Shown: positions 1 to 64,000 of the stretch, in pieces
Layout: each line of letters starts with the position of its first letter
Numbering within the stretch: position 1 is the first letter of the stretch
NCBI RefSeq assembly: GCF_014844095.1
Contig: NZ_CP062163.1
Location: 744,001 to 808,000, forward strand
Source: Brevibacillus sp. JNUCC-41
GTDB lineage: Bacteria > Bacillota > Bacilli > Bacillales > DSM-1321
DNA length: 64,000 nucleotides
Direction of reading: 5' to 3'
The notes under the pieces: generated by a model
What the model was told of the DNA's origin: nothing
What the model saw: the letters and a program-made list of their open reading frames with translations, nothing else
Database searches by the model: none
Position numbers and translations under genes: made by a program

Positions 1-414
1 CGTGCTTGAATTAATATCGAAGTTTTTTATGTACATTTCTTTTGGAGTAATATCAATTTGTTTTAACGCCTGTTCTAAATGGGTTGTAGTTATTTCATCG
101 ATACTTACTTTACTTAAAAATTCCTTTTGAAAATAGCCCATATGCAAAAGGCTTTTATAGATGCCTGATTCAGTATGATGAATATATAATAGGTTTTCCC
201 CTATTCCCACAGTATTTTTTGCGACCATATATGAAATTTGGCCTGAAAAAAACCAGACATCCACGTCTTTATTGAATTCCAAAACGATTTTTTCAGTTTC
301 TCTAAAATCTTCATATGGGTAGGCTTTAAATTCCATGATCGACTCATATTCTTTACCTAAATTAATAATGCGCTCAACTGATGAATTAGGACCAACTACC
401 CCAATTTTATACAT
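1..414 (-). CDS. Hypothetical protein, partial (C-terminus beyond window)
   Basis: The reading frame is open from an ATG at 414 to the window edge, giving the first 138 residues. A clear ribosome-binding site (AAGGAG) lies just upstream. It begins MYKIGVVGPNSSVERI, a beta strand with a Gly-rich turn like the start of a ligand-binding or receiver-like alpha/beta domain, followed by charged helices and an aromatic stretch (DVWFFSGQISYM). I do not recognise the family. It lies downstream of the argH/permease pair on the same strand but after a terminator hairpin, so it may have its own promoter. A regulator or sensor is possible, but that is only a guess. Confidence 0.7.
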   Translation of the reverse strand, partial: MYKIGVVGPNSSVERIINLGKEYESIMEFKAYPYEDFRETEKIVLEFNKDVDVWFFSGQISYMVAKNTVGIGENLLYIHHTESGIYKSLLHMGYFQKEFLSKVSIDEITTTHLEQALKQIDITPKEMYIKNFDINSST

Positions 415-576
415 ATTTTTCTCCTTAGTTCAAAACTTAATTTCTTTAATCTTATCTTTAAAATGAAAGAAATTAAAGTTTAATCCTTCTTCTATTGGAA
501 AAACATTTATCACTAGGCATTGTACCTCTTGATTTAAAAGGGGTGTTTGAATATGAGTTTTTTTAAAAAAGTATAA

Positions 577-622
577 AGAGCTATTAGCATAGATCGCACT
601 TATCCTCTATGCTATAGCTCTT
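577..622 (-). terminator. Intrinsic terminator after argH
   Basis: An imperfect 17-bp inverted repeat (AAGAGCTATAGCATAGAG on the transcribed strand, one bulged base in the partner) is followed on the minus strand by a T-rich run at about 554-571. It lies just after the argH stop and would end the permease-argH transcript. Confidence 0.75.
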
Positions 623-640
623 CAATTGAAAAAAACTAAA

Positions 641-1960
641 TTATTTTAATAAGTTCACCTTAATGCCTTTATTTAATATATTTTGATAATCAATAAAGCT
701 ATATAAGTCCCCTTCGATTAAAGGATTTAAGCTCTTCAATTCATCTAGAGTCAACTCTTCTATTGCTTTATTATGATCCTCACAATAAATGACGATAGAA
801 CCAACGATACTGTGGGCATCCCTGAACGCAACCCCTTTGCTAACTAAATAATCAGCGACTTCTGTTGCATTGAGAAAGCCATATTTTACAGCTTTTTTCA
901 TATTTTCAGTATTCACCTTCATGGTAGAAATCATATTTGACATGATTTCCAGACATGACAAAACCGTATCCAATGCATCAAAAAATGGTTCTTTATCTTC
1001 CTGCATATCTTTATTATAAGCTAATGGCAACCCTTTCATCGTTGTTAAAAGTGAAGTAAGAGAACCATATACTCTTCCTGTTTTCCCTCTTATAAGCTCT
1101 GCTGCATCAGGATTTTTCTTTTGAGGCATAATACTACTCCCTGTAGAATATGCATCATCAATACTAATAAATTTAAACTCTTGACTGCTCCATAAAATCA
1201 GTTCTTCACTTAATCTGCTTAAATGCATCATGATGATTGAAAAACTGGACATTAATTCCAAAAGGTAATCTCTATCACTAACACCATCGAGGAAATTGTT
1301 TATAGGTTTTGAAAATCCTAACTCCTCTGCTGTCATTTCTCGGTCTATAACATGAGTCGTCCCTGCCAATGCTCCACACCCCAGTGGACTTTCGTTCAAA
1401 ATTTCAATTGCATTAATAACTCTTTTTCTGTCCCTATCCAGCATATTATAGTAGGCCATTAAATGGTGCTTAAGAGTGACCACTTGAGCTCGCTGTAGAT
1501 GGGTGTATCCGGGCATAATCACATTGTTTGCTTTTGCCTTTTCTTCCAGGCTATTTTGAAGCTCTTCAATATACTCGATCACTTCTAACGCCTTATTTTT
1601 AGCGTAAAGCCTCATATCTAAAGCAACTTGATCATTTCGACTTCTTGCTGTATGGAGTTTTTTTGCCGTTTCACCTATTCGTTCCGTTAATGTTGCTTCA
1701 ACAAAACTATGAATATCTTCAAAATCCCCTTCGATCACTAATATTCCGCTCTCGATATCTTCCAATATAGAAAGAAGTGACTTTACAATACTTTCTCCTT
1801 CTTCCTTGGTAAGCAATTCACATTTCACAAGCATATTTACATGTGCAATACTCCCTTTAATATCTTCAGAATATAGCCTCATATCAACATGAAGAGAACT
1901 ATTAAAGTCCTCCATTAATTTATTTTCTTCTTTTCTAAAACGTCCACCCCAAAGCTTCAT
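641..1960 (-). CDS. argH: Argininosuccinate lyase family protein (ArgH-like)
   Basis: Member of the aspartase/fumarase superfamily; argininosuccinate lyase splits argininosuccinate into arginine and fumarate in the cytoplasm. The family signature GSSIMPQKKNP is present near residue 275, with the N-terminal MKLWGGRF and the TARSRNDQVA motif around residue 105. It has 439 residues, slightly shorter than the usual ~460. An ATG at 1966 is possible, but the ATG at 1960 sits 8 bases after AAAGGAG and restores the usual N-terminus. No argG or other arginine gene is nearby. Its partner, 33 bp upstream, is an amino-acid permease. A paralogous catabolic lyase, such as ethylenediamine-disuccinate lyase (same family), is therefore an alternative. 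Family confident, exact substrate not. Confidence 0.88.
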   Translation of the reverse strand: MKLWGGRFRKEENKLMEDFNSSLHVDMRLYSEDIKGSIAHVNMLVKCELLTKEEGESIVKSLLSILEDIESGILVIEGDFEDIHSFVEATLTERIGETAKKLHTARSRNDQVALDMRLYAKNKALEVIEYIEELQNSLEEKAKANNVIMPGYTHLQRAQVVTLKHHLMAYYNMLDRDRKRVINAIEILNESPLGCGALAGTTHVIDREMTAEELGFSKPINNFLDGVSDRDYLLELMSSFSIIMMHLSRLSEELILWSSQEFKFISIDDAYSTGSSIMPQKKNPDAAELIRGKTGRVYGSLTSLLTTMKGLPLAYNKDMQEDKEPFFDALDTVLSCLEIMSNMISTMKVNTENMKKAVKYGFLNATEVADYLVSKGVAFRDAHSIVGSIVIYCEDHNKAIEELTLDELKSLNPLIEGDLYSFIDYQNILNKGIKVNLLK

Positions 1961-1993
1961 AACCATTACTCCTTTTGTAAAATGAAATTATAT

Positions 1994-3565
1994 TTAATTG
2001 TATGTGTTATCCATATCCAGCAATTCTTGAACATTCCCCTTTTTCCGCATGTACCAGACTCCGTTATAAACAGCGAAATAGTAAAAAACGAATCCTATTA
2101 TTGCTACGATGTATGACATAAATGGCTCTGGAATAATACCCTTGCCACCAAAATTCCCGATTGACGAAATCCCAACGAGCATCAGAATATAAATGACAAG
2201 ATAGATCCCGCCAATGATTTCCATCGATTTATGTTTATTGATAAAATGAGTAATCAAATATCCAACAATTCCAATTGCCAATCCCCAAATTGCAAGTTGA
2301 ACCCTACTCCAATTTGTCCAATAAATAAGGAGAGTCGCAAATACAAAGGCTAAAGGAGCAATAAAACTCATGCCTGGGATACCGTTGTCTTTTGTCAAAC
2401 CAACCTTACGAAACACCATTACTGTGACACATGCTGAGGCGTATTTAAAAATCCCGATTGCTCCAACGATTGCTACAATTGCAGTCCAACTCTTTAACGG
2501 GAACAAGAAAAGTAACCCAATGAGGAAGTTGAGAGTGAGTGCACGTGTTGGAACTCCAAATCTTTTATTAATAGTTCCGAAATAAGAAGGAAGGAATCCA
2601 CTCTTCGCCATGCCAAAAACATGTCTTGAAGTTCCAGCTGTATAAGCAAGCGCCGATCCAGTTGGGGAAATCATTGCGTCCGCTGTAATGGTCCAGGACA
2701 GCCAAACCATATTCGCCATAAGTGCTAAATTCGCAAATGGAGAGTCAAATTTAATTCCACTCCAACCATTAGCTAGCATTTCGGGCGGTACGGCCCCTAT
2801 AAAAACTATTTGAAGTAAAACATATAAAACTGCTGAGACTGACAGCGATGTGATAAGGGCAAGTGGAATATTCCGTCTTGGGTTTACCACCTCGCCACTC
2901 ATCATTACCACGTTCCCGAATCCAGTATAGGCAAAAAATATACCACTAGTTAAGATTGCGCTTAATCCTGCGCCATATCCATTAGGGGCAAACCCATGAC
3001 TTGTATAATTCTCTTCATGAAACCCTGTCATAAAAAAAGCAATGATGGTTAGGACAGGTACTATGAATTTAATCGTTGTAATAATGGTATTCGTGACAGC
3101 AAATAATTTCACTCCGAAATAGTTCACCACAACAAAGAACATCATTAAAACAGTCGATGCTAGAATTCCTGTTGTCGTTAGTTGCTCCTTAGATATATCA
3201 TATAGGCCTGGCCAGAACTCATTAGCGTATTGAATAACTCCCGATGATTCAACGGGTGCAGTGGCACAGTAGCCAAGCCAAATCGAATAACTAGTCACTG
3301 TAGCAAGTAATTTCCCATGGGAATAAAGGGGATAACGACCTAAACCACCCGTTTCTGGTCTTACCCTTGCTAATTCAGCATAAACAAGAGCTATTAGAGT
3401 AATGACGAATGCAGCAATAATCCAAGACATAATAGCAGCTGGCCCAGCCATTTTTGCCGTATTCCATGGTCCAAAAAGCCAACTTGATCCAATAATTCCT
3501 CCAAGAGATAATGCAGTAAGTGACCAAAAGCCCATTTTCTTTTTCAAATATCGTTCTTGATTCAT
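1994..3565 (-). CDS. APC-superfamily amino acid permease
   Basis: A 523-residue integral membrane protein with about 12-14 hydrophobic segments. The N-terminus carries the APC signature region GGIIGSSWLFGPW, in which the unwound first helix binds the amino-acid backbone. Length and N-terminus resemble the B. subtilis aspartate/glutamate-proton symporter YveA (about 520 residues), but this rests on memory of the family. The start is an ATG preceded by GAGAGGG. The stop lies 33 bp before the argH-like gene, so both are probably one transcript. That pairing suggests uptake of the lyase substrate or of a related dicarboxylic amino acid. Confidence 0.85.
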   Translation of the reverse strand: MNQERYLKKKMGFWSLTALSLGGIIGSSWLFGPWNTAKMAGPAAIMSWIIAAFVITLIALVYAELARVRPETGGLGRYPLYSHGKLLATVTSYSIWLGYCATAPVESSGVIQYANEFWPGLYDISKEQLTTTGILASTVLMMFFVVVNYFGVKLFAVTNTIITTIKFIVPVLTIIAFFMTGFHEENYTSHGFAPNGYGAGLSAILTSGIFFAYTGFGNVVMMSGEVVNPRRNIPLALITSLSVSAVLYVLLQIVFIGAVPPEMLANGWSGIKFDSPFANLALMANMVWLSWTITADAMISPTGSALAYTAGTSRHVFGMAKSGFLPSYFGTINKRFGVPTRALTLNFLIGLLFLFPLKSWTAIVAIVGAIGIFKYASACVTVMVFRKVGLTKDNGIPGMSFIAPLAFVFATLLIYWTNWSRVQLAIWGLAIGIVGYLITHFINKHKSMEIIGGIYLVIYILMLVGISSIGNFGGKGIIPEPFMSYIVAIIGFVFYYFAVYNGVWYMRKKGNVQELLDMDNTYN

Positions 3566-4056
3566 GAAATTCCCTCTCTCTTAATGGGGTATATTATTAT
3601 TTGCAAACATGGATAGCTTAGTACTGTACCTAAAATAATTAACTCCTTTCAAATTTTTAAGGCAATACATCGGGAAGCTAACTTTACCTAATGGATGGAA
3701 CAAAATCCTATCTAACAACTAGGACTTAGCTTAGCCAAAAAGGATTAGCTCAATTGCATATTTATTTTAAGGTTAAAAAAACGTAATTACCTTAAATTGA
3801 TTTTATTTGAATCGTTTGCATTTTGCAATATTATTTTTTGAAAATTCACAACACAAAACACTAAAGGATTTTTGTCACTGAGCAAATCATGATTCACCGC
3901 TTCATGCGGGCCCATTTGCATAAGAAAACAATGCATCCCAAACGAAAAAGGGCTTATGTTTTTTTACAAACGAGTCCAAAAATTTCATTCGGGAGTTATG
4001 GAATTTTAACTAGATGGTTATGTGGGAAGACCTCATTAAGGGTACTTTTTACATTC

Positions 4057-4083
4057 AAAAGGCCGCCAATTGGCGGCCTTCTT
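4057..4083. terminator. Palindromic hairpin GGCCGCC/GGCGGCC
   Basis: An 18-bp perfect palindrome is preceded by AAAA and followed by TTCTT, a bidirectional terminator shape. A near-identical hairpin, with C for A at the centre, is at 60034-60055. No intact gene ends beside this copy. Confidence 0.5.
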
Positions 4084-4106
4084 ATCCAAAATACATTGAT
4101 TTTCTT

Positions 4107-4153
4107 ACTATCCTGCCCCGTTAGCTCCATAGGAAAAAGAGCTGAAGCAACTC
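4107..4153 (-). terminator. Terminator of the DUF454 gene with conserved tail
   Basis: On the minus strand a short GAGTT/AGCTC stem after the 4176 stop runs into TTTTTCC and then the tail ATGGAGCTAACGGGGCAG, which recurs after other genes in this window. Confidence 0.55.
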
Positions 4154-4175
4154 CCTTATTGAAGTAAGAACCCGT

Positions 4176-4583
4176 TCAAAAAGCTCTTTGTTTTGTATTG
4201 TTCGGGTCGATTGTCTTAATTTTTTTAATGAAATAATAATGTTTGTAGAGGGCGAGTGCTATCAATAAGATTTGCACTAATAGGATGTCCACATAAAATA
4301 CAGAAATTACGATGAAGAAATCGGCAATTAAATTGATTCTGATTTTCTCTTTTCGAGTCATACCTTTTTTTTGCAGGAATGCTACAACGTATTTTTCATA
4401 TAATGAAGTGCTTTTGAACCAGTTTTCAATCTTCTTGGAACTTTTAGCAAAGCAAAAAGCAGCAAATAAGTAAAACGGACCGCCCGGCAGAACTGGTAAC
4501 ACAGTTCCTGCAATACCTATCAAAAGAGATATGGAACCAAGAAGAAAAAATAGGATACTTTTTACTTTTTTAATTGTAATCAC
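4176..4583 (-). CDS. DUF454 (YbaN-like) small membrane protein
   Basis: The product has about 135 residues. An N-terminal hydrophobic hairpin carries the family motif (GIAGTVLPVLPGGPFYLFAAFCFAKSS, split here as GTVLPVLPGGP and FCFAKSS), followed by an amphipathic middle (WFKSTSLYEKY) and a C-terminal pair of membrane segments. This is the DUF454/YbaN layout; its function is unknown. The nominal GTG start at 4583 is itself part of the AAAGGTG ribosome-binding site. Translation may instead begin a few codons later at a non-standard ATT, so the exact start is uncertain. Confidence 0.8.
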   Translation of the reverse strand: MITIKKVKSILFFLLGSISLLIGIAGTVLPVLPGGPFYLFAAFCFAKSSKKIENWFKSTSLYEKYVVAFLQKKGMTRKEKIRINLIADFFIVISVFYVDILLVQILLIALALYKHYYFIKKIKTIDPNNTKQRAF

Positions 4584-4726
4584 CTTTTTATTTATATTCT
4601 ATCTCCTTATAACATAAAGAGGAAGTTTAATTGATTCAACATCAATGATTAGTATCTTCCCTTTTTCTTTTCGAACTAACCTGTCCCTTTATAATGAATA
4701 AAGGATAAACAGGATTTCTTATCCAT

Positions 4727-5371
4727 TCATTCATACAGCATGGTTACGACACCAGCATATTCTGACAAATTCTCTTTTGAAATATCCAATCTCTCAACTT
4801 CGGTTGTTCGCTGTCCGGAAATCTGAAGAAACTTATCTACCTTTGAAAACATCAGGCCAACGACTGACAATGCCTTCGTTCTATAGTGCATGGGAATTGT
4901 AATGGTAGATTTCAATTGACGCATCACTTGAGCAGCTTCTATTGCACTAATCGTGAATGTACCTCCTACAGGAATGATGAGAATGTCCACTTTTCCTATT
5001 TCATTTACTTGTTCTTCTGATAATATATGCCCTAAATCTCCACAGTGACAGATAGTTAGCCCGTCCATTTGGAAACGATATAAAATATTGGGGCCTCTCT
5101 TCTCGCCATTTACCTTGTCATGAAATGTCTTAAATCCACTAATTCTTACATCTTCGCGGATGTATTCCTTCGGCTCATTAACAAGCATGTATTCACCTGT
5201 TGCAGCTTCAATCTTATTGTGTTCGAAATGATTATGTGTAACGGCAACTATATCAGGTTCAACACTCGGCATACGATAACGGATGAAACGATGATATGGA
5301 TCAATAAGAATTTTGGTTCCACTTTCGGATGTTAGTAAAAAGGCAGAATGTCCAAACCATTTTATTTTCAT
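4727..5371 (-). CDS. Metallo-beta-lactamase-fold hydrolase (UlaG/UPF0173-like)
   Basis: This 214-residue cytoplasmic protein starts MKIKWFGHSAFLL, typical of the UlaG/UPF0173 branch. The metal motif reads HNHFEHNK, so the usual Asp of HxHxDH is Glu. Further metal ligands are probably His in CHCGDLGH and the late MHYRTK. The ATG at 5371 is preferred over one at 5404 because GAGGAG precedes it by 9 bases. It stands alone between the DUF454 and XRE-cupin genes. Substrate unknown. Confidence 0.82.
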   Translation of the reverse strand: MKIKWFGHSAFLLTSESGTKILIDPYHRFIRYRMPSVEPDIVAVTHNHFEHNKIEAATGEYMLVNEPKEYIREDVRISGFKTFHDKVNGEKRGPNILYRFQMDGLTICHCGDLGHILSEEQVNEIGKVDILIIPVGGTFTISAIEAAQVMRQLKSTITIPMHYRTKALSVVGLMFSKVDKFLQISGQRTTEVERLDISKENLSEYAGVVTMLYE

Positions 5372-5491
5372 ACTAAAATTCTCCTCACTATGCAATTCAA
5401 GCAACTTTTAAGGAAGCCCGGACCTACAGTTCAATATTTATCCATTTATTATAATGCCATTATTCATGAAATAGTCCTTCTATACCTGATC

Positions 5492-5537
5492 TGCCCCTTT
5501 AGTTCCATAAGAAAAGCGATCCTCATTAAAGAATCGC
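5492..5537 (-). terminator. Terminator of the XRE-cupin gene with conserved tail
   Basis: A GCGATTC/GGATCGC stem (5516-5537) is followed on the minus strand by TTTTCTT and the tail ATGGAACTAAAGGGGCAG. It lies directly after the stop at 5547. Confidence 0.75.
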
Positions 5538-5546
5538 GCCCAATTA

Positions 5547-6092
5547 TTAAAACGCAGGCGGGGTAACTGAAAATAATACAGCTGCATTCTGACTAAAATT
5601 ATTTTCCCATTTATGTTTGAAATTTGCTGGTATTTTCACACTATCACCAGCTTCCAATATATATTCTTCTTCACCTAAGTACAGCTTGATTTTCCCTTCC
5701 AAAATATATGCCACTTCCTCTCCCCTATGTTCTATAGGGCTTTCTGACGAGGAGATATTTGGAGGAACTTTCATAATCGCTGTTGCTAGATTACCCGTAA
5801 AATCAGGTGACAATAACTCATAAGACAAATGATCAATGATCATTTTCTTACGTTTATTGGACCTAACGATTAAATCCTCCGTAATCGTTTCTTCAAGAAA
5901 AAAACTAAATGTTGGAACATTCAAGGTTTTAGCTAAGACCTTTAGGGTTTGAATGGAAGGATTCGCCAAACCTCGTTCAATCTGGCTTAACATTGAAGGT
6001 GTAATTTCAGCTAATTTTGCTAACTCTCTACTACTCAAACCTTTAGCTTTTCTATACTTTTCAACTTTCTTGCCAATATCTATATTTTCCAT
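5547..6092 (-). CDS. XRE-family regulator with C-terminal cupin sensor
   Basis: The 181-residue protein has an N-terminal lambda-repressor-type helix-turn-helix at about residues 8-62 (LSSRELAKLAEITPSMLSQI) and a C-terminal cupin barrel at about 105-178 (PIEHRGEEVAYILEGKI, PANFKHKWEN). Such regulators bind DNA as dimers and sense small ligands, often amino acids, through the cupin. AAGGAG precedes the ATG. It is divergent from D-serine dehydratase with 148 bp between starts, so it most likely controls that gene and itself, probably in response to D-serine or a related compound. The ligand is inferred from context only. Confidence 0.88.
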   Translation of the reverse strand: MENIDIGKKVEKYRKAKGLSSRELAKLAEITPSMLSQIERGLANPSIQTLKVLAKTLNVPTFSFFLEETITEDLIVRSNKRKKMIIDHLSYELLSPDFTGNLATAIMKVPPNISSSESPIEHRGEEVAYILEGKIKLYLGEEEYILEAGDSVKIPANFKHKWENNFSQNAAVLFSVTPPAF

Positions 6093-6135
6093 TACTGATA
6101 CTCCTTAACGACATATTAAATCACACTTAAATAAA

Positions 6136-6151
6136 GTTAATATAAATTAAC
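6136..6151. promoter_or_regulatory. Inverted repeat in the dsdA/regulator divergent promoter
   Basis: The perfect palindrome GTTAATATAAATTAAC is centred between the two divergent genes, flanked by CACACTTAA and TTGTGTGTTAA half-matches. It is a candidate operator for the XRE-cupin protein. A -10-like TATAAT for dsdA is at 6195-6200. Confidence 0.45.
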
Positions 6152-6240
6152 ACCGAGATGATTGTGTGTTAAACTGTATTAAATTTTATTTAATTATAAT
6201 TCACCAAACAACTTGTTACAAGAAAATGAGGAGGGTCCCA

Positions 6241-7602
6241 ATGAAAGAGATTGAAAGCAAAGAATTACAATCATGGAAAGACAAATATCCTTTATTAAAG
6301 AAGCTCATATCGATGGAAGAAGTATTTTGGCTCAATCCAAATGTCGAAAAATTTCAAACCGGAATTAAAAAGTCCCCCCTTACTCAAGAAGATGTAAGAA
6401 ATGCAGAGGAAAGATTGAAACGTTTTGCACCATATATCGCCAAGGTTTTCCCTGAAACAAAAGGGACGAACGGTATCATAGAATCTCCTTTAGTGAGAAT
6501 TCCTGCCATGAAACATTCCTTGGAACAGGATCATCAACAACCTATATTAGGAGAATTATTACTAAAATGTGATAGTCACCTTCCTATATTAGGATCCATC
6601 AAAGCAAGAGGAGGGATTTATGAAATTCTCAAACATGCGGAAGAATTAGCTTTCCAACATCAATTGTTAACCATTAAAGATGATTATTCGATTTTGGATA
6701 GTGATAGATTCCTAACCCTTTTCTCAAAATATTCAATCGCAGTAGGCTCGACTGGAAATTTAGGACTTAGTATTGGCATCATCAGTGCAAAGTTAGGTTT
6801 TAATGTTACCGTTCATATGTCAGCTGATGCAAAGCAGTGGAAAAAAGATTTGCTTAGAAGCAAAAATGTCAATGTCATTGAATATGAAGCTGATTATAGT
6901 AAAGCTGTAGAGGAAGGCCGTATCCAAGCGGATAGTGATCCAACATGTTATTTTGTGGATGACGAAAATTCCCACGACCTATTTTTAGGATATGCAGTGG
7001 CTGCATCCCGTTTGCAAAAGCAATTGGAAGAGCTAGAGATAATTGTAGATGAAAACCATCCTCTGTTTGTTTACCTTCCATGCGGAGTGGGCGGTGGTCC
7101 TGGAGGCGTAGCTTTTGGTTTGAAATTATTGTATCAAGACCATATTCACTGTTTCTTTGCAGAACCTACCCACTCGCCATGCATGCTACTCGGTTTAATG
7201 ACTGGACTACATGATAAAGTTTCTGTACAAGATGTTGGCATCGATAATGTGACAGACGCGGATGGACTTGCTGTTGGAAGGCCATCCGGGTTTGTCGGTA
7301 AAACGATGGAACCCTTTTTAAGTGGCAATTATACGGTAAGCGATGAACAGTTGTATAAGTTGCTAAAGGAACTGGTCGATACAGAGGGAATCCATTTAGA
7401 ACCTTCCGCACTAGCAGGCATGATAGGACCAAGTAAATTATGTAAAGAGGGCATCGATTATTTACAGAAGCATCATTTAACGGAAAAGATGAGCAATGGT
7501 ACACATATTATTTGGGGGACTGGCGGAAGCATGGTTCCTGAAGAAATGATGAAGCAATATTATCAAAAAGGGTTGAAATTAGCGTCAGAGAAACAGAAGT
7601 AA
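6241..7602 (+). CDS. dsdA: D-serine dehydratase (D-serine ammonia-lyase)
   Basis: PLP enzyme of fold type II that deaminates D-serine to pyruvate and ammonia in the cytoplasm. It has 453 residues, close to the family's ~445. The PLP lysine is Lys121 in GSIKARGG. The phosphate-binding glycine loop CGVGGGPGG is near residue 282, and [12 protein letters not shown] contacts the cofactor. The ATG at 6241 is chosen because GAGGAGGG lies 7 bases upstream and the protein then begins MKEIESKEL as in homologues. It is divergent from the XRE-cupin regulator. A MITE-like repeat follows 21 bp after the stop. Confidence 0.95.
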
Positions 7603-7623
7603 TGTACGTGGCTATATAACAAA

Positions 7624-7841
7624 GGCTCTTTTCGTAAAGATTGTTGTTTTTAAAACGAAACGATTTAAGGTTGATTGGAGCGGAAGTGCGAGACTCCTGC
7701 GGGAGCAGCGGGACAGGTGAGACCCCACAGGCGTTCACGCCGAGGAGGCTCACCGCCCGCCCCGCGGAAAGCGAGCAGCTGGAGAGGAAATCAACACAAC
7801 GCTTTACTTGGTAAATAGCAACAAAGTATGCGAAAACAGCC
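7624..7841 (+). repeat. MITE-like ~218-bp repeat, copy 1
   Basis: The element runs from GGCTCTTTTCGTAAAGATTG to TATGCGAAAACAGCC, whose ends are imperfect inverted repeats. The interior holds GCGAGACTCCTGCGGGAGCA and a GC-rich CGCCCGCCCCGCGGAAAGCG block. It does not encode a protein. Copies 2-4 are at 12291, 37494 (inverted) and 55953. Confidence 0.85.
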
Positions 7842-7844
7842 AAA

Positions 7845-7980
7845 ACAAAAAAGACTGTAGGCAAAAGGATTCTATCTAACTGTTAAAACAAAGTTGATTG
7901 GAACGGAAGGTCGAGACTCCTGCGGGAAAAGCGCGTGCCCTATGTTCCAATCAACGTTCGAATTTCCCTCAAAAAAAACT
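7845..7980. repeat. Remnant of a second, related repeat type
   Basis: AAAAAAGACTGTAGGCAAAAGG is followed by GATTGGAACGGAAGGTCGAG, ACTCCTGCGGGAAAAGCGCG and GTTCCAATCAACG. This resembles the MITE-like family but uses the 'GGAACGGAAGGT' variant seen again at about 12640-12770 and in fragments at 43985, 60400 and 63340. Confidence 0.6.
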
Positions 7981-8004
7981 GTAATGCAGACTGCAGGAAT
8001 GCTA

Positions 8005-8050
8005 CCCTGCCCCTTTAGTTGCATAAGGAAAATCTGCCTATATGACAGAT
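8005..8050 (-). terminator. Weak hairpin with conserved terminator tail
   Basis: On the minus strand an ATCTG/CAGAT stem is followed by TTTTCCTT and the tail ATGCAACTAAAGGGGCAG. It would serve the small membrane ORF at 8146-8295. Confidence 0.5.
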
Positions 8051-8145
8051 CTGATTAACTGCCATTGCACCTGAACGTTTGATGGAGTGTCAGAAAATCC
8101 TCAGCGGGAATAAAACTAAAGACCATAAATAATTTCTGAAAGCTA

Positions 8146-8295
8146 TTAATGGTTATTTGAATAAGAACCTAATATTACTCCAATTGGGTTCAGAACAAAT
8201 GTTAACATCCCATAAGATTCTTCCATAGAAACAATTCCACAGAGTAAAAGTGTAACAGATAGCCAAAAGCAAATCTTTGTTTTTTCGTATTCCAA
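8146..8295 (-). CDS. Possible small membrane protein (49 aa)
   Basis: An open frame from a TTG at 8295 encodes one charged N-terminal stretch (MEYEKTK) and two hydrophobic segments (ICFWLSVTLLLCGIVS and GMLTFVLNPIGVILG). The residue pattern looks like a real two-helix membrane peptide. However, no good ribosome-binding site is placed before the TTG, so this may be a truncated remnant. A terminator-like hairpin follows at 8005-8050. Function unknown. Confidence 0.35.
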   Translation of the reverse strand: MEYEKTKICFWLSVTLLLCGIVSMEESYGMLTFVLNPIGVILGSYSNNH

Positions 8296-8356
8296 CGCCT
8301 TTCAAAACAACAATGCCCTACCTTAACATATTTTCCAAATAAAATTACCGGATTTC

Positions 8357-8400
8357 CCTGCCCTTTAACTCCATAAGAAAAAGAGTTGCTAAAGCAACTC
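8357..8400 (-). terminator. Terminator of map with conserved tail
   Basis: Perfect GAGTTGCT/AGCAACTC stem (8383-8400), then on the minus strand TTTTTCTT and the tail ATGGAGTTAAAGGGCAG. Confidence 0.85.
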
Positions 8401-8437
8401 CCTTATTCAAGTGCTGGTTCACCGATCTAAATTCGAA

Positions 8438-9178
<741 letters not shown>

Positions 9179-9606
9179 TTATTCCTACCTCATTATAATT
9201 TATAGTCTAAAATCCATAAGCTAAATAAGTATTAATTGTACCTTTATTTTCTCGAAAAATAAAAGCGATGTAAATGATTCTCTACAATACCTTTTTTCAC
9301 AAGATTACCATTAGTTTACCATAACTAATTCCAAGAACGTTCTATTATTGAAAATTCCTTTACTAAAGCCCAATTGTTGAACAAAGGTCAAACAGCCCCC
9401 TTTAGCTCCATAAAAAAATCAGTATTGAGGACAGCTCTGAACAATAACCATTGCAATAAAATAATGATGGTATGACACTGCCTCCGCCATCTAATCGATA
9501 AAATCCTGTCATTTCCATTGCACGAACCACCATCTTGTCTCCGGGTTTAGCTGATTCAATAAACTGGAGTGTTGTGACGGTGTTTGATGTGCTGATTATT
9601 ATCCAT
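9179..9606. other. Intergenic region with a possible coding remnant and a terminator tail
   Basis: About 430 bp between map and azlD. A conserved terminator tail (minus strand ATGGAGCTAAAGGGGGCTG) is at about 9391-9413. Minus-strand 9606-9418 reads without stops into a peptide containing ESAKPGDKMVVRAMEMTGFY and RLDGGGS. It looks protein-like but has no start or recognisable family, and is possibly the end of a decayed gene. Confidence 0.4.
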
Positions 9607-9939
9607 TTAAAAAACCAATTGAACCAACATCATGTAGACAATCGTTCCCCCCGCTATGGAAAGGAGCATCATTTTCTTCCAAATGTGAAGCAGGGCAACT
9701 ACCGCTATCGCCATAAATTCAGGGAGGCCATGACTTCCGGATTGTAAGCTCACATCCTTTAAACAATAAATGACCAAAAGCCCAATTACCGCGGATGGCA
9801 GTATTTTACCGAGATACTGTACATACTTCGGTGTGGGTTTACCTGATGGAAAAACGATGAATGGAAGAAACCTTGTAAGCATCGTGCCTAGAACAACCAT
9901 TGCTATTGTAATGATTTGCTGTGTTAAATCCATTGTCAT
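9607..9939 (-). CDS. azlD: Branched-chain amino acid exporter small subunit AzlD
   Basis: The 110-residue membrane protein has about four hydrophobic segments and the AzlD pattern ([33 protein letters not shown]). AzlD works with AzlC as a two-subunit branched-chain amino acid exporter. Its start overlaps the azlC stop by 4 bases, showing translational coupling. Confidence 0.9.
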
Positions 9940-10649
9940 ACGGTCTTGACCTCAACTTTCTCTAATGGCTTTCTAAGTAGGGTGAGTACCCCCAAAATTG
10001 AAAACATGGCAGGGATGATGAAATTGCTTCCGCCAAAAATAATAAGACAGACCGCTGACAGTCCAAGCCCTGCGAGAGCACTATGATGGTTTTTCTCTTT
10101 CATCCACTGTTCAATGAAAATGACTACAAAGAGGGCCGTCATAACAAAATCTAGTCCTTCTGTGTTGAACTTGACAAGGGATCCAAAAATGCCGCCAATC
10201 GTCGCTCCTATCACCCAGTAGGAATGATTGAGCAGTGTCACGAAGAACATGAACCAGCCCTTGTCTACATTCTTCGGAACATCAACGGTACAATTGATGG
10301 AAAAAGACTCATCACAAAGCCCAAAAATCAGATACAGCTTTTTCCTCCCGGTCCCCCCATACTTATCCAGCATGGAAATGCCATAAAACAAATGCCGTGC
10401 ATTCACCATTAATGTTAGAAAAAGGGCGTTAATCGGATTGAATGCGACAAGCAGTAAATTGGCTGCAACAAACTCCATTGATCCTGCAAATATTGTCAGA
10501 CTCATCAATATCGGGTAAATCGCACTGAAACCTAATGAATTCATAAAGATCCCATAAGCGATGCCTAGAAATAAAAAGCCTGCAAAAATGGGCATTGTGT
10601 ACGGAAAGGCTGCACGAAATGCAGGTAGCATTTGTGTTCTTTTTTTCAT
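9936..10649 (-). CDS. azlC: Branched-chain amino acid exporter large subunit AzlC
   Basis: The 237-residue membrane protein belongs to the AzlC family ([44 protein letters not shown]). With AzlD it exports branched-chain amino acids or analogues such as 4-azaleucine. The ATG at 10649 is preferred because AGGATG precedes it. A frame-compatible ATG at 10706 has no ribosome-binding site and lies inside an inverted-repeat operator. It is divergent from a MocR-type regulator, which probably controls it. Confidence 0.9.
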
Positions 10650-10697
10650 ATATTTCACATCCTGATGGCTAAATTTATTTAAACGTAACATACAAAA

Positions 10698-10727
10698 TCC
10701 GTACAAAAAACAAGTTAATTGTATGGA
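10698..10727. promoter_or_regulatory. Putative MocR operator 1 (azlC side)
   Basis: Inverted arms TCCGTACAA and TTGTATGGA are separated by 12 bp. The same arms and spacing recur at 10816-10847, near the regulator's own start. Confidence 0.65.
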
Positions 10728-10742
10728 TTACAATTTAAATAA

Positions 10743-10773
10743 AATACCCCCATTTCATTAAAATGGGGGTATT
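10743..10773. promoter_or_regulatory. Perfect 13-bp inverted repeat in the divergent promoter
   Basis: AATACCCCCATTT and its exact complement are separated by 5 bases. It could form a stable hairpin midway between the two operators; on the minus strand it is followed by TTATTT. It may be a transcriptional insulator or attenuator for azlC. Confidence 0.5.
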
Positions 10774-10815
10774 GATAGATATCCTTATATATATCATCCC
10801 GTTTCATGATTAGAA

Positions 10816-10847
10816 TTCCATACAAAAAATGATATGATTGTATGGAA
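10816..10847. promoter_or_regulatory. Putative MocR operator 2 (regulator side)
   Basis: TTCCATACAA and TTGTATGGAA are separated by 12 bp, ending 21 bp before the regulator's ATG and overlapping its likely -10. This suggests autoregulation. Confidence 0.65.
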
Positions 10848-10868
10848 TAAGTTAGTAGAGGTGAAACC

Positions 10869-12257
10869 ATGCCAGTAAATTCATTTGACAATTATCCAAT
10901 GTCCTGGAAACCTGATAAGAAAGCATTAAAGCGGCCTTTTTATAAATCCCTTGCATCATTACTTGAACAAGATATAACAAATGGTTTTTTAGCACCTGGA
11001 ACGAAGTTGCCTCCGCAACGAGAATTGGCAGATTTTCTTGATTTAAACTTCACCACGATTACCCGTTCCTACAAAATATGCGAGGTAAAGGGATTAATAT
11101 ATGCGGTTACGGGAAGCGGAACCTTTGTGGCTCCCAACGCCACTCGTTCCATAACCATTTCCGTGGATAAAACGGCAAACAGCATTGACCTTGGTTTCGT
11201 GGCTTCTTTTGAGCAAACCAATGATATTGTATCAGAAACCATTCAAAAAACTGTGAACAAAAGTTATTTGGAGCAGCTGCTGAATTACAACGACCCGACT
11301 GGTATTCCACATCAAAAAACAGCAGCCCTAAACTGGATGGAATCTTTCGGCATTCACGCGGATCAAGAGCATATGGCCATCGTTTCCGGTGCCCAAAATG
11401 CATTGGCAGTTGCCTTGGCTGCCTTGTTTGAGCCCGGCAATAGAATTGCAACCGACTTATACACCTATTCGAACTTCATCGAGTTGGCAAAGATGTTCCA
11501 TATTAAGTTAGTTCCCATTCCCGGTGACCAGTTTGGCATGCTACCAGACGAACTTGAAAAGCAGTGTTGTCAAATAAATATTAACGGCATTTTTCTGATG
11601 CCCTCTTGCAACAATCCAACCACAATCATGATGTCGGATATTCGAAAGCAAGAAATAGCGGCGGTCATCCGCAAGCATCGTTTAATTTTGATTGAGGATG
11701 ATATCCATGCATTCCTGACGGCAGGGATTATCCCCGATTACCGGCAGCCGATGTACCACTTGCTTCCAGAACAGTGCGTTTATATTTGCGGCACCTCTAA
11801 GTCCATATGTTCTGGGTTAAGGGTTGCCTATATGGTCTATGGGGATGCTTTGCGCGATAAAATTTCCCAGGCCATTTTCAACATAAATGTAAAGACCTCT
11901 TCTTTTGATGCAGAGGTTATCACAGAGCTTATTCTATCAGGAAAGGCTCATGAAATTGTTTCTCAAAAGAAACAGCTTGCCAAGACTGCAAATGATATTT
12001 ATTCGGAATATTTTCCTTTAAGAAAGGATGTTGGACATCCTCTCAGTCTATATCGCTGGCTTCCCATTCAAGGACATAACGATGCGTTACAGCTGGAAAC
12101 AGATCTGAAAAAGCGCGGCATTCGAGTTTTTCATTCCAATCGTTTCCAAAGCGGGCAGACCACACCTGATATGCATTTGCGTATTGCACTATCTTCGACC
12201 AACTCATTTGATGAGTTAAGAATAGGATTAGACATATTAAAACAGTACCTCAACTGA
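10869..12257 (+). CDS. MocR/PdxR-type GntR regulator with aminotransferase domain
   Basis: The 462-residue fusion has an N-terminal GntR winged helix (about 20-95; GTKLPPQRELADFLDL, then FTTITRSYKICEVKGL) and a fold-type-I aminotransferase-like domain (about 120-460). The domain keeps the PLP-site features PSCNNPT and the lysine of GTSKSICSGLR. MocR proteins use PLP, often reacting with an amino acid, to alter DNA binding. GAGGTGAAACC precedes the ATG. Divergence from azlCD and two matched operators indicate that it controls export of an amino acid. The effector is not known. Confidence 0.9.
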   Translation: MPVNSFDNYPMSWKPDKKALKRPFYKSLASLLEQDITNGFLAPGTKLPPQRELADFLDLNFTTITRSYKICEVKGLIYAVTGSGTFVAPNATRSITISVDKTANSIDLGFVASFEQTNDIVSETIQKTVNKSYLEQLLNYNDPTGIPHQKTAALNWMESFGIHADQEHMAIVSGAQNALAVALAALFEPGNRIATDLYTYSNFIELAKMFHIKLVPIPGDQFGMLPDELEKQCCQININGIFLMPSCNNPTTIMMSDIRKQEIAAVIRKHRLILIEDDIHAFLTAGIIPDYRQPMYHLLPEQCVYICGTSKSICSGLRVAYMVYGDALRDKISQAIFNINVKTSSFDAEVITELILSGKAHEIVSQKKQLAKTANDIYSEYFPLRKDVGHPLSLYRWLPIQGHNDALQLETDLKKRGIRVFHSNRFQSGQTTPDMHLRIALSSTNSFDELRIGLDILKQYLN

Positions 12258-12290
12258 TTCAAAGATCGGAAAATCAAATTTTTTTAAAAA

Positions 12291-12507
12291 GGCTCTTTTC
12301 GTAAAGATTGTTGTTTTTAAAACGAAACGATTTAAGGTTGATTGAAGCGGAAGTGCGAGACTCCTGCGGGAGCAGCGGGACAGGTGAGACCCCACAGGCG
12401 TTCACGCCGAGGAGGCTCACCGCCCGCCCCGTGGAAAGCGAGCATCTGGAGGGGAAATCAACCACACCGCATTACTTGGTAATAGCAAAAAGTATGCGAA
12501 AACATCC
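12291..12507 (+). repeat. MITE-like repeat, copy 2
   Basis: Nearly identical to copy 1 from GGCTCTTTTCGTAAAG to TATGCGAAAACATCC, with single-base differences (GATTGAAGCGG, CCCGTGGAAAG). It lies 34 bp after the MocR stop. Confidence 0.85.
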
Positions 12508-12604
12508 TTTTAAAAAACATTCCAGCCGATTTCAGAAATCTAAAAAACTATTAAGAAAACCGATGAGCCATTCCACCCCCTCAAGACTATCGCCAAATGG
12601 AAGA

Positions 12605-12775
12605 AAAGTCAGTTTGCCTATAGTTTTTTATTTAAAAAACCGTTCCAGGTGGTTGGAACGGAAGGTACGGGACTCCTGCTTAGAAAAGCGTGTCCTAAGG
12701 AGAACCCGTAGGCAAGCGCCGAGGAGGCTCCCGGACCGCCCGCGGAAAGCGAGTGCCTGAAGTGGAAATTAAATT
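12605..12775. repeat. Second repeat type ('GGAACGGAAGGT' variant)
   Basis: It begins with CAGTTTGCCTATAGTTTTTT and continues GGTTGGAACGGAAGGTACGG, GACTCCTGCTTAGAAAAGCG and a GAGGAGGCTCCCGGACCGCC block. It is related in design to the MITE-like element but clearly divergent. Confidence 0.65.
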
Positions 12776-12783
12776 TTTTAACC

Positions 12784-12965
12784 CTATAAAGTGAATATCC
12801 CACCATGATAACAATAGTAACTTTCAGCTTTAAGATCTTTAATCTTACTTAAAGACTGTTCTGCTTCCTCGACATTTAAACAGAATTGTCGATTAATTCA
12901 TCTACTAGTTTTCTATTAACTGATTTTTTTATATGTATATCTACTTTAAGCTTTTTTGTATACTC
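12784..12965 (-). pseudogene. Small gene remnant with frameshift
   Basis: Minus-strand codons read REYTKKLKVDIHIKKSVN then RKLVDELIDNSV before a stop. In the next frame they read CLNVEEAEQSLSKIKDLKAE, continuing SYYCYHGGIFTL to a stop at 12784. The two halves together look like one hydrophilic helical protein with a one-base shift. There is no start codon; the front overlaps the end of the membrane gene at 12968. Family unknown. Confidence 0.4.
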
Positions 12966-12967
12966 TC

Positions 12968-13482
12968 TTAAATTGCAGGTAAAAAAAATATAACAAGTAT
13001 AAGTAATAAAACAGTCCATAAAAAAGAGAAATATATTTTTTTGGGTCTAGTTATAGTTTTAGATCCATATTTATTAACTATTGAAAGTATAAACCAATAT
13101 ATTAAAAATAAGAAATAATTGATTATTAAATATAAAATCCATCTCCATTTTTGAATCCATTCGTCTAAAGGAGTACCTACCACTAACACCATAAGTATAA
13201 AAATAGAAATAATAAAAATCAAACTACTAATTATATGCATCTTGTTCCAAATAGAATGGGATAATATAGTCGATTTTTTTTGAATTGAAATATTGTTATT
13301 AAGTAAAAGCACCCAATAATTACTATAATAAATAAAATAGTCATATAAGCAGGTACTGGTAGACCAATTTGATTAGATGACATAGGGACTGATATATTTT
13401 TATTAAATATATCAGCTATGAACATAGAACTTATTAGCACAAATATTATTATAACTTGAAAAAAAGACCAACGAGAGATGAT
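12968..13482 (-). pseudogene. Membrane protein gene, frameshifted at an A8 run and lacking a normal start
   Basis: Two overlapping frames together encode a four-segment membrane protein. The first (13482-13231) carries segments near SFFQVIIIFVLISSMFIAD and PAYMTILFIIVIIGCFYL; the second (to 12968) carries HIISSLIFIISIFILMVL and FSFLWTVLLLILVIFFL. The shared part contains eight A residues on the coding strand (13274-13281), and one extra A would join the frames as QFKKKSTILSHS. A strong AGGAGGAGG is followed only by ATA ATC ATC, so no ordinary start codon sits at the right distance. Decay, phase variation or slippage are all possible. It is last in a three-gene unit. Confidence 0.6.
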
Positions 13483-13505
13483 TATCCTCCTCCTAAAACC
13501 AAAAA

Positions 13506-14561
13506 TTATTTTTTCTTATCATAAAATTCGATAACTCCTTGATAACTTGTAGAAAAAGGTTTCTTTTGTAAGTCTAAAGTTTTTAAGTCTGCAAGTATTT
13601 CTTTTTCACGATTATTAATAATAAAAATAAACTTCCTACTTTTATCTTCATACATTTCCTTTAGTTTATTAGGTTCTATATGAACAAAAGTTGGCTTATT
13701 TTCATCAATATCTACTTTTTCAGCTAATACAGAGGTATTTCCAAATTCATCAATTAAAAGTACATCTACCTTTGTTTTATAAGGAATTGCAGCTAATTTT
13801 ATACCTTCAACTTCCTCCTCTGTCAGTAATTTATTATTTTTATCAACTAACTTTGATTCTTTATTATCACTGCCTATCCAAGTTGGAATTGGATAGAAAT
13901 TTTGCTGATTTGACAATTCCTTTTGATCCAAAGTAAAAGATTGATCATTTATTAGCTTTTTATCCATTGAAATATTTTTACTCTGTACAAAGAAACGATA
14001 ATTACTTAAACTACCTCCATTATAACGGTTCATAGTACTTGTTTGATCAATAGGGAAGAATGTAAGTTCCTGCATTTCATCTACATCCCATTTAATATCA
14101 AGATTGATAGTAACTGATGAATATGGTGGGATATCATAAATCATTGCAGGTTTCCAACTACTAGAATCAGCTGTTTTGATTTGCGCGTTTTTATTTCCTT
14201 GTAAAAACAAAGTTTGAATGACCATTTTTTCCTTAGTGTTATTCTCATACTTTACTTTACCAGATATAAAGGATTTATTTTTGGGGATTTTTAAAAAGAG
14301 AAACTCTTCTCCTTGCACTTTTTCATATTGTATATATTCGTCATTAGGAATAAATGCTTTGACCTGAGTAAAAGGAGTACTGGATGTCGCAACTTTATCA
14401 GATTTATTTAGCAAATCCATGTCCTTAGAGACGATGGTACTCTTATTATTTGAAGTCAATTGTAGTATATCTTTTTCATCGTATAAATTAGTATCGGATG
14501 AATTAGAACATCCTGATATAATTAATAACAGTAATAAAATTAAAAACTGTATTTTTCGCAT
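13506..14561 (-). CDS. Hypothetical lipoprotein
   Basis: The 351-residue protein has a lipoprotein signal peptide ending LLIISGC with Cys18 as the lipidation site, so it is probably anchored outside the membrane. The mature part is Ser/Asn/Lys-rich, then beta-rich (KSFISGKVKYENNTKEKMVI, YSSVTINLDIKWDVDE), like an extracellular domain of immunoglobulin-like build. I do not recognise a family. It lies 71 bp after a secreted protein and 24 bp before a membrane-protein gene, in AT-rich DNA bounded by repeats and an integrase scar. Confidence 0.75.
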   Translation of the reverse strand: MRKIQFLILLLLLIISGCSNSSDTNLYDEKDILQLTSNNKSTIVSKDMDLLNKSDKVATSSTPFTQVKAFIPNDEYIQYEKVQGEEFLFLKIPKNKSFISGKVKYENNTKEKMVIQTLFLQGNKNAQIKTADSSSWKPAMIYDIPPYSSVTINLDIKWDVDEMQELTFFPIDQTSTMNRYNGGSLSNYRFFVQSKNISMDKKLINDQSFTLDQKELSNQQNFYPIPTWIGSDNKESKLVDKNNKLLTEEEVEGIKLAAIPYKTKVDVLLIDEFGNTSVLAEKVDIDENKPTFVHIEPNKLKEMYEDKSRKFIFIINNREKEILADLKTLDLQKKPFSTSYQGVIEFYDKKK

Positions 14562-14585
14562 TAAAACAAACCTTTCTAAAATAAA

Positions 14586-14612
14586 TAGCGCTGCAATTAC
14601 GCTACAGCGCTA
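14586..14612 (-). terminator. Hairpin between secreted-protein and lipoprotein genes
   Basis: TAGCGCTG and CAGCGCTA are separated by 11 bases and followed on the minus strand by TTATTTTAG. The weak T run suggests partial termination or an RNA-processing barrier that would favour the upstream gene. Confidence 0.5.
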
Positions 14613-14632
14613 ATCAAATATTTTAATAGATT

Positions 14633-15163
14633 TTAATAGGCATTACTCTTTGTTGTTCTTGCCTCATAAAGGACACCTGAATTAGTTGCAGTATGAATGG
14701 TTAAACCAGTATATACATTTGATGATGAGTTTCGACCTAAGGCTGCCTCAGATGTTGCTGTTAATTTACCAATAGCAATTTTTTTAGATCCATTTTTAGT
14801 AAGGGATAAATTAGCATTTCTAATACTTGTTGTAGCTGACACTACCGTAGAAATAATTTTCCCTTTTGTAGTACCTTCACTGGTAATGGTTTTTGTAGTA
14901 GGTGACAATGCCGTTTTTCCTGACGCTAAGTCTCCCCATTTAGATGCTCTTGCTAAATTTGAATTACTAGAAGTACCAAAATCAACCGAATCATCAGACT
15001 CTTCTGTATCCTCCCATGCGTCGTCCCAATTCACTTGATATTCTTCAGTTAATTGTTCATTTGTTTCTTCGGCCGAAGCATTTCCCGTCATTAAAAATGG
15101 TGATACTCCTAATACTAATGCAAAACCTAAATTTGCAACCTTTTTCATTTTTATAAATCCCAT
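14633..15163 (-). CDS. Hypothetical secreted protein
   Basis: The 176-residue protein has a classic signal peptide (MKKVANLGFALVLGVSPFLM, then TGNASAEE with cleavage probably after ASA). An acidic stretch follows (DDAWEDTEESDDSVDFG), then a Ser/Thr-rich, basic C-terminal domain (ARASKWGDLASGKTAL to SNAY). An acidic pro-segment before a basic domain recalls exported peptides kept inactive until processed, but no bacteriocin family is recognised. GGAAG lies before ATG 15163; ATG 15148 is also possible. First gene of a unit with a lipoprotein and a membrane protein. Confidence 0.72.
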   Translation of the reverse strand: MGFIKMKKVANLGFALVLGVSPFLMTGNASAEETNEQLTEEYQVNWDDAWEDTEESDDSVDFGTSSNSNLARASKWGDLASGKTALSPTTKTITSEGTTKGKIISTVVSATTSIRNANLSLTKNGSKKIAIGKLTATSEAALGRNSSSNVYTGLTIHTATNSGVLYEARTTKSNAY

Positions 15164-15359
15164 TTTCTATTATCTTCCAAATACACGATATAGTATTTTA
15201 ATATAAAAATCAAATTTTTCCATTTAAGGAATACAATTACCTGTTTTTTTCGATGCATGAAAACAATAACAATAAACACTCCTCTAGGAATCAATGCACA
15301 AAAAAGAGTCCATTGTACCTAAGGTCTCTTCCATATTCTAAATTTAGCTTCTCGAAGAA

Positions 15360-15548
15360 TCATTCGTAAGTGAAAAAAATAAAATTTTTCAATACGTTAT
15401 GGGTTTCCTCTTCGGTAATCCCGATATAGCGAAGGGTGACAGAAGGATGAGATTGATGCAGAATTCGTTGGAACATTGCTATATCCTTCGTGGCTTTCTT
15501 AAAGTATGGTTGCCGACATGTTCCACGTCAGCAAACTCTGCCGCCTTA
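15360..15548 (-). pseudogene. Tyrosine recombinase (phage integrase) C-terminal remnant
   Basis: Minus-strand translation gives HVGNHTLRK and then, after a frame change, TKDIAMFQRILHQSHPSVTL followed by RYIGITEEE and a stop at 15360. This is the catalytic C-terminus of tyrosine integrases (the HTLR...RYIG pattern). The usual residues between HTLRK and the next helix are missing and the nucleophile region is incomplete. It is therefore a dead fragment marking past integration at the edge of the AT-rich islet. Confidence 0.7.
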
Positions 15549-15577
15549 TTTAGCTGCGAGAATGCTTAACTTATTGG

Positions 15578-15607
15578 AAGGGATACTAGGTTTGTAGTAT
15601 CCCTTTT
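15578..15607. terminator. Hairpin AAGGGATACT/AGTATCCCTT
   Basis: A perfect 10-bp stem with an 8-base loop; the T run is on the plus strand (TTTTTT) while the minus strand has only weak T content. It lies just after the Nudix gene stop. Confidence 0.6.
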
Positions 15608-15622
15608 TTAAGTAAGGCTTGT

Positions 15623-16072
15623 TCATGAAATATATGTCTGTCCATTTTTGTGAGTGAATGCATGGATTCCTTCTTTTTTCAATAAAACCGGCAAATACTG
15701 TGCGACCATCTCGGCAATTCCGAGATTAAGCGGATGAAGTATCCAATCAATGGATTTCCAATCAAGAATGCCTTCCCGCGTTTTTTTCGGTGTTTCATAT
15801 AGTAAATCTGCATCTGCCATATACAAATATACATATATTCCCTCCAATTCACCTTCTGGAGTTTCCCAGGTTACGGTTCCTTTAGAAAAAAAGGTCCCTA
15901 CGTCTATGCCCGTTTCCTCATATACCTCACGCTGTGCACCTATATCAGGTGTTTCACCTTTCTCGATTTTGCCCCCCACCCCGTTCCAAACACCCATAAT
16001 AGGAGCTTTCTCCCGGTTAAGCATGAGCAGTTCATTATTCTTCTTTACAAAACAAACCGTATACTTAAACAT
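15623..16072 (-). CDS. Nudix hydrolase (MutT-like)
   Basis: The 149-residue cytoplasmic protein has the complete Nudix box GGKIEKGETPDIGAQREVYE followed by ETGI (about residues 33-56), which binds Mg and cleaves nucleoside diphosphate-X bonds. The motif WNGVGGKIE is common in 8-oxo-dGTP-type MutT homologues, so nucleotide-pool cleaning is likely but not shown. Neighbours give no clue: an integrase scar on one side and the large repeat array on the other. Confidence 0.88.
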   Translation of the reverse strand: MFKYTVCFVKKNNELLMLNREKAPIMGVWNGVGGKIEKGETPDIGAQREVYEETGIDVGTFFSKGTVTWETPEGELEGIYVYLYMADADLLYETPKKTREGILDWKSIDWILHPLNLGIAEMVAQYLPVLLKKEGIHAFTHKNGQTYIS

Positions 16073-16330
16073 TATTCAAAGTGACCCCTTTATCGTTAAT
16101 TAATGTACTTCATGGCTAGGCAGCTTAATAAGAGTGATGCTAAAAAATACTTAACCCCTTTTTATAGGAAAGATCTTTGCCTAAAATCATTGGCTTTTTT
16201 CACTTCTGCTGCCTCCAAAGTATTAACACATTCTTAAATTTTAACAATGAATAAAGAATCCGTAAACGCTCTCCGCCAATGTATGAATGCACTCCCCATT
16301 AGTTCCAATACTTCTATTTTCAGCGCATAT

Positions 16331-18147
16331 ATTCGTGAAATTGAGCGGTATTACCCGAGTTTGCGATGTTTACTCGTGAGTTTGCATTTTACTCGCGAAT
16401 TCGCACTGTTTACTCGTGAATTTACGCTATTTACTCGTGAATTCATACTGTTTACTCGTGAATTTACACTGTTTACTCGTGAATGAGCTGTTTACTCGTG
16501 AATTCACACTGTTTACTCGTGAATTCGCACTGTTTACTCGTGAATTTGCGCTGTTTACTCGTGAATTCACACTGTTTACTCGTGAATTCTCATTTTACTC
16601 GTGAATCTGCATTCTTTACTCGTGAATTTGCGCTGTTTACTCGTGAATTCACACTGTTTACTCGTGAATTCTCATTTTACTCGTGAATCTGCATTCTTTA
16701 CTCGTGAATTTGCGCTGTTTACTCGTGAATTCACACTGTTTACTCGTGAATTCGCATTTTACTCGTGAATTTACGCTGTTTACTCGTGAATTCGCACAGT
16801 TTACTCGTGAGTTTGCGCTGTTTACTCGTGAATTCGCACTGTTTACTCGTGAATTCTCATTTTACTCGTGAATCTGCACTATTTACTCGTGAATTCGCGC
16901 TGTTTACTCGTGAATTCGCACTGTTTACTCGTGAATGCGCTGTTTACTCGTGAGTTTGCGCTGTTTACTCGTGAATTCGCATTTTACTCGTGAATCTGCA
17001 CTATTTACTCGTGAATTCACACTGTTTACTCGTGAATTTACGCTGTTTACTCGTGAATTTGCGCTGTTTACTCGTGAATTCACACTGTTTACTCGTGAAT
17101 TCGCATTTTACTCGTGAATTTACGCTGTTTACTCGTGAATTCGCACTGTTTACTCGTGAGTTTGCGCTGTTTACTCGTGAATTCGCACTGTTTACTCGTG
17201 AATTTACGCTATTTACTCGTGAATTCATACTGTTTACTCGTGAATTCACACTGTTTACTCGTGAATTCGCATTTTACTCGTGAATTTACGCTGTTTACTC
17301 GTGAATTCGCACTGTTTACTCGTGAGTTTGCGCTGTTTACTCGTGAATTCGCACTGTTTACTCGTGAATTCTCATTTTACTCGTGAATCTGCACTCTTTA
17401 CTCGTGAATTCGCGCTGTTTACTCGTGAATTCGCACTGTTTACTCGTGAATTCTCATTTTACTCGTGAATCTGCATTCTTTACTCGTGAGTTTGCGCTGT
17501 TTACTCGTGAATTCGCACTCTTTACTCGTGAGTTTGCGCTGTTTACTCGTGAATTCGCATTTTACTCGTGAATCTGCACTATTTACTCGTGAATTCACAC
17601 TGTTTACTCGTGAATTCACACTGTTTACTCGCGAATTCGCACTGTTTACTCGTGAATTCACGCTATTTACTCGTGAATTCGCATTTTACTCGTGAATTCG
17701 CACTGTTTACTCGTGAATTCACACTGTTTACTCGCGAATTCGCACTGTTTACTCGCGAATTCACACTGTTTACTCGTGAATTTACGCTGTTTACTCGTGA
17801 ATTCGCGCTGTTTACTCGTGAATTCGCATTTTACTCGTGAATTCGCACTGTTTACTCGTGAATTTACACTGTTTACTCGTGAATTCACGCTATTTACTCG
17901 TGAATTCGCATTTTACTCGTGAATTCATACTGTTTACTCGTGAATTCACACTGTTTACTCGCGAATTCGCACTGTTTACTCGCGAATTCACACTGTTTAC
18001 TCGTGAATTTACGCTGTTTACTCGTGAATTCGCGCTGTTTACTCGTGAATTCGCATTTTACTCGTGAATTCGCACTGTTTACTCGTGAATTTACACTGTT
18101 TACTCGTGAATTCACGCTATTTACTCGTGAGTTTGCATTTTTATCAT
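16331..18147 (-). repeat. Large array of 21-bp repeats (core TTTACTCGTGAA)
   Basis: About 85 tandem units of TTTACTCGTGAATTCGCACTG fill roughly 1.8 kb. The first 14 bases are nearly invariant. Differences fall mainly at positions 15 (C/T), 16 (G/A), 18 (A/G) and the end. Some units are 19 bp long (ending GCAT or TCAT), which changes the reading frame, so the array cannot be one protein. The first units (16331-16400) are more degenerate, as expected of an older edge. It lies between the Nudix promoter and the P450 terminator. The complementary core TTCACGAGTAAA recurs at 32228 and 50577. Confidence 0.95.
17692..18145 (-). repeat. Higher-order duplication inside the 21-bp array
   Basis: Segment 17692-17918 (227 bp) is repeated almost base for base at 17919-18145, including its rare CGCGAA variants and the placement of the 19-bp units. 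This shows recent block duplication rather than single-unit growth. Confidence 0.85.
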
Positions 18148-18163
18148 TTCATGCATAAAGAAA

Positions 18164-18189
18164 GCAGCGATTCCCTTAAGAATCGCTGC
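18164..18189 (-). terminator. Terminator of the P450 gene
   Basis: GCAGCGATTC/GAATCGCTGC stem followed on the minus strand by TTTCTTTATG. It separates the P450 transcript from the repeat array. Confidence 0.85.
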
Positions 18190-18198
18190 ACCTCCTAT

Positions 18199-21100
18199 TT
18201 ATGCTCCTGCCCAAACATCTTTGGCATATCTGCCATTTTCCTCTAATGATTGCAGCCATACTGTGGCTTCTTCTTTAGATGTTTGATAGAAATGCATATA
18301 GCTTTCGATTAGTGTTCGTTCAACATCGGGTGCCATTTTGCTTCCGTCTCCGCAGATGTATAGGTGCCCGCCTTCTTTTAATAAAGGAAGGATGTCTTGG
18401 GCGTTTTCCGCTAATCGGTTCTGGACATATGTTTTTTCTTGACCGGGACATCTGGAGTAAGCGGTGTGCAGTGTTACAAGGCCTTCTTGTTCGGCTTGCA
18501 CGAGTTCTTCTTGATAGAGGAAATCGTGTTCCGGATTACGGCATCCAAAGTAAAGGTGAGCAGCCCCTAAAGTTTCACCTTTTTCTTTCAAAGCGCGGCG
18601 TGCCTGTATGAATCCCCTGAATGGTGCAATTCCTGTCCCAGGGCCAATCATGATGATTGGTTTTCCTGTTTTCTCTGGAAGTTGGAAGTTGGATAGCGGC
18701 GTATTGATAAAGCAGGCTATTTTGTCTCCTTGGGAGCGTTCTGCCAAATAATTCGATGCAATTCCTTTGTATTCCCCGTTTCCGCTCAAGGCTTCTCCAC
18801 GGACGACGCTGACGGTGATGCTTGCTTCTCCTTCTTTGTGGAGTGGTGAGCTTGAGATAGAATAGTATCTGGCTTTTAAAGGTGGCAGTAAAGCCAAGAA
18901 ACGTTCAAATGGGATATCACATGCAGGATACTTTTCTATAAGATCAAGCATGGTTATGCGCTTGTTCAGGATTTCTTGTTTATAGGTACTGTCCAAAAGA
19001 AGATCTTCAAGTTCTTTTACATGCGGAGGACATACCGTATGAGTGGCAAGCGCCCGAATTTGAGACCGGGTGGCGGGTTCTTGGAACTCCACATGGTTTG
19101 ATAGTAACTCTTCTAGTTTTACCGGTTTTCCTGTAGGAAGATGGGCAGCTTTTCCGGAATCCCCAGTCAGATTCACGTAATCTTGACCGTTCAGGTTAAA
19201 TCGACTGAGCACTCGCTCGACAAGTTCCGATGGATTTTGCGGAAGTACACCGAGATGATCGCCTTCCTGATAGTGTATTCCCTCTGGCAGAGTTAATTCT
19301 ATATGCCGTGTGCTTCTTCCGCTATCTGCATGTTGTAATTCTACATTCCTTTTTACGATGGAAGTAAAAGCATGATGGGTGCGGGCAAGTGGTGTGCCGC
19401 TCACATCGCTTACGAAGTTCATTGTAATCGAGCTGACTGCCCGATCATTCCTATCCACTTCTATGTTCAGGCTTTTGGCAAGATTCGGCCAAAGTGCTTC
19501 TGTCCATTTCTCGTAATCCCCTTCAAAGTCATCGCTTGCATCTCCATAGCCTGTTTCCGACAGCCTTACTGCTCCTTTTTGTTCCAGCCGCTCATCAATG
19601 AGGATTGGAATGCGTTGGTACGTATTGGCCCAATTGCGGTCCCCGCAGCCGAAGATCGCATATTGAACACCATCCAATGTGTTACCCTTGCTTTCCTTCA
19701 GCCATGAAACGAAGTCACCTGCATTATCCGGTGGATTTCCATTATAAGATGCCGTGACTATAAGAACAGCTCCTTCTTTGGGAAGCCGATCGGTGTAATC
19801 ATTTAACGGGGCAACCTTAGCATTGAAGCCTTGTCGCTTCCCTGTTTCGGCAAGGTCACGAGCAACCCCTTCCGCTGTTCCCATATTTGATCCAAACAGG
19901 ACGAGTAATGGTGTCCCATGTGCTGATTCGCTTGGAGATACCGTGGCTCCTTTGTCCGCTGGCTTTGATTCCGGAGGAGCAGCGGTAAATGACATCACCG
20001 GCTTCCTCGGTGAAACGCGCATGGTCAATCCGTCCGGTTTGAGAGTCAAAGTTTCTTTAACATCCAATTGATATTCTTCATGATCAATCAAGTCAAAGTG
20101 CTGTAAAACCATACCAAGCACCAGTGTCGCTTCATGAAGGGCAAACTGCTGTCCGATACAGGCGCGCTGCCCGTTTCCAAACGGTTTATAAGCATGATAA
20201 GGGATGGAATCCAAATCCTCGAACCGCTCTGGAATGAACGATTCAACATCATCGCCCCAAACGGATGGATCACGGTGTAGTTCGGGAATGAGCAGCGAGA
20301 ACACATCACCTTTCTTCACATTATATTTTCCACCCAGCATGGTATCTTCTTTCGCATAAACGGAAAATGCCGGAGCAGTCGGCCACAGACGAAGCGTTTC
20401 ATTCAGCACCATCCTTACATATTTCAGCTTTTTCACTTGTTTGTAATCAGGAACATCATCACCCAGCACTTCATCGACTTCCTGCTGCGCTTTTTTTAAC
20501 TTATCTCTGTTATTCATGAGGAAATAGATGGCGAACGATAGGAGACCGCTCGTCGTTTCATGCCCAGCTATTAAAAAGGTAATGATTTGAAAGCGAATAT
20601 TTTCATCATCAAGTGATACGCCGGTTTCGGGATCGACTCCTTTCAACATATGAGAAAGAAGGTCATCTTCTCCCTGATCACCATTTTGTTTTCTCTCAGC
20701 AATCATTTCATCCACTAGAGAGAACATATATTGAATGTCTTCCCTGAATTGTTTTTTAGATTTGATCATCAGTTTATCTTGGATGCCAAGCCGCTGCGTT
20801 TGGCTCATCGCTTCATCCAACGCACGCACCATACTGTTGACAAATGGATGGGTGGTCTCCCGATAAAAGCTGTTAAAACGGTAATTGAACCCGCAGAGTC
20901 CGATCGTATCCAAGGTCAATCGTGTCATATCTTCAGGAACATCTATCCCATCAGCCGGATTCAGGCGGGCCCATTTTTGAATGAGTTGGATAGCAAGATC
21001 CACCATTTTGGCATGATATCCCTTCATTGCTTGCTGGCTAAAGCTTGGCAGCAGGATGTTATGGGCCTTTTTCCAATTCGGCTCCGTCGTTTCACTTGTG

Positions 21101-21366
21101 AAAAGGCCATCGCCGCCAAATGCTCTCACTTTTTGCAGGGCTGGACCGACTTTCTTATCAAACCTTGTTTCATCACAAATTTCTTTTGCGAGGGCAGCAC
21201 TGGATACGAATGTAGCGATTCGACCCGGAAATTGAAACTGAAAAACCGGCCCAAGTTCTCGTGCCAGCTTCATGAAGGACTGAAGCGGCTTATCCTTATC
21301 AATGATAGGTAGGCTGCCTAGGGGGCCATATGTCTTTGGCTGTGGAAACTGAGTTGTGTTTTCCAT
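18199..21366 (-). CDS. cypB: Bifunctional cytochrome P450/NADPH-P450 reductase (CYP102A, P450 BM3-like)
   Basis: This 1055-residue self-sufficient fatty-acid hydroxylase joins a heme domain (about 1-470) to a diflavin reductase (about 485-1055). The I-helix shows AGHETTSG near 268, the K-helix ETLR near 325, and the heme thiolate [10 protein letters not shown] near 400. FMN binding begins [15 protein letters not shown] uses RYYSISSSP, and NADP binding uses [11 protein letters not shown] with the terminal DVWAG. AGAGGTG precedes the ATG. The upstream TetR gene and the palindromic operator directly before the start match the fatty-acid-derepressed fatR/bscR or bm3R1 systems. Hydroxylation of medium- to long-chain fatty acids is the expected activity. 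Confidence 0.96.
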
Positions 21367-21398
21367 TTTATTAGCACCTCTTTACAATAGTTTAGAAT

Positions 21399-21420
21399 AC
21401 GGAATGAACGTTCATTCCGT
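21399..21420. promoter_or_regulatory. FatR/Bm3R1-type operator before the P450 gene
   Basis: The core CGGAATGAACGTTCATTCCG is a perfect palindrome that extends one base each side. It is the known form of the Bm3R1/FatR operator and lies 33-54 bp before the P450 start. Confidence 0.9.
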
Positions 21421-21438
21421 TTACATGTTAAAAATTCA

Positions 21439-22014
21439 TCAAGCGTGCAATCGGACTGCATCCCAAAAGCTTTCTTCCACATCTGCTAAAAGTTTTGGGT
21501 CAGGATCTAACTCCCGGATGCGAACAAGTCGCTCAAGCTCAAGAAAAGCTCCATAAATGATGGCAATCAAAGCGGAAGAAGGAAGCTCCTTTATTTCTTT
21601 TTTCTCTTTTCCTGACTCGAAAAAATTTCTAAATATATCCAATAGCCCTTGAAAGCTAGCATGACTATCTTCATTTAAAAAATGGGCTCCACTATGGATT
21701 TTAATAAAATAAATTGCTTGGTCCTGCTCGGTTGTAAAGTGAACCATTGATTTAAAAATATGGTGAAACTGATTGCGAATTGAATCATCATGAGGAAATC
21801 CACTCTTGACCGTTTCAGTAAAAATATCCAAGTACTCTTGAAAAATCTTGTTGCCCAGCACTTCCTTATTCTCGAAATAACGATAAATGGTACCCGCTCC
21901 AACTCCAGCCGATGTAGCAATCATCGGAATCGTCGTCGCATCATACCCCCGTTCTGCGAATAGCTCTAAAGCGCTGGATACTATACTGTCTCGTTTATTT
22001 ACTGCTGTGATCAT
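21439..22014 (-). CDS. fatR: TetR-family fatty-acid-responsive repressor (FatR/BscR-like)
   Basis: The 191-residue protein has an N-terminal TetR helix-turn-helix (about 8-55: ALELFAERGYDATTIPMIAT, then VGAGTIYRYFENKE) and a variable ligand-binding C-terminal domain. GGGGTG precedes the ATG. It lies just upstream of the CYP102A gene on the same strand, as in the B. subtilis yrhI-yrhJ pair. Both it and the P450 gene are preceded by the same palindrome, so it should repress both and be released by unsaturated or branched fatty acids. The ligand is known for the family, not shown here. Confidence 0.9.
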   Translation of the reverse strand: MITAVNKRDSIVSSALELFAERGYDATTIPMIATSAGVGAGTIYRYFENKEVLGNKIFQEYLDIFTETVKSGFPHDDSIRNQFHHIFKSMVHFTTEQDQAIYFIKIHSGAHFLNEDSHASFQGLLDIFRNFFESGKEKKEIKELPSSALIAIIYGAFLELERLVRIRELDPDPKLLADVEESFWDAVRLHA

Positions 22015-22042
22015 AATGATTCACCCCTTTTTTTCAAGATGC

Positions 22043-22060
22043 GGAATGAATGTTCATTCC
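22043..22060. promoter_or_regulatory. Second FatR-type operator, before fatR
   Basis: GGAATGAATGTTCATTCC lies 29 bp before the fatR start. It matches the 21399 palindrome except for the central base step and suggests autorepression. Confidence 0.85.
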
Positions 22061-22287
22061 TTTCAGTGTAAGTGTATACCCAATAAAATCCCATCTCAAT
22101 CGCGCATACTACCCAGATTTTGTGAATTATTTGTTAACAAAGGGGGATGAAAGTCTGGATTTTTTTATTTTCGAGGAATTAAACAGGTAATACGAACTAT
22201 CGTTTGCGAATAAAAAAAGCTGTTAGTCACAGCTCTTCAAGTTTAAAACAGGATGATTTTCATGTTAATCAATTGAATCAAAGGTTC

Positions 22288-22608
22288 TTATGCATGATGA
22301 TAGCGTTCAGATAGTTTCTTTTTATGGGCAATGAACACTTCTTCCAATGGAATACTGTACTTGTTCGCAATCACAATCAAGTTTCCTAGTACATCTCCCA
22401 ATTCTTCGGTTAACTCCTGTTTGTTTTCTTCATACGAGCCAATAACCTCATCAGGTCTATCCCTGCCAATTTCAAGGGAGCGAATGGCTCGTGCCACCTC
22501 GCCAGTTTCTTCTGCCAAAAAGCCGATGCGAATGAAAATGTCCAATTCTGACCATCCTCGTGATTCATAATAATCTTTTACCCATTGTTGAAATTCAGTG
22601 ACGTTCAT
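22288..22608 (-). CDS. MazG-like nucleotide pyrophosphohydrolase
   Basis: The 106-residue all-alpha protein has the metal-binding acidic motifs EETGEVARAIR and ELGDVLGNL of the MazG/dUTPase-like superfamily, which hydrolyses (d)NTPs to monophosphates. The ATG at 22608 is 6 bases after AAAGGTGG; an ATG at 22614 is too close. It is divergent from the LOG-family gene, also a nucleotide-metabolism enzyme. Substrate unknown. Confidence 0.85.
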   Translation of the reverse strand: MNVTEFQQWVKDYYESRGWSELDIFIRIGFLAEETGEVARAIRSLEIGRDRPDEVIGSYEENKQELTEELGDVLGNLIVIANKYSIPLEEVFIAHKKKLSERYHHA

Positions 22609-22706
22609 ATTCATCCACCTTTCAGTTAGATTAATTCAAGTTTAACAAATCTTCCTGAATTTTGTATGATAAGAAAGGAAGATTACTAAGTGGGAGATGT
22701 GATATT

Positions 22707-23288
22707 TTGAAAAGTCTAGCTGTATTTTGTGGATCAAGCAAAGGTGCATCTGCTGTGTATGTAGATGAGGCTAAAAAACTGGGTGCGGAATTGGCAAAAC
22801 GTAATATTACCCTTGTCTACGGGGGCTCAAGTGTAGGAATCATGGGCGCAGTTGCAGATTCCGTTCTGGAAGCAGGCGGAAAAGTAGTTGGAGTCATGCC
22901 AGATTTTCTAGAAAAAAAGGAAATAGCGCATAAGAACTTAACTGAATTGATCGTCGTGGAATCCATGCATGAAAGAAAAGCAAAAATGGCTGAGCTTGCA
23001 GATGGGTTCATGGCTTTGCCAGGCGGGCCAGGAACATTGGAAGAATTCTTTGAGATTTTCACTTGGGCTCAGCTCGGACTTCACCAAAAACCTTGCGGAC
23101 TCTTGAATATCAATCACTATTATGATCCTTTGGTCGCTTTATTCAATCATATGTCCGACGAACAGTTCCTGCATGAAAAATTCCGTTCCATGGCGCTGGT
23201 AGATGTTGAACCAAATGGACTTCTTGATCAATTTAATACATATGAACCGCCAAGCGTAAAAACTTTCATTACCGAAAAACAAACCTGA
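22707..23288 (+). CDS. LOG-family protein (YvdD-like nucleotide 5'-monophosphate phosphoribohydrolase)
   Basis: The 193-residue Rossmann-fold protein has the hallmark PGGPGTLEE near residue 110 and the N-terminal FCGSSKG. LOG enzymes release a base from nucleoside 5'-monophosphates, including cytokinin precursors. The TTG at 22707 is chosen because GGGAGATG precedes it and the protein then begins MKSLAVFCGSS, with a length close to YvdD (about 191). Physiological substrate in bacilli is unclear. Confidence 0.88.
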   Translation: MKSLAVFCGSSKGASAVYVDEAKKLGAELAKRNITLVYGGSSVGIMGAVADSVLEAGGKVVGVMPDFLEKKEIAHKNLTELIVVESMHERKAKMAELADGFMALPGGPGTLEEFFEIFTWAQLGLHQKPCGLLNINHYYDPLVALFNHMSDEQFLHEKFRSMALVDVEPNGLLDQFNTYEPPSVKTFITEKQT

Positions 23289-23300
23289 TCATAAAAAACA

Positions 23301-23332
23301 GCCGGCCAAGATCAATAATGACCTTGGCCGGT
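23301..23332. terminator. Bidirectional terminator between convergent genes
   Basis: CCGGCCAAG/CTTGGCCGG stem with A runs before it and, on the minus strand, TGTTTTTTATG after it. It serves the Nudix gene on the minus strand and probably the LOG gene on the plus strand. Confidence 0.85.
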
Positions 23333-23359
23333 TGTGATAAACTGCTGCGCACTGATGTG

Positions 23360-23776
23360 CTAATTGAATATCAGGTTTAAATAATCTCCATGCCCTTTAC
23401 TAAGTTGCACTTCATGTTCGGATGAAATCCAGAAGAAATGAAATGTCAGCCCCTCTTCATCTCCTCCACCCGTTGGTTGATGGTCCCATTCATCAGGAAC
23501 ATCGTATACATGTATTTGGTAAAAATATCTACTATGTACGGCACCGTCGGCGTTCTCCCAAAAATCTTCTGCAATTAATTTCTGCACATGAAAATTTTCC
23601 AGACCTGTTTCTTCTTTCATTTCCCTAATCACTGCTTGGCAAGCATCTTCTTGAGGCCTCACTGTTCCCTTGGGTATCTGTATGCCCGCTTCCTTAATGG
23701 GATGTTGAAAAACCAATACCTGTGTTTCTCCATTATTGATTCTCGTCACATACCCGTAAGCTTTTTTTATCGGCAT
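23360..23776 (-). CDS. Nudix hydrolase
   Basis: A 138-residue Nudix protein. The box appears as KGTVRPQEDACQAVIREMKE followed by ETGL, with G replaced in its first position (IPKGTV rather than GGKIE), as in dinucleoside-polyphosphate or other Nudix branches. The ATG at 23776 follows GGGGGA; earlier in-frame ATGs lie within or before that site. It ends at the shared terminator with the LOG gene, and fabZ lies 33 bp upstream on the same strand. Confidence 0.85.
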   Translation of the reverse strand: MPIKKAYGYVTRINNGETQVLVFQHPIKEAGIQIPKGTVRPQEDACQAVIREMKEETGLENFHVQKLIAEDFWENADGAVHSRYFYQIHVYDVPDEWDHQPTGGGDEEGLTFHFFWISSEHEVQLSKGHGDYLNLIFN

Positions 23777-23809
23777 AACCATCATTCCCCCGTTATTGCA
23801 CATGTTAGA

Positions 23810-24235
23810 TCAATCACCAAAAGCAAATATGAGCTCTGTCTCGCATACAGTTTCTCCATCGACAGTAGCCCTTCCTTTTCCTTTACCGATGGGACCTTTC
23901 AAGCGAGTAATCTCTACTTCTAAACGTAACTGGTCCCCTGGCCTTACTTGCTTTTTAAAACGACATCCATCGATTCCAGCCAAAAGCCCGATCCGCCCTT
24001 TATTTTCTTCTATTGTAAGCATGACAACAGCACTTACCTGTGCTAAAGCTTCAACGATCAATACGCCTGGCATCACTGGATAATTTGGAAAATGGCCAGT
24101 AAAAAACTCTTCATTTGCTGAAACATTTTTAATGGCCACCGCTCTCTTTCCTTCTTCCAATTCCAGTACTCTATCAACTAAAAGAAATGGATAGCGATGT
24201 CTGATAATATCTTTGATTTCTTGGATATCAATCAA
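23810..24235 (-). CDS. fabZ: 3-hydroxyacyl-[acyl-carrier-protein] dehydratase FabZ
   Basis: The 141-residue hot-dog-fold enzyme dehydrates 3-hydroxyacyl-ACP in type II fatty-acid synthesis. The active-site His lies in [11 protein letters not shown] and the catalytic Glu in VLIVEALAQ. The TTG at 24235 sits 8 bases after GGGGG and gives the standard N-terminus [17 protein letters not shown] and the exact B. subtilis length. A longer frame from 24337 has no family match in its extra part. It stands downstream of bcrC after a terminator. Confidence 0.93.
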
Positions 24236-24339
24236 TATTAGGTCCCCCATTGCAATGGATTGTTTTCCCTTTATTTTACCATCCAACAACATGATGTGGA
24301 TATTTTTGTATTTATCACACTGCACTTCGTTCAACAAAA

Positions 24340-24364
24340 AAAGGCTGCCTGAGCAACCTGTTTT
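24340..24364 (-). terminator. Terminator of bcrC
   Basis: AGGTTGC/GGCAGCCT stem followed on the minus strand by TTTTTTTG, directly after the bcrC stop. Confidence 0.75.
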
Positions 24365-24374
24365 TTGATTCCGC

Positions 24375-24989
24375 CTACAAATCCTTTGATCTTTTTTCCT
24401 TCGCTTTTGTTAACGGGGATAGAATCATTTGTTCACACCTCTCATAGCCCCCTAATAATTTATGAATCAGGCTTATTTTAGGAACAACAACGTAAACCGC
24501 CAAGCCTGAAATGGTGCTCAGGATAGCTCCTGCCAGCACATCCGCTGGAAAGTGGACACCTACCCAAATACGGGAAATGCCAACAAGGAAAGCCAGCATG
24601 ATCCATAACAGCCACCATCCTCTTTTGAAAAGCCAAAAGGATACACAAAAAGAGAAAAACAAGATGGTGTGATCGCTTGGAAATGAATTATCCACTGCCT
24701 TCTCAATCAACTTATTAACATTGGTCAATTCAGCAAATGGCTGATTGTTTGAATGCAATTTCCCGGCCATTTTCCCCATCATTTCTGCTATTACAAATGT
24801 AATCATCCCACAAACAATCATCATTCTACTCTGCTCATTTCGAGTGAACCATATTACGATGACAGCTAATGCTAAGAAAAAAACCATATACTCGGCAATG
24901 AAAATGGCAGAAGGGTTTAAATAATCATATTGTTTCCCTAGGTCATTAATCATTCTAAATACATTGATATTCAGCTCAAAAAAATCCAT
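24375..24989 (-). CDS. bcrC: Undecaprenyl-diphosphatase (BcrC-like, PAP2 family)
   Basis: The 204-residue membrane protein has about five hydrophobic segments and the PAP2 phosphatase motifs SFPSDHT and [13 protein letters not shown]. The first motif (KLHSNNQPF) is weaker than the usual K..RP. BcrC recycles undecaprenyl pyrophosphate for cell-wall synthesis and gives bacitracin resistance. Length and N-terminus ([15 protein letters not shown]) fit BcrC/YwoA. Confidence 0.88.
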
Positions 24990-25247
24990 TCCTTACCCAA
25001 CCTTCCTCTTTTTCTTACATATTAAAGAGAAAGGAAGTATATCTCCATCGTTCTTCCTAACAGTTTGATCCATTATCTAACAATTTTGTCACATGGTTGC
25101 ACCATATCTATATAAAAAAGACATGATACGACTTTATAAACTTTAATGGAGTTATACCTAATCGTTCAATTTTTATTCATTTAAAGGTTTTATTAACGTT
25201 GAATAGAATTATTAATTGGGATGAATAAACAAAATAGAGGTGATATC

Positions 25248-25772
25248 TTGCAGATACTAATAATTCGGCATGGTGAGTCAGAAGACGATTTTCTAGAAGA
25301 AAATTACGAAGGGACTACTGATTTACCCCTAACCATTAAGGGAGTTGCACAAGTAGAAAAAATGTGCAGACGTGTATCCGAAGAGTTTCCACCAGAATTC
25401 ATATGGTCGAGTACCTTGCTTCGGGCTAGTGAAACTGCCGAAACTTTATCAACTACTATTAAATGTCCAGTAACATTCCTGGATGATTTACGAGAGATGC
25501 AGGATAGGGAGAATCATTTGGATTTTAGATTACGGGCTCAAAGTGTACTTTCTTATATTAGAGAAAACAGTGCAAATTATAAACGAATTGCTATTATATC
25601 CCATGGAGGGATGATTACTAAAATTATTGAAAGCTTTCTTCAATTACCACCCGCAATTAATGATGTGTGGTTCAATTCTCATAATACAGGAATACATCTT
25701 CTTGAGTATACGGATCATCCATACAAACTAATAAGATTTTTAAATAGTACTACGCATCTGGAATATAGCTAA
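25248..25772 (+). CDS. Histidine phosphatase family protein
   Basis: A 174-residue branch-1 histidine phosphatase: RHGES near residue 7 carries the nucleophilic His, the second His is in ISHGGM, and LRASETAE supplies phosphate-binding Arg. The TTG at 25248 follows GAGGTG and gives the usual start just before the RHGE motif; an ATG at 25221 lacks a site. Phosphoglycerate-mutase-like, cobalamin or other phosphatase activity cannot be told apart. Confidence 0.85.
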   Translation: MQILIIRHGESEDDFLEENYEGTTDLPLTIKGVAQVEKMCRRVSEEFPPEFIWSSTLLRASETAETLSTTIKCPVTFLDDLREMQDRENHLDFRLRAQSVLSYIRENSANYKRIAIISHGGMITKIIESFLQLPPAINDVWFNSHNTGIHLLEYTDHPYKLIRFLNSTTHLEYS

Positions 25773-25802
25773 CGATCAGGGCTTTCTTTAGGCAGTCTTT
25801 TC

Positions 25803-25836
25803 TTTATGTGATAACAGGGCAGGATAGTTGAGTACT
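25803..25836 (+). repeat. Conserved terminator-tail sequence, plus orientation
   Basis: CTTTATGTGATAACAGGGCA followed by GGATAGTTGAG matches the tail seen after minus-strand terminators (ATGGAACTAAAGGGGCAG). A preceding strong stem is not evident. Confidence 0.45.
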
Positions 25837-25882
25837 TGGTATAATATAGTTGTAAATTAAAGGTGATTCAGAGGTAATAGGA

Positions 25883-26155
25883 ATGTATCAATTCGAACAC
25901 GAGATACAAAGGAAACAAAAGATATTCAAGGGGTACCTAGTTTTATTTATCATGGCTTCCTTGATAAACCTGATTTCATTCTTTATGGATGGAGATATTT
26001 TTAGGGGAATGGCCTGTCTCTTTTTTTCTTTGATTGTCTTCCACTATGGTCAACGCCAAAAAGTCTGGGCAGCATTAATTATTAAATTCATAGTTTGGCT
26101 GCACTTTATTTTACTGCTGATTACCATTATTTTTTTCACGATAACACAATGGTAG
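25883..26155 (+). CDS. Small membrane protein, unknown function
   Basis: The 90-residue protein has a charged N-terminus (YQFEHEIQRKQKIFKG) and three hydrophobic segments (YLVLFIMASLINLISFF, MACLFFSLIVFHYG, FIVWLHFILLLITIIFF). AGAGGTAA precedes the ATG. No family is recognised. It lies 80 bp before a second tiny membrane ORF. Confidence 0.65.
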   Translation: MYQFEHEIQRKQKIFKGYLVLFIMASLINLISFFMDGDIFRGMACLFFSLIVFHYGQRQKVWAALIIKFIVWLHFILLLITIIFFTITQW

Positions 26156-26235
26156 GCTAGATTTTTTAATGGACGCGGCATGTTAATGGAACAATGACCC
26201 GAAGGGAAAAACTTAAATCCTAAGGTGGCAAAAAA

Positions 26236-26403
26236 TTGAAATGGGAAAGTGTTGCGTATGGGATTACACTATTCATTGTAGGTATTTCTTTTTGGCTTCA
26301 AATGATATGCGTTCTAGTTGTAGTATTGTGCATTAATTTTACTTTATTTAAAATCAAATTCCTTCAGAAATTCGTAACAAAGAAGTGGGCGGGCTTTGTC
26401 TGA
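26236..26403 (+). CDS. Small membrane protein (55 aa)
   Basis: A TTG at 26236 follows AAGGTGG by 6 bases. The product begins MKWESVAYGITLFIVGISFW and has two hydrophobic stretches (ITLFIVGISFWL, MICVLVVVLCINFTLF) and a basic tail (KIKFLQKFVTKKW). This is a credible small membrane protein of unknown role. Confidence 0.6.
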   Translation: MKWESVAYGITLFIVGISFWLQMICVLVVVLCINFTLFKIKFLQKFVTKKWAGFV

Positions 26404-26606
26404 ATTCATTTTTAAATAGACTATTTACAAGCTGTCTTTATGAGGGCTTTTTCTTTATGTAATATACAGGGGAAAAGGCTGACACGCATAAAAAAATGGA
26501 CGTTTCTGTGCAGCGGTTGAATATGTAAGTCTACTTGTTGATAAAAAAGGGTTTTTATGGAGACCTGTTGAATTCTTAGGTAAGGTTCAACGAAAGGTGG
26601 TAACGT

Positions 26607-26990
26607 ATGAAATCAATAAATTCTCCTATTTACCCTAAAGTTAACAATGTTTTCATTCATGTTAAAGATTTAAAAAAATCAGCTGGATGGTATTGTAATC
26701 TCCTTGGCATTCCTCATAATAGTGATTCTGTAGAATCGCCGGTTTACAATATTCCTATAGCATATGAAACTGGATTAACGTTAGACGACCATACATTTGA
26801 TCCTGATTTTAGATACGAACCCTCCAGCCATGTATTGTTTAATTTCTACGTAAATGATGTAGATGAAGCCTATAAATTCATTAAGGGTAATAACATATCT
26901 ATTGTTAAAGAAATAGAGCGTATTGGGGATTTTGCATACTTTAACTTTCAAGATCCTGATGGTAATGTACTTATGATTTGTAATGGTTAA
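26607..26990 (+). CDS. VOC (glyoxalase/bleomycin-resistance fold) protein
   Basis: The 127-residue protein has the paired beta-alpha-beta pattern of the VOC superfamily: FIHVKDLKKSAGWYCNLLGI at the start and FNFQDPDGNVLMI at the end. Likely a metal-dependent isomerase, lyase or binding protein; substrate unknown. AAAGGTGG precedes the ATG. It is followed 53 bp later by a dienelactone-hydrolase-family gene, probably in one transcript. Confidence 0.82.
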   Translation: MKSINSPIYPKVNNVFIHVKDLKKSAGWYCNLLGIPHNSDSVESPVYNIPIAYETGLTLDDHTFDPDFRYEPSSHVLFNFYVNDVDEAYKFIKGNNISIVKEIERIGDFAYFNFQDPDGNVLMICNG

Positions 26991-27043
26991 GGATAAAAGA
27001 ACTGGTCGGCTTTTATATATAGTTTAGTTTTGGAGGGGTAAAT

Positions 27044-27664
27044 ATGCTGCACATTCAGAAAAATTCCGATACTGTCATCATTGTCATTCACGAAATATAT
27101 GGACTGAACCAACATATGCAGGGTTTTTGTGAGTTATTATCAAAACAGGGTTTTGATGTGATTTGTCCGGATTTGTTAGAACGGGAGACGCCTTTTGATT
27201 ATTCCCAAGAGGAGGCTGCGTATCGGCATTTTATGGAGAACGTAGGTTTCACGGGCGCTTTACATAAAATAAAGGATATATTATCGGATATTAAAGATGA
27301 ATACCAAAAGATTTTTATCCTTGGATTCAGTGCAGGGGCAACTGTAGCATGGCTGTGCAGTGAGGAAGAATGTGTCGATGGAATAGTTGGATACTACGGT
27401 TCGCGTATTAGGAATTATGCAGAGTTAGCGCCACAATGCCCTGCATTGCTATTTTTCCCACTGGAAGAGCCTTCATTTAATGTGGACGAGTTAATTTCAG
27501 CTTTAGAAATACAGAATGTCGAAATTCATAAATTCAATGGAAAACACGGATTCAGCGACCCTTACAGCTCAAACTATCATGCAGAATCAGCACAGAAAGC
27601 CGTTAGCAAAATGATGAAATTTTTTATGGATCATGAACTTCGGCCTAATGCCGTTTTGCATTGA
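27044..27664 (+). CDS. Dienelactone-hydrolase-family alpha/beta hydrolase
   Basis: The 206-residue alpha/beta hydrolase has the nucleophile elbow GFSAGAT (Ser96 in place of the Cys of true dienelactone hydrolases) and a late His in KHGFSDP. The first part (HEIYGLNQHMQGFCELLSKQ) is typical of the family. GGAGGGG precedes the ATG. Its end overlaps the convergent Fbp-like gene by 20 bp. Substrate unknown. Confidence 0.85.
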   Translation: MLHIQKNSDTVIIVIHEIYGLNQHMQGFCELLSKQGFDVICPDLLERETPFDYSQEEAAYRHFMENVGFTGALHKIKDILSDIKDEYQKIFILGFSAGATVAWLCSEEECVDGIVGYYGSRIRNYAELAPQCPALLFFPLEEPSFNVDELISALEIQNVEIHKFNGKHGFSDPYSSNYHAESAQKAVSKMMKFFMDHELRPNAVLH

Positions 27665-27839
27665 TCCAATGTATCGAACCCGCATCACTATGGGGATGAC
27701 AGTCATTTTGAACCTTTTTATACTCTGTTTCCAATTCTTTTAAAGTTAACTTCATCAACTGTTCCAAACTCTTATTTACAGTATGGATCATCAGTTTATA
27801 GATCAATGCCTTCCGCCTTTCTTCTACGCCCTTCCTCAT
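27645..27839 (-). CDS. FbpA-like small basic protein (second copy)
   Basis: The 64-residue product resembles the Fur-regulated basic protein A family: VEERRKALIYKLM then LMKLTLKELETEY. It is more divergent than the upstream copy. GGAGAGGGAG precedes the ATG. FbpA acts with the small RNA FsrA in iron sparing in B. subtilis. It lies 25 bp after the better-conserved copy, presumably co-transcribed. Confidence 0.65.
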   Translation of the reverse strand: MRKGVEERRKALIYKLMIHTVNKSLEQLMKLTLKELETEYKKVQNDCHPHSDAGSIHWINAKRH

Positions 27840-27864
27840 TTCTCCCTCTCCTTTTATTCTGATA

Positions 27865-28071
27865 TTATATGAAATGTACCCTTAGACAGGGGGAATGATC
27901 GTCGGATTCCTTCTCCCCGATTTTACTTATTTTCATATATTCATTCTCTAAATCGGTTAAGGTCAATTCAAATAGATGTCTGTCATTCTTTTTATAAACC
28001 CCCTCGTTAATTAACTTGTTTATCAGGAAGTTTCTTTTTTTCTCAATCGCTTTACGTAATAATATCCCCAA
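27865..28071 (-). CDS. FbpA-like Fur-regulated basic protein
   Basis: The 68-residue protein MGILLRKAIEKKRNFLINKL followed by INEGVYKKNDRHLFELTLTD is a clear match to the FbpA pattern. The TTG at 28071 follows AGGAGG by 7 bases; a longer frame from 28182 runs back through a terminator and is rejected. A 7-1-7 palindrome of Fur-like geometry lies 28 bp upstream. Expected role: iron-sparing response. Confidence 0.8.
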   Translation of the reverse strand: MGILLRKAIEKKRNFLINKLINEGVYKKNDRHLFELTLTDLENEYMKISKIGEKESDDHSPCLRVHFI

Positions 28072-28098
28072 GTTAAATCCTCCTTTTTTATACGTATT

Positions 28099-28113
28099 GA
28101 AAGATAATCTTTC
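28099..28113. promoter_or_regulatory. 7-1-7 palindrome, possible Fur-family box
   Basis: GAAAGATAATCTTTC is a perfect 7-1-7 inverted repeat placed before the FbpA-like gene. The geometry fits Fur/PerR/Zur, but the bases match the Fur consensus only partly. Confidence 0.45.
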
Positions 28114-28130
28114 GGGTTGCCCATTCAAAA

Positions 28131-28173
28131 AAACCGGAGACACCTCTTTACATGAAAGAAAAGTCTCCGGTTT
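28131..28173 (-). terminator. Terminator of the metN-metI-metQ-M20 operon
   Basis: AAACCGGAGAC/GTCTCCGGTTT stem followed on the minus strand by TTTTTTTG, 105 bp after the M20 gene stop. Confidence 0.85.
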
Positions 28174-28277
28174 TCCGGTCAATTAACTTATAATTCCTAT
28201 TTAATTACTAGGTATTGTTATTTTTAATGATACTAACTCTGTAATCCGCAGTCAATAATTTTTTTCCTGCATCTTAT

Positions 28278-29480
28278 TTATTTTTGCTTCGCTTCATGAA
28301 ATGCTGCTTTCACTTTATCCAACAGGTCTTGATCCGAAATCAATTTATACCCTGTAAGTGCAAGGGCTTTTGCTCCGGTCAGGATGGCTTTGTCTCCAGC
28401 AGGAGATTTGGCACAGTCGCGGAATTCATTCGTATGGGCAATCAGCTCATCATGGCCAATTTTTATGTAAGGATGTGCTGTCGGCACTACATGGCTTACA
28501 TTACCTGCATCCGTCGAACCATAGCCGCTCTCTTTTCGGGGAGCCACCGCTTCCCCTAATTGAGCCAGTTCTTCTTTTAACAGTTCATCCAGGACTGGAT
28601 TAATGACAAAATCGAGCACTTCATTTTGGAAGCGTTCAACTTTCACGTTACTTCCTGTGGCAAGTGCTGCACCTTCAGCAACAGCACGTATTTTTTTGGA
28701 CACCTCTTGGCAAAGTTTCCATGTTGTGGCTCTAATGTAAAATCTGGCGGAAGCATATTCAGGAATGATGTTAGGCGCTTCCCCGCCATTGGTGATGATT
28801 CCGTGGATTTTGACCTCGGCTGGGAGCTGCTGGCGCAAAGCATTAATGCCATTGAACAGCTGAATCACCGCGTCAAGTGCATTCACGCCTTCTTCAGGTG
28901 CAGCTGCTGCATGCGCTGACTTCCCGTAAAAATGAAAATCAAGAGGGTCGACAGCCAAAAACGGACTTGTGACACCCGTTTTCCCGGCAGGATGGATAAG
29001 GATGGCCGCATCCACCCCATCAAATAGACCATGCTTCACAAAACTGCCTTTTGCGCTTCCATTCGGCCCGCCCTCTTCTGCCGGTGTTCCGAAAACAATC
29101 ACCTCTCCGCCCGTTTCCTCCAGCACTTGAGCCAAGGAAATGCCCGCTGCAACACTCGTTGTGCCGATGATATTATGGCCGCAAGCATGACCTAAACCCG
29201 GCAATGCATCATACTCGGCTAAAAAGGCAATTGTGGGACCTTTCTTTGAAGAGGTTTTTTTAGCGATGAATCCTGTTTCATGTCCGGCAATATTGCGGGT
29301 CACTTCAAATCCTTCATTCCGAAGTATTCCGGTTAATGTATCCGAAGCGAAGAATTCTTGATTCCCAATCTCGGGTTTGGCATGAATGGCCTGACTCGTT
29401 TCGATATATAATTTGGAATGAAGGTCGATATGATCTTCAATGATCTGCTGATGCCGCTTCTGCACTAATTCTCTCGCCAT
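28278..29480 (-). CDS. M20-family amidohydrolase/peptidase
   Basis: The 400-residue protein belongs to the M20 zinc peptidase family, aminoacylase-1-like 2/AbgB-like branch. Metal and catalytic motifs include GHACGHN near 110, TPAEEGGPNGSAK near 145, and a dimerisation domain beginning around 180. The ATG at 29480 follows GGGGAG. It is the last gene of the S-box-controlled methionine ABC operon, so it probably frees an imported N-acyl or peptide-bound sulfur amino acid. That substrate is inferred from context. Confidence 0.85.
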   Translation of the reverse strand: MARELVQKRHQQIIEDHIDLHSKLYIETSQAIHAKPEIGNQEFFASDTLTGILRNEGFEVTRNIAGHETGFIAKKTSSKKGPTIAFLAEYDALPGLGHACGHNIIGTTSVAAGISLAQVLEETGGEVIVFGTPAEEGGPNGSAKGSFVKHGLFDGVDAAILIHPAGKTGVTSPFLAVDPLDFHFYGKSAHAAAAPEEGVNALDAVIQLFNGINALRQQLPAEVKIHGIITNGGEAPNIIPEYASARFYIRATTWKLCQEVSKKIRAVAEGAALATGSNVKVERFQNEVLDFVINPVLDELLKEELAQLGEAVAPRKESGYGSTDAGNVSHVVPTAHPYIKIGHDELIAHTNEFRDCAKSPAGDKAILTGAKALALTGYKLISDQDLLDKVKAAFHEAKQK

Positions 29481-29553
29481 ATTCGTATCTCCCCTTTTTG
29501 GTTTAAGGAGCCGGATAGCCATCTTGAATCCATCCGGCACTTGTTCTCAAGCA

Positions 29554-30426
29554 TTATTTTTCATTTGCTGGTTTTGTCCAAGCATCCTGGTAATTGACTA
29601 ATTCATCTACAGAAACATAAGCAGGAATGGTGTTTCCTTTAAACGTTTTTTCAATGAACGCTTCCACTTTTTTCGATTGATAAAGCTCCACTAATTTTTG
29701 CAGCTCAGGACGATCGGCATTTCCCTTTTTAACTGCAATGATATTAATATATGGTTTCGCCGTTTTACTTTCATGGAATAATGAATCTTTTAAAGTAAGG
29801 CCCGCTTCGACGGCAAAGTTATTATTGATGGCTGAAGCATCGGCATCATCCAATAGACGAGGCGTATTGCCGGCAGCAACAGGCTGGATTTTCAATTTTT
29901 TCGGATTATCCTTAATGATTTCCAATGATCCCGATCCATTGAATTCCTCTTTCAATGTAATCAATCCGGCTTCCTGAAGAAGGAGCAGTGCACGGCCGAA
30001 GTTTGTCGCTTCATTCGGAACGGCAATCGTAGCACCATCCGGAAGATCCTTAAGACTTTTATGTTTTTTCGAATAAAGGCCCATAGGCGCAATGACAGTC
30101 GACCCGATGGCTTCTAATTTCAGGTTTTGATCTTGAACGAATTCATCGAAGTAAGCGACTGTTTGGAATGAATTGGCATCGATTTCACCTTCACTTAACG
30201 CAAGGTTCGGTTGGATATAATCATTGAAAGTGACCAGTTCGATATTAAGCCCTTCCTCTTTCGCTATATCGACAATGTATTCCCATGTTCTCGTATCCCC
30301 GCTGCTGACACCGACTTTCACTGTTTTCACATCATCCGAACCGCCTGATGCACCTTCTTTTTTCCCACATGCTGCAGACACGATGGCCAATGCCAATACG
30401 ATGATCGTTAATAAGATTTTCTTCAT
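29554..30426 (-). CDS. metQ: Methionine ABC transporter substrate-binding lipoprotein
   Basis: The 290-residue NLPA/MetQ-family lipoprotein has a signal peptide ending VSAACG with Cys20 lipidated. Family motifs include VKVGVSSGDTR, NDYIQPN, NANSFQTVAYF-like ANSFQTVAYFDEF and PNEATNFGRALLLLQ. It captures methionine outside the membrane and hands it to the MetI permease. Located in the metN-metI-metQ-M20 operon. Confidence 0.94.
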   Translation of the reverse strand: MKKILLTIIVLALAIVSAACGKKEGASGGSDDVKTVKVGVSSGDTRTWEYIVDIAKEEGLNIELVTFNDYIQPNLALSEGEIDANSFQTVAYFDEFVQDQNLKLEAIGSTVIAPMGLYSKKHKSLKDLPDGATIAVPNEATNFGRALLLLQEAGLITLKEEFNGSGSLEIIKDNPKKLKIQPVAAGNTPRLLDDADASAINNNFAVEAGLTLKDSLFHESKTAKPYINIIAVKKGNADRPELQKLVELYQSKKVEAFIEKTFKGNTIPAYVSVDELVNYQDAWTKPANEK

Positions 30427-30447
30427 TTCTCCTGCCTCCTGTTATGT

Positions 30448-31119
30448 TTATCTTCTTCTGATTTTTCTTGAAACGAAATTCCCAGTGGATTGCAATAATT
30501 GAACGATGATCACGAGCGCCGCCACTGTGACGATCATCGTCATCGTATCGAACCTTTGATAACCGTAAGCCAAAGCTAGATCTCCGACCCCGCCTGCACC
30601 GACGGCACCTGCCATGGCCGTAGAACCAACAAGCCCGATTGTCGCTGTTGTAAATGTAAGGATCAACGAACTAAGTCCCTCGGGAATCAAAAAGCGGTAA
30701 ATGATTTGCCATGTCGTCGCCCCCATCGCCTGAGCTGCCTCGATGATCCCTTTGTCCACTTCCAACAGGGAGTTCTCCACAAGCCGGGCAATATAAGGAG
30801 CCGCGTAAAAGATTAACGGAACAATCGCCGCATTCGTTCCGATTGCACTGCCTACAATCATTCTTGTAAACGGAATAAGTGCTACAAGCAAGATGATGAA
30901 AGGAACCGACCGCAATATATTGATGATCGGGTTCAATACATTAAAGACCCATTTATTCTCCAGGATGTGACCCTTTCTTGTAATGACAAGCAGGATACCG
31001 AGCGGAAGCCCAATCAATCCGGAAAATACCAATGAGATGGCTACCATATAAAGTGTGTCACCGAAAGCTGTCGACAGCTGATCTGCCGTTATTTCCATTC
31101 CCCAAAGCGTATTACCCAT
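30448..31119 (-). CDS. metI: Methionine ABC transporter permease
   Basis: The 223-residue membrane protein has five hydrophobic segments and the EAA coupling loop (EAAQAMGATTWQIIYRFLIP). It forms the channel of the MetNIQ importer. Its ATG overlaps the metN stop (TAATG), indicating translational coupling. In B. subtilis the gene is called metP. Confidence 0.94.
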   Translation of the reverse strand: MGNTLWGMEITADQLSTAFGDTLYMVAISLVFSGLIGLPLGILLVITRKGHILENKWVFNVLNPIINILRSVPFIILLVALIPFTRMIVGSAIGTNAAIVPLIFYAAPYIARLVENSLLEVDKGIIEAAQAMGATTWQIIYRFLIPEGLSSLILTFTTATIGLVGSTAMAGAVGAGGVGDLALAYGYQRFDTMTMIVTVAALVIIVQLLQSTGNFVSRKIRRR

Positions 31120-32135
31120 TAAATCTGCACCTCCTGGACGAGAATCCCCTCATCTTTAATATATTTATAAGCTTTGTCCACCTCATTTTTGTTCCCGGTC
31201 ACTTCGATGATCAAATTCCCGAAAGGCGTTTCCTGAATTTCAGAAATATTGGCTGATAAAACACTTAAATGAACATCATATTTCTTCGAGATCGTTGAAA
31301 GTAAAGGAGTACCCGAAGTAGTCCCAATAAAATTAATTTTCCAAATAATCGGGATATGGGACCCTATGCTTTTTAGGAAACTTTGTGGGATTTCGTCATG
31401 TATGACCGTTCTCACGAAGTTTTTTGCAATATCCGTTTGCGGTTTCGCAAAAACTTCGAAAACCGAACCTTGTTCAACGACGCATCCGCCTTCCATGACT
31501 GCTACCTTATTGCAAATTTCCCTAATGACAGACATCTCATGAGTGATTAGCAGAATGGTGATATTGTATTCTTTATTGATTTTCTTTAAGAGCTGCAGAA
31601 CGGCACTAGTTGTTTGTGGATCCAATGCCGAGGTAGCTTCATCACACAATAAGATCGATGGATTGGTAGCCAATGCTCTCGCAATGCCGATCCGCTGCTT
31701 TTGACCGCCGGATAATTGTTCCGGATAACTCTTTGCTTTGCTCGATAAGCCAACGAACTCCAACAGCTCGCCCACCCGCTTTTTGATTTCTTTACCGGGG
31801 ATTCCCGATAAAATCAACGGCATGGCGATATTATCAAAAACGGTCTTTGAGTTCAGCAAATTGAAATGCTGAAAGATCATCCCGATTTTTTTCTTTTCTG
31901 CCCGCAATTCCTTCGGGTTCAATTTGGTTAAATCCTTGCCCCCAACAATCACTGAACCACCTGAAGGATGTTCAAGCAAATTGACCAACCGGATCAACGT
32001 ACTCTTCCCGGCCCCGCTATAACCGACTACACCGAATATATCCCCCTTTTCCACTGTCAAATTGATGCCCTTCAAAGCCTCGACAGTCTGTTTCTTTGTT
32101 TGATAAACCTTTTTGACATGTTGAAACTCAATCAT
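31119..32135 (-). CDS. metN: Methionine ABC transporter ATP-binding protein
   Basis: The 338-residue ATPase has Walker A GYSGAGKST, signature LSGGQKQR, Walker B ILLCDEATSALD, and a C-terminal NIL/ACT-like domain (about 265-338) that binds methionine and gives trans-inhibition. The ATG at 32135 follows GGGGGGAG. An S-box riboswitch lies upstream, with an unusual leader containing four 21-bp-spaced repeats. Confidence 0.95.
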   Translation of the reverse strand: MIEFQHVKKVYQTKKQTVEALKGINLTVEKGDIFGVVGYSGAGKSTLIRLVNLLEHPSGGSVIVGGKDLTKLNPKELRAEKKKIGMIFQHFNLLNSKTVFDNIAMPLILSGIPGKEIKKRVGELLEFVGLSSKAKSYPEQLSGGQKQRIGIARALATNPSILLCDEATSALDPQTTSAVLQLLKKINKEYNITILLITHEMSVIREICNKVAVMEGGCVVEQGSVFEVFAKPQTDIAKNFVRTVIHDEIPQSFLKSIGSHIPIIWKINFIGTTSGTPLLSTISKKYDVHLSVLSANISEIQETPFGNLIIEVTGNKNEVDKAYKYIKDEGILVQEVQI

Positions 32136-32227
32136 CCAATCTCCCCCCATGCTGTTTATTTGTACCAATTCATTATCTAGAGAAGAGCTTTGCCAAGTTT
32201 CATAATGATAGGGTTAAATTTTGGAAT

Positions 32228-32302
32228 TCACGAGTAAATGCGTGAAACTCACGAGTAAACCTGCCAAATTCACGAGTAAATCTGCCAAACTTACGAGTAA
32301 TT
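32228..32302 (+). repeat. Four 21-bp-spaced copies of the ACGAGTAA core in the metN leader
   Basis: Cores begin at 32230, 32251, 32272 and 32293, exactly 21 bp apart. The spacers (TGCGTGAAACTC, CCTGCCAAATTC, TCTGCCAAACTT) differ from those of the large array. They lie in the transcribed leader between the S-box terminator and metN. Confidence 0.85.
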
Positions 32303-32342
32303 GCACCAATTCTCCAAATAACCATATACATTTTGAATAAAC

Positions 32343-32384
32343 AAAAGAGGCCTCTTCCGTCATCAGACAGAAGAGGCCTCTTTT
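32343..32384 (-). terminator. S-box expression-platform terminator
   Basis: AAAAGAGGCCTCTT and AAGAGGCCTCTTTT arms with a 14-base loop; T run on the minus strand. An overlapping AAAAAGAGTAAACTCTTA (32394-32412) may take part in the anti-terminator. Confidence 0.85.
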
Positions 32385-32435
32385 AGACATCAAAAAGAGT
32401 AAACTCTTAAATTAATTATCTAAGAAAAGCTCCTT

Positions 32436-32543
32436 CTTATCTTTCAAACTTTCGTCCGTTGGAATTAGCACAGTATTTTTACAAAAGTAAAAACCCGCTG
32501 CCGAGGTATCATAGGGCCAAGTCCCTCCACATCTCTTGATAAG
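32436..32543 (-). ncRNA. SAM-I (S-box) riboswitch aptamer
   Basis: On the minus strand the region reads CTTATCAAGAGATGTGGAGG, then GACTTGGCCCTATGATACCT, CGGCAGCGGG, ACTGTGCTAATTCCAAC and GAAAGTTTGAAAGATAAG. These are the conserved S-box P1, P2 and P3 elements; CTTAT and ATAAG close P1. It shuts off the methionine operon when S-adenosylmethionine is plentiful. Confidence 0.95.
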
Positions 32544-32572
32544 AATTAACGTTATATTTAATTATGTCCTTC

Positions 32573-32601
32573 ACTATATATTCTAATTTCTCTAAAGTCA
32601 A
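32573..32601 (-). promoter_or_regulatory. Sigma-A promoter of the metN operon
   Basis: On the minus strand TTGACT is followed after 17 bp by TATAGT, about 30 bp before the S-box. Confidence 0.85.
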
Positions 32602-32673
32602 CCGTAGTTTTCCTCACACTAGATATTTTTATAGTATAGTGAATTGATAGCTTTTAATTATATTGACATAACT

Positions 32674-33147
32674 TCAAATTGATTTGCTCATTCTCCATAC
32701 AAGGTATTTTTCATTTTCTTCGCTTATCTTCTTCATGCCTGAATTCGTATATAAACGAATCGCCCTTCCATTATCCGGAGAAACCCTTAAATGATATTCG
32801 GATACATTAAATTGCCTGAAAAAGTTTTCTGCGTAGCGAACCAATTCCTTGCCAAGGCCTTTACTGCGGTAATCGGGAATAAGATAAAAAAGATTCACAT
32901 AGCCGATTTCCATTCCTTCATACTCACGAATTTGAAGTTCCATTTGGCCAATCGGTTCTTGGTCCTTTTCAATGATCACCTGTCCATCCGGAAATTTGCG
33001 GATCCGTTCTTTCATTCGTTGCAGATATGTATTCTCATCTCCAAAACCATCTTCAGATCCAAAACTTACAACATAGGAATCTTTCCTGAATTTAATGATA
33101 ATCTCTTTATCTTTATCGGTATCAATAGTACGAAAGATCAGCTTCAC
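32674..33147 (-). CDS. GNAT-family N-acetyltransferase
   Basis: The 157-residue protein has the GNAT acetyl-CoA signature (YLIPDYRSKGLGKELVRYAE) near residue 88, preceded by IGQMELQIREYEGMEIGYV and followed by HLRVSPDNGRAIRLYTNSGM. Acceptor unknown. The nominal GTG start at 33147 lies very close to its AGGGG site, so the exact start is uncertain. Confidence 0.85.
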   Translation of the reverse strand: MKLIFRTIDTDKDKEIIIKFRKDSYVVSFGSEDGFGDENTYLQRMKERIRKFPDGQVIIEKDQEPIGQMELQIREYEGMEIGYVNLFYLIPDYRSKGLGKELVRYAENFFRQFNVSEYHLRVSPDNGRAIRLYTNSGMKKISEENEKYLVWRMSKSI

Positions 33148-33250
33148 CCACCCCTATCATTTTAGTGAAATAGTTTTTCCAAAAACCAAATCTCATTTTA
33201 CTTACGCATTTTTATGATATTAATTTTTTTCTTTTTCATAAATAATAGGC

Positions 33251-33586
33251 TTAGCGGGGCCCTTTCGTTTTTGTGCCTTGATGAAAAAACATTTGCCATC
33301 TTCCATTCGTACATTTCCAGATTGAACTCCTTAAGGTATGTTCCACTTTATCTTCATCAAAAATCCGGTACGTCGTTAAAACGGTATCCTCAGACAATGG
33401 ATGCATATCAAATTGACTTAGTGTCAGCTTCACCGCTCCGGCTCCCTCTTGCCCCATAAAATCGTTTTTTGACCATATGTTACCCGAACTGCCGAACTCA
33501 AAGAAATCATCTTTCAATAATAATGAAAGCTCTTCTGGAGATTTACGGACTTCAGACTTTAACAATTTCTCCTCCAGTTGATACAA
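33251..33586 (-). CDS. NTF2-fold (DUF4440-like) protein with disrupted 5' end
   Basis: The 111 residues make a complete small cone-fold domain (EELSLLLKDDFFEFGSSG, TTYRIFDED, SSIWKCTNGRWQMFFHQGT). A strong AGGAGG followed by ATG at 33619 would start the gene seven codons earlier in the same frame, but codon 8 is TGA (33596-33598). Translation would have to begin at the TTG at 33586, which has no good site. The gene may therefore be weakly expressed or newly inactivated. Function unknown. Confidence 0.6.
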   Translation of the reverse strand: MYQLEEKLLKSEVRKSPEELSLLLKDDFFEFGSSGNIWSKNDFMGQEGAGAVKLTLSQFDMHPLSEDTVLTTYRIFDEDKVEHTLRSSIWKCTNGRWQMFFHQGTKTKGPR

Positions 33587-33619
33587 CTGTTCTTTTCATA
33601 ATGAAGATTCACCATCCAT

Positions 33620-33908
33620 TCATCTTGTCCTCCTTTTTCAATTATTGGTGAAATTCATGATCCATGGTGGCAAAGATTTTTTATCAAGTTGGTTAATATT
33701 TTGCGGTCAGCAGCATTTTTTTGTATTTAACCGTTTTTGCATACCTACTTTGTTTCCATATTTCCAGAACCTGGACTCAGGACTGATTTCAGAGTGTTCG
33801 TTACAATTTATTCTACAATACTAGCGGTCATTCCTTTTTGACGGCCATTCGCTGCGTACTATTCCTTACTGGTCCTCCCACATCTTCATCATTGAGTCCA
33901 TAAAAAGA
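33620..33908. other. Intergenic region, nothing recognised
   Basis: About 290 bp between the NTF2-fold gene and the mtaD terminator. No open frame, RNA motif or repeat was recognised. Confidence 0.5.
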
Positions 33909-33935
33909 AGGAGCTGCAAATGGCAGCTCCTTTTT
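33909..33935 (-). terminator. Terminator of mtaD
   Basis: GGAGCTGC/GCAGCTCC stem with a four-base loop, followed on the minus strand by TTCTTTTTATGG; A/T runs on both sides. Confidence 0.85.
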
Positions 33936-33963
33936 CTGTGCATCCGTTTGTTTTCCCATCAGG

Positions 33964-35274
33964 TTAACGTGATAGTGTACCTTGCAGGCGATTCGTTTCG
34001 GCGATTACTTTTTCTTCATCGATCGTTAAGCAGTGCCTTTCTTTCACGACCATTTTGCCATCGATGTACACATCACATACATCATTTCCGCGTGCTGCAT
34101 AGAGCAGGTGCGAATAGGCTTCACTCAGCGGCTGCAGATGTTCTTTGTCATATGGGTAAATGGTGATGAAATCTGCTTTTTTACCAGCTTCCAGTGATCC
34201 TGTATGGCTCATGCCTATCGCTTCTGCGCCCATTCTTGTGGCCATGGCGAGTGCTGTTTGGGCAGGGAATTTAGTGGCATCCTTATAGATTCCTTTTTGC
34301 AATAATGCAGCTGTCCTCATTTCCTCAAACATATCGAAGTTGTTATTGGAGGCGACGCCATCAGTTGCCACTCCCACTTTAATGCCTGCATCAAGAAGGC
34401 TGACGACATCGGCAATTCCAGATCCGAGCTTCAGGTTACTGATTGGATTGTGGGCAACGCGAACATCATGCTGTTTTAGTATCGCCCGCTCTTCGTCATT
34501 AAGAACCACACCGTGTGCCATTACGGTAGGCTGGTCGAACAGACCTAGACGGCGAAGGTGCTCGACAGGACGGGATCCGTAACGTTTTTCGATGTCGAGG
34601 ATTTCAAAGTCCGTTTCCGATACGTGGATGTGCACCATCAAATCATTCTCTTTTGCAATCCGTGCACTTTCCATGATCGCTTCAGGTGTGCAGGCATATG
34701 GGCTATGTGGTGCGACCATGGTAGTCAGGCGGCCATCGGCAAACGTTTTATAGTTTTTTGAAAACATCTCTGCCCCCATGAGGTTCGCTTTTTGGTCTTT
34801 TTCGGTACCCAAGCTGAAGATCGTGTAGGAGAAGGCTCCGCGCATTCCTGTTTCGCCTAGCGTCTCCATGACAGCACCTGCATCTATTCCATTAGGATTA
34901 AACATATCCGAAAATGTCGTGGTTCCTGATTTCATCATTTCCATAATGCCAAGCTGAGTGCTTACAGAAGCGATTTCCGTTGTAAACTGGCTTTCAAGCG
35001 GCCATATTTTCGTTTCAAGCCATGGCTTCAGCAGCATATCGTCCCCGATACCGCGTAAAAGGGTCATTACAATATGCGAATGGGCATTCACAAGGCCTGG
35101 CATGATCCATTTCCCGCCAAGGTTAACCACTTGATCTGCATCAGCCAATTGTTGTTCATCATGCTGGCCGACGTAGGATATGGTATCATCTTGTACAATC
35201 ATCATGCCATTTTCAAAGATTTGATTTTCCTTGTCCATAGTAAAAAATGTAGCATTCACATATATTGTTTTCAT
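33964..35274 (-). CDS. mtaD: 5'-methylthioadenosine/S-adenosylhomocysteine deaminase family amidohydrolase
   Basis: The 436-residue TIM-barrel metalloenzyme shows VNAHSHIVMTLLRG with the HxH metal pair, HVSETDFE, HNPISNLKLGSG and ATDGVASNNNFDMFEEMR, all typical of MTA/SAH deaminases. These deaminate the adenine ring of SAH or methylthioadenosine. The ATG at 35274 follows GGAGGAAC. It stands alone but near the methionine operon, in keeping with sulfur-compound recycling. Confidence 0.9.
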   Translation of the reverse strand: MKTIYVNATFFTMDKENQIFENGMMIVQDDTISYVGQHDEQQLADADQVVNLGGKWIMPGLVNAHSHIVMTLLRGIGDDMLLKPWLETKIWPLESQFTTEIASVSTQLGIMEMMKSGTTTFSDMFNPNGIDAGAVMETLGETGMRGAFSYTIFSLGTEKDQKANLMGAEMFSKNYKTFADGRLTTMVAPHSPYACTPEAIMESARIAKENDLMVHIHVSETDFEILDIEKRYGSRPVEHLRRLGLFDQPTVMAHGVVLNDEERAILKQHDVRVAHNPISNLKLGSGIADVVSLLDAGIKVGVATDGVASNNNFDMFEEMRTAALLQKGIYKDATKFPAQTALAMATRMGAEAIGMSHTGSLEAGKKADFITIYPYDKEHLQPLSEAYSHLLYAARGNDVCDVYIDGKMVVKERHCLTIDEEKVIAETNRLQGTLSR

Positions 35275-35434
35275 AAGTAGTTCCTCCAAAGTCGTATCAT
35301 GTAGCAACATGTTCTATTCCGCATTCTAAACTAGCACCTTACAGGTAATCAAGTAATTTCATATTATCAGGGGCCATTTCCATTTACCTTAGGAACCTAT
35401 TGGAAGAGCTCCAAGATGCATGACTCATGCGAAA

Positions 35435-36412
35435 TCAGTTGTTTAAGAAAATCTTCCCTCCATTGCTAGCGACTTGAATGGCTTCTTGCACATCTTGAAG
35501 GCTGTAGTAGGAAGCCGGCATCATGAACTTCAATCTTTTATCATTAATGAAACCTATCAAAAGGTTAAACGTTTCATGCCAAGTTTGTACGGAAGCCTGC
35601 TGATTCCAATGCCGAAGATGAAACATTTTAACATCCACTTTTGTCCTTTGTGAAATTTCCGCCCAATTTACAGACTGTCCTGATAAAAGGCCGATCGTTA
35701 ATAAGATGCCATTAGGCCGAACACAAAAAGCTAGCTCTGAACCATCGATGCCGCCCACTGAATCTATGGCCGCTTTCGCTCCGCGCCCATTCGTCCATTC
35801 CATCACTTCATCATGCAAGGATGATTGCGACGTATCGATCACATATGAAGCACCAAGTTTAAGCAGTTCCTCCGTATACTTACTGTTTCTCGTTACAGCA
35901 ACCAGCTTAAATCCAAGTATCTTAGATAACTGGGCAAAGATACGGCCAATGGAAGATCCGCAAGCATTTACAAGTAATACATCATCCGGTTTCAATGCCA
36001 ATACTTCTGTACAGATTAGCCATGCGGTTATCGGATTTATATATAATTGTGCTGCAATATGATCCTCGATCGAATCGGGAATGACGATGGCCAGATCCGC
36101 AGATGTTTTAACATACTCCTGCCAGGTCCCTTCACCGCGCAAAGGCAGAACACGCTTGCCTATCAGCTCGTTCGAAACTGAAGGACCCACCTCTTCTACA
36201 ATGCCGACCCCTTCATAACCGGGTATGGAAGGCAAGGGAATTCGGTGGGAATATGCACCGCGAATGGGCAGCAAATCAGACGGGTTAATGGGACTTGTAG
36301 TCATCCGAACGAGGACCTCCCCTTCGAAAGGTTTTTGAATACATTTATTTTCAACTTTTAAAACCTTTTGCGGATTCCCGAACTCATAGAATTTAACACA
36401 TTTGGCTTCCAA
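35435..36412 (-). CDS. Medium-chain dehydrogenase/reductase, quinone oxidoreductase-like
   Basis: The 325-residue MDR protein has an N-terminal GroES-like domain (INPSDLLPIRGAY, PGYEGVGIVEEVG) and a Rossmann domain with NACGSSIGRIFAQLSKILGF. The zinc-ligand pattern is absent, so it is probably an NADPH-dependent quinone or enoyl-thioester reductase. A TTG start at 36412 follows AAGGAGG. Substrate unknown. Confidence 0.85.
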   Translation of the reverse strand: MEAKCVKFYEFGNPQKVLKVENKCIQKPFEGEVLVRMTTSPINPSDLLPIRGAYSHRIPLPSIPGYEGVGIVEEVGPSVSNELIGKRVLPLRGEGTWQEYVKTSADLAIVIPDSIEDHIAAQLYINPITAWLICTEVLALKPDDVLLVNACGSSIGRIFAQLSKILGFKLVAVTRNSKYTEELLKLGASYVIDTSQSSLHDEVMEWTNGRGAKAAIDSVGGIDGSELAFCVRPNGILLTIGLLSGQSVNWAEISQRTKVDVKMFHLRHWNQQASVQTWHETFNLLIGFINDKRLKFMMPASYYSLQDVQEAIQVASNGGKIFLNN

Positions 36413-36619
36413 GATGATAAGCCTCCTTCAATTCATTAGTCTTTCTATTTTATCATTTAAACTGATCCCACCTGGCACTTAAAACGCTTTTAACTCTGGA
36501 TACATGTATTGTGGTTTTTCACATGTTAATCCTCTTTATATAAATTTGACGTTAAGAATCTTCTTATTTTTCCAAGCATATGGTTTATAAAATGTTTGTT
36601 AATACAAGGGGTGGAGAGA

Positions 36620-36958
36620 GTGAATAAAGTAGGAAAAGATGATTTTGTATCTGGGTTCGTACCACATCATAATCATGGATCTGTTGATTATACTTCCGTA
36701 GCGGACGGCCATGTCCATCAATGTTTAGATGTAACTTCCCCGCCAATTCCATCACAAGAGGGAGAACATATTCATTATACTGAAGGATATGTGTTATTTG
36801 AGGATGGACATACCCATTATTATAAGGCTTATTCGGGACCACCCATTCCGGTTGGAAATGGAATGCACGTTCACTATTACGATTTTTACACAACGGAAGA
36901 AGATGGGCATAGCCATAGAATTAAAGGGGTCGACCACCCTGCTCCAGGGAATAAATAG
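36620..36958 (+). CDS. ymaF: YmaF-family histidine-rich protein
   Basis: The 112-residue protein is rich in His and Tyr in repeated patterns (HHNHGSVDYTSVADGHVHQC, GEHIHYTEGYVLFEDGHTHY, GNGMHVHYYDFYTTEEDGHS). These repeats match YmaF-like proteins of bacilli; metal binding is plausible but unproven. A GTG at 36620 follows GGTGGAGA; an in-frame start at 36596 lacks a site. Confidence 0.75.
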   Translation: MNKVGKDDFVSGFVPHHNHGSVDYTSVADGHVHQCLDVTSPPIPSQEGEHIHYTEGYVLFEDGHTHYYKAYSGPPIPVGNGMHVHYYDFYTTEEDGHSHRIKGVDHPAPGNK

Positions 36959-36979
36959 GATAAATGGATAAACAAAAAA

Positions 36980-37016
36980 CATCAGGGGGGATGTGAAATC
37001 CCCCTGATGCTTTTTT
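36980..37016 (+). terminator. Terminator of ymaF
   Basis: CATCAGGGGG/CCCCCTGATG stem with TTTTTT on the plus strand and AAAAAA before it. Confidence 0.9.
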
Positions 37017-37437
37017 GCCTCCGATCGTCTGACTCTAAATGCATCTCACTGATTGATACCGTCAATATTAATAAAATTTTGTGAATAAAGATCATTTTGT
37101 CCATTAAGGCAACCTGCATGCATTTTATTGCTTCGTGAAGGAAATGGACGTACTGATTCGTCCAGGGCTTGAAATTCAACTTTAAAAAAGCAACCATATT
37201 TAGTCGATTTAATGGCGTTTCTACGAAGTATTTACAGCTCAATTCAGTCTGGTTTCATTTCCTTGTTAGTAGGAAAATGGAAAGTGATTTAAGCAAGAAA
37301 AGGCTGATATTTATTTTATCAAGTGTTCTCGGAACGTGGGAAACCCCAGATACATTAAGACACAGAAGCATCCCTTTTAAAAATTGCAAAGTATCTCTAA
37401 TAGGAAATCACACATATTCATCAATGGGTTACATAAA
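37017..37437. other. Intergenic region without a supported gene
   Basis: Short open frames exist on both strands, but none has a ribosome-binding site or recognisable family. Confidence 0.5.
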
Positions 37438-37475
37438 AAATGAGCTTGGAAATGTATCTCCAAGCTCATTTTTAT
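37438..37475. terminator. Bidirectional hairpin beside MITE copy 3
   Basis: ATGAGCTTGGA/TCCAAGCTCAT stem with A6 before and TTTTTATT after. No gene ends here now; it may be left from a lost gene. Confidence 0.65.
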
Positions 37476-37493
37476 TATCCACTTTTTCCCAAA

Positions 37494-37712
37494 GGTTGTT
37501 TTCGCATATTTTGTTGCTATTTACCAAGTAAAGCGGTGTGGTTGATTTCCCCTCCAGATGCTCGCTTTCCGCGGGGCGGGCGGTGAGCCTCCTCGGCGTA
37601 AACGCCTGTGGGGTCTCACCTGTCCCGCTTCTCCCGCAGGAGTCTCGCACTTGCGCTCCAATCAACCCTAAATAGTTTATTTTTAAAAACAACAATCTTT
37701 ACGAAAATAGCC
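37494..37712 (-). repeat. MITE-like repeat, copy 3 (inverted)
   Basis: Reverse complement of copies 1, 2 and 4, from GGTTGTTTTCGCATATTTTG to ACGAAAATAGCC. Same interior blocks, with minor differences (CGCTTCTCCCGCAGG). Confidence 0.85.
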
Positions 37713-37822
37713 TTCCCAAATCAACAGTTGGTCGAATAAGAAATAAACAACTTTATAATAAATTAAATAACTTTATTGTCTTCTTTAGAAAAAGAGAGCC
37801 GGTATACTGTCTCTCCAAATAT

Positions 37823-38305
37823 TTATTCACCCAAATTTATCTGCTTACCGTTTTTATCATACGCCGTAAAAGATACCGCTACAGGACTTTTAATAGTAGG
37901 AGGTAGCAAATCTACCACCGTAAAGTAATCTCCTTTAGGCACATCTACACGATAACTGTAATCTGCCGTTTGCAAATCTACTTCTATCATTGATATCTTC
38001 TCATTCGGATTCACGCCATACAGGGCTACATAAACCCCATCATCCGTCGCAACATAATCATAACGTACCTCGCCGGTTCCAGAACTCGACCGCACAATCT
38101 TTAACCGACTGTTTATACCTTTCTGTAACTTTGCTATAGCTGGGGAGTTATCCAGCTTATAAGAAGCAAGATATGTACCGGTTTCACCTAACTGTTTAAA
38201 TGATATAACCTCTATCGTATGCGACGTATCTAACCAGTTTTCCCAACCCTCTAAATGCTTTTTAATATCCCCCGCATCCGTCTTTATTGGGTACTGTACG
38301 TACAA
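37823..38305 (-). CDS. Hypothetical protein, probably missing its N-terminal anchor
   Basis: The 160-residue frame starts at a TTG without a ribosome-binding site. Its residues are soluble and beta-rich (IEVISFKQLGETGTYLASYK, GVYVALYGVNPNEKISMIEV). Directly upstream in the same frame lies a membrane segment (IVFTVIIIGIGVSSL) that ends at a stop, and the basic start (RENYRRGRFIALFLL) is in another frame. A membrane-anchored protein with a frameshift near its N-terminus is the best reading. Family unknown. Confidence 0.5.
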   Translation of the reverse strand: MYVQYPIKTDAGDIKKHLEGWENWLDTSHTIEVISFKQLGETGTYLASYKLDNSPAIAKLQKGINSRLKIVRSSSGTGEVRYDYVATDDGVYVALYGVNPNEKISMIEVDLQTADYSYRVDVPKGDYFTVVDLLPPTIKSPVAVSFTAYDKNGKQINLGE

Positions 38306-38695
38306 ACTACTAACCCCTATACCAATAATAATTACAGTAAAAACAATGCTATAAATCTACCCCTTCTATAGTTTTCTCTCTTAAAGATTTGGTTTTGTAA
38401 ATTCCTCCACTTTGACTATACCATTTTATTCCTTTTGTCTTTCGTGAAAATCGAAGTCTGTATTAAACTAACCTGCCCCGTTAGTTTATGTAGAAATTTA
38501 CAATCTCATTTTCAATTTAACATAAATTCCCAATCTCAAGTTTTTATATTGTCTATTTCATTAATCAAGCTTTACCTTTAACACAGCTAAAAAGTAAAAA
38601 AAGAGCAAACCCATTAAGGTCTGCCCTCCTTGCCTTCCAATCAACATTCAAATTCCACAAACATAATTGGATCATCTTTTGCCTTCCAGGATATC
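38306..38695. other. Intergenic region with out-of-frame gene start and a terminator-tail copy
   Basis: Carries the displaced N-terminal codons of the 37823 gene (about 38306-38390) and a tail copy CTGCCCCGTTAGTTTATG at 38473-38490. Otherwise nothing recognised. Confidence 0.45.
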
Positions 38696-39541
38696 TTAGT
38701 GAAACATTCCCTTTAAAAAGCGATACAGTCCGTCTTCTCGATATGAATGCTCCGTCACTTCATCGGCTTGTTCTTTGACCAGGTCCGCGGCGTTTTTCAT
38801 GGCAACGCAATGCCCGGCGAGTTTAAATAGCGGGAGGTCATTTTCGCCATCGCCTACTGCCAGGATATTTTCCGGTGCTAGCTGGAAATGCTTCAGCAGC
38901 AGTTGAACGCCTGTTGCTTTTGTGATGCCTTCCACGGTCACTTCTACATTATGATGGGTGGAGGAAGCTGTGGTAAAGGCATTGTACTGCTTGATTTTCC
39001 CCAACTCCGCTTTCCATTTTCGAATCGTATTCATTTCATTGCTGAAGAAGTAGATTTTGGCTACGCTGCTTATATCCAGTTGTTCTGACCATCTTATTTT
39101 GTCTTCCACTGCATCCTTTCTTGATAGCCATTCATTTTCATCGACTGTCTCAGGCTTTGGCATCAAACCTTGTTTAACCATATAGTCTTTATCTTTAAGT
39201 AATGCCATCCGTGTTCCATCGTTCGGATGAACTTCGTAAAAAATCTCTTCCGCTCCTGCTTTGGCTACCAATTCTTCCACAAGATCCAGCGGCAGGGCGT
39301 GTTCGGCTATCTGCTTCTTTCCGATGAATACGGACATTCCATTGGCAGTCACCACTCCATCGGCTTCCATACCGGATGGCAAAACGTCCCTCATTTCTTC
39401 AAGCGTCCTTCCTGTTGCAATGAAAATCAGCTTACCTCTTTTCCGAAGTTCACCTATGTATTGTTCCAGCGTCTCGTTCACAGTGTTTCTTTCGTTCAAT
39501 GTCGTGCCATCCAAATCTAGCACAATCGCTTTGTTGGTCAT
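38696..39541 (-). CDS. Cof-type HAD-IIB phosphatase
   Basis: The 281-residue haloacid dehalogenase-superfamily phosphatase shows motif I (VLDLDGTTLN), motif II (IFIATGRT), and motif IV (AVGDGENDLPLF) with a C2 cap between. These enzymes remove phosphate from sugar phosphates or nucleotides. The ATG at 39541 follows GAGGTG. It lies after the PTS genes on the same strand, separated by a hairpin, so it may act on the imported sugar phosphate. Confidence 0.88.
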   Translation of the reverse strand: MTNKAIVLDLDGTTLNERNTVNETLEQYIGELRKRGKLIFIATGRTLEEMRDVLPSGMEADGVVTANGMSVFIGKKQIAEHALPLDLVEELVAKAGAEEIFYEVHPNDGTRMALLKDKDYMVKQGLMPKPETVDENEWLSRKDAVEDKIRWSEQLDISSVAKIYFFSNEMNTIRKWKAELGKIKQYNAFTTASSTHHNVEVTVEGITKATGVQLLLKHFQLAPENILAVGDGENDLPLFKLAGHCVAMKNAADLVKEQADEVTEHSYREDGLYRFLKGMFH

Positions 39542-39577
39542 GCAAATCACCTCAAGAATCCGAATGATATGAAAATG

Positions 39578-39615
39578 CCAACAGCCCATTATCTATAAAG
39601 ATCTTAGGCTGTTGG
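39578..39615 (-). terminator. Hairpin between PTS IIC and HAD genes
   Basis: CCAACAGCC/GGCTGTTGG stem with a 20-base loop. The T run on the minus strand is weak (CATTTTCAT), so read-through is possible. Confidence 0.6.
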
Positions 39616-39659
39616 TTTCATTCATTTATTTTTGTTTCTTTACTTATCAGTATAACAGT

Positions 39660-40928
39660 TTAGGATAATCCTAAAAGCTTCATGACGCTTAGGATCAAGA
39701 GACCGACCACACCAAAGTCCGAATCACCGAATGTGGTACCTTCGAACCCTACATCCCCCAAGAAGACCAGGAGTATTGCCGGCAGGAAACTAATGATGAG
39801 CCCGTTGGCAAAGGATCCAAGCATCGCTCCGCGTCTGCCTCCTGTGGCATTTCCGAATACTCCTGCTGCAGCTCCGGTGAAGAAATGCGGTACGAGCCCT
39901 GGAACGATTACTTTCAATCCAAGTGCCGGTAGGAGGAACATGGATAATAGTCCAGCCAAGAAACTGAATAGGAACCCGATGATCACTGCATTTGGAGCGA
40001 ATGGAAAAATGGTCGGACAGTCCAATGCAGGTTTTGTATTCGGCGCGACTTTATCGGCTATCCCTTTGAATGCAGGGACGATTTCAGCAATTAACATCCG
40101 TACCCCTGCAAGGATGATATAGACTCCTGCAGCGAATGTTATCGCCTGGATGAAAGAGAATACGATGAAGTTCGAACCGCCGGATAATTCCGTTTCAATA
40201 TAGTTCTGTCCGGCAAATAATGCGACGATCACGAAGAACATCGTCATTGTAAGCGATACAGCGACTGATGTGTCCCTCAGGAATCCTAAAGATTTTGGAA
40301 CCTTGATTTGCTCTGTCGTTTTTTCCTTATTTCCAAACCATTTTCCAACAGTCGCGGATACAAAATATCCGATTGTCCCGAAATGTCCGATGGCAAAATC
40401 ATCGCTTCCGGTAATCTTCCGTACGTATGGCTGAAGGAGGGCTGGGAACATCACCATGCATACTCCCAATAGAATGGAACCGACCAAGATAAGCGGAAAT
40501 CCATTGAGCCCGCCGACCGAAAGCGTGACTGCAAGTAAACAAGCCATGAATAAGGTATGGTGTCCCGTTAAGAATATATATTTAAATGGCGTGAAACGAG
40601 CCAGCAAAACATTGACAACCATACCAAAAACCATGATTAGTGCAGTCGAAGTCCCAAAATCACTTTGGGCGGCTGCGACAATGGCTTCGTTATTCGGTAT
40701 GACGCCTTGTACATTGAATGCATGATCGAACATTTTACTGAATATATCAAGGGCACCAATGAGCACTGCCGCCCCCGCTCCAATGATAATGAAGCCCATG
40801 ACGGTTTTTAGCGTTCCAGATACAACATCCGCACTGGATTTCCGCTGTAACACCAGGCCGATGAGGGCAAACAGCCCCACAAGTATGGAAGGTGTACCCA
40901 AGATGTCATTCATGATAAGTTCCAGCAT
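39660..40928 (-). CDS. ulaA: PTS ascorbate-type transporter subunit IIC (UlaA family)
   Basis: The 422-residue membrane protein has about ten hydrophobic segments and UlaA-family stretches (LTGHHTLFMACLLAV, VPHFFTGAAAGVFGNATGGR). In the SgaT/UlaA family IIC carries L-ascorbate or a related sugar acid while IIB passes the phosphate. No ascorbate-6-phosphate catabolic genes lie nearby, so the sugar is open. GGGGGAGAGG precedes the ATG. Confidence 0.88.
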   Translation of the reverse strand: MLELIMNDILGTPSILVGLFALIGLVLQRKSSADVVSGTLKTVMGFIIIGAGAAVLIGALDIFSKMFDHAFNVQGVIPNNEAIVAAAQSDFGTSTALIMVFGMVVNVLLARFTPFKYIFLTGHHTLFMACLLAVTLSVGGLNGFPLILVGSILLGVCMVMFPALLQPYVRKITGSDDFAIGHFGTIGYFVSATVGKWFGNKEKTTEQIKVPKSLGFLRDTSVAVSLTMTMFFVIVALFAGQNYIETELSGGSNFIVFSFIQAITFAAGVYIILAGVRMLIAEIVPAFKGIADKVAPNTKPALDCPTIFPFAPNAVIIGFLFSFLAGLLSMFLLPALGLKVIVPGLVPHFFTGAAAGVFGNATGGRRGAMLGSFANGLIISFLPAILLVFLGDVGFEGTTFGDSDFGVVGLLILSVMKLLGLS

Positions 40929-40958
40929 TGCCTCTCCCCCTCTTCTTATGTTTACTTC

Positions 40959-41225
40959 TTATAGATGTGAAGCCAATTTCGATGTGATTTCAGGAATGCT
41001 CATCATGTTTTCCAGTGTGACGATCGTCCGGGTTCCATCATCCAGCTGACCGACAATATCCGCCGCTCCCAGGTAAATATCAGCCTTAACCGTTTTTGCG
41101 GATGCCAGATCCGTATGATCCACCTCGGCTGTCTTACCCATTTCCGTCAATGCTTTCTTCACATTCATCTCCATGATGAAGCTGCTTCCCAATCCATTTC
41201 CGCATACTACCATGATTTTCTTCAT
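40959..41225 (-). CDS. ulaB: PTS IIB component, copy A
   Basis: The 88-residue lactose/ascorbate-type IIB domain has the phosphorylated Cys8 in VVCGNGLGSS. It takes phosphate from an EIIA domain and gives it to the sugar at IIC. It is nearly identical to the next gene over about 240 bp, showing tandem duplication. AAGGAGAG precedes the ATG. Confidence 0.88.
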   Translation of the reverse strand: MKKIMVVCGNGLGSSFIMEMNVKKALTEMGKTAEVDHTDLASAKTVKADIYLGAADIVGQLDDGTRTIVTLENMMSIPEITSKLASHL

Positions 41226-41242
41226 ATCAATCTCTCCTTTTT

Positions 41243-41509
41243 TTATCCTACATGCTTTTCCAATTTAGATTTGATTTCAGGGATGCTCATCATGTTCTCC
41301 AGTGTGACGATCGTCCGGGTTCCATCATCCAGCTGACCGACAATATCCGCCGCTCCCAGGTAAATATCAGCCTTAACCGTTTTTGCGGATGCCAGATCCG
41401 TATGATCCACCTCGGCTGTCTTACCCATTTCCGTCAATGCTTTCTTCACATTCATCTCCATGATGAAGCTGCTTCCCAATCCGTTTCCGCATACTACCAT
41501 GATTTTCAT
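41243..41509 (-). CDS. ulaB: PTS IIB component, copy B (tandem duplicate)
   Basis: Eighty-eight residues with Cys7 in VVCGNGLGSS. It differs from copy A mainly at the ends: one Lys fewer at the start, and IKSKLEKHVG instead of ITSKLASHL. Its ATG overlaps the regulator stop by 4 bases. Only about three silent base differences are seen in the shared stretch, so the duplication is recent or kept alike by gene conversion. Confidence 0.88.
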   Translation of the reverse strand: MKIMVVCGNGLGSSFIMEMNVKKALTEMGKTAEVDHTDLASAKTVKADIYLGAADIVGQLDDGTRTIVTLENMMSIPEIKSKLEKHVG

Positions 41510-43572
41510 TCCGCTTCCTCCTTCGAATATTTATGAACGTACTCCATAAGGACCGATTTATCTGAAGTGCTTAAAATTTCTTCTATATTGGCTGGTTCAT
41601 TCAATAATTGAGTGAGCTGGATCAATGCCCGCAGGTGCGAATCGTTATCCACGGCCGCCAAAATGATTATCAGGCGTACCGGTTTATCCGGCGCAAAGTC
41701 CACGGCTTCATCCAATTTCAGCAAACTCATGGATAAAGACCTGACCCCCTGCTCCGGACGTGCATGGGGAATCGCCACTCCTGGCGTTATCACTACATAT
41801 GGTCCATTCGTTTCTATCGCCTCGATCATGGCATCCACATACCGTTCCTCTACGGTTCCTAAGTCCACGAGAGGCTTGGCCGCGACTTGAATGCCTTCTT
41901 TCCAATCGGAAACATGCCGCTGTAATTGAATCGTTTGCATATTGAGCAGTTCTTCTAACACAGGCTTCTCTGCCTCCTTTAAAGAAAATTGGGTTATTTT
42001 TGGTGTATGGGTATACACATTCGACTTCAAAGCCTTTTCAAGCTGATCCTGTTCATGGATGGTTGCATACTTGGATATGATCTTTAATAAAGCTGCAACA
42101 TCCACACTTTCCGTCGTATATCCATACAATTCCTGCATGACCTGCTGGCGCAATGTATGTTTGTCCTGGATTTCCAAAATGGGCGGTACAACGAATAATG
42201 CCGCTTTTGTTCTCATATGCACCGTTGAAAAAACAAGATCGTACGACAGTGGGTATTCAGCCGCTTTTCTAACGGACAGAACGTCCAGGAACAATATATC
42301 CGGAAATAATTCCCTCAATGTATAAATGAGGATATTGCTGATGCCAATGCCATTCGGGCATACGACAATTGCCCGTTTTCGATCATCCAATGTCGTCCCT
42401 TGCCTGCGCAGCCATCCGCCAAAATAGACGGTGAAGTATGCGACTTCCTCTTCCGATACCGGACAGCCAATTTCTTTCTCCAGCACCCACAGGGATTTTT
42501 TTGTCAAATGATGCAATTCAGGATAGACCTTCTGCACCCGTCCCGTCATCGGGTTCATTTGCGGGAGACCATACCGCAGGCGATGATATGCCGGTTTGAA
42601 ATGAACGTATAATTGTTGGAATAGCTGTTCTTTGTCTTTCAAGTGAACAAATGCCAGCCTCTCGAACTCTGCCACGATTTCCTGCAAAAGATGTTGAATG
42701 GCTTCATCATCCTTAAGAGGCGAAATATCCTTCGTTCGATTCATGCTCAATAAATGTAAGGTTGCGTATAAGTTTTCCGTTTCGCTCCATACTGATCGAA
42801 AGGCATTCGTTCTGGTCATTCCCTCAACCATTTTGTATTCTTCCGTCGCAACAAACGGCGCCCAGCTCTGGTCTGCCTGTAATTCTTCCCCTTTTCCTAT
42901 GAGCTGATCTGTACATAGAAATAAATAGCTCAGTTCATGAAGCCGTTCATCCGTAAAGGTGATGCCCAATTTACGTTCAATCCTTTCAAGCTGAAACCGG
43001 ATCGGACTGATTTGCTTTTCATGATTTCCCCATATGCATTCCATGATCAACTCACTATTGGGACTGTTCAGTACATCATGCACGAGACGTTCAATGATAT
43101 ATCTCTTTACTCGGGTTTCCCCAATCACCACATAGCCATCTTGTTTGGAATACTGGATTTTGAGCGATATGTCCCTGTTTTTCTCTTTAAGTCTTTTTAA
43201 ATCCTTCAACACCGTATTACGTGAAAGCCCGGTGATCGCCTGGAAATGATAGACGGACAATTCTTCTCGGCTTAACAGGATCATGAGGTAAAAAACTTTT
43301 TCCCTATCTGTCTCTGAAAATATATAATTGCGTTTTGTCAGTTTTACATTCAATTCTTCATCCCTGATCGTTTCAGAAAAGGAGTAGCCCATTTCACGAT
43401 TATATTGAATCGGTTGATATCCATGAAATTGGAGCCAGTCATTCGCTTTGCTCAGACCATATTGGATTTGCCTTCTCGTCAGACCTGTTTGGGCTTCAAG
43501 TTCTTTCATTTTTGAAATGGGCGAATGCTGTAATAGTTTTAGTAAATTGGCGCTTCTTTCATCTAAAAACAT
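41506..43572 (-). CDS. PRD-containing PTS regulator with C-terminal EIIA domain
   Basis: This 688-residue regulator of the BglG/MtlR/LicR type has N-terminal helix-turn-helix regions (MKELEAQTGLTRRQIQYGLS; FQAITGLSRNTVLKDLKRLK), two PTS regulation domains (about 190-400), an EIIB-like segment (VVCPNGIGISNILIYTLREL) and a complete C-terminal EIIA type-2 domain with active-site His near 603 (GVAIPHARPE). It probably activates the downstream PTS genes in response to phosphorylation. As no separate IIA gene exists here, its EIIA could also feed the IIB proteins; that is inference. The ATG at 43572 follows GAGAGGGA. Confidence 0.9.
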   Translation of the reverse strand: MFLDERSANLLKLLQHSPISKMKELEAQTGLTRRQIQYGLSKANDWLQFHGYQPIQYNREMGYSFSETIRDEELNVKLTKRNYIFSETDREKVFYLMILLSREELSVYHFQAITGLSRNTVLKDLKRLKEKNRDISLKIQYSKQDGYVVIGETRVKRYIIERLVHDVLNSPNSELIMECIWGNHEKQISPIRFQLERIERKLGITFTDERLHELSYLFLCTDQLIGKGEELQADQSWAPFVATEEYKMVEGMTRTNAFRSVWSETENLYATLHLLSMNRTKDISPLKDDEAIQHLLQEIVAEFERLAFVHLKDKEQLFQQLYVHFKPAYHRLRYGLPQMNPMTGRVQKVYPELHHLTKKSLWVLEKEIGCPVSEEEVAYFTVYFGGWLRRQGTTLDDRKRAIVVCPNGIGISNILIYTLRELFPDILFLDVLSVRKAAEYPLSYDLVFSTVHMRTKAALFVVPPILEIQDKHTLRQQVMQELYGYTTESVDVAALLKIISKYATIHEQDQLEKALKSNVYTHTPKITQFSLKEAEKPVLEELLNMQTIQLQRHVSDWKEGIQVAAKPLVDLGTVEERYVDAMIEAIETNGPYVVITPGVAIPHARPEQGVRSLSMSLLKLDEAVDFAPDKPVRLIIILAAVDNDSHLRALIQLTQLLNEPANIEEILSTSDKSVLMEYVHKYSKEEAE

Positions 43573-43681
43573 TCTCAATCCCTCTCCCTGCTTCTACGAT
43601 ATCTCACTTCTTATTAAAAATGTAGCGTTTCTAAGTCCGAAAGTTGTCATAGGTACTGCACAATAATATACTCTTCAAACA

Positions 43682-43693
43682 ATTGTGCACAAT
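43682..43693. promoter_or_regulatory. Palindrome upstream of the PRD regulator
   Basis: ATTGTGCACAAT is a perfect 12-bp palindrome; a half site (TGCACAATA) lies 17 bp closer to the gene. It overlaps a possible -35, with TATATT 16 bp on, so it may be the autoregulatory operator. Confidence 0.45.
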
Positions 43694-43734
43694 ACCGCAT
43701 CTTTTTATTTCGTAAGCGATTTACAATAAAATTC

Positions 43735-44069
43735 GAGGCAGATTGGAATGCATGATAGTGAAGTCTGGGGGCGGGGTGTAACTGAGGGTTTGGAATGATG
43801 AGCCGTTTTAAAGGGGCTAAACTTTGGCGATGGAATTAGGAATACGCAATCTTCAGCCAATCAAAATGGCATATTTTACAAACCCTCAAAAAACGTTCGG
43901 AGTTGATTTCAGAAATCCATTGAGGGTTTCATAAAACAGTCAAAAACCATTAAGGAATCTTGTTTTAAAATCATAGTCCATTCCCATCCAAGTTTTAAAA
44001 CAAAGCCTCCCTGACCACCCGTGGAAAGCGAGTGCCTGGAAAGGACAAAATTCTACTAATCATAAAAAA
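43735..44069. other. Intergenic region with degraded repeat pieces
   Basis: No gene is supported. CCACCCGTGGAAAGCGAGTG followed by CCTGGAAAGGAC (about 44018-44048) is a fragment of the second repeat type; the rest is unrecognised. Confidence 0.5.
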
Positions 44070-44109
44070 ACTGTAGGCAAACTCGATTTTCATCAAGTTT
44101 GCCTACAGT
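44070..44109 (-). terminator. Terminator of the isochorismatase-like gene
   Basis: ACTGTAGGCAAACT.../...AGTTTGCCTACAGT stem followed on the minus strand by T7. The same stem sequence recurs at 60475-60514. Confidence 0.85.
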
Positions 44110-44142
44110 CTGAGAAGGGACAAATGTCCCTTCCTTCATTCT

Positions 44143-44781
44143 TTATATCTTGCTGAAATCACGCTGAGCTCCCCTATAGCTACCGATTATATTTTGATAA
44201 CCTGGAAGCTGGCTGGAAAGTAAAGCACCAAAACCTTCGACATCGTTGCGCCAATCACGTTGTAATTCGCACGCTACGCTAAACCAGTTCATAAGCTGCA
44301 CACCGCCATGGGCCATACGCGCTAAAGCCGCATCAGCTACCTGTTTGCTGACTGTTCCAGAAGCATCAGTGACAGCGAATACTTCATAACCAGCGTTCAA
44401 AGCGGAAAGTGCCGGGAAAGCAACGCAGACATCCGTAACAACGCCCGCGATGATTAGTTGTTTTTTGCCGGTTTCTTCGATTGCTTTAACAAAATCTTCA
44501 TTATCCCATGCGTTGATTTGTCCAGGCCTAGCTATTTTTGGTGCGTGAGGAAAGAGTTCTTCCAATTCTTGCATGAGCGGTCCGTTCGGTCCGTTTTCAA
44601 AGCTCGTTGTTAAAATGACTGGCAAATCAAAAAACTTGGCGGTGTTGGCAAGAGCCATAACATTGTTCTTGAATTCATCAACACCATAATCACGCACTAG
44701 CCCTGAAATAAGACCGGTTTGATGATCCACTAGCAGAACGGCAGCATCATCTTTGGAAATACGAGAATAGAGATCAGACAT
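44143..44781 (-). CDS. Isochorismatase-like cysteine hydrolase (YcaC family)
   Basis: The 212-residue alpha/beta hydrolase carries the triad layout of the family: Asp19 in VLLVDHQTG, a Lys near 82 (HAPKIARPG), and Cys119 in GVVTDVCVAF. Length and the C-terminal RDFSKI suit the YcaC group, whose natural substrate is unknown. AAGGAGG precedes the ATG. A perfect inverted repeat lies 111 bp upstream, and an FMN reductase gene is next upstream. Confidence 0.88.
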   Translation of the reverse strand: MSDLYSRISKDDAAVLLVDHQTGLISGLVRDYGVDEFKNNVMALANTAKFFDLPVILTTSFENGPNGPLMQELEELFPHAPKIARPGQINAWDNEDFVKAIEETGKKQLIIAGVVTDVCVAFPALSALNAGYEVFAVTDASGTVSKQVADAALARMAHGGVQLMNWFSVACELQRDWRNDVEGFGALLSSQLPGYQNIIGSYRGAQRDFSKI

Positions 44782-44891
44782 TTTTAAAGTCCTCCTTTTA
44801 TTAAAGCTATCGAAGAAAGTTCATATGTAGGGTAATTCCCCCAACCCCTTCGTTGGTTGCAATCAGTTTATAACTTAACTGACTGTTATTT

Positions 44892-44913
44892 ATAAGTTTA
44901 TCTATAAACTTAT
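44892..44913. promoter_or_regulatory. Perfect 10-bp inverted repeat before the YcaC-like gene
   Basis: ATAAGTTTAT and ATAAACTTAT are separated by two bases, in the intergenic space between the FMN reductase and hydrolase genes. It looks like an operator for a winged-helix dimer; no matching regulator is adjacent. Confidence 0.5.
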
Positions 44914-44957
44914 TGCCTGTCAATTATATATATAATAGATTCATTGATTATGGCTAA

Positions 44958-45518
44958 TTAATCTAGAACTGGAGTGTGATCGATCCAATGAATGAATTGG
45001 TGTAAATAACGCTCGAGATAACGTTTTGTTTGTTCATCAGTAAGCACTTTCTGATCAGAATCAATCTTTTTATGTACTTGCGATATCAGCATTTTTTGAA
45101 ATGGAAGAACATGAACTTGCATGGCCTCCAGTATTTGCCTGATTTGCATTTGAGCAAATGCAGTGCCCATTCCCCCAGGAGTAGCTCCGATCAGGCCAAC
45201 TGGTTTATTGGTAAGAACAGCGGACTCCCGAGGTCTTGATGCCCAGTCCAATGCATTTTTTAATACGCCAGGTATTCCAGAATTGTACTCTGGGCTTACG
45301 ATAATGATACCGTCAACGTCCTGAATGGCGGATTTAAATGATGTCACCGTTTCTGGAATGCCAGTTATCTCCAAGTCTTCGTTAAACAACGGAAGATCAT
45401 GAATTTCGATCCAGCGAAATTGATAAGAATCAACCATATCTGTCAATGATTGAGCAATGATTCGATTATAAGAATTTTCCCGTAAACTGCCGCAAATAAG
45501 GCCGATGGTTCTAGTCAT
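44958..45518 (-). CDS. NADPH-dependent FMN reductase family protein
   Basis: The 186-residue flavodoxin-fold protein has the FMN phosphate loop CGSLRENSYNR at the start and SPEYNSGIPGVLKNALDWAS near residue 78. Such enzymes reduce quinones, azo dyes or chromate. GGAGGGAAG precedes the ATG. It may share control with the downstream hydrolase. Confidence 0.88.
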   Translation of the reverse strand: MTRTIGLICGSLRENSYNRIIAQSLTDMVDSYQFRWIEIHDLPLFNEDLEITGIPETVTSFKSAIQDVDGIIIVSPEYNSGIPGVLKNALDWASRPRESAVLTNKPVGLIGATPGGMGTAFAQMQIRQILEAMQVHVLPFQKMLISQVHKKIDSDQKVLTDEQTKRYLERYLHQFIHWIDHTPVLD

Positions 45519-45745
45519 CTACTTCCCTCCTTGTTTGAAATCATCTCCTATAGTACCATAATATACCAAAGTCAAAAAAGTGACGTTATTCCTAATCACT
45601 AAATTTGGCAAAACATAATTGCTGGGTAAAAAGAACTTCCTAAAAATGATCATGAACTCTACATTGCATCACAAAAGTCCCTCTTCCATTTTCTGAATAT
45701 TTACAACATACTATAATCTATAAGGCGATTGGGAGGAGTACGGAA

Positions 45746-46837
45746 ATGGATGAAAAGAAAGTTACATGGTTAGAGCTCTTTTATGATTTATTATTTGTGG
45801 CGGCCGTTGCGGGTGCCACGCATGTTTTACTGCATGTTGAAGATGGATATATCCATCCAGAATATTTATTTAAGTTCGTGTTGATTTTTATTCCTATTTG
45901 GTGGGCTTGGGTAGGGCAAACCATATTTATTAACCGGTTTGGCAAAGATGTATTTCATCAACGGCTATTTTTGATATTGCAAATGTTCTTTGTCCTCATT
46001 ATGACATCAAGCTTATCTGTTGATTTTGATCCTTATTATCTTTCTTTTTTAATTGGTTATATTGGCTTAAGAGCCGTGACTGCCATCCAATACCTTGTTG
46101 TACAGCGGATAGAAGAGGGAGTTCGAAAAAAGGCAGCACTCTTTTTGGGAAGGTATTTTTGGATTGGAATTGCCATTTCATTGTTCTCCGTCCTTTTTGA
46201 TTCCTGGCTTCGATATGCTGTGCTGTATTTGGGCATCCTGATCGATATCATCATCCCAATCCTTGGAAGAAAGTGCTTAGAAAAGGTCCCTACAAATACG
46301 GCCCACTTGTTGGAGCGCTTTGGCCTATTTACCATCATTCTTTTTGGGGAAGCTCTTGTGAGCACTCTTGCGGTCATTCAGCCTAAACAAGGAAATTGGG
46401 ATTCGATAGCCTTTTCCATCATTTCATTTGCCCTGATAATAGCTATGTGGTGGCAATATTTCGATAACATGGAGAAAAAGGTCGACAAGTCTGTACAATC
46501 TTCCGGCCAAATCATCATTTACGGCCATCTGTTTATTTTAATGTCCATAAGCATGATTGCAGCAGCCATCAGATTATTGTTTTTACAAGAGGTCCATTAT
46601 TCATTTATCCTATATTTTGTTTTCGGTTCCGTTTTGCTCTATTTCATGTCAACCACTTTTGTTTTCCATCAATATAGACATAAGCACCAGCGGTTGCAAA
46701 TCTATCATTTAGGATTATTTTTAGGGATTTTAGCTATCTTTTTTATTTTTAATTTGTTTGTCGGGGTACCGAATATTGTGATAATAGGCGAATTAACACT
46801 GTTCTTTATCATCTTTGCTAAACTAACGACTACATAA
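45746..46837 (+). CDS. ltrA: Low temperature requirement protein A (LtrA) family membrane protein
   Basis: The 363-residue membrane protein has about eleven hydrophobic segments and the LtrA opening (VTWLELFYDLLFVAAVAGAT) plus LLERFGLFTIILFGEAL. LtrA was named from Listeria growth at low temperature; its molecular role is unclear. GGGAGGAG precedes the ATG. Confidence 0.88.
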   Translation: MDEKKVTWLELFYDLLFVAAVAGATHVLLHVEDGYIHPEYLFKFVLIFIPIWWAWVGQTIFINRFGKDVFHQRLFLILQMFFVLIMTSSLSVDFDPYYLSFLIGYIGLRAVTAIQYLVVQRIEEGVRKKAALFLGRYFWIGIAISLFSVLFDSWLRYAVLYLGILIDIIIPILGRKCLEKVPTNTAHLLERFGLFTIILFGEALVSTLAVIQPKQGNWDSIAFSIISFALIIAMWWQYFDNMEKKVDKSVQSSGQIIIYGHLFILMSISMIAAAIRLLFLQEVHYSFILYFVFGSVLLYFMSTTFVFHQYRHKHQRLQIYHLGLFLGILAIFFIFNLFVGVPNIVIIGELTLFFIIFAKLTTT

Positions 46838-46849
46838 TGAAGGAATCAA

Positions 46850-46886
46850 AGAAACCAGTATCAATTGATCATACTGGTTTCTTTGA
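46850..46886 (+). terminator. Terminator of ltrA
   Basis: AAGAAACCAGTAT/ATACTGGTTTCTTT stem with a short loop, 12 bp after the stop. Confidence 0.8.
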
Positions 46887-46970
46887 TTCAAGGATGGAAG
46901 TTTTTGCATTTGACACCCTATTGGTTTATTCATAAGCTGATTGTGACGAAGAAAGAATGAGGTGACATTC

Positions 46971-47411
46971 ATGAAAGAAAACACAACGAATCCCTCTGCA
47001 TCTAATGAGGAGCGACTAGGTTTAATGTTATGGTTCCGAATAACACGAATATATAACCAGAGCATCCGGGAATCCAATCAACATTTAAAGAAATGGAATC
47101 TATCGGCAGCCCAATTCGATATCCTGGTTCAAGTGGGTACACATGAACGATTGTCTCAGCAAGAACTGGCAAACAAGCTTTTTGTGACAAAAGGCAATAT
47201 CACTCAACTATTAAGGAAAATGGAAGAGTTGGGATTGATTAAACGGGAACAGGAATGGAAAACAAAATATCTTTCATTGACAGAGGAAGGAAAAGAATTT
47301 TTTCATGAAGTTGTTCCAAAACAAGAACATTTTCAAGCATCACAGTTTGCCAACTTGAATGAGACGGAAAAACAACAGCTTTTGGACTTACTTAGTAAAG
47401 TTCAAAAGTGA
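46971..47411 (+). CDS. MarR-family transcriptional regulator
   Basis: The 146-residue protein has a winged helix (LSQQELANKLFVTKGNITQL, then LRKMEELGLIKREQEWKTKY) as in MarR dimers that sense phenolic or oxidative signals. The ATG at 46971 follows AGGTGA; a GTG at 46962 is within that site. It converges with the efflux pump gene and may control the pump or a more distant gene. Confidence 0.88.
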   Translation: MKENTTNPSASNEERLGLMLWFRITRIYNQSIRESNQHLKKWNLSAAQFDILVQVGTHERLSQQELANKLFVTKGNITQLLRKMEELGLIKREQEWKTKYLSLTEEGKEFFHEVVPKQEHFQASQFANLNETEKQQLLDLLSKVQK

Positions 47412-47417
47412 AAACAG

Positions 47418-47450
47418 ATCACCCGTTTGAATGGTGATCTGTTTTTTTTA
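47418..47450. terminator. Bidirectional terminator between marR and MFS genes
   Basis: AGATCACC/GGTGATCT stem with T7 on the plus strand. Confidence 0.8.
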
Positions 47451-47456
47451 CCTTTG

Positions 47457-48845
47457 TTACTTCGGTTTTTTCATGAACAGTGAAAGCACTACATTCACGA
47501 TGGCGAAAATCAAACTGATTTTAAATACAAGTGATGAACCGGAGGCAGCTGCTGCTGGTAAATCATTTGCCACATCTGTCAAGTAGCCATTTTGCTTCGC
47601 AGAGAATAGCGAAACCATGACCGCTATCCCAATTGCCCCTGATACTTGCTGTGATGTTTGCGTAATCGCGATGCCATCCGGATAGAATTGTTTTGGCAAT
47701 GCATTCAAAGTATTCGTTTGTACTGAAGCGAGTACCATGCCAATGCCAAGCATCATCACGATATGCGTAACAACCATGATCCATAGTGCTGTTTCTGTTC
47801 CATACATTGCATATAGCCCGTAGCCAATGACAACCAGAATCGTTCCTGGTGTGATTACGGCACGAGGCCCATATTTATCAAACAGTCTGCCGATTATCGG
47901 AGCAAAAACGCAGTTTAATAGACTTCCTGGCAGCATGATCAGCCCCGTGGCGAACGCAGAAACCGATAACGCCATTTGCATATACATCGGTAAAACGACC
48001 AGCATCGATAACATGTTGAGGAATGTAATCATGTTCATCGCAAGACCTAGCACAAATATTGGGTATTTGAATGCTTTTAAATTCAACATCGGGTTATCCA
48101 TCTTTGTCTGACGGATTGCAAAGAGAATTAGGGCAATCAATCCAACGATGATCGTGCCAATTACCGTCATGCTCGCCCAACCATGATCCCCGCCTACACT
48201 TACACCGTATACAATCCCACCAAAGCCAATCGTCGATAACACAACTGATAAGATATCGATTGATACTTGTCGAGTTTCATTGACATTCGGAATATAGAGA
48301 TAGCCGAAGATAAGCGAGAATAGCAAGAATGGAATCGTAAACCAGAATATCCAATGCCATGATAACGTATCTAAAATCATTCCTGCCAATGTAGGACCGA
48401 ATGCTGGACCCGCCAAGATGACTAAGCCCATCACACCCATTGCCCCGCCGCGTTTATTAGGTGGGAAAATCGTGAAAATGACATTTTGCGTCAATGGCAA
48501 AATGATCGCCAGTCCAGCTGCCTGAATGACACGGGCCGTCAATAACACACTAAAAACCGGTGCTACTGCAGCGATGACCGTTCCGATGATCGAAAAAAAT
48601 AAAGACGCCATGAACTTTTGGCGTGTAGTGAATTTTTGCATTAAAATTCCTGTTACTGGCACTAAAATACCAAGCGTTAAAAAGTAGCCTGTTGCAAGCC
48701 ACTGTATAGTCGTCGCATCCACGCCAAAAATATGGCTCAATTCACCTAAGGCGATGTTCAATGCGGTTTCACTAAATAGCCCAACAAAGCCTGCTACCAA
48801 AAGGGCAGCCATTATCGGTGCTGTTTTAATATTTTTATTATCCAC
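47457..48845 (-). CDS. DHA2-family MFS multidrug efflux protein
   Basis: The 462-residue membrane protein has about 12-14 hydrophobic segments and MFS motif C (GLVILAGPAFGPTLAGMI) near 140, typical of drug:H+ antiporters such as LmrB and EmrB. A GTG start at 48845 is served by AAGGAG within the end of the upstream tetR gene. The pair tetR-MFS forms an operon with 3 bp between genes. Exported drug unknown. Confidence 0.9.
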   Translation of the reverse strand: MDNKNIKTAPIMAALLVAGFVGLFSETALNIALGELSHIFGVDATTIQWLATGYFLTLGILVPVTGILMQKFTTRQKFMASLFFSIIGTVIAAVAPVFSVLLTARVIQAAGLAIILPLTQNVIFTIFPPNKRGGAMGVMGLVILAGPAFGPTLAGMILDTLSWHWIFWFTIPFLLFSLIFGYLYIPNVNETRQVSIDILSVVLSTIGFGGIVYGVSVGGDHGWASMTVIGTIIVGLIALILFAIRQTKMDNPMLNLKAFKYPIFVLGLAMNMITFLNMLSMLVVLPMYMQMALSVSAFATGLIMLPGSLLNCVFAPIIGRLFDKYGPRAVITPGTILVVIGYGLYAMYGTETALWIMVVTHIVMMLGIGMVLASVQTNTLNALPKQFYPDGIAITQTSQQVSGAIGIAVMVSLFSAKQNGYLTDVANDLPAAAASGSSLVFKISLIFAIVNVVLSLFMKKPK

Positions 48846-48848
48846 TTG

Positions 48849-49409
48849 TTAAAACTCCTTCAATATATTGGGTAACATTTGCGAAATTACTTTTAGCGGC
48901 TTTGCCGATGTTTCGGCCAAACAAAGCATCATTGCCCCTTCGATGGAGGCTGTCATCATCAATGCAATATTGGAAGCTAACTCTTTTGAAAATCCATCTT
49001 CCATAAGCTTATTAAAATAAATCCCTTGAATTTTCACATAAAGTTCGGCGCAAGCCTTTCGTACAGGATCACTTAATGTGGCCATTTCACTTACCATGCT
49101 GCTAAATGTGTAACCCGTAATCGTCCCTTCCCTTTCTAAATGGACGATTAACTTTTCAATCATGTATTTTGTAGCTTCTAACGTTGTCGGATACCGTTCA
49201 AAAATATCCACGATATCCGTCGTAATTACTTCATTCAAGGAATGAAGGCAAGCGATTAATAATTCCTCTTTTCCATTAGGGAAATGGTGATAAAGCGAAC
49301 CTTTCGTAACATTACATACTTTTAAGATTTCGCTTAGTCCAACACCTTTATATCCTTTTTGCTGGAAAAGAATCGTCGCATTCTCGATTATCAACGATTT
49401 TGTATCCAT
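48849..49409 (-). CDS. TetR-family regulator (LmrA/YxaF-like) of the efflux pump
   Basis: The 186-residue protein has a TetR helix-turn-helix (ILFQQKGYKGVGLSEILKV, CNVTKGSLYHHFPNGKEEL) and the C-terminal domain of the LmrA/YxaF branch (TITGYTFSSMVSEMA). It lies directly before the MFS gene and should repress it. The sequence just upstream of its start (TAGACCGGTTGGTA on the minus strand, about 49430-49443) contains the palindromic ACCGGT and may be the operator. Confidence 0.88.
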   Translation of the reverse strand: MDTKSLIIENATILFQQKGYKGVGLSEILKVCNVTKGSLYHHFPNGKEELLIACLHSLNEVITTDIVDIFERYPTTLEATKYMIEKLIVHLEREGTITGYTFSSMVSEMATLSDPVRKACAELYVKIQGIYFNKLMEDGFSKELASNIALMMTASIEGAMMLCLAETSAKPLKVISQMLPNILKEF

Positions 49410-49613
49410 TTCCGTAGCACACCCCCACCATACCAACCGGTCTATTTGTAACTATAACAAAAAAATTTCTTTGGATGTAAGTACTTTTTTTGCCTCTCTA
49501 AATAACGAATTCACAATTTAGACAAAATTTTTATAAACGGTATTTTAAATTTTTCTATTCTATTATCAGTTGACACTTTGTATACATGTGTATACACAAA
49601 AGGGGGTTTTAAC

Positions 49614-49949
49614 ATGAGAAATGAAAAACTCAAAAAAGAAGGCCATTACAAAGGAAAAGACCACGGCTCACACCATCGTGGACCAAAAACATTTCGCCGC
49701 GTAAGGGCCATTGCTTTTTTAGAAATGATGAATATTAAACGTTCAACCATTAAGGAACAGTTAGATAAACCAGAGTTTCAATCCATTAATCAAATCTTAG
49801 TCGGTGAATTGAAGGCCATTGATATGTTAATTAACGAATTCATTCAATTATTTGAAATACAAGAAAATGAAACAGCCGATAAGAAAAGTGAAGAAAGAGA
49901 AACTTCCAATAATGATGAGAAAGGATTGGAAATGAATGAAACAAATTAA
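49614..49949 (+). CDS. Hypothetical protein coupled to an O-methyltransferase
   Basis: The 111-residue hydrophilic protein starts with a basic, His-rich segment (KKEGHYKGKDHGSHHRG), then RRVRAIAFLEMMNIKRSTIK and a helical core (QSINQILVGELKAIDMLINE), and ends in an acidic tail. The ATG at 49614 follows AAGGGGG. It overlaps the O-methyltransferase start by 14 bp, so the two are coupled. No family recognised; a DNA- or RNA-binding partner is possible but unproven. Confidence 0.75.
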   Translation: MRNEKLKKEGHYKGKDHGSHHRGPKTFRRVRAIAFLEMMNIKRSTIKEQLDKPEFQSINQILVGELKAIDMLINEFIQLFEIQENETADKKSEERETSNNDEKGLEMNETN

Positions 49950-50574
49950 CAGTTATATCGATTCAGTATTTTATACAAAAGATCCCCTATTGGAAGAAGT
50001 CATTACGTCCATACAAGAAAACGGAATGCCGTCCATATCGGTATCCCCCTCATCCGGGAAACTTCTTACAATGCTTGTATCCATTTCAGGGGCTAAAAAT
50101 GTTTTGGAAATAGGGGCTCTTGGGGGCTATAGCGGGATTTGCCTTGCCAAGGGATTCGGCAGCGAAGGAACATTAACCTCCCTTGAATTAAAGGAGGATT
50201 ACGCAAAGTTAGCTTATGGCAATCTATCCAAAGCCGGCTTTGGCGATCAAGTATCATATATGACCGGAGCAGCTCTGCAAAGCCTTGAAAAACTCGTTCA
50301 GGATAACAAGAAATTTGATTTTTTCTTTATAGATGCCGACAAGGACAATTATGAAAATTACCTGCAATATTGCATTAAGCTGGCGGAACCTGGTGCTTTG
50401 ATCGTCATGGATAACGTACTTGCGAGGGGCAGTGTCGCATATCCGGATGCTGTACCTGAACGTCACACTGCATTCATGAAGGCATTCAATGAAACGGTCG
50501 CCAAACACCCTCAACTGGAATCCGTGCTCATTCCGATCGGTGATGGGCTGACTCTTTCAAAGGTAAGTGCTTAA
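49936..50574 (+). CDS. SAM-dependent O-methyltransferase, class I family 3
   Basis: The 212-residue protein has the SAM-binding motif VLEIGALGGYSGI near 57 and the metal/catalytic motif FIDADKDNYENYL near 132, with MDNVLARG following. It resembles caffeoyl-CoA and catechol O-methyltransferases. Substrate unknown. It is coupled to the small upstream gene and followed directly by a repeat array. Confidence 0.9.
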   Translation: MKQINSYIDSVFYTKDPLLEEVITSIQENGMPSISVSPSSGKLLTMLVSISGAKNVLEIGALGGYSGICLAKGFGSEGTLTSLELKEDYAKLAYGNLSKAGFGDQVSYMTGAALQSLEKLVQDNKKFDFFFIDADKDNYENYLQYCIKLAEPGALIVMDNVLARGSVAYPDAVPERHTAFMKAFNETVAKHPQLESVLIPIGDGLTLSKVSA

Positions 50575-50576
50575 TC

Positions 50577-50768
50577 TCACGAGTAATGGGCTAATCAAGT
50601 AAATGGCGAATTCACGAGTAAAACAGCCAAATTCACGAGTAAAATAGCTATATTCACGAGTAAATGGCGAATTCACGAGTAAATTGCTCAATCTCACGAG
50701 TAAAATAGCTATATTCACGAGTAAATTGTTCAATCTCACGAGTAAAACAGCTAAATTCACGAGTAAAG
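50577..50768 (+). repeat. Second 21-bp-phased array (ten ACGAGTAA cores)
   Basis: Cores begin at 50579, about 50596 (degenerate), 50614, 50635, 50656, 50675, 50696, 50717, 50738 and 50759. Most steps are 21 bp, one is 19 bp. Spacers (AACAGCCAAATT, AATAGCTATATT, TTGCTCAATCT) differ from the large array. The first core overlaps the end of the methyltransferase gene. Confidence 0.88.
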
Positions 50769-50891
50769 TTGCGAACTATCGCCCAAACTCTCGTATTTAT
50801 CGCCTAAATATCCTTTTCATGAAGAAAAATGAAATGAATTTTTATAATCTTGAATGAAAATGATTTTTATTATCAATAATAAAAAGAAAGA

Positions 50892-50916
50892 AGGGTAACC
50901 AGTTGATGGTTACCCT
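50892..50916 (-). terminator. Terminator of the DUF1540 gene
   Basis: AGGGTAACC/GGTTACCCT stem followed on the minus strand by TCTTTCTTTTTATT. Confidence 0.85.
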
Positions 50917-50922
50917 CATGAT

Positions 50923-51078
50923 TTAAATTTCTGGATCAAATGTTTTGCAATCCGTTTCTTTGCTATTTGTTGCTTGATTCCCTTTATGGCTGACAACATA
51001 AATAGCATCTGCACTGCATTTGTTTCCAGAATCCCAATATTTACAATTATTCACTTCACATAGAACATCTTTTGCCAT
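50923..51078 (-). CDS. DUF1540 small cysteine-rich protein
   Basis: The 51-residue product MAKDVLCEVNNCKYWDSGNK followed by CSADAIYVVSHKGNQA and SKETDCKTFDPEI has the four-Cys pattern (C..NC.YW, C.A..I, TDC.TF) of DUF1540, a small probable metal-binding domain common in endospore formers. GAGGAGGTG precedes the ATG by 7 bases. Function unknown. Confidence 0.85.
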   Translation of the reverse strand: MAKDVLCEVNNCKYWDSGNKCSADAIYVVSHKGNQATNSKETDCKTFDPEI

Positions 51079-51200
51079 CTTATCACACCTCCTCATTTGC
51101 TATCATTAACAAAGTTGAGATTATTGATACTTTCCTTTTTCAGGTTTTTGTTAAGGCAAACGAAATTGCGGGCATTTTTCTAACACTCGTAACGAACAAA

Positions 51201-51229
51201 AATCCGGGCAGTTTCACCCGGATTTTTTT
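51201..51229. terminator. Terminator at the end of cstA
   Basis: AATCCGGG/CCCGGATT stem with T7 on the plus strand and A/T runs on both sides, 5 bp after the cstA stop on the minus strand. Confidence 0.85.
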
Positions 51230-51233
51230 ATGC

Positions 51234-53027
51234 TCATGCTGTTCTTTTCAGTAGTTCTGCTTGCGGGATTTTCCAAAGTTCACGCCATTTTTTCAAGGCG
51301 GCAACCAGAATGATCAAGCCCAGGATTAACATGGTGATCGATAAAATTCCGTTCAAGATGCTGAATCCTGCAGAGTCCGGGTTCAGGTATACGTTTCTGA
51401 CCATCCAATACCCTGCTACATTAACCGTTACATATAAGTAGGCAAGGGGTACGAGGCATGTCCACATATACCAGCGTTTGTCTGCAATTTTCAATACGAC
51501 GGTCGCACCGATGATGAGTCCAATCGAGGCCATGAGCTGGTTGGATACGCCAAAGAGTGCCCAGATCGAACTAATGTCCCCAGAGTAAAGCAGGTATCCC
51601 CATATAAAGCAGGCTAACGCGCTGGCGAAGATGTTACCCGGCAGCCAGTCGACCCTTTTTAATGGTTTATAGAACTCTCCGAAGAAGTCCTGGATTAAGT
51701 AACGGGCAACACGTGTCCCTGAATCGATTGCGGTTAGTATGAACACCGCCTCGAACATGATGACGAATTGGAAGAAAAACGAAGCCAGTTTGTCAAAGAA
51801 GGGAATTTCGGTAAAAATATAGGTCATGCCGACAGCAAGTGTAACTGCGCCGCCTGTACGTCCTTCCAGATTAATGCCGATTTCTTCACTAAGTTCGTTA
51901 AGGTGCACGGTTTCCATACCTAATGTTTGAAATACTTCAGGTGAAGAGTTAATCGCAAAATAATCTCCTGGCTGCAGCGAGACCGCAGCAATCAGTGCCA
52001 TGATGGCAACGACACATTCCACAAGCATCGCTCCGAAACCGACGGATTTGATATCACTCCAACGGTTTAACATTTTTGGGGTTGTGCCCGATCCGACAAA
52101 TGCATGGAATCCTGAAATCGCCCCACAGGCGATCGTTATTGAAATGAATGGCCAAACGGGTCCGGCTACAATCGGGCCCCCGCCATTAATGAATTCGGTA
52201 AACGCAGGAAACTGGATTTCTGGATTCACCACGAAAACGCCGATAATCAATGCGGCAAAAACACCGATTTTCATAAATGTACTCAAGTAATCACGTGGTG
52301 CCAGCAGCAGCCAAACAGGCAATGCGGCAGCGAAGAAAGCATAGATCGGCAAGATGATGGCAAGTGTGCTTGCCTCAAGTGTCAATAAGTCACCAAGTGC
52401 CGTTCCTTGAATGTTCGGGCCAAGTAAAATCGCGGCCATGATAAGCGCAAACCCGACGATGGTCGCACCTTTCAGATTGCCGGTTTTTTTATGGTAAAGC
52501 CCTACTCCCATGGCGATGGGAATGGTGATCCCGACTGCAAACGTCCCCCATGGATTATTTTCCAAAGCATGCAGCACGACCATTGATAGTCCTGCCATCG
52601 TGATCGTAATGATAAAAAGCATCGCGAGTCCTGTACAGAAACCTGCTACAGGTCCAAGTTCCTCTTTCGCAACTTCTGAAAGGGATTTGCCGTCTTTCCG
52701 CATCGACGCGAAAAGCACGACGGCATCATGGACGGCTCCCCCGATTACAGCCCCGATTAATAGCCATAATAAACTTGGCAAATAACCGAATTGTGCAGCA
52801 AGGATCGGACCCACCAATGGACCGGCCGCTGCGATGGCTGCAAAATGGTGGCCGAATGCCACCCATTTATTTGTTGGAACATAATCTTTTCCATCTTCTA
52901 ATTTATGGGCCGGAGTCGGCTTCGAATCATCGAGTTTTAATACTTTAAGTGCTATGAATGTCCCGTATAAACGGTAGGCAATCATTAATATACAAATGGA
53001 GCCTATGACAATTGTAACCGCATTCAT
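51234..53027 (-). CDS. cstA: Carbon starvation protein CstA family transporter
   Basis: The 597-residue membrane protein has many hydrophobic segments and CstA hallmarks (KDYVPTNKWVAFGHHFAAIA, GPLVGPILAAQFGYLPSLLW, GTTPKMLNRWSDIKSVGFGA). E. coli relatives are BtsT (YjiY), a pyruvate/H+ symporter, and CstA, linked to peptide and pyruvate uptake. The ATG at 53027 follows AGGGGG. It is immediately downstream of a LytS/LytT system, as in the BtsSR-BtsT logic. A catabolite-response-like element lies before it. Confidence 0.93.
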   Translation of the reverse strand: MNAVTIVIGSICILMIAYRLYGTFIALKVLKLDDSKPTPAHKLEDGKDYVPTNKWVAFGHHFAAIAAAGPLVGPILAAQFGYLPSLLWLLIGAVIGGAVHDAVVLFASMRKDGKSLSEVAKEELGPVAGFCTGLAMLFIITITMAGLSMVVLHALENNPWGTFAVGITIPIAMGVGLYHKKTGNLKGATIVGFALIMAAILLGPNIQGTALGDLLTLEASTLAIILPIYAFFAAALPVWLLLAPRDYLSTFMKIGVFAALIIGVFVVNPEIQFPAFTEFINGGGPIVAGPVWPFISITIACGAISGFHAFVGSGTTPKMLNRWSDIKSVGFGAMLVECVVAIMALIAAVSLQPGDYFAINSSPEVFQTLGMETVHLNELSEEIGINLEGRTGGAVTLAVGMTYIFTEIPFFDKLASFFFQFVIMFEAVFILTAIDSGTRVARYLIQDFFGEFYKPLKRVDWLPGNIFASALACFIWGYLLYSGDISSIWALFGVSNQLMASIGLIIGATVVLKIADKRWYMWTCLVPLAYLYVTVNVAGYWMVRNVYLNPDSAGFSILNGILSITMLILGLIILVAALKKWRELWKIPQAELLKRTA

Positions 53028-53074
53028 ATTTGAACCCCCTCTATTTCTTACATCGTAAAATGATGATATCACAA

Positions 53075-53088
53075 TGAAAGCGGCTTCA
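53075..53088. promoter_or_regulatory. Candidate catabolite-responsive element (cre) before cstA
   Basis: TGAAAGCGGCTTCA differs from the consensus TGWAANCGNTNNCA at one position (C for T). It lies 48 bp upstream of the cstA start. Confidence 0.55.
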
Positions 53089-53103
53089 ATGGGTTTTCAA
53101 GTT

Positions 53104-53154
53104 ATAATGCAGATATCGGGGGATGGACTGCATTATGAAGAAGATAAAATGCAG
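53104..53154. promoter_or_regulatory. Repeated ATAATGCAG sites between lytT and cstA
   Basis: ATAATGCAG (53104-53112) faces its inverse CTGCATTAT (53128-53136), with a third AAATGCAG at 53147-53154. This is a candidate LytTR-type binding region for control of cstA. Confidence 0.45.
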
Positions 53155-53168
53155 AATTATGAAAATTT

Positions 53169-53924
53169 TTAAAAACCGATAAGCTGCCTTAGCTCCTTCA
53201 CATATGTGCGGCTTACCGGAATGTTCGATCCGTCACTCATAATGAGATTATAAGTCGAGTTGAACCAAGGCTGTATTTCAGATATATGGATGACATTCAC
53301 GATAAAACCGCGATGCACCCGTATAAATGAGCGCTTATCGAGCTTCCTTTCAAGCACGATGAGGGGCTCACCGATTTTATATTCATTTTCTTCGGTTTTA
53401 ATGATCGTCTTTCCTTCCACGAGTCCTATGAACAAAATATGATCCCGGTCGATCAAAACGATCCGATCATCTATCGATACAGCCAATTTACCAGTCTGTT
53501 CCACCGCCGTATGGCTGGCCGGAGGTGCTGTCCTGGATTCACCTTTCTCGATTTGCCGCTGCTTCATGAGCTTATCCAATGTTTGCCGAATCCTTTTTTC
53601 ATTAAATGGCTTTAATAGATAATCAAAGGCATATAACTCGAAAGCTTGGAGGGCAAACTCATCATAAGCGGTCGCAAAAATGAGCGAAGGTGCAGGGTCA
53701 AGTTCCGCCAATTGCTTAGCCAAATGCAAGCCATTGCCTTCTGCAAGCTCAATGTCCAAAAAGACAAGTTCGGGTTTAAGGCGGGAGATTTCCCTCATGG
53801 CATCTTCCATCCCCTCGGCCTCACCCAAGACTTCAACTTGCCTGCTTCTCTTCAATAGATATTTCAATTCGTCTCTTGCCAGTGATTCATCCTCTACGAT
53901 AAATGCTTTCATCATCGTTGACAT
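53169..53924 (-). CDS. lytT: LytTR-family response regulator (LytT/BtsR-like)
   Basis: The 251-residue protein has a receiver domain (about 5-120; phospho-acceptor Asp57 in LVFLDIELAEGNG, Lys in YLLKPFNEKR) and a C-terminal LytTR DNA-binding domain (about 150-250; FIRVHRGFIVNV, VSRTYVKELRQL). It overlaps the end of lytS by 38 bp. ATGs at 53924, 53915 and 53912 compete; the site AAGGAG is close to the first. It should control the downstream cstA in response to the LytS signal. Confidence 0.92.
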   Translation of the reverse strand: MSTMMKAFIVEDESLARDELKYLLKRSRQVEVLGEAEGMEDAMREISRLKPELVFLDIELAEGNGLHLAKQLAELDPAPSLIFATAYDEFALQAFELYAFDYLLKPFNEKRIRQTLDKLMKQRQIEKGESRTAPPASHTAVEQTGKLAVSIDDRIVLIDRDHILFIGLVEGKTIIKTEENEYKIGEPLIVLERKLDKRSFIRVHRGFIVNVIHISEIQPWFNSTYNLIMSDGSNIPVSRTYVKELRQLIGF

Positions 53925-55683
53925 ATGCTCCTTTTTCGTTGAGTGGTATTGATATTTTCACTTGTGCTCCGTGCCCCGGTTCACTTGCAATCGAGAGGCT
54001 GGCCTGTCCTTTATAGATCCCTTCCAGCCGTTCACTGATATTATGAAGGGCCGTTCCTGTACCCTTAGTCGATTCTACAGCATGCTTACCCAACTCATCT
54101 ATTCTCCCGCACGAAATCCCTTTTCCGTTATCTTCCACAACAATTTGCAATGAATGGTCTTTAAAGTATGCGTGAATGATGATTTCACCTTTGCCTTTCA
54201 CAGGTGGAAATGCATGGTGTACCGCATTCTCAACTAGCGGCTGTAACGTGAATGGAGGGATGAGAACTTCCTTAAGCCTTGGCTCAATGCGGTAGTCGAT
54301 ATGATATTTATCTGGAAAACGCGCCTGCTCCAAGGATAAATAAGCGTTAACATGCTCCAATTCCTTTTCCAGCGGCACAAGAATTTGTCGGGCCCCTTGT
54401 AAATTAGAACGAAAGAAGGCACTGAGCTCCTGCAATAAATTTCTTGCCTTCTCGACATCCGTCCGGCATAGAACGGATATCGTATTAATTGCATTGAATA
54501 AAAAATGAGGATGTACCTGTGCCTGTAAGGCCTTAATTTCAGCATCCTTCAATAATTTCGTTTGCATTTCCGCTTTAGCGAGTTCCAATTGAGTGGAAAA
54601 TAGTTTTGCCAACCCTTCAGCTAACTCTTGTTCCACTTGGCTTAATTTATTTGGATGCTTGAAATACATCTTTAAAGTCCCGACCGTTTTCTGTTGGACC
54701 TGCAACGGCAGGACCACGGCCGCCTCCAATGGGCATTGATCATGGAAACAATAAATGTCCTTTTTTGTTTTGGCCACGATGATTTCCCCTTGTTCAAGGG
54801 CCTTTTTCGTTAAGCCTGTCGCTATTCCCACCTTTGGGACATGGTGATCGGATGCAGCACCCACATGGGCAAGTACGCTATGTTCATTGGTAATGGCCAC
54901 GGCGTCGGCTTCAGTCAGCCCCAAGATGATTTCGGCTATTCTCTTGCATGATGTTTGATTCAGACCTTGCCGGAAATAGGGCAAAGTCTGATCCGCAATC
55001 AGGAACGCAAGATTGGTTTGTACAGCCCGCGTCCGTGCCTCGTCCCTCGTGATCGACTGAATGATGAGCATGAACAGTAAAGTCCCGAACCCGTTTATGA
55101 TGATCATGGGAAGTCCGATTACTTGTACGAGCTCCCACGCCCTTTCAAATGGTTTGGCTGTCATCAGGATGATGCCCATTTGGATCGCTTCCAATGCCAT
55201 GCAAATGGGAAGGGCGAACCAAGGGGTGATCGTCCCATGCTTTCGGCGCCTTTTCCCCAAAAAACCCGATAAAACCCCAGCCAAAATCGCAGCGATCGCA
55301 CATGCCCCCGCCGTAAAACCCCCGAGAAAATAACGGTGAATGCCCGCAATCAAACCTACTCCCAATCCAACAAAGGGTCCTCCCAGCAAACCGCCGATAG
55401 CCACGCCCATAATCCTTGTGTTGGCAATCGCGTTCTCGGGAGCAATCTCAGCATGCCAATTCCCAGACCAATCCCACTCCGGCATGGCATGATTCCCGAT
55501 TTCGATCCCTGTATAGTTACTTATGATGCCGAACGTCCCAAAAAGTGCAATAAACATGATTTTCTTGGACAAATCATGTTCATGGCCTATCATTTGCCGA
55601 AACGGTTTCATATAGGAAAGCAGGAATGCGGCGATTACGATGATTCCCACTTTTTCAAACAGCGACGGTAATAAACCAACCAA
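53887..55683 (-). CDS. lytS: LytS-family sensor histidine kinase
   Basis: The 598-residue kinase has an N-terminal membrane sensor (5TM-5TMR_LYT, about 5-195; FEKVGIIVIAAFLLSYMKPF, IMGVAIGGLLGGPFVGLGVG), a GAF-like domain (about 225-345), and a HisKA_7TM/His_kinase domain with the phosphorylated His in QAQVHPHFLFNAINT and ATP motifs NAVHHAF and VEDNGKGIS. The TTG at 55683 follows GGGGTG and gives the length of B. subtilis LytS (593). A longer frame from 55899 begins with unrelated residues. BtsS/LytS proteins sense external pyruvate; that role is inferred. Confidence 0.9.
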   Translation of the reverse strand: MVGLLPSLFEKVGIIVIAAFLLSYMKPFRQMIGHEHDLSKKIMFIALFGTFGIISNYTGIEIGNHAMPEWDWSGNWHAEIAPENAIANTRIMGVAIGGLLGGPFVGLGVGLIAGIHRYFLGGFTAGACAIAAILAGVLSGFLGKRRRKHGTITPWFALPICMALEAIQMGIILMTAKPFERAWELVQVIGLPMIIINGFGTLLFMLIIQSITRDEARTRAVQTNLAFLIADQTLPYFRQGLNQTSCKRIAEIILGLTEADAVAITNEHSVLAHVGAASDHHVPKVGIATGLTKKALEQGEIIVAKTKKDIYCFHDQCPLEAAVVLPLQVQQKTVGTLKMYFKHPNKLSQVEQELAEGLAKLFSTQLELAKAEMQTKLLKDAEIKALQAQVHPHFLFNAINTISVLCRTDVEKARNLLQELSAFFRSNLQGARQILVPLEKELEHVNAYLSLEQARFPDKYHIDYRIEPRLKEVLIPPFTLQPLVENAVHHAFPPVKGKGEIIIHAYFKDHSLQIVVEDNGKGISCGRIDELGKHAVESTKGTGTALHNISERLEGIYKGQASLSIASEPGHGAQVKISIPLNEKGAYVNDDESIYRRG

Positions 55684-55952
55684 AACATTCACCCCATTTC
55701 TGGCTTTTTCATTCATCTTACACCAGCGATGAAATCCTTGTCGAATTTTGTTTTTACACCGATAATCCAAGAACATGGAAACAACAGAGGAACCTCCATT
55801 TACAGTGGTTCGTTCAATCCCGGTTTGATCATTCAAAAAAAAGCCTATGAATACCAAGGCTTTTTTAAGTATCAACACCCTCATGTAGATATTTATCAAG
55901 GTTTTCGAAGTTCCTGACAGACTCTGTGCATTAGTTTTATGTTATTGCAAAA

Positions 55953-56153
55953 GGCTTTTTTCGTAAAGATTGTTGTTTTTAAAACGAAACGATTTAAGGT
56001 TGATTGGAGCGGAAGTGCGAGACTCCTGCGGGAGCAGCGGGACAGGTGAGACCCCACAGGCTCACCGCCCGCCCCGCGGAAAGCGAGCATTGGAGGGGAA
56101 ATCAACCACACCGCATTACTTGGTGAATAGCAACAAAGTATGCGAAAACAGCC
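55953..56153 (+). repeat. MITE-like repeat, copy 4 (17-bp internal deletion)
   Basis: From GGCTTTTTTCGTAAAG to TATGCGAAAACAGCC. Between the AGGC repeats of CACAGGC...GGAGGCTCACC, 17 bp are missing compared with copies 1 and 2. It directly adjoins a LuxR-type remnant. Confidence 0.85.
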
Positions 56154-56180
56154 TTGCAAAATACCCTTGTAAAAACTAAA

Positions 56181-56285
56181 AATCAAATCTTCGGGGATAA
56201 AGAAATAGCTGATAATCTGCATATAAATGTTTCTGCAGTTCGTAATTATATAAATAAACGGTTTGAAGAGTTGGATATAACATAA
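56181..56285 (+). pseudogene. LuxR-type helix-turn-helix remnant
   Basis: Reads GDKEIADNLHINVSAVRNYI then NKRFEELDIT and a stop. This is the C-terminal HTH of LuxR/NarL-family regulators. All upstream coding is gone, replaced by MITE copy 4, while the terminator after it (56319-56352) survives. Confidence 0.6.
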
Positions 56286-56318
56286 CCTCCAGATCACAAT
56301 TCATCTGCTTAAAATTTC

Positions 56319-56352
56319 ATCCCATTTCTTTTCTGCGAAATGGGATTTTTTA
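56319..56352 (+). terminator. Terminator left behind the LuxR remnant
   Basis: ATCCCATTTC/GAAATGGGAT stem with an 8-base loop, then TTTTTTAT on the plus strand. Confidence 0.8.
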
Positions 56353-56475
56353 TGTTTATTCGAAATATGCTAGGTGTTAAACAGGATGAAGCTTGTATTA
56401 TGTTAAAATTTAAAGGAATGGTATAATTTTTTTTGCTTGATAAACAGGTAATCATTATTCAATGGAGGTAACACA

Positions 56476-56582
56476 ATAGCTGAAGATATGCCTTCTGTTT
56501 ATGGAGAAATATTAAAAAAGAGTATAGGGCTGCACAGCACATAGATATAAAAGATATTGTGGGCTTACTTTCAATAAAGTAA
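56476..56582 (+). pseudogene. Possible decayed small gene
   Basis: A good GGAGGT site is followed at normal spacing by ATA rather than ATG. The frame reads IAEDMPSVYGEILKKS, and a frame change continues YRAAQHIDIKDIVGLLSIK to a stop. It lies just before the UPF0145 gene. A small protein that has lost its start and frame is the best reading. Confidence 0.4.
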
Positions 56583-56602
56583 ATAAGATGGAGGCGATTA
56601 TT

Positions 56603-56923
56603 ATGTTGGTAGTTACCACAGAAAATATTGAAGGTTACAAAATTGTAGAAGTGAAAGGACCCGCCTTTGGTCTAATTGTAAGAAGCAGAGGGATTGGCGG
56701 CGATATCATGGCAGGGTTAAAATCCTTAGTAGGCGGAGAAATCAAGCAATATACAGCTATGCTTGAAGATTCAAGAAAAGAAGCTATGGACCGTATGATT
56801 AAAAATGCCAATCAAATGGGCGCAAACGCAATTGTAATGATGAGATATGATTCTGGGGAAATCGGTAAAAATATGAGTGAAATTGTTGCATATGGAACTG
56901 CCGTTATTGTGGAGGCAATATAA
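56603..56923 (+). CDS. UPF0145 (YbjQ-like) protein
   Basis: The 106-residue protein shows the YbjQ pattern: TTENIEGYKIVEVKGPAFGL, SRGIGGDIMAGLKSLVGGEI, and NQMGANAIVMMRYDS. It is a small pentamer-forming, possibly metal-binding fold of unknown function. The ATG at 56603 follows GGAGG by 8 bases. It overlaps the next gene (TAATG). Confidence 0.9.
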   Translation: MLVVTTENIEGYKIVEVKGPAFGLIVRSRGIGGDIMAGLKSLVGGEIKQYTAMLEDSRKEAMDRMIKNANQMGANAIVMMRYDSGEIGKNMSEIVAYGTAVIVEAI

Positions 56924-57150
56924 TGAAATTCATCATAGGGTACTATATATTACAAATTGTTATAGTTATCTTATGCATTTTACTTGGATACTTTATCTAT
57001 GATAAACGGTTTAAACGTAATCACGGTGTAAAAGTTCCTGATGGATTTCAACCGACAGATGAAGTAAATATGGACCCTGTGACTGGAGAAAAAACAAGAG
57101 TGTATTATAATCCTGAAACAGGTGAACGCTTTTATAAAAAAGAAAAATGA
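56923..57150 (+). CDS. Small membrane-anchored protein, unknown
   Basis: The 75-residue protein has one N-terminal membrane helix (YYILQIVIVILCILLGYFIY) and a polar tail with VPDGFQPTDEVNMDPVTGEK and YYNPETGERFYKKEK. The tail has a double 'D/NPxTGE' pattern. It is translationally coupled to UPF0145, suggesting a shared role. Confidence 0.8.
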   Translation: MKFIIGYYILQIVIVILCILLGYFIYDKRFKRNHGVKVPDGFQPTDEVNMDPVTGEKTRVYYNPETGERFYKKEK

Positions 57151-57159
57151 TTATAAAAA

Positions 57160-57197
57160 GCCACGTTTCATACAAAAACGTGGCCTTTTATAATGAT
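57160..57197 (+). terminator. Terminator of the UPF0145 operon
   Basis: GCCACGTTT/AAACGTGGC-type stem, then TTTTATAA. Confidence 0.8.
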
Positions 57198-57360
57198 GCT
57201 TGATGTCCATTGGTTGTTTCGCAAAAGTTAGCTAAACTTCATGCTGATTTTATAGGTGAATCCCGTTAAATCAGCATTCATGGGTAAAAACTGGGACCAA
57301 ATCGCTTCGATCTAATTTATATCCTAATTTGTGTTGCATACAAGGGATTTTAATCCAAAA

Positions 57361-57822
57361 TTATTTTTGCATTACGGGCTTATAGTGCCCGGGGATGTTT
57401 TGAGCTGAAATGGCCAATCTGTTCCAGCCGTTGATTGTGATGATGATGGTAACGAGATCGATATATTGTTTTTCATCAAAATGAAGGCGGACCCGCTCAT
57501 ACAGTTCATCAGGTACACCGTTTGCAGAAATGGCAGTGACCGCTTCCGTCAATTCCAGCGCTGCCCTTTCCGGTTCAGAATAGAATGGTGATTCACGCCA
57601 AGCACTCAAGCAGTAAATTCTTTGTTCCGTTTCACCCATTGCCCGGGCATCCTTTGTATGCATATCCAAGCAGTACGCACAGCCATTGATTTGAGATGCG
57701 CGAATTTTAATCAATTCGATTAATTTGCTATCGATTTCCGTTGTTTTCTTGTACTCCTCCAATCCCATCATTAATTTGACCACTTCCCGATTTGTCTTCA
57801 TGTAGTTAATGCGTTGTTCCAT
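57361..57822 (-). CDS. Carboxymuconolactone decarboxylase family protein (AhpD-like)
   Basis: The 153-residue helical protein has the redox-type motif CAYCLDMHTKDA near residue 60. This fold includes AhpD peroxidase adaptors and decarboxylases. The ATG at 57822 follows GGAGGAGA. It is the typical 'COE' partner of ECF41 sigma factors, and a TGTCACA-N16-TGTC promoter precedes it. Confidence 0.92.
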   Translation of the reverse strand: MEQRINYMKTNREVVKLMMGLEEYKKTTEIDSKLIELIKIRASQINGCAYCLDMHTKDARAMGETEQRIYCLSAWRESPFYSEPERAALELTEAVTAISANGVPDELYERVRLHFDEKQYIDLVTIIITINGWNRLAISAQNIPGHYKPVMQK

Positions 57823-57862
57823 GTCTATCTCCTCCATTAAATCTTTTTGGTTCCACTTATAA

Positions 57863-57889
57863 GACAAAATAGGGTTTTGATTTGTGACA
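57863..57889 (-). promoter_or_regulatory. ECF41-type promoter
   Basis: On the minus strand TGTCACA is followed after 16 bp by TGTC, close to the published ECF41 target form (TGTCACA ... CGTC). It lies 41-67 bp before the decarboxylase-family start. Confidence 0.7.
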
Positions 57890-57897
57890 TACAAAAA

Positions 57898-57921
57898 CAG
57901 AGAGCCCGTTATGAGCCCTCC
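57898..57921 (-). terminator. Terminator of the ECF41 sigma gene
   Basis: GAGGGCTC/GGGCTCTC stem followed on the minus strand by TGTTTTTG. It abuts the ECF41-type promoter. Confidence 0.75.
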
Positions 57922-57931
57922 GTCTACCCTA

Positions 57932-58798
57932 TTATGGAATAGGAATATGATTTAATTTATCGGGATTGGTAACAATAAAGATTTTTCTGATATTTTTTTG
58001 CTTTGAATCCAATTCAAAGCAGATGACTTTGACAGGCTTTCCTTCCTTCATTTGCAAAATTCCTTCCTGACCATTGACCATCACAGGAAGAAGTTCTCCT
58101 ATGAAACTTCCTTTAGCAGACACTCCTGTAAGAAAGGAGAATACGCGCTGTTTGTTTACAATCGGATTTAAGGCAGATAGCACTTTTCCTCCTCCATCAG
58201 TAACAAGGACAACATCTTCTGTAAGGATATCCAAAAGCTCCTCAAAGTTTCCTGTCGTAGATGCCTTTATGAATTTTTGTGCCAATAGATCGACATGTTT
58301 CGTATCCCCCGGATGGACTGGCAGATCATTCTGTAATTTCCGCTTAGCCCGGCTGTAGATCTTTCTGCAGTTCACTTCATTCTTTTCCAGCATTTCGGCA
58401 ATATCTTCATAGCTGTAAGCGAATGCTTCTCTAAGCACGAAAACCGCTCTTTCAACAGGTGAAAGCTGTTCCAGCAAAACGAGGAAGGCATATGCAACCG
58501 TTTCATCCGTTACAACCTTATCTAAAGGCTGATCTGTTTCGTTTACCCGAGGTTCAGGCAGCCAAGGTCCTGTGTAAACCTCCCTTCTCTTACGGGCTGA
58601 ATTTAAAAAGTTCAGACAGCGATTAGTCGTCATCTTCGCAAGATATGCTTTCATGTCCTTAATATGTTCGGTATCAAGCTTAAGCTGCAGGAATAAATCA
58701 TGAACGATATCTTCTGCGTCGGTAACAGATCCAAGCATCCGGTATGCGATGGAAAAAAGAAAAGGTTGATATGTCTTATATAATGTATCCAACTCCAC
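57932..58798 (-). CDS. ECF41-group sigma factor with SnoaL-like C-terminal domain
   Basis: The 288-residue protein has sigma region 2 (PFLFSIAYRMLGSVTDAEDI, then VHDLFLQL), region 4 (LSPVERAVFVLREAFAYSYE, DIAEMLEKNEVNCRKIYSRA) and a C-terminal SnoaL/NTF2-like extension of about 110 residues. That extension contains DGGGKV and ends NPDKLNHI, both characteristic of ECF41, where the extension acts as a built-in regulator instead of an anti-sigma factor. The GTG at 58798 follows AGGTGA; a GTG at 58807 is within that site. Its likely target is the downstream decarboxylase-family gene. Confidence 0.92.
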   Translation of the reverse strand: MELDTLYKTYQPFLFSIAYRMLGSVTDAEDIVHDLFLQLKLDTEHIKDMKAYLAKMTTNRCLNFLNSARKRREVYTGPWLPEPRVNETDQPLDKVVTDETVAYAFLVLLEQLSPVERAVFVLREAFAYSYEDIAEMLEKNEVNCRKIYSRAKRKLQNDLPVHPGDTKHVDLLAQKFIKASTTGNFEELLDILTEDVVLVTDGGGKVLSALNPIVNKQRVFSFLTGVSAKGSFIGELLPVMVNGQEGILQMKEGKPVKVICFELDSKQKNIRKIFIVTNPDKLNHIPIP

Positions 58799-58987
58799 TT
58801 GCTTCACCTATTTTCAATCAAATTCATTTTTTTGAGATGTATGTCACCTTTCCATAACTATTCTCTAAGCCAATCATTTTTCCTTCCTAACCTGGTTTAA
58901 AGCATACAATCTACTACTTAAAAAGAACAGCCATAGAGCTGCTCCCAGAAAAATCGATAATTATTCCCAATTCCGGATCCTCATTTA

Positions 58988-59689
58988 TCAAGGTGCTTCA
59001 TACCAAACGATATCATCAAACATTTTTACAACCCGCGGTATGAAGCCTTCTTCATATTCTTCCGGGTATTGAACTATCGCATAGTAAACCCGGTCGCCAT
59101 GTTGAAAAACCGACACGGTACCCAATATTGAATTACTGCCCTGCTGACTAATGTCAAATTCGACCTCAGACCAATCAAATCGGTTAGGCCTATTATCAGA
59201 TCGCTGTTTAATCTCAAAGTCGTTGCTAATCACCACTTCCCTCGCAAACTCCTTCTTTTCTTCTGTTGTCACATTCGTACCCTCCCTTTTGGAGAATATC
59301 TGAACTTTGGCATCCTCATTTCTCTTGCCTGCAAAATTTGCAATAACAATCATTGCATCTCCTTCACCAGAACTAGCCTCTTCAACGACCATGTCATCCA
59401 CGATGTAGGTTGAGAATCCCAGTGCCTGACTATGATGAAGCCTGAATTGAAATGATTCTTCCATACCTTCTAAAATGATCATATCCGTTTTCGCATTTGG
59501 CCGATCTTTTGTCGGATCATCGACCGATTCACCTGGAAGATTTTCATCTAGCCCGCCGGTTTGCTTAGGTTTATCATTTGGCTTTTCTGAAATTGGTGGA
59601 GATTCCTTATTTTCCTCCTGGACTCCGTTACAAGCACTAAGTCCTGTTACCAAAAAAACGGCTGCCAAAATAAACAATATCTTTTTCAT
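58988..59689 (-). CDS. Hypothetical lipoprotein
   Basis: The 233-residue protein has a lipoprotein signal ending TGLSACNG with Cys20. A Pro/Asp/Lys linker (about 25-68) leads into a soluble domain (MIILEGMEESFQFRLHHSQA, DWSEVEFDISQQGSNSILGT) ending near VVKMFDDIVWYEAP. It is probably extracellular, membrane-anchored. GAGGG precedes the ATG. No family recognised. Confidence 0.8.
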   Translation of the reverse strand: MKKILFILAAVFLVTGLSACNGVQEENKESPPISEKPNDKPKQTGGLDENLPGESVDDPTKDRPNAKTDMIILEGMEESFQFRLHHSQALGFSTYIVDDMVVEEASSGEGDAMIVIANFAGKRNEDAKVQIFSKREGTNVTTEEKKEFAREVVISNDFEIKQRSDNRPNRFDWSEVEFDISQQGSNSILGTVSVFQHGDRVYYAIVQYPEEYEEGFIPRVVKMFDDIVWYEAP

Positions 59690-60033
59690 TGGAACCCTCT
59701 TTTCATGTGTTTTAACAAATTATTATACGGCTCCATATGTAAAAAAGTTACACTATGCATCTTTGCAAGTATCAGACTATATAGACCAAAAAAAGATCGA
59801 TGCTCCTCCCTTTCCGAAAAGAAAATATGAAATTGATTCATTTACTAATTTCAAGAAAATACTACCCTTAAGTTAATAAGTATCATTTCCCTTTTTTCCA
59901 TAACAAAGACGCTTTCCAGTTCAGGAAAAGCGCCTGATAAAGGAGCAATCAAAATATGCAAAGTTAGTTGATTTCATTACATTGCCCGGGCTTGCCGGAA
60001 ATGATGTTCCAATGTAAAGAATCGCACGTTCAA
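59690..60033. other. Intergenic region without a supported gene
   Basis: Contains one hairpin (GACGCTTTCC/GGAAAAGCGCC, about 59908-59933). No gene or known RNA recognised. Confidence 0.5.
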
Positions 60034-60055
60034 AAGGCCGCCCATTGGCGGCCTT
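60034..60055. terminator. Hairpin AAGGCCGCC/GGCGGCCTT
   Basis: Near-identical to the palindrome at 4061-4078. It follows the small HNH-repeat-like gene on the minus strand but lies some 60 bp away. Confidence 0.55.
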
Positions 60056-60116
60056 CATAACTTCCCTTGCCTTATATATACTAATTGAAAAATAAATATT
60101 TATGTATCGTTTATGG

Positions 60117-60293
60117 TTAAGATCCCATGCTATGTTCTACTGCAGTATCCCAATTAGGAAAATAATACAATGCATTTTTCATTAACTCCGGATCTGACTT
60201 CTTTACCTCTTTCTTTCGAGGTGGCTTTCCTTCTTTTTCTACTAATTCAGAAATTTGATTCACGACTTCTTCAACACTCATATTAACTTCCAT
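60117..60293 (-). CDS. Small protein resembling a homing-endonuclease-associated repeat
   Basis: The 58-residue protein reads MSVEEVVNQISELVEKEG then PPRKKEVKKSDPELMKNALY and YFPNWDTAVEHS. The pattern 'P....V...DP.L...A...F..W..A' matches the short repeat found beside HNH endonuclease domains, here standing alone. The ATG at 60293 follows AAGGAGGG. DNA binding is possible; function unknown. Confidence 0.65.
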   Translation of the reverse strand: MEVNMSVEEVVNQISELVEKEGKPPRKKEVKKSDPELMKNALYYFPNWDTAVEHSMGS

Positions 60294-60474
60294 CTCTGTT
60301 CCCTCCTTCTTGCTATTACTTATATATTTTCCCAATTGATGAAAAGTAATACAATTTTTCTTCAGCTAAGCAAAAAAGTTTGGCTATTGGTTTTACTAGC
60401 CTCTTCGGGACTCTTTCCCAGCAGGAATCTCGTACATTCCATTCCATTCAACAGGAACGATTTAAAAGAAAAAA

Positions 60475-60514
60475 ACTATAGGCAAACTCGCTTTTCTTCG
60501 AGTTTGCCTACAGT
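60475..60514 (-). terminator. Terminator-like stem shared with 44070-44109
   Basis: ACTATAGGCAAACTCG/CGAGTTTGCCTACAGT followed on the minus strand by T7. It lies after the LysR fragment; a piece of the second repeat type adjoins it at 60405-60465. Confidence 0.75.
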
Positions 60515-60575
60515 CTGAAAGGCGAACAACCATTTTAGTTTTTCTCACTATAGCAAAATAGCTTTTTAATTTTAC

Positions 60576-60987
60576 TCACAAACTTGGAAAACTAGCTAAT
60601 TGTAGAGATGATTTTCGGTATAGCATCCATGTTCTTCTTTTTAGTTCTTCACCATTTTTAAAAATCAAATCATAGGAAAACAAGTCATCATCTTTTTGCA
60701 AAAAAACACGAGGAATAATGGCATACCCAAACCCTCTTTTGACCATTTCCTTGTATGTCCCATAACTATCCACTTGCATCATTACCAGAGGAGGCGATCC
60801 AAACCTTTCATTCCACCAATAATCAATACCTTTTTCAGAGGGAATTTGCGATATATATTTCAGCAAACCATTCGGTTCTTTGCGATTAAGCATTGGAAAT
60901 TCCGGAAGGCTAACAACAGGTATCACATCTTTTGAAATGATGCATATATTTTCTTCCTCAAGAAGAAACCTTTCATTGAACCACTCT
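60576..60987 (-). pseudogene. LysR-family regulator, C-terminal fragment
   Basis: Open codons read FNERFLLEEENICIISKDVI, PVVSLPEFPMLNRKEP and later MVKRGFGYAIIPRVFLQKDD. This is the end of a LysR substrate-binding domain (the GFGYAIIP strand is typical). The DNA-binding and first domain parts are missing, and a stop lies at the front end. It sits beside an intact LysR gene to which it is not closely similar. Confidence 0.75.
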
Positions 60988-61108
60988 TATATAAATATTG
61001 CAAAATTAAACAGTCTTTTTCATCCATACGTTTTCGCCACCCCTAATAGTTTCGCAGCCTAATAATCGGTTTCAGCGATCCTCCATCATTCTATGTAAAG
61101 AATATCCT

Positions 61109-62005
61109 TCATATTAGCTCAGGAGTGGATCCAAGTTTTTGCTTAAATCGGCTGTCATGATGAGCTTCAATGGTTTGTAAGAAGCTTTGCATGGAGTTTG
61201 TCATATAAGCATCTTTACGGTGAATGAAGACAGTCGAAATATTTCCGTATTCTTCCGGAATTGCATGCACGTGCACTTTTTCAGTGGCTGTAAGGTGATT
61301 TACCGCTGATTGTGGTACGAGGGTAATGCCAAGGCCTAGTGTCACGCTGGTTAAGATCGTTTCCAATACATTGAACTCCATGATCCTTTTGGGCATCACT
61401 TCTTCTTCTTTCAGCCATTGTTCCAGTTTTGAGCGATAGCCACAACCCTGACTGAATACTAAAAATGGTTCTGTTATAATTTCTTCCAGGTTAAATGTTT
61501 CATTTCTTGTAACTAATACAAGTTTTTCTGTACACACATCGTATGGCTGAATGAGCGGATGTTTAATCGGTCCTGTAACAAAAGCGCCATCCAGCCTATG
61601 TTCGATGACATCTTTAATTAAATCCTCGGTTATCCCCGCCTTAATGGATAAATCGACATTTGGATACTGTTTATAATAAGAGGCTAGAATCTTGGGAAGA
61701 TCGCTGACCGTTTCAACTGTACCGATGTTCAATATCCCTGTAGGTGTTTCACTATCCAGGAATACTTGCTTGAGTTCTTCCACATCAAGCAATATTTTGT
61801 TTACATACTCAAGCATTTTTCTAGCCTCTGCAGTTAAAGACATGCCACGTTTATGTCGATTGAATAAAGGCGTCCGTAACTCTTGCTCTAAATGCTTAAT
61901 CCTAGCCGTTACATTGGATTGGACGTAATTCAATTCAACAGCCGCCTTACTTACGCTTCCATATTTAGCGACGCACTGGAATATTTGCAAATCCCGCATT
62001 TCCAT
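61109..62005 (-). CDS. LysR-family transcriptional regulator
   Basis: The 298-residue protein has a winged helix ([37 protein letters not shown]) and a two-lobed effector domain (about 90-290; [33 protein letters not shown]). It is divergent from the EamA exporter and probably activates it. An AT-rich inverted repeat lies between them. Confidence 0.92.
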
Positions 62006-62070
62006 AAAAGTGCCCCCCTTTCTTAACTATCATTAATAATGATGATTATATTCATTTTAAGTCATTTTAC

Positions 62071-62089
62071 ATGATAATGACTTTATCAT
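62071..62089. promoter_or_regulatory. Inverted repeat in the LysR/EamA divergent promoter
   Basis: ATGATAA and TTATCAT are separated by 5 bp, 50 bp before the EamA start. A candidate LysR binding site. Confidence 0.5.
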
Positions 62090-62139
62090 AAGGTGTGTAT
62101 AGGAATTTAATCAATCATTATTTTTGAGGGGAAGCTTTT

Positions 62140-63105
62140 ATGAAAAAAAATCAAGTTTTAATCGGTGCACTTTTATGTTTGACAGCCAGCATTTCTTGGG
62201 GAGCGATGTTTCCAGTTGCAGAAAGGGCCTTAATATATATTGATCCATTTTATTTCTCTTTTTTGCGATATTTAGCTGTTAGTGTAATTTTAGCGATATT
62301 GCTATTAATTAAGGAGGGAAAGAAGTCTTTTAGCCTGGAAGGGAAAGGGAAGAAATTATTGTTTTTTGGAACGATGGCGTTCACTGTATACAACTTCCTT
62401 ATTTTCGCAGGTCAAGACTTACTGGGGCATAACGGGGTAATTATCGCTTCCATCATGGAATCATTAATGCCTATGATTTCAATTTTAATTCTGTGGGTTT
62501 TCAAAAATACCAGACCCATGAAGTATACCATCGCCAGTATGTTCATTGCCTTGATAGGGGCCATTCTCGTCATTACCAATGGCGACATATCATTCCTATT
62601 TTTATTGAAAGATAGCATCATCCCTATCCTTTTCATTCTCATCGGGGTTATAGGCTGGGTTATATATACGATGGGCGGCGACCAATTCAATGGATGGTCA
62701 ACACTCCGATATTCGACTTTAACGTGCATTTTAGGAACTGCAGTATCAGCAATCATAACATTTCTCGCAACTGCAATGGGCCTGTCTGCCCCTACAGCAG
62801 AGGTTATGCAATCCATTTATGGCGAAATGATTTTCATGATTATTTTCCCCGGTGCCATTGCCCTTTTAAGCTGGAATTCAGGCATTAAACTTTTAACGCC
62901 GATCAATGGGATCCTATTTATCAATTTAGTTCCAATAACCACATTGGCCATCGTTTTTATCCAAGGAAAATCACTATCATCATTCGAATTACTGGGAACT
63001 TTTTTAGTGATATATGCATTGATTCAAAACAATTATTATCAAAGAAAAAACTTGCCTTCCCAAGTTGAGGAATTGAATCCAAGGAAATTGAAAAGAGTCA
63101 TTTAA
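62140..63105 (+). CDS. EamA/DMT-superfamily transporter
   Basis: The 321-residue membrane protein has ten hydrophobic segments in two EamA halves (first GALLCLTASISWGAMFPVAE; second LIGVIGWVIYTMGGDQF). Such proteins export amino acids or other metabolites. GAGGGGAAG precedes the ATG. A tiny membrane-associated ORF follows 33 bp later. Confidence 0.9.
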   Translation: MKKNQVLIGALLCLTASISWGAMFPVAERALIYIDPFYFSFLRYLAVSVILAILLLIKEGKKSFSLEGKGKKLLFFGTMAFTVYNFLIFAGQDLLGHNGVIIASIMESLMPMISILILWVFKNTRPMKYTIASMFIALIGAILVITNGDISFLFLLKDSIIPILFILIGVIGWVIYTMGGDQFNGWSTLRYSTLTCILGTAVSAIITFLATAMGLSAPTAEVMQSIYGEMIFMIIFPGAIALLSWNSGIKLLTPINGILFINLVPITTLAIVFIQGKSLSSFELLGTFLVIYALIQNNYYQRKNLPSQVEELNPRKLKRVI

Positions 63106-63138
63106 TTAAAGGTACACAACATCAATAGGAGGGCAACG

Positions 63139-63282
63139 ATGGATTTATTAACGCTTATGCTAATCTTTGGATTAGCTGTACTGTGGGAATTGGCCACGAT
63201 TAATAAGAATGTGAAAAAGATGAAGGAGCAAAATGCAGAATTAATCAATCTATATCATGATAGAAGTAAAAGAATTAAGTAA
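63139..63282 (+). CDS. Small membrane-anchored protein (47 aa)
   Basis: Reads MDLLTLMLIFGLAVLWELAT then INKNVKKMKEQNAELINLYH: one hydrophobic helix and a charged coiled-coil-like tail. AGGAGGG lies 6 bases before the ATG. Probably co-transcribed with the EamA gene. No family recognised. Confidence 0.65.
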   Translation: MDLLTLMLIFGLAVLWELATINKNVKKMKEQNAELINLYHDRSKRIK

Positions 63283-63390
63283 AATAGACTTTTGGCGATA
63301 CAACGCAAAAAAGCCTGTCATTTAAAGAGGCTTCAGACTGTAGACAATTTGAACGCTGATTGGAACGTAGGGCGGTACGGGAGCAAATAG

Positions 63391-63430
63391 AAAAGGGCAT
63401 GTTTTGATTGATCAAAACATGCCCTTTTTA
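63391..63430. terminator. Strong bidirectional terminator
   Basis: Perfect 18-bp arms (AAAAGGGCATGTTTTGAT and its complement) around two bases, ending in TTTT on both strands. It separates the small ORF from the methyltransferase gene; a fragment of the second repeat type lies just before it (63330-63385). Confidence 0.85.
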
Positions 63431-63482
63431 TGGATAATACGTAATCACTTCATAAGCCTTAACAATTCACTATTTTGATTTT

Positions 63483-64000
63483 TTATGATAGTTCCTTTTG
63501 ACATTTTATCATTATAAATTTAAATGGAGGTTTATGTTCCATATTCTTATGAGGCTCGACAATTTCCGGAAAATCTATCAATCCATATTTTCCAAACTCT
63601 TGTTTAATCGAATCGGAATCATAAAAAAACATTTTTACCCCTTCCATTATCTCGAAATAGTCTTTATCCAGTTGTTTGCCTTTTCCAAACATTGGCGCTT
63701 CTTTTGAAATAGTAGTAAAAATCATATATCCGTTTGGCTTTAACTGCTTATAGCAATCTTCAATAAACTTATCTCTCTCACGATTATTCAATAAGTGAAT
63801 AAGTGCATAACAAAATATACCATCATAACGTTTGTTATCAAAAGGCATATCGGTTACTGAACCATGAAAAATACTATTATTAAGCCCATTTTGCCTTGCC
63901 AAATCAATCGCTGTTTTTGAAATCTCAATACCTGTTACATGTATTCCGTTGTCCATAAAAACCTTTGCGTTTCTGCCATATCCAATACCAGGAATCAATA
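63483..64000 (-). CDS. Class I SAM-dependent methyltransferase, partial (N-terminus beyond window)
   Basis: The frame is open to the window edge, giving the last 172 residues. The SAM motif PGIGYGRNAKVFMDNGIHVT, acidic IEISK, and GSVTDMPFDNKRYDGIFCYA followed by LIHLL are typical of small-molecule methyltransferases (TehB/UbiE-like). Substrate unknown. The true start lies outside the window. Confidence 0.85.
   Translation of the reverse strand, partial: LIPGIGYGRNAKVFMDNGIHVTGIEISKTAIDLARQNGLNNSIFHGSVTDMPFDNKRYDGIFCYALIHLLNNRERDKFIEDCYKQLKPNGYMIFTTISKEAPMFGKGKQLDKDYFEIMEGVKMFFYDSDSIKQEFGKYGLIDFPEIVEPHKNMEHKPPFKFIMIKCQKELS

Follow-up and report, generated by a model that had tools for sequence, protein, structure and literature searches.

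A family of oriented 21-bp repeat arrays with lineage-specific cores in the Peribacillus simplex clade

Between a NUDIX-domain gene and a gene for a fused cytochrome P450 and reductase lies a long array of short direct repeats, and the question it raises is whether such an array encodes a protein, acts as RNA, belongs to a mobile element, has expanded on its own account or serves as a platform for a bound protein. The window, by which we mean the whole stretch of 64,000 nucleotides that was analysed, represents positions 744001-808000 of a contig of 5,490,698 bp on which dnaA lies at 1,814,339-1,815,685; this genome is referred to as G000. A first-pass annotation of the window had likened the design of the array to that of arrays bound by a protein, and the results below, which derive from sequence comparison, are consistent with a bound protein.

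The main array and the anatomy of its unit

Within 16331-18150 there are 86 matches to ACTCG[TC]GA, which constitute the main array (Table 1), and of the 85 spacings between them 68 measure 21 bp and 17 measure 19 bp. TRF, run on the window, reports a repeat of period 21 in 86 copies at 16367-18137. About 85 phased 21-bp repeats had been proposed at 16331-18147, and the 86 cores bear this out. The annotation had further held that the 19-bp units break any reading frame and that a terminator separates the array from the P450 gene; both points are supported, the former by the 17 spacings of 19 bp and the latter by a hairpin with a T-run, a probable terminator, at that place. The main array is non-coding because the 19-bp units shift the frame, and a protein-coding repeat is ruled out on this ground and by the TAA that every unit contains in one frame. 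The earlier view that the array is neither a protein nor an ordinary 3' UTR is thus supported, the locus being a phased non-coding array. A search of Rfam with window positions 15000-19000 returned no family above threshold, the best being SNORD41 at 25.9 bits against 41.

Table 1. Positions in the window of the repeat arrays and of the features beside them.
Feature	Position	Strand	Remarks
NUDIX-domain gene	15623..16072	-	Downstream neighbour of the main array; bait for the matching place in 36 Peribacillus genomes
Main array, 86 cores	16331..18137	-	Minus-strand TTCACGAGTAAA, same sense as the P450 gene upstream; on the leading strand
Predicted intrinsic terminator of the P450 gene (probable)	about 18155..18189	-	Hairpin with T-run, between gene and array
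Fused cytochrome P450 / reductase gene, 1055 aa	18199..21366	-	Pfam p450, Flavodoxin_1, FAD_binding_1, NAD_binding_1; upstream neighbour of the main array
Second array, 3-4 units	32228..32300	+	Matching place in P. simplex RUG2-6 (L063) also has an array
O-methyltransferase gene	49936..50574	+	Upstream of the third array
Third array, 9 units (first with mismatches)	50576..50772	+	Starts 1 nt past the stop codon of the O-methyltransferase gene

Each unit consists of RAAYTCACGAGTAAA, 15 bp long, and six GC-rich positions whose bases at different loci are statistically independent, giving the consensus YTCACGAGTAAA NNNNNN RAA, in which Y is T or C and R is mostly A or G. Thirteen positions are occupied by one base in 95-99% of cases (889 units, the main window array being left out). 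Across 97 public loci and the window, 957 spacings are of 21 bp, 85 of 19 bp, 27 of 20 bp and 17 of 18 bp, and the 18-20 bp class, about 11% of short spacings, is off helical phase. Units were detected with at most two mismatches in 12, and few slots fail this threshold, 42-bp spacings numbering 15 and 21-bp spacings 957. Long arrays are bordered by decayed units, and where an array is short, one to three units are left, partly decayed.

The core and the spacer differ greatly in evolutionary rate. Mismatch between arrays, measured on 1276 21-bp units from 137 arrays, two of them from Nostoc, is 0.6-10.3% in the 13 constrained columns, 45% in the two R/Y columns and 65-73% across the six bases of the spacer; the two Nostoc loci also enter the spacing counts and the unit consensus, and are absent from the locus clustering described below. 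The six N positions are 66% GC against 36% in intergenic DNA, and between loci of G000, G010, G020, G025 and G019 they differ as often as independent draws would, or slightly more often. Inside one array spacers are more alike, and more so at even than at odd distances, which amounts to a 42-bp step; they also recur, with 364 distinct spacers among the 1276 units. The junction GAAC, in which R is G and Y is C, is rare (32 cases against about 95 under independence). Where the annotation had described a constant core and a variable 7-base remainder, the near-constant core stands, but the freely variable part over all arrays is six bases (positions 13-18 from Y), with two further positions that are R or Y. 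A simple repeat free of sequence constraint, also entertained there, is at variance with these different rates and with the shifted cores of three relatives.

Predicted curvature, from a wedge-parameter model, lies at a mean percentile of 0.967 for 84 arrays when set against repeats with permuted unit columns, and 79% of the arrays exceed the 95th percentile. Spacer composition contributes little to this value, and the array DNA is accordingly predicted, within the terms of the model, to be curved.

Arrays along the chromosome and among relatives

The main array is one of 31 arrays of at least three units in G000, which hold 525 units in 11.1 kb and were gathered by searching for words, with a covariance model built on sequence only and from fetched stretches; within one genome, array length spans 3-87 units. 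This search scored 150 of 1627 candidates, and the completeness of the list rests on the placement of exact cores. Exact TTCACGAGTAAA occurs 244 times, far more often than chance would give, against once for the word read backwards; 242 of these copies lie in arrays or at most 60 bp away (two sites were not located), and all 153 exact copies of ACTCACGAGTAAA lie in arrays or within 60 bp. Solitary sites are therefore practically absent, and the list is near complete. The first-pass annotation had reasoned that a chance microsatellite would leave cores scattered at random, or an array without counterpart in close relatives. The concentration of cores in arrays and their biased orientation contradict random scatter, and arrays are kept at the same loci in close relatives. 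Thirteen control stretches of G000 (260 kb) contained no array of period 17-23, and 400 kb sampled from the array-free relative G009 gave one weak AT-rich match and no other 21-bp arrays. Along the chromosome, the left arm (replichore) carries 24 of the 31 arrays, and the terminus-proximal third only three (p=0.004, the terminus being taken as opposite dnaA).

Other repeats were observed alongside. An intergenic repeat with 20-bp units and a core like TTTCGGAGATATA, similar in design and placed past a gene end, has 7-8 copies at L165:15306-15461 (about 606.3 kb in G000) and three near position 1702 of L103, and was found in 2 of 368 sequences. In Peribacillus sp. Bi96 (L126:4099-5074), the starts of five short arrays, each of 4-6 units, are spaced by 205-247 bp, giving a composite higher-order repeat. 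Elsewhere in the window (40973-41507), a 287-bp tandem duplication with 97% matches has given two adjacent 88-aa PTS IIB genes, which sit between a PTS permease gene and a PRD regulator.

The array family marks the P. simplex clade, being present in all 21 genomes examined, and 15 other Peribacillus are at background. These 15 species, whose DnaA is at most 92% identical to that of G000, have 0-3 copies of the common word; in the other 21, with DnaA 99-100% identical, common and shifted words together number at least nine. The dnaA gene of G014 is in pieces (C1:1009142-1010485) that are 88-99% identical, probably through sequencing errors. A dialect-tolerant three-unit pattern matched 5 of 397 genomes of the order, all of the window's own genus, and a two-unit common-core pattern likewise matched 5 of the 397. 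Some members of the clade have few cores or arrays, G035 having eight copies of the common word and G025 38 units in seven mixed arrays, so long arrays are not indispensable.

In a contig collection, two exact T-type cores picked out 97 stretches, 95 of them from Peribacillus or Bacillus sp. BA3 / ISL-34 and two from Nostoc. The Nostoc loci (L077:5790-6032 and L148:2655-2897) carry their own 21-bp direct repeat, GACTCRTTCACGAGTATCAAA, beside an apparent O-methyltransferase gene; the 10-12 bases that this repeat has in common with the Peribacillus core may be a coincidence. Contamination was rejected as their source: the open reading frames look cyanobacterial by eye, and among the matches listed the overlap with Peribacillus loci is the repeat itself. 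A mobile element was considered and is weakened as an explanation, the two-unit common-core pattern having zero matches in viral contigs and blastn of the main array against phages and 72,556 plasmid records giving no match, a result in which the low-complexity filter may hide repeats.

Recurrence at the same places was assessed by grouping 154 arrays from named genomes, G000 and G010 into 41 locus clusters, of which 30 have at least two members and 11 are single, so that sharing is not demonstrated for every site. Some P. butanolivorans arrays are counted twice among the 154, G010 and the named record looking like one assembly (for example L091/L240, L128/L243 and L150/L247); this joins existing clusters and may turn a one-member cluster into a two-member one. 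The clusters are single-linkage, in which neighbouring arrays may be lumped, and usable gene context was available for 38 of the 41. In G010, 11 of 17 arrays have both flanks in array-bearing loci of other genomes.

The locus of the main array illustrates how copy number varies. A NUDIX gene of at least 74% identity is found in 16 of 36 genomes, G000 included, and all 16 loci have a core match (11 bases, one mismatch allowed), from one to more than 60; upstream of the gene lie 1 to 87 units depending on the species. Four species with the gene at 61-67% identity, among them G010, have no such match at that locus, and G010 has no array there. The comparison excludes G012, G013, G014 and G036, which belong to the array clade and have no NUDIX gene above 44% identity. 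For G030 (L184) the NUDIX side is shared, and the far flank matched two other species, not the window, among the matches listed.

Orientation and core dialects

Arrays lie mostly downstream of genes, convergent gaps being favoured and divergent ones avoided. Counted as one vote per cluster, 13 arrays are in convergent and 3 in divergent gaps, against a background of 42 and 82 (p=0.0006), in which array-bearing gaps are included and genes were called by a home-made ORF scorer. Between tandem gene pairs 18 are sense and 4 antisense (one vote per cluster, 38 of 41 clusters, p=0.004), and the tandem gaps of G000 show 16 sense against 3 antisense. The stop codon of a NERD-domain gene (L157:9687-10658 and the matching loci of several species) lies inside the first core of the adjacent array, which thereby encodes the last residues. 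Placement linked to terminators was rejected, terminators before arrays (9 of 22) not being enriched relative to 114 of 259.

With respect to replication, 23 of 31 arrays in G000 are on the leading strand, against 618 of 822 genes (p=0.84), a share no higher than that of genes, so that polarity there may only follow the genes. G020 has 27 of 28 arrays on the leading strand against 156 of 223 genes (p=0.0008), and G025 five of seven. Arrays in convergent gaps are informative because gene sense cannot dictate their orientation, and they follow the leading strand in 11 of 11 cases in G020 and 7 of 10 in G000, or 18 of 21 when pooled, shared loci not being independent. Array polarity may follow gene sense or replication, both being possible.

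Three relatives have a shifted core, GGCGAG in G020 and G037 and CACGAAT in G019. Counted over whole genomes, AATTGGCGAGTAAA occurs 129 times in G020, 167 times in G037 and never in G000, and AAYTCACGAATAAA 186 times in G019 and twice in G000; the common T-type word has 5, 3 and 28 copies in G020, G037 and G019, respectively. At the NUDIX locus, G020 and G037 have AATTGGCGAGTAAA units, with one CTCGCGAG and one TTCACGAG unit at the edges in G020, and G019 has CACGAATAAA units, a word with 186 copies in its genome and two in G000. The pieces of the window locus that align between G020 and G037 are 74-87% identical. The data for G037 consist of genome counts and one locus, and those for G019 of nine arrays that were read.

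The sample for G020 comprises 24 stretches picked by the shifted word, which gave 28 arrays of at least three units and from which arrays without that word would be missed; one picked place, 139526, holds no array of three units. Of these 135 units, 95% carry G at position 4 and 76% carry it at position 3. The shift can be called general because the common word has only five copies genome-wide, the stretches themselves having been picked by the shifted word. Despite the shared core shift, spacer identity between loci is 26-45% and mismatch is that of independence.

A dnaA tree groups G019, G020, G037, G024 and G025 in a single subclade with support 1.00. Since G010 falls outside the remaining array species and has the common core, that form of the core is probably ancestral. 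The core of G025 differs by locus, mismatch at position 4 being 0.50 between and 0.08 within loci (22 units), as would be expected if a common constraint had weakened. Because the shift in G020 spans separate loci whose spacers are not shared, the dialects argue for recognition by a trans-acting factor, and not for slippage or copying alone. Copying between loci is disfavoured because spacers would travel along with the cores, unless they mutate far faster than the flanks.

Known repeat systems and the explanations considered

Several familiar systems share part of this design. In plasmid iterons and centromere repeats, Rep or Par binds cooperatively to direct repeats whose length of about 17-22 bp comes close to two turns of the helix; the Peribacillus arrays also consist of direct repeats with nearly that period (957 spacings of 21 bp), but they are chromosomal and occupy many loci, 31 of them on the dnaA-bearing 5.49-Mb contig, and neither Rep nor Par was found among the eight window proteins scanned. 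Minisatellites (VNTR, MIRU) are intergenic, tandem and variable in copy number, as are the arrays, whose core and spacer nevertheless evolve separately and which show orientation bias, dialects and no single sites. The eukaryotic CENP-B box satellites of tandem units with a conserved protein-binding core, and the Sal boxes, which are oriented arrays downstream of a gene, offer an analogy only, the Peribacillus arrays being bacterial and far smaller, and their partner putative. CRISPR repeats are separated by unique spacers of about 26-72 bp, whereas the spacer here is 6 bp and recurs. Motifs of the KOPS/SRS type rise in density or skew towards the terminus, where G000 arrays are sparse (3 of 31 in the terminus-proximal third); in orientation, the leading-strand share varies from 27/28 in G020 to 5/7 in G025 and 23/31 in G000, the last equal to that of genes.

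A literature search for the repeats and their design, with most subscription journals outside its coverage, yielded no description among the matches listed. Neisseriaceae DUS are reported to have a short core that is conserved within species, with lineage variants that follow phylogeny (PMC3630211); the Peribacillus core also has lineage-specific dialects, but DUS number thousands of copies per genome, against some 30 tandem loci and essentially no solitary sites. REPs are reported to co-evolve with a trans-acting protein, the RAYT transposase (PMC2817692). Like the arrays, REP/BIME elements are high-copy, extragenic and species-specific; they are, however, palindromic and alternate in orientation within BIMEs, whereas the arrays are one-orientation direct repeats with a non-palindromic, 21-bp phased unit and a hypervariable 6-bp spacer. 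The sole inverted repeat that a palindrome check of RAAYTCACGAGTAAA-N6 brought out is ACTC AC GAGT, interrupted, with 4-bp arms and present in C-type units, and in the fetched stretches of G000 no array adjoins opposite-strand units, as alternation of the REP/BIME type would have it. Among the matches listed, DUS dialects (PMC3630211) and RAYT-REP pairs (PMC2817692) are the nearest published parallels of co-evolution.

The best reading, which we regard as an evenly balanced call, is that the arrays are oriented, phased chromosomal binding platforms for one putative clade-specific, co-evolving factor, which we infer to exist and to bind DNA. Each unit would be a 15-bp site for this factor, with RAAYTCACGAGTAAA as the site in most species, and the 21-bp step would bring successive sites onto one face of a helix for which curvature is predicted from A-tracts that recur at about every turn. 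Binding would probably be cooperative, since arrays rather than single sites are kept. Copy number would shift through slippage or unequal recombination and edge units would decay, while the putative factor would hold the core fixed and leave the six-base spacer free to drift. Its preference would have changed in the lineage of G019, G020 and G037, and the cores would have followed at separate loci. That the arrays lie 3' of genes and point along transcription or replication suggests a polar role, exercised at gene ends or on the replication path; machinery travelling from origin to terminus might meet them as a roadblock, boundary or topological anchor.

The main rival, which we consider doubtful, is a selfish expansion driven by an enzyme: a clade-specific nuclease, nickase or recombinase would read the core and trigger tandem duplication. 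Amplification would then be limited to units whose core is intact, dialects would follow the enzyme and no benefit to the host would be needed. Core constraint, dialects, the lack of solitary sites, plastic copy number and degenerate edges would all be accounted for, and the reported co-evolution of RAYT transposases and REPs (PMC2817692) provides a parallel. Loci nevertheless recur between species (30 of 41 clusters with at least two members), the viral-contig pattern search and the phage and plasmid blastn were empty, within the limits of a low-complexity filter that may hide repeats, and such an enzyme alone leaves 21-bp phasing, curvature and the avoidance of divergent gaps unexplained. 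A neutral minisatellite, spread by replication slippage with neither factor nor function, would fit the highly variable copy number at one locus, the decaying edges and the likeness of spacers within arrays, greatest at even distances; yet slippage would treat core and spacer equally, whereas spacers are independent between loci and the core is near-fixed, and dialect shifts common to separate loci need a shared agent, so that this explanation is disfavoured as most improbable.

Two further explanations look to RNA and to DNA topology. If read-through transcribes the arrays, their RNA could serve as a 3' structure, as an attenuator or as a sponge that takes up a small RNA or an RNA-binding protein, and the sense orientation of arrays to the upstream gene agrees with this, as would, on reasoning, Y and R positions that tolerate G-U wobble. 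Eight RNA folds gave results that are inconsistent between arrays and strands: compared with shuffles, two sense arrays fold better (L138, z -4.6; L176, z -6.2), but four others reach -1.4 to -2.5, and the main array has -0.9 in the sense and -6.2 in the antisense direction. Neighbouring spacers do not pair better than spacers taken from other arrays, and RNA structure through spacer pairing was rejected for lack of any excess; together with the absence of an Rfam family over threshold in window 15000-19000 and the convergent arrays of G020, all of which follow replication, this makes a role at the RNA level quite unlikely. Convergent enrichment, divergent depletion and predicted curvature would suit topological elements like BIME-2 of E. 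coli, for which such a role is known, with gyrase or a universal nucleoid protein being loaded at places of transcription-driven positive supercoiling. Neither the restriction to one clade nor the dialect shifts would follow readily from a universal enzyme, and we judge this very unlikely.

The binding-platform reading may be carried further, to a proposal that we put forward only tentatively and think rather unlikely as a whole, namely that these dispersed, oriented satellite arrays would be polar protein boundaries on the path from origin to terminus, comparable in function to centromeric satellites or CTCF sites; a single rapidly changing DNA-binding protein, dedicated to them, would evolve in step with the arrays, and species would differ by a chromosome-wide dialect. 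The dialect shift over separate loci with unshared spacers represents a natural experiment on the co-evolution of protein and site in bacteria. If the factor is found, the arrays would constitute an unstudied layer of chromosome organisation in common soil bacteria, and swapping of dialects would provide a direct test of how binding arrays evolve.
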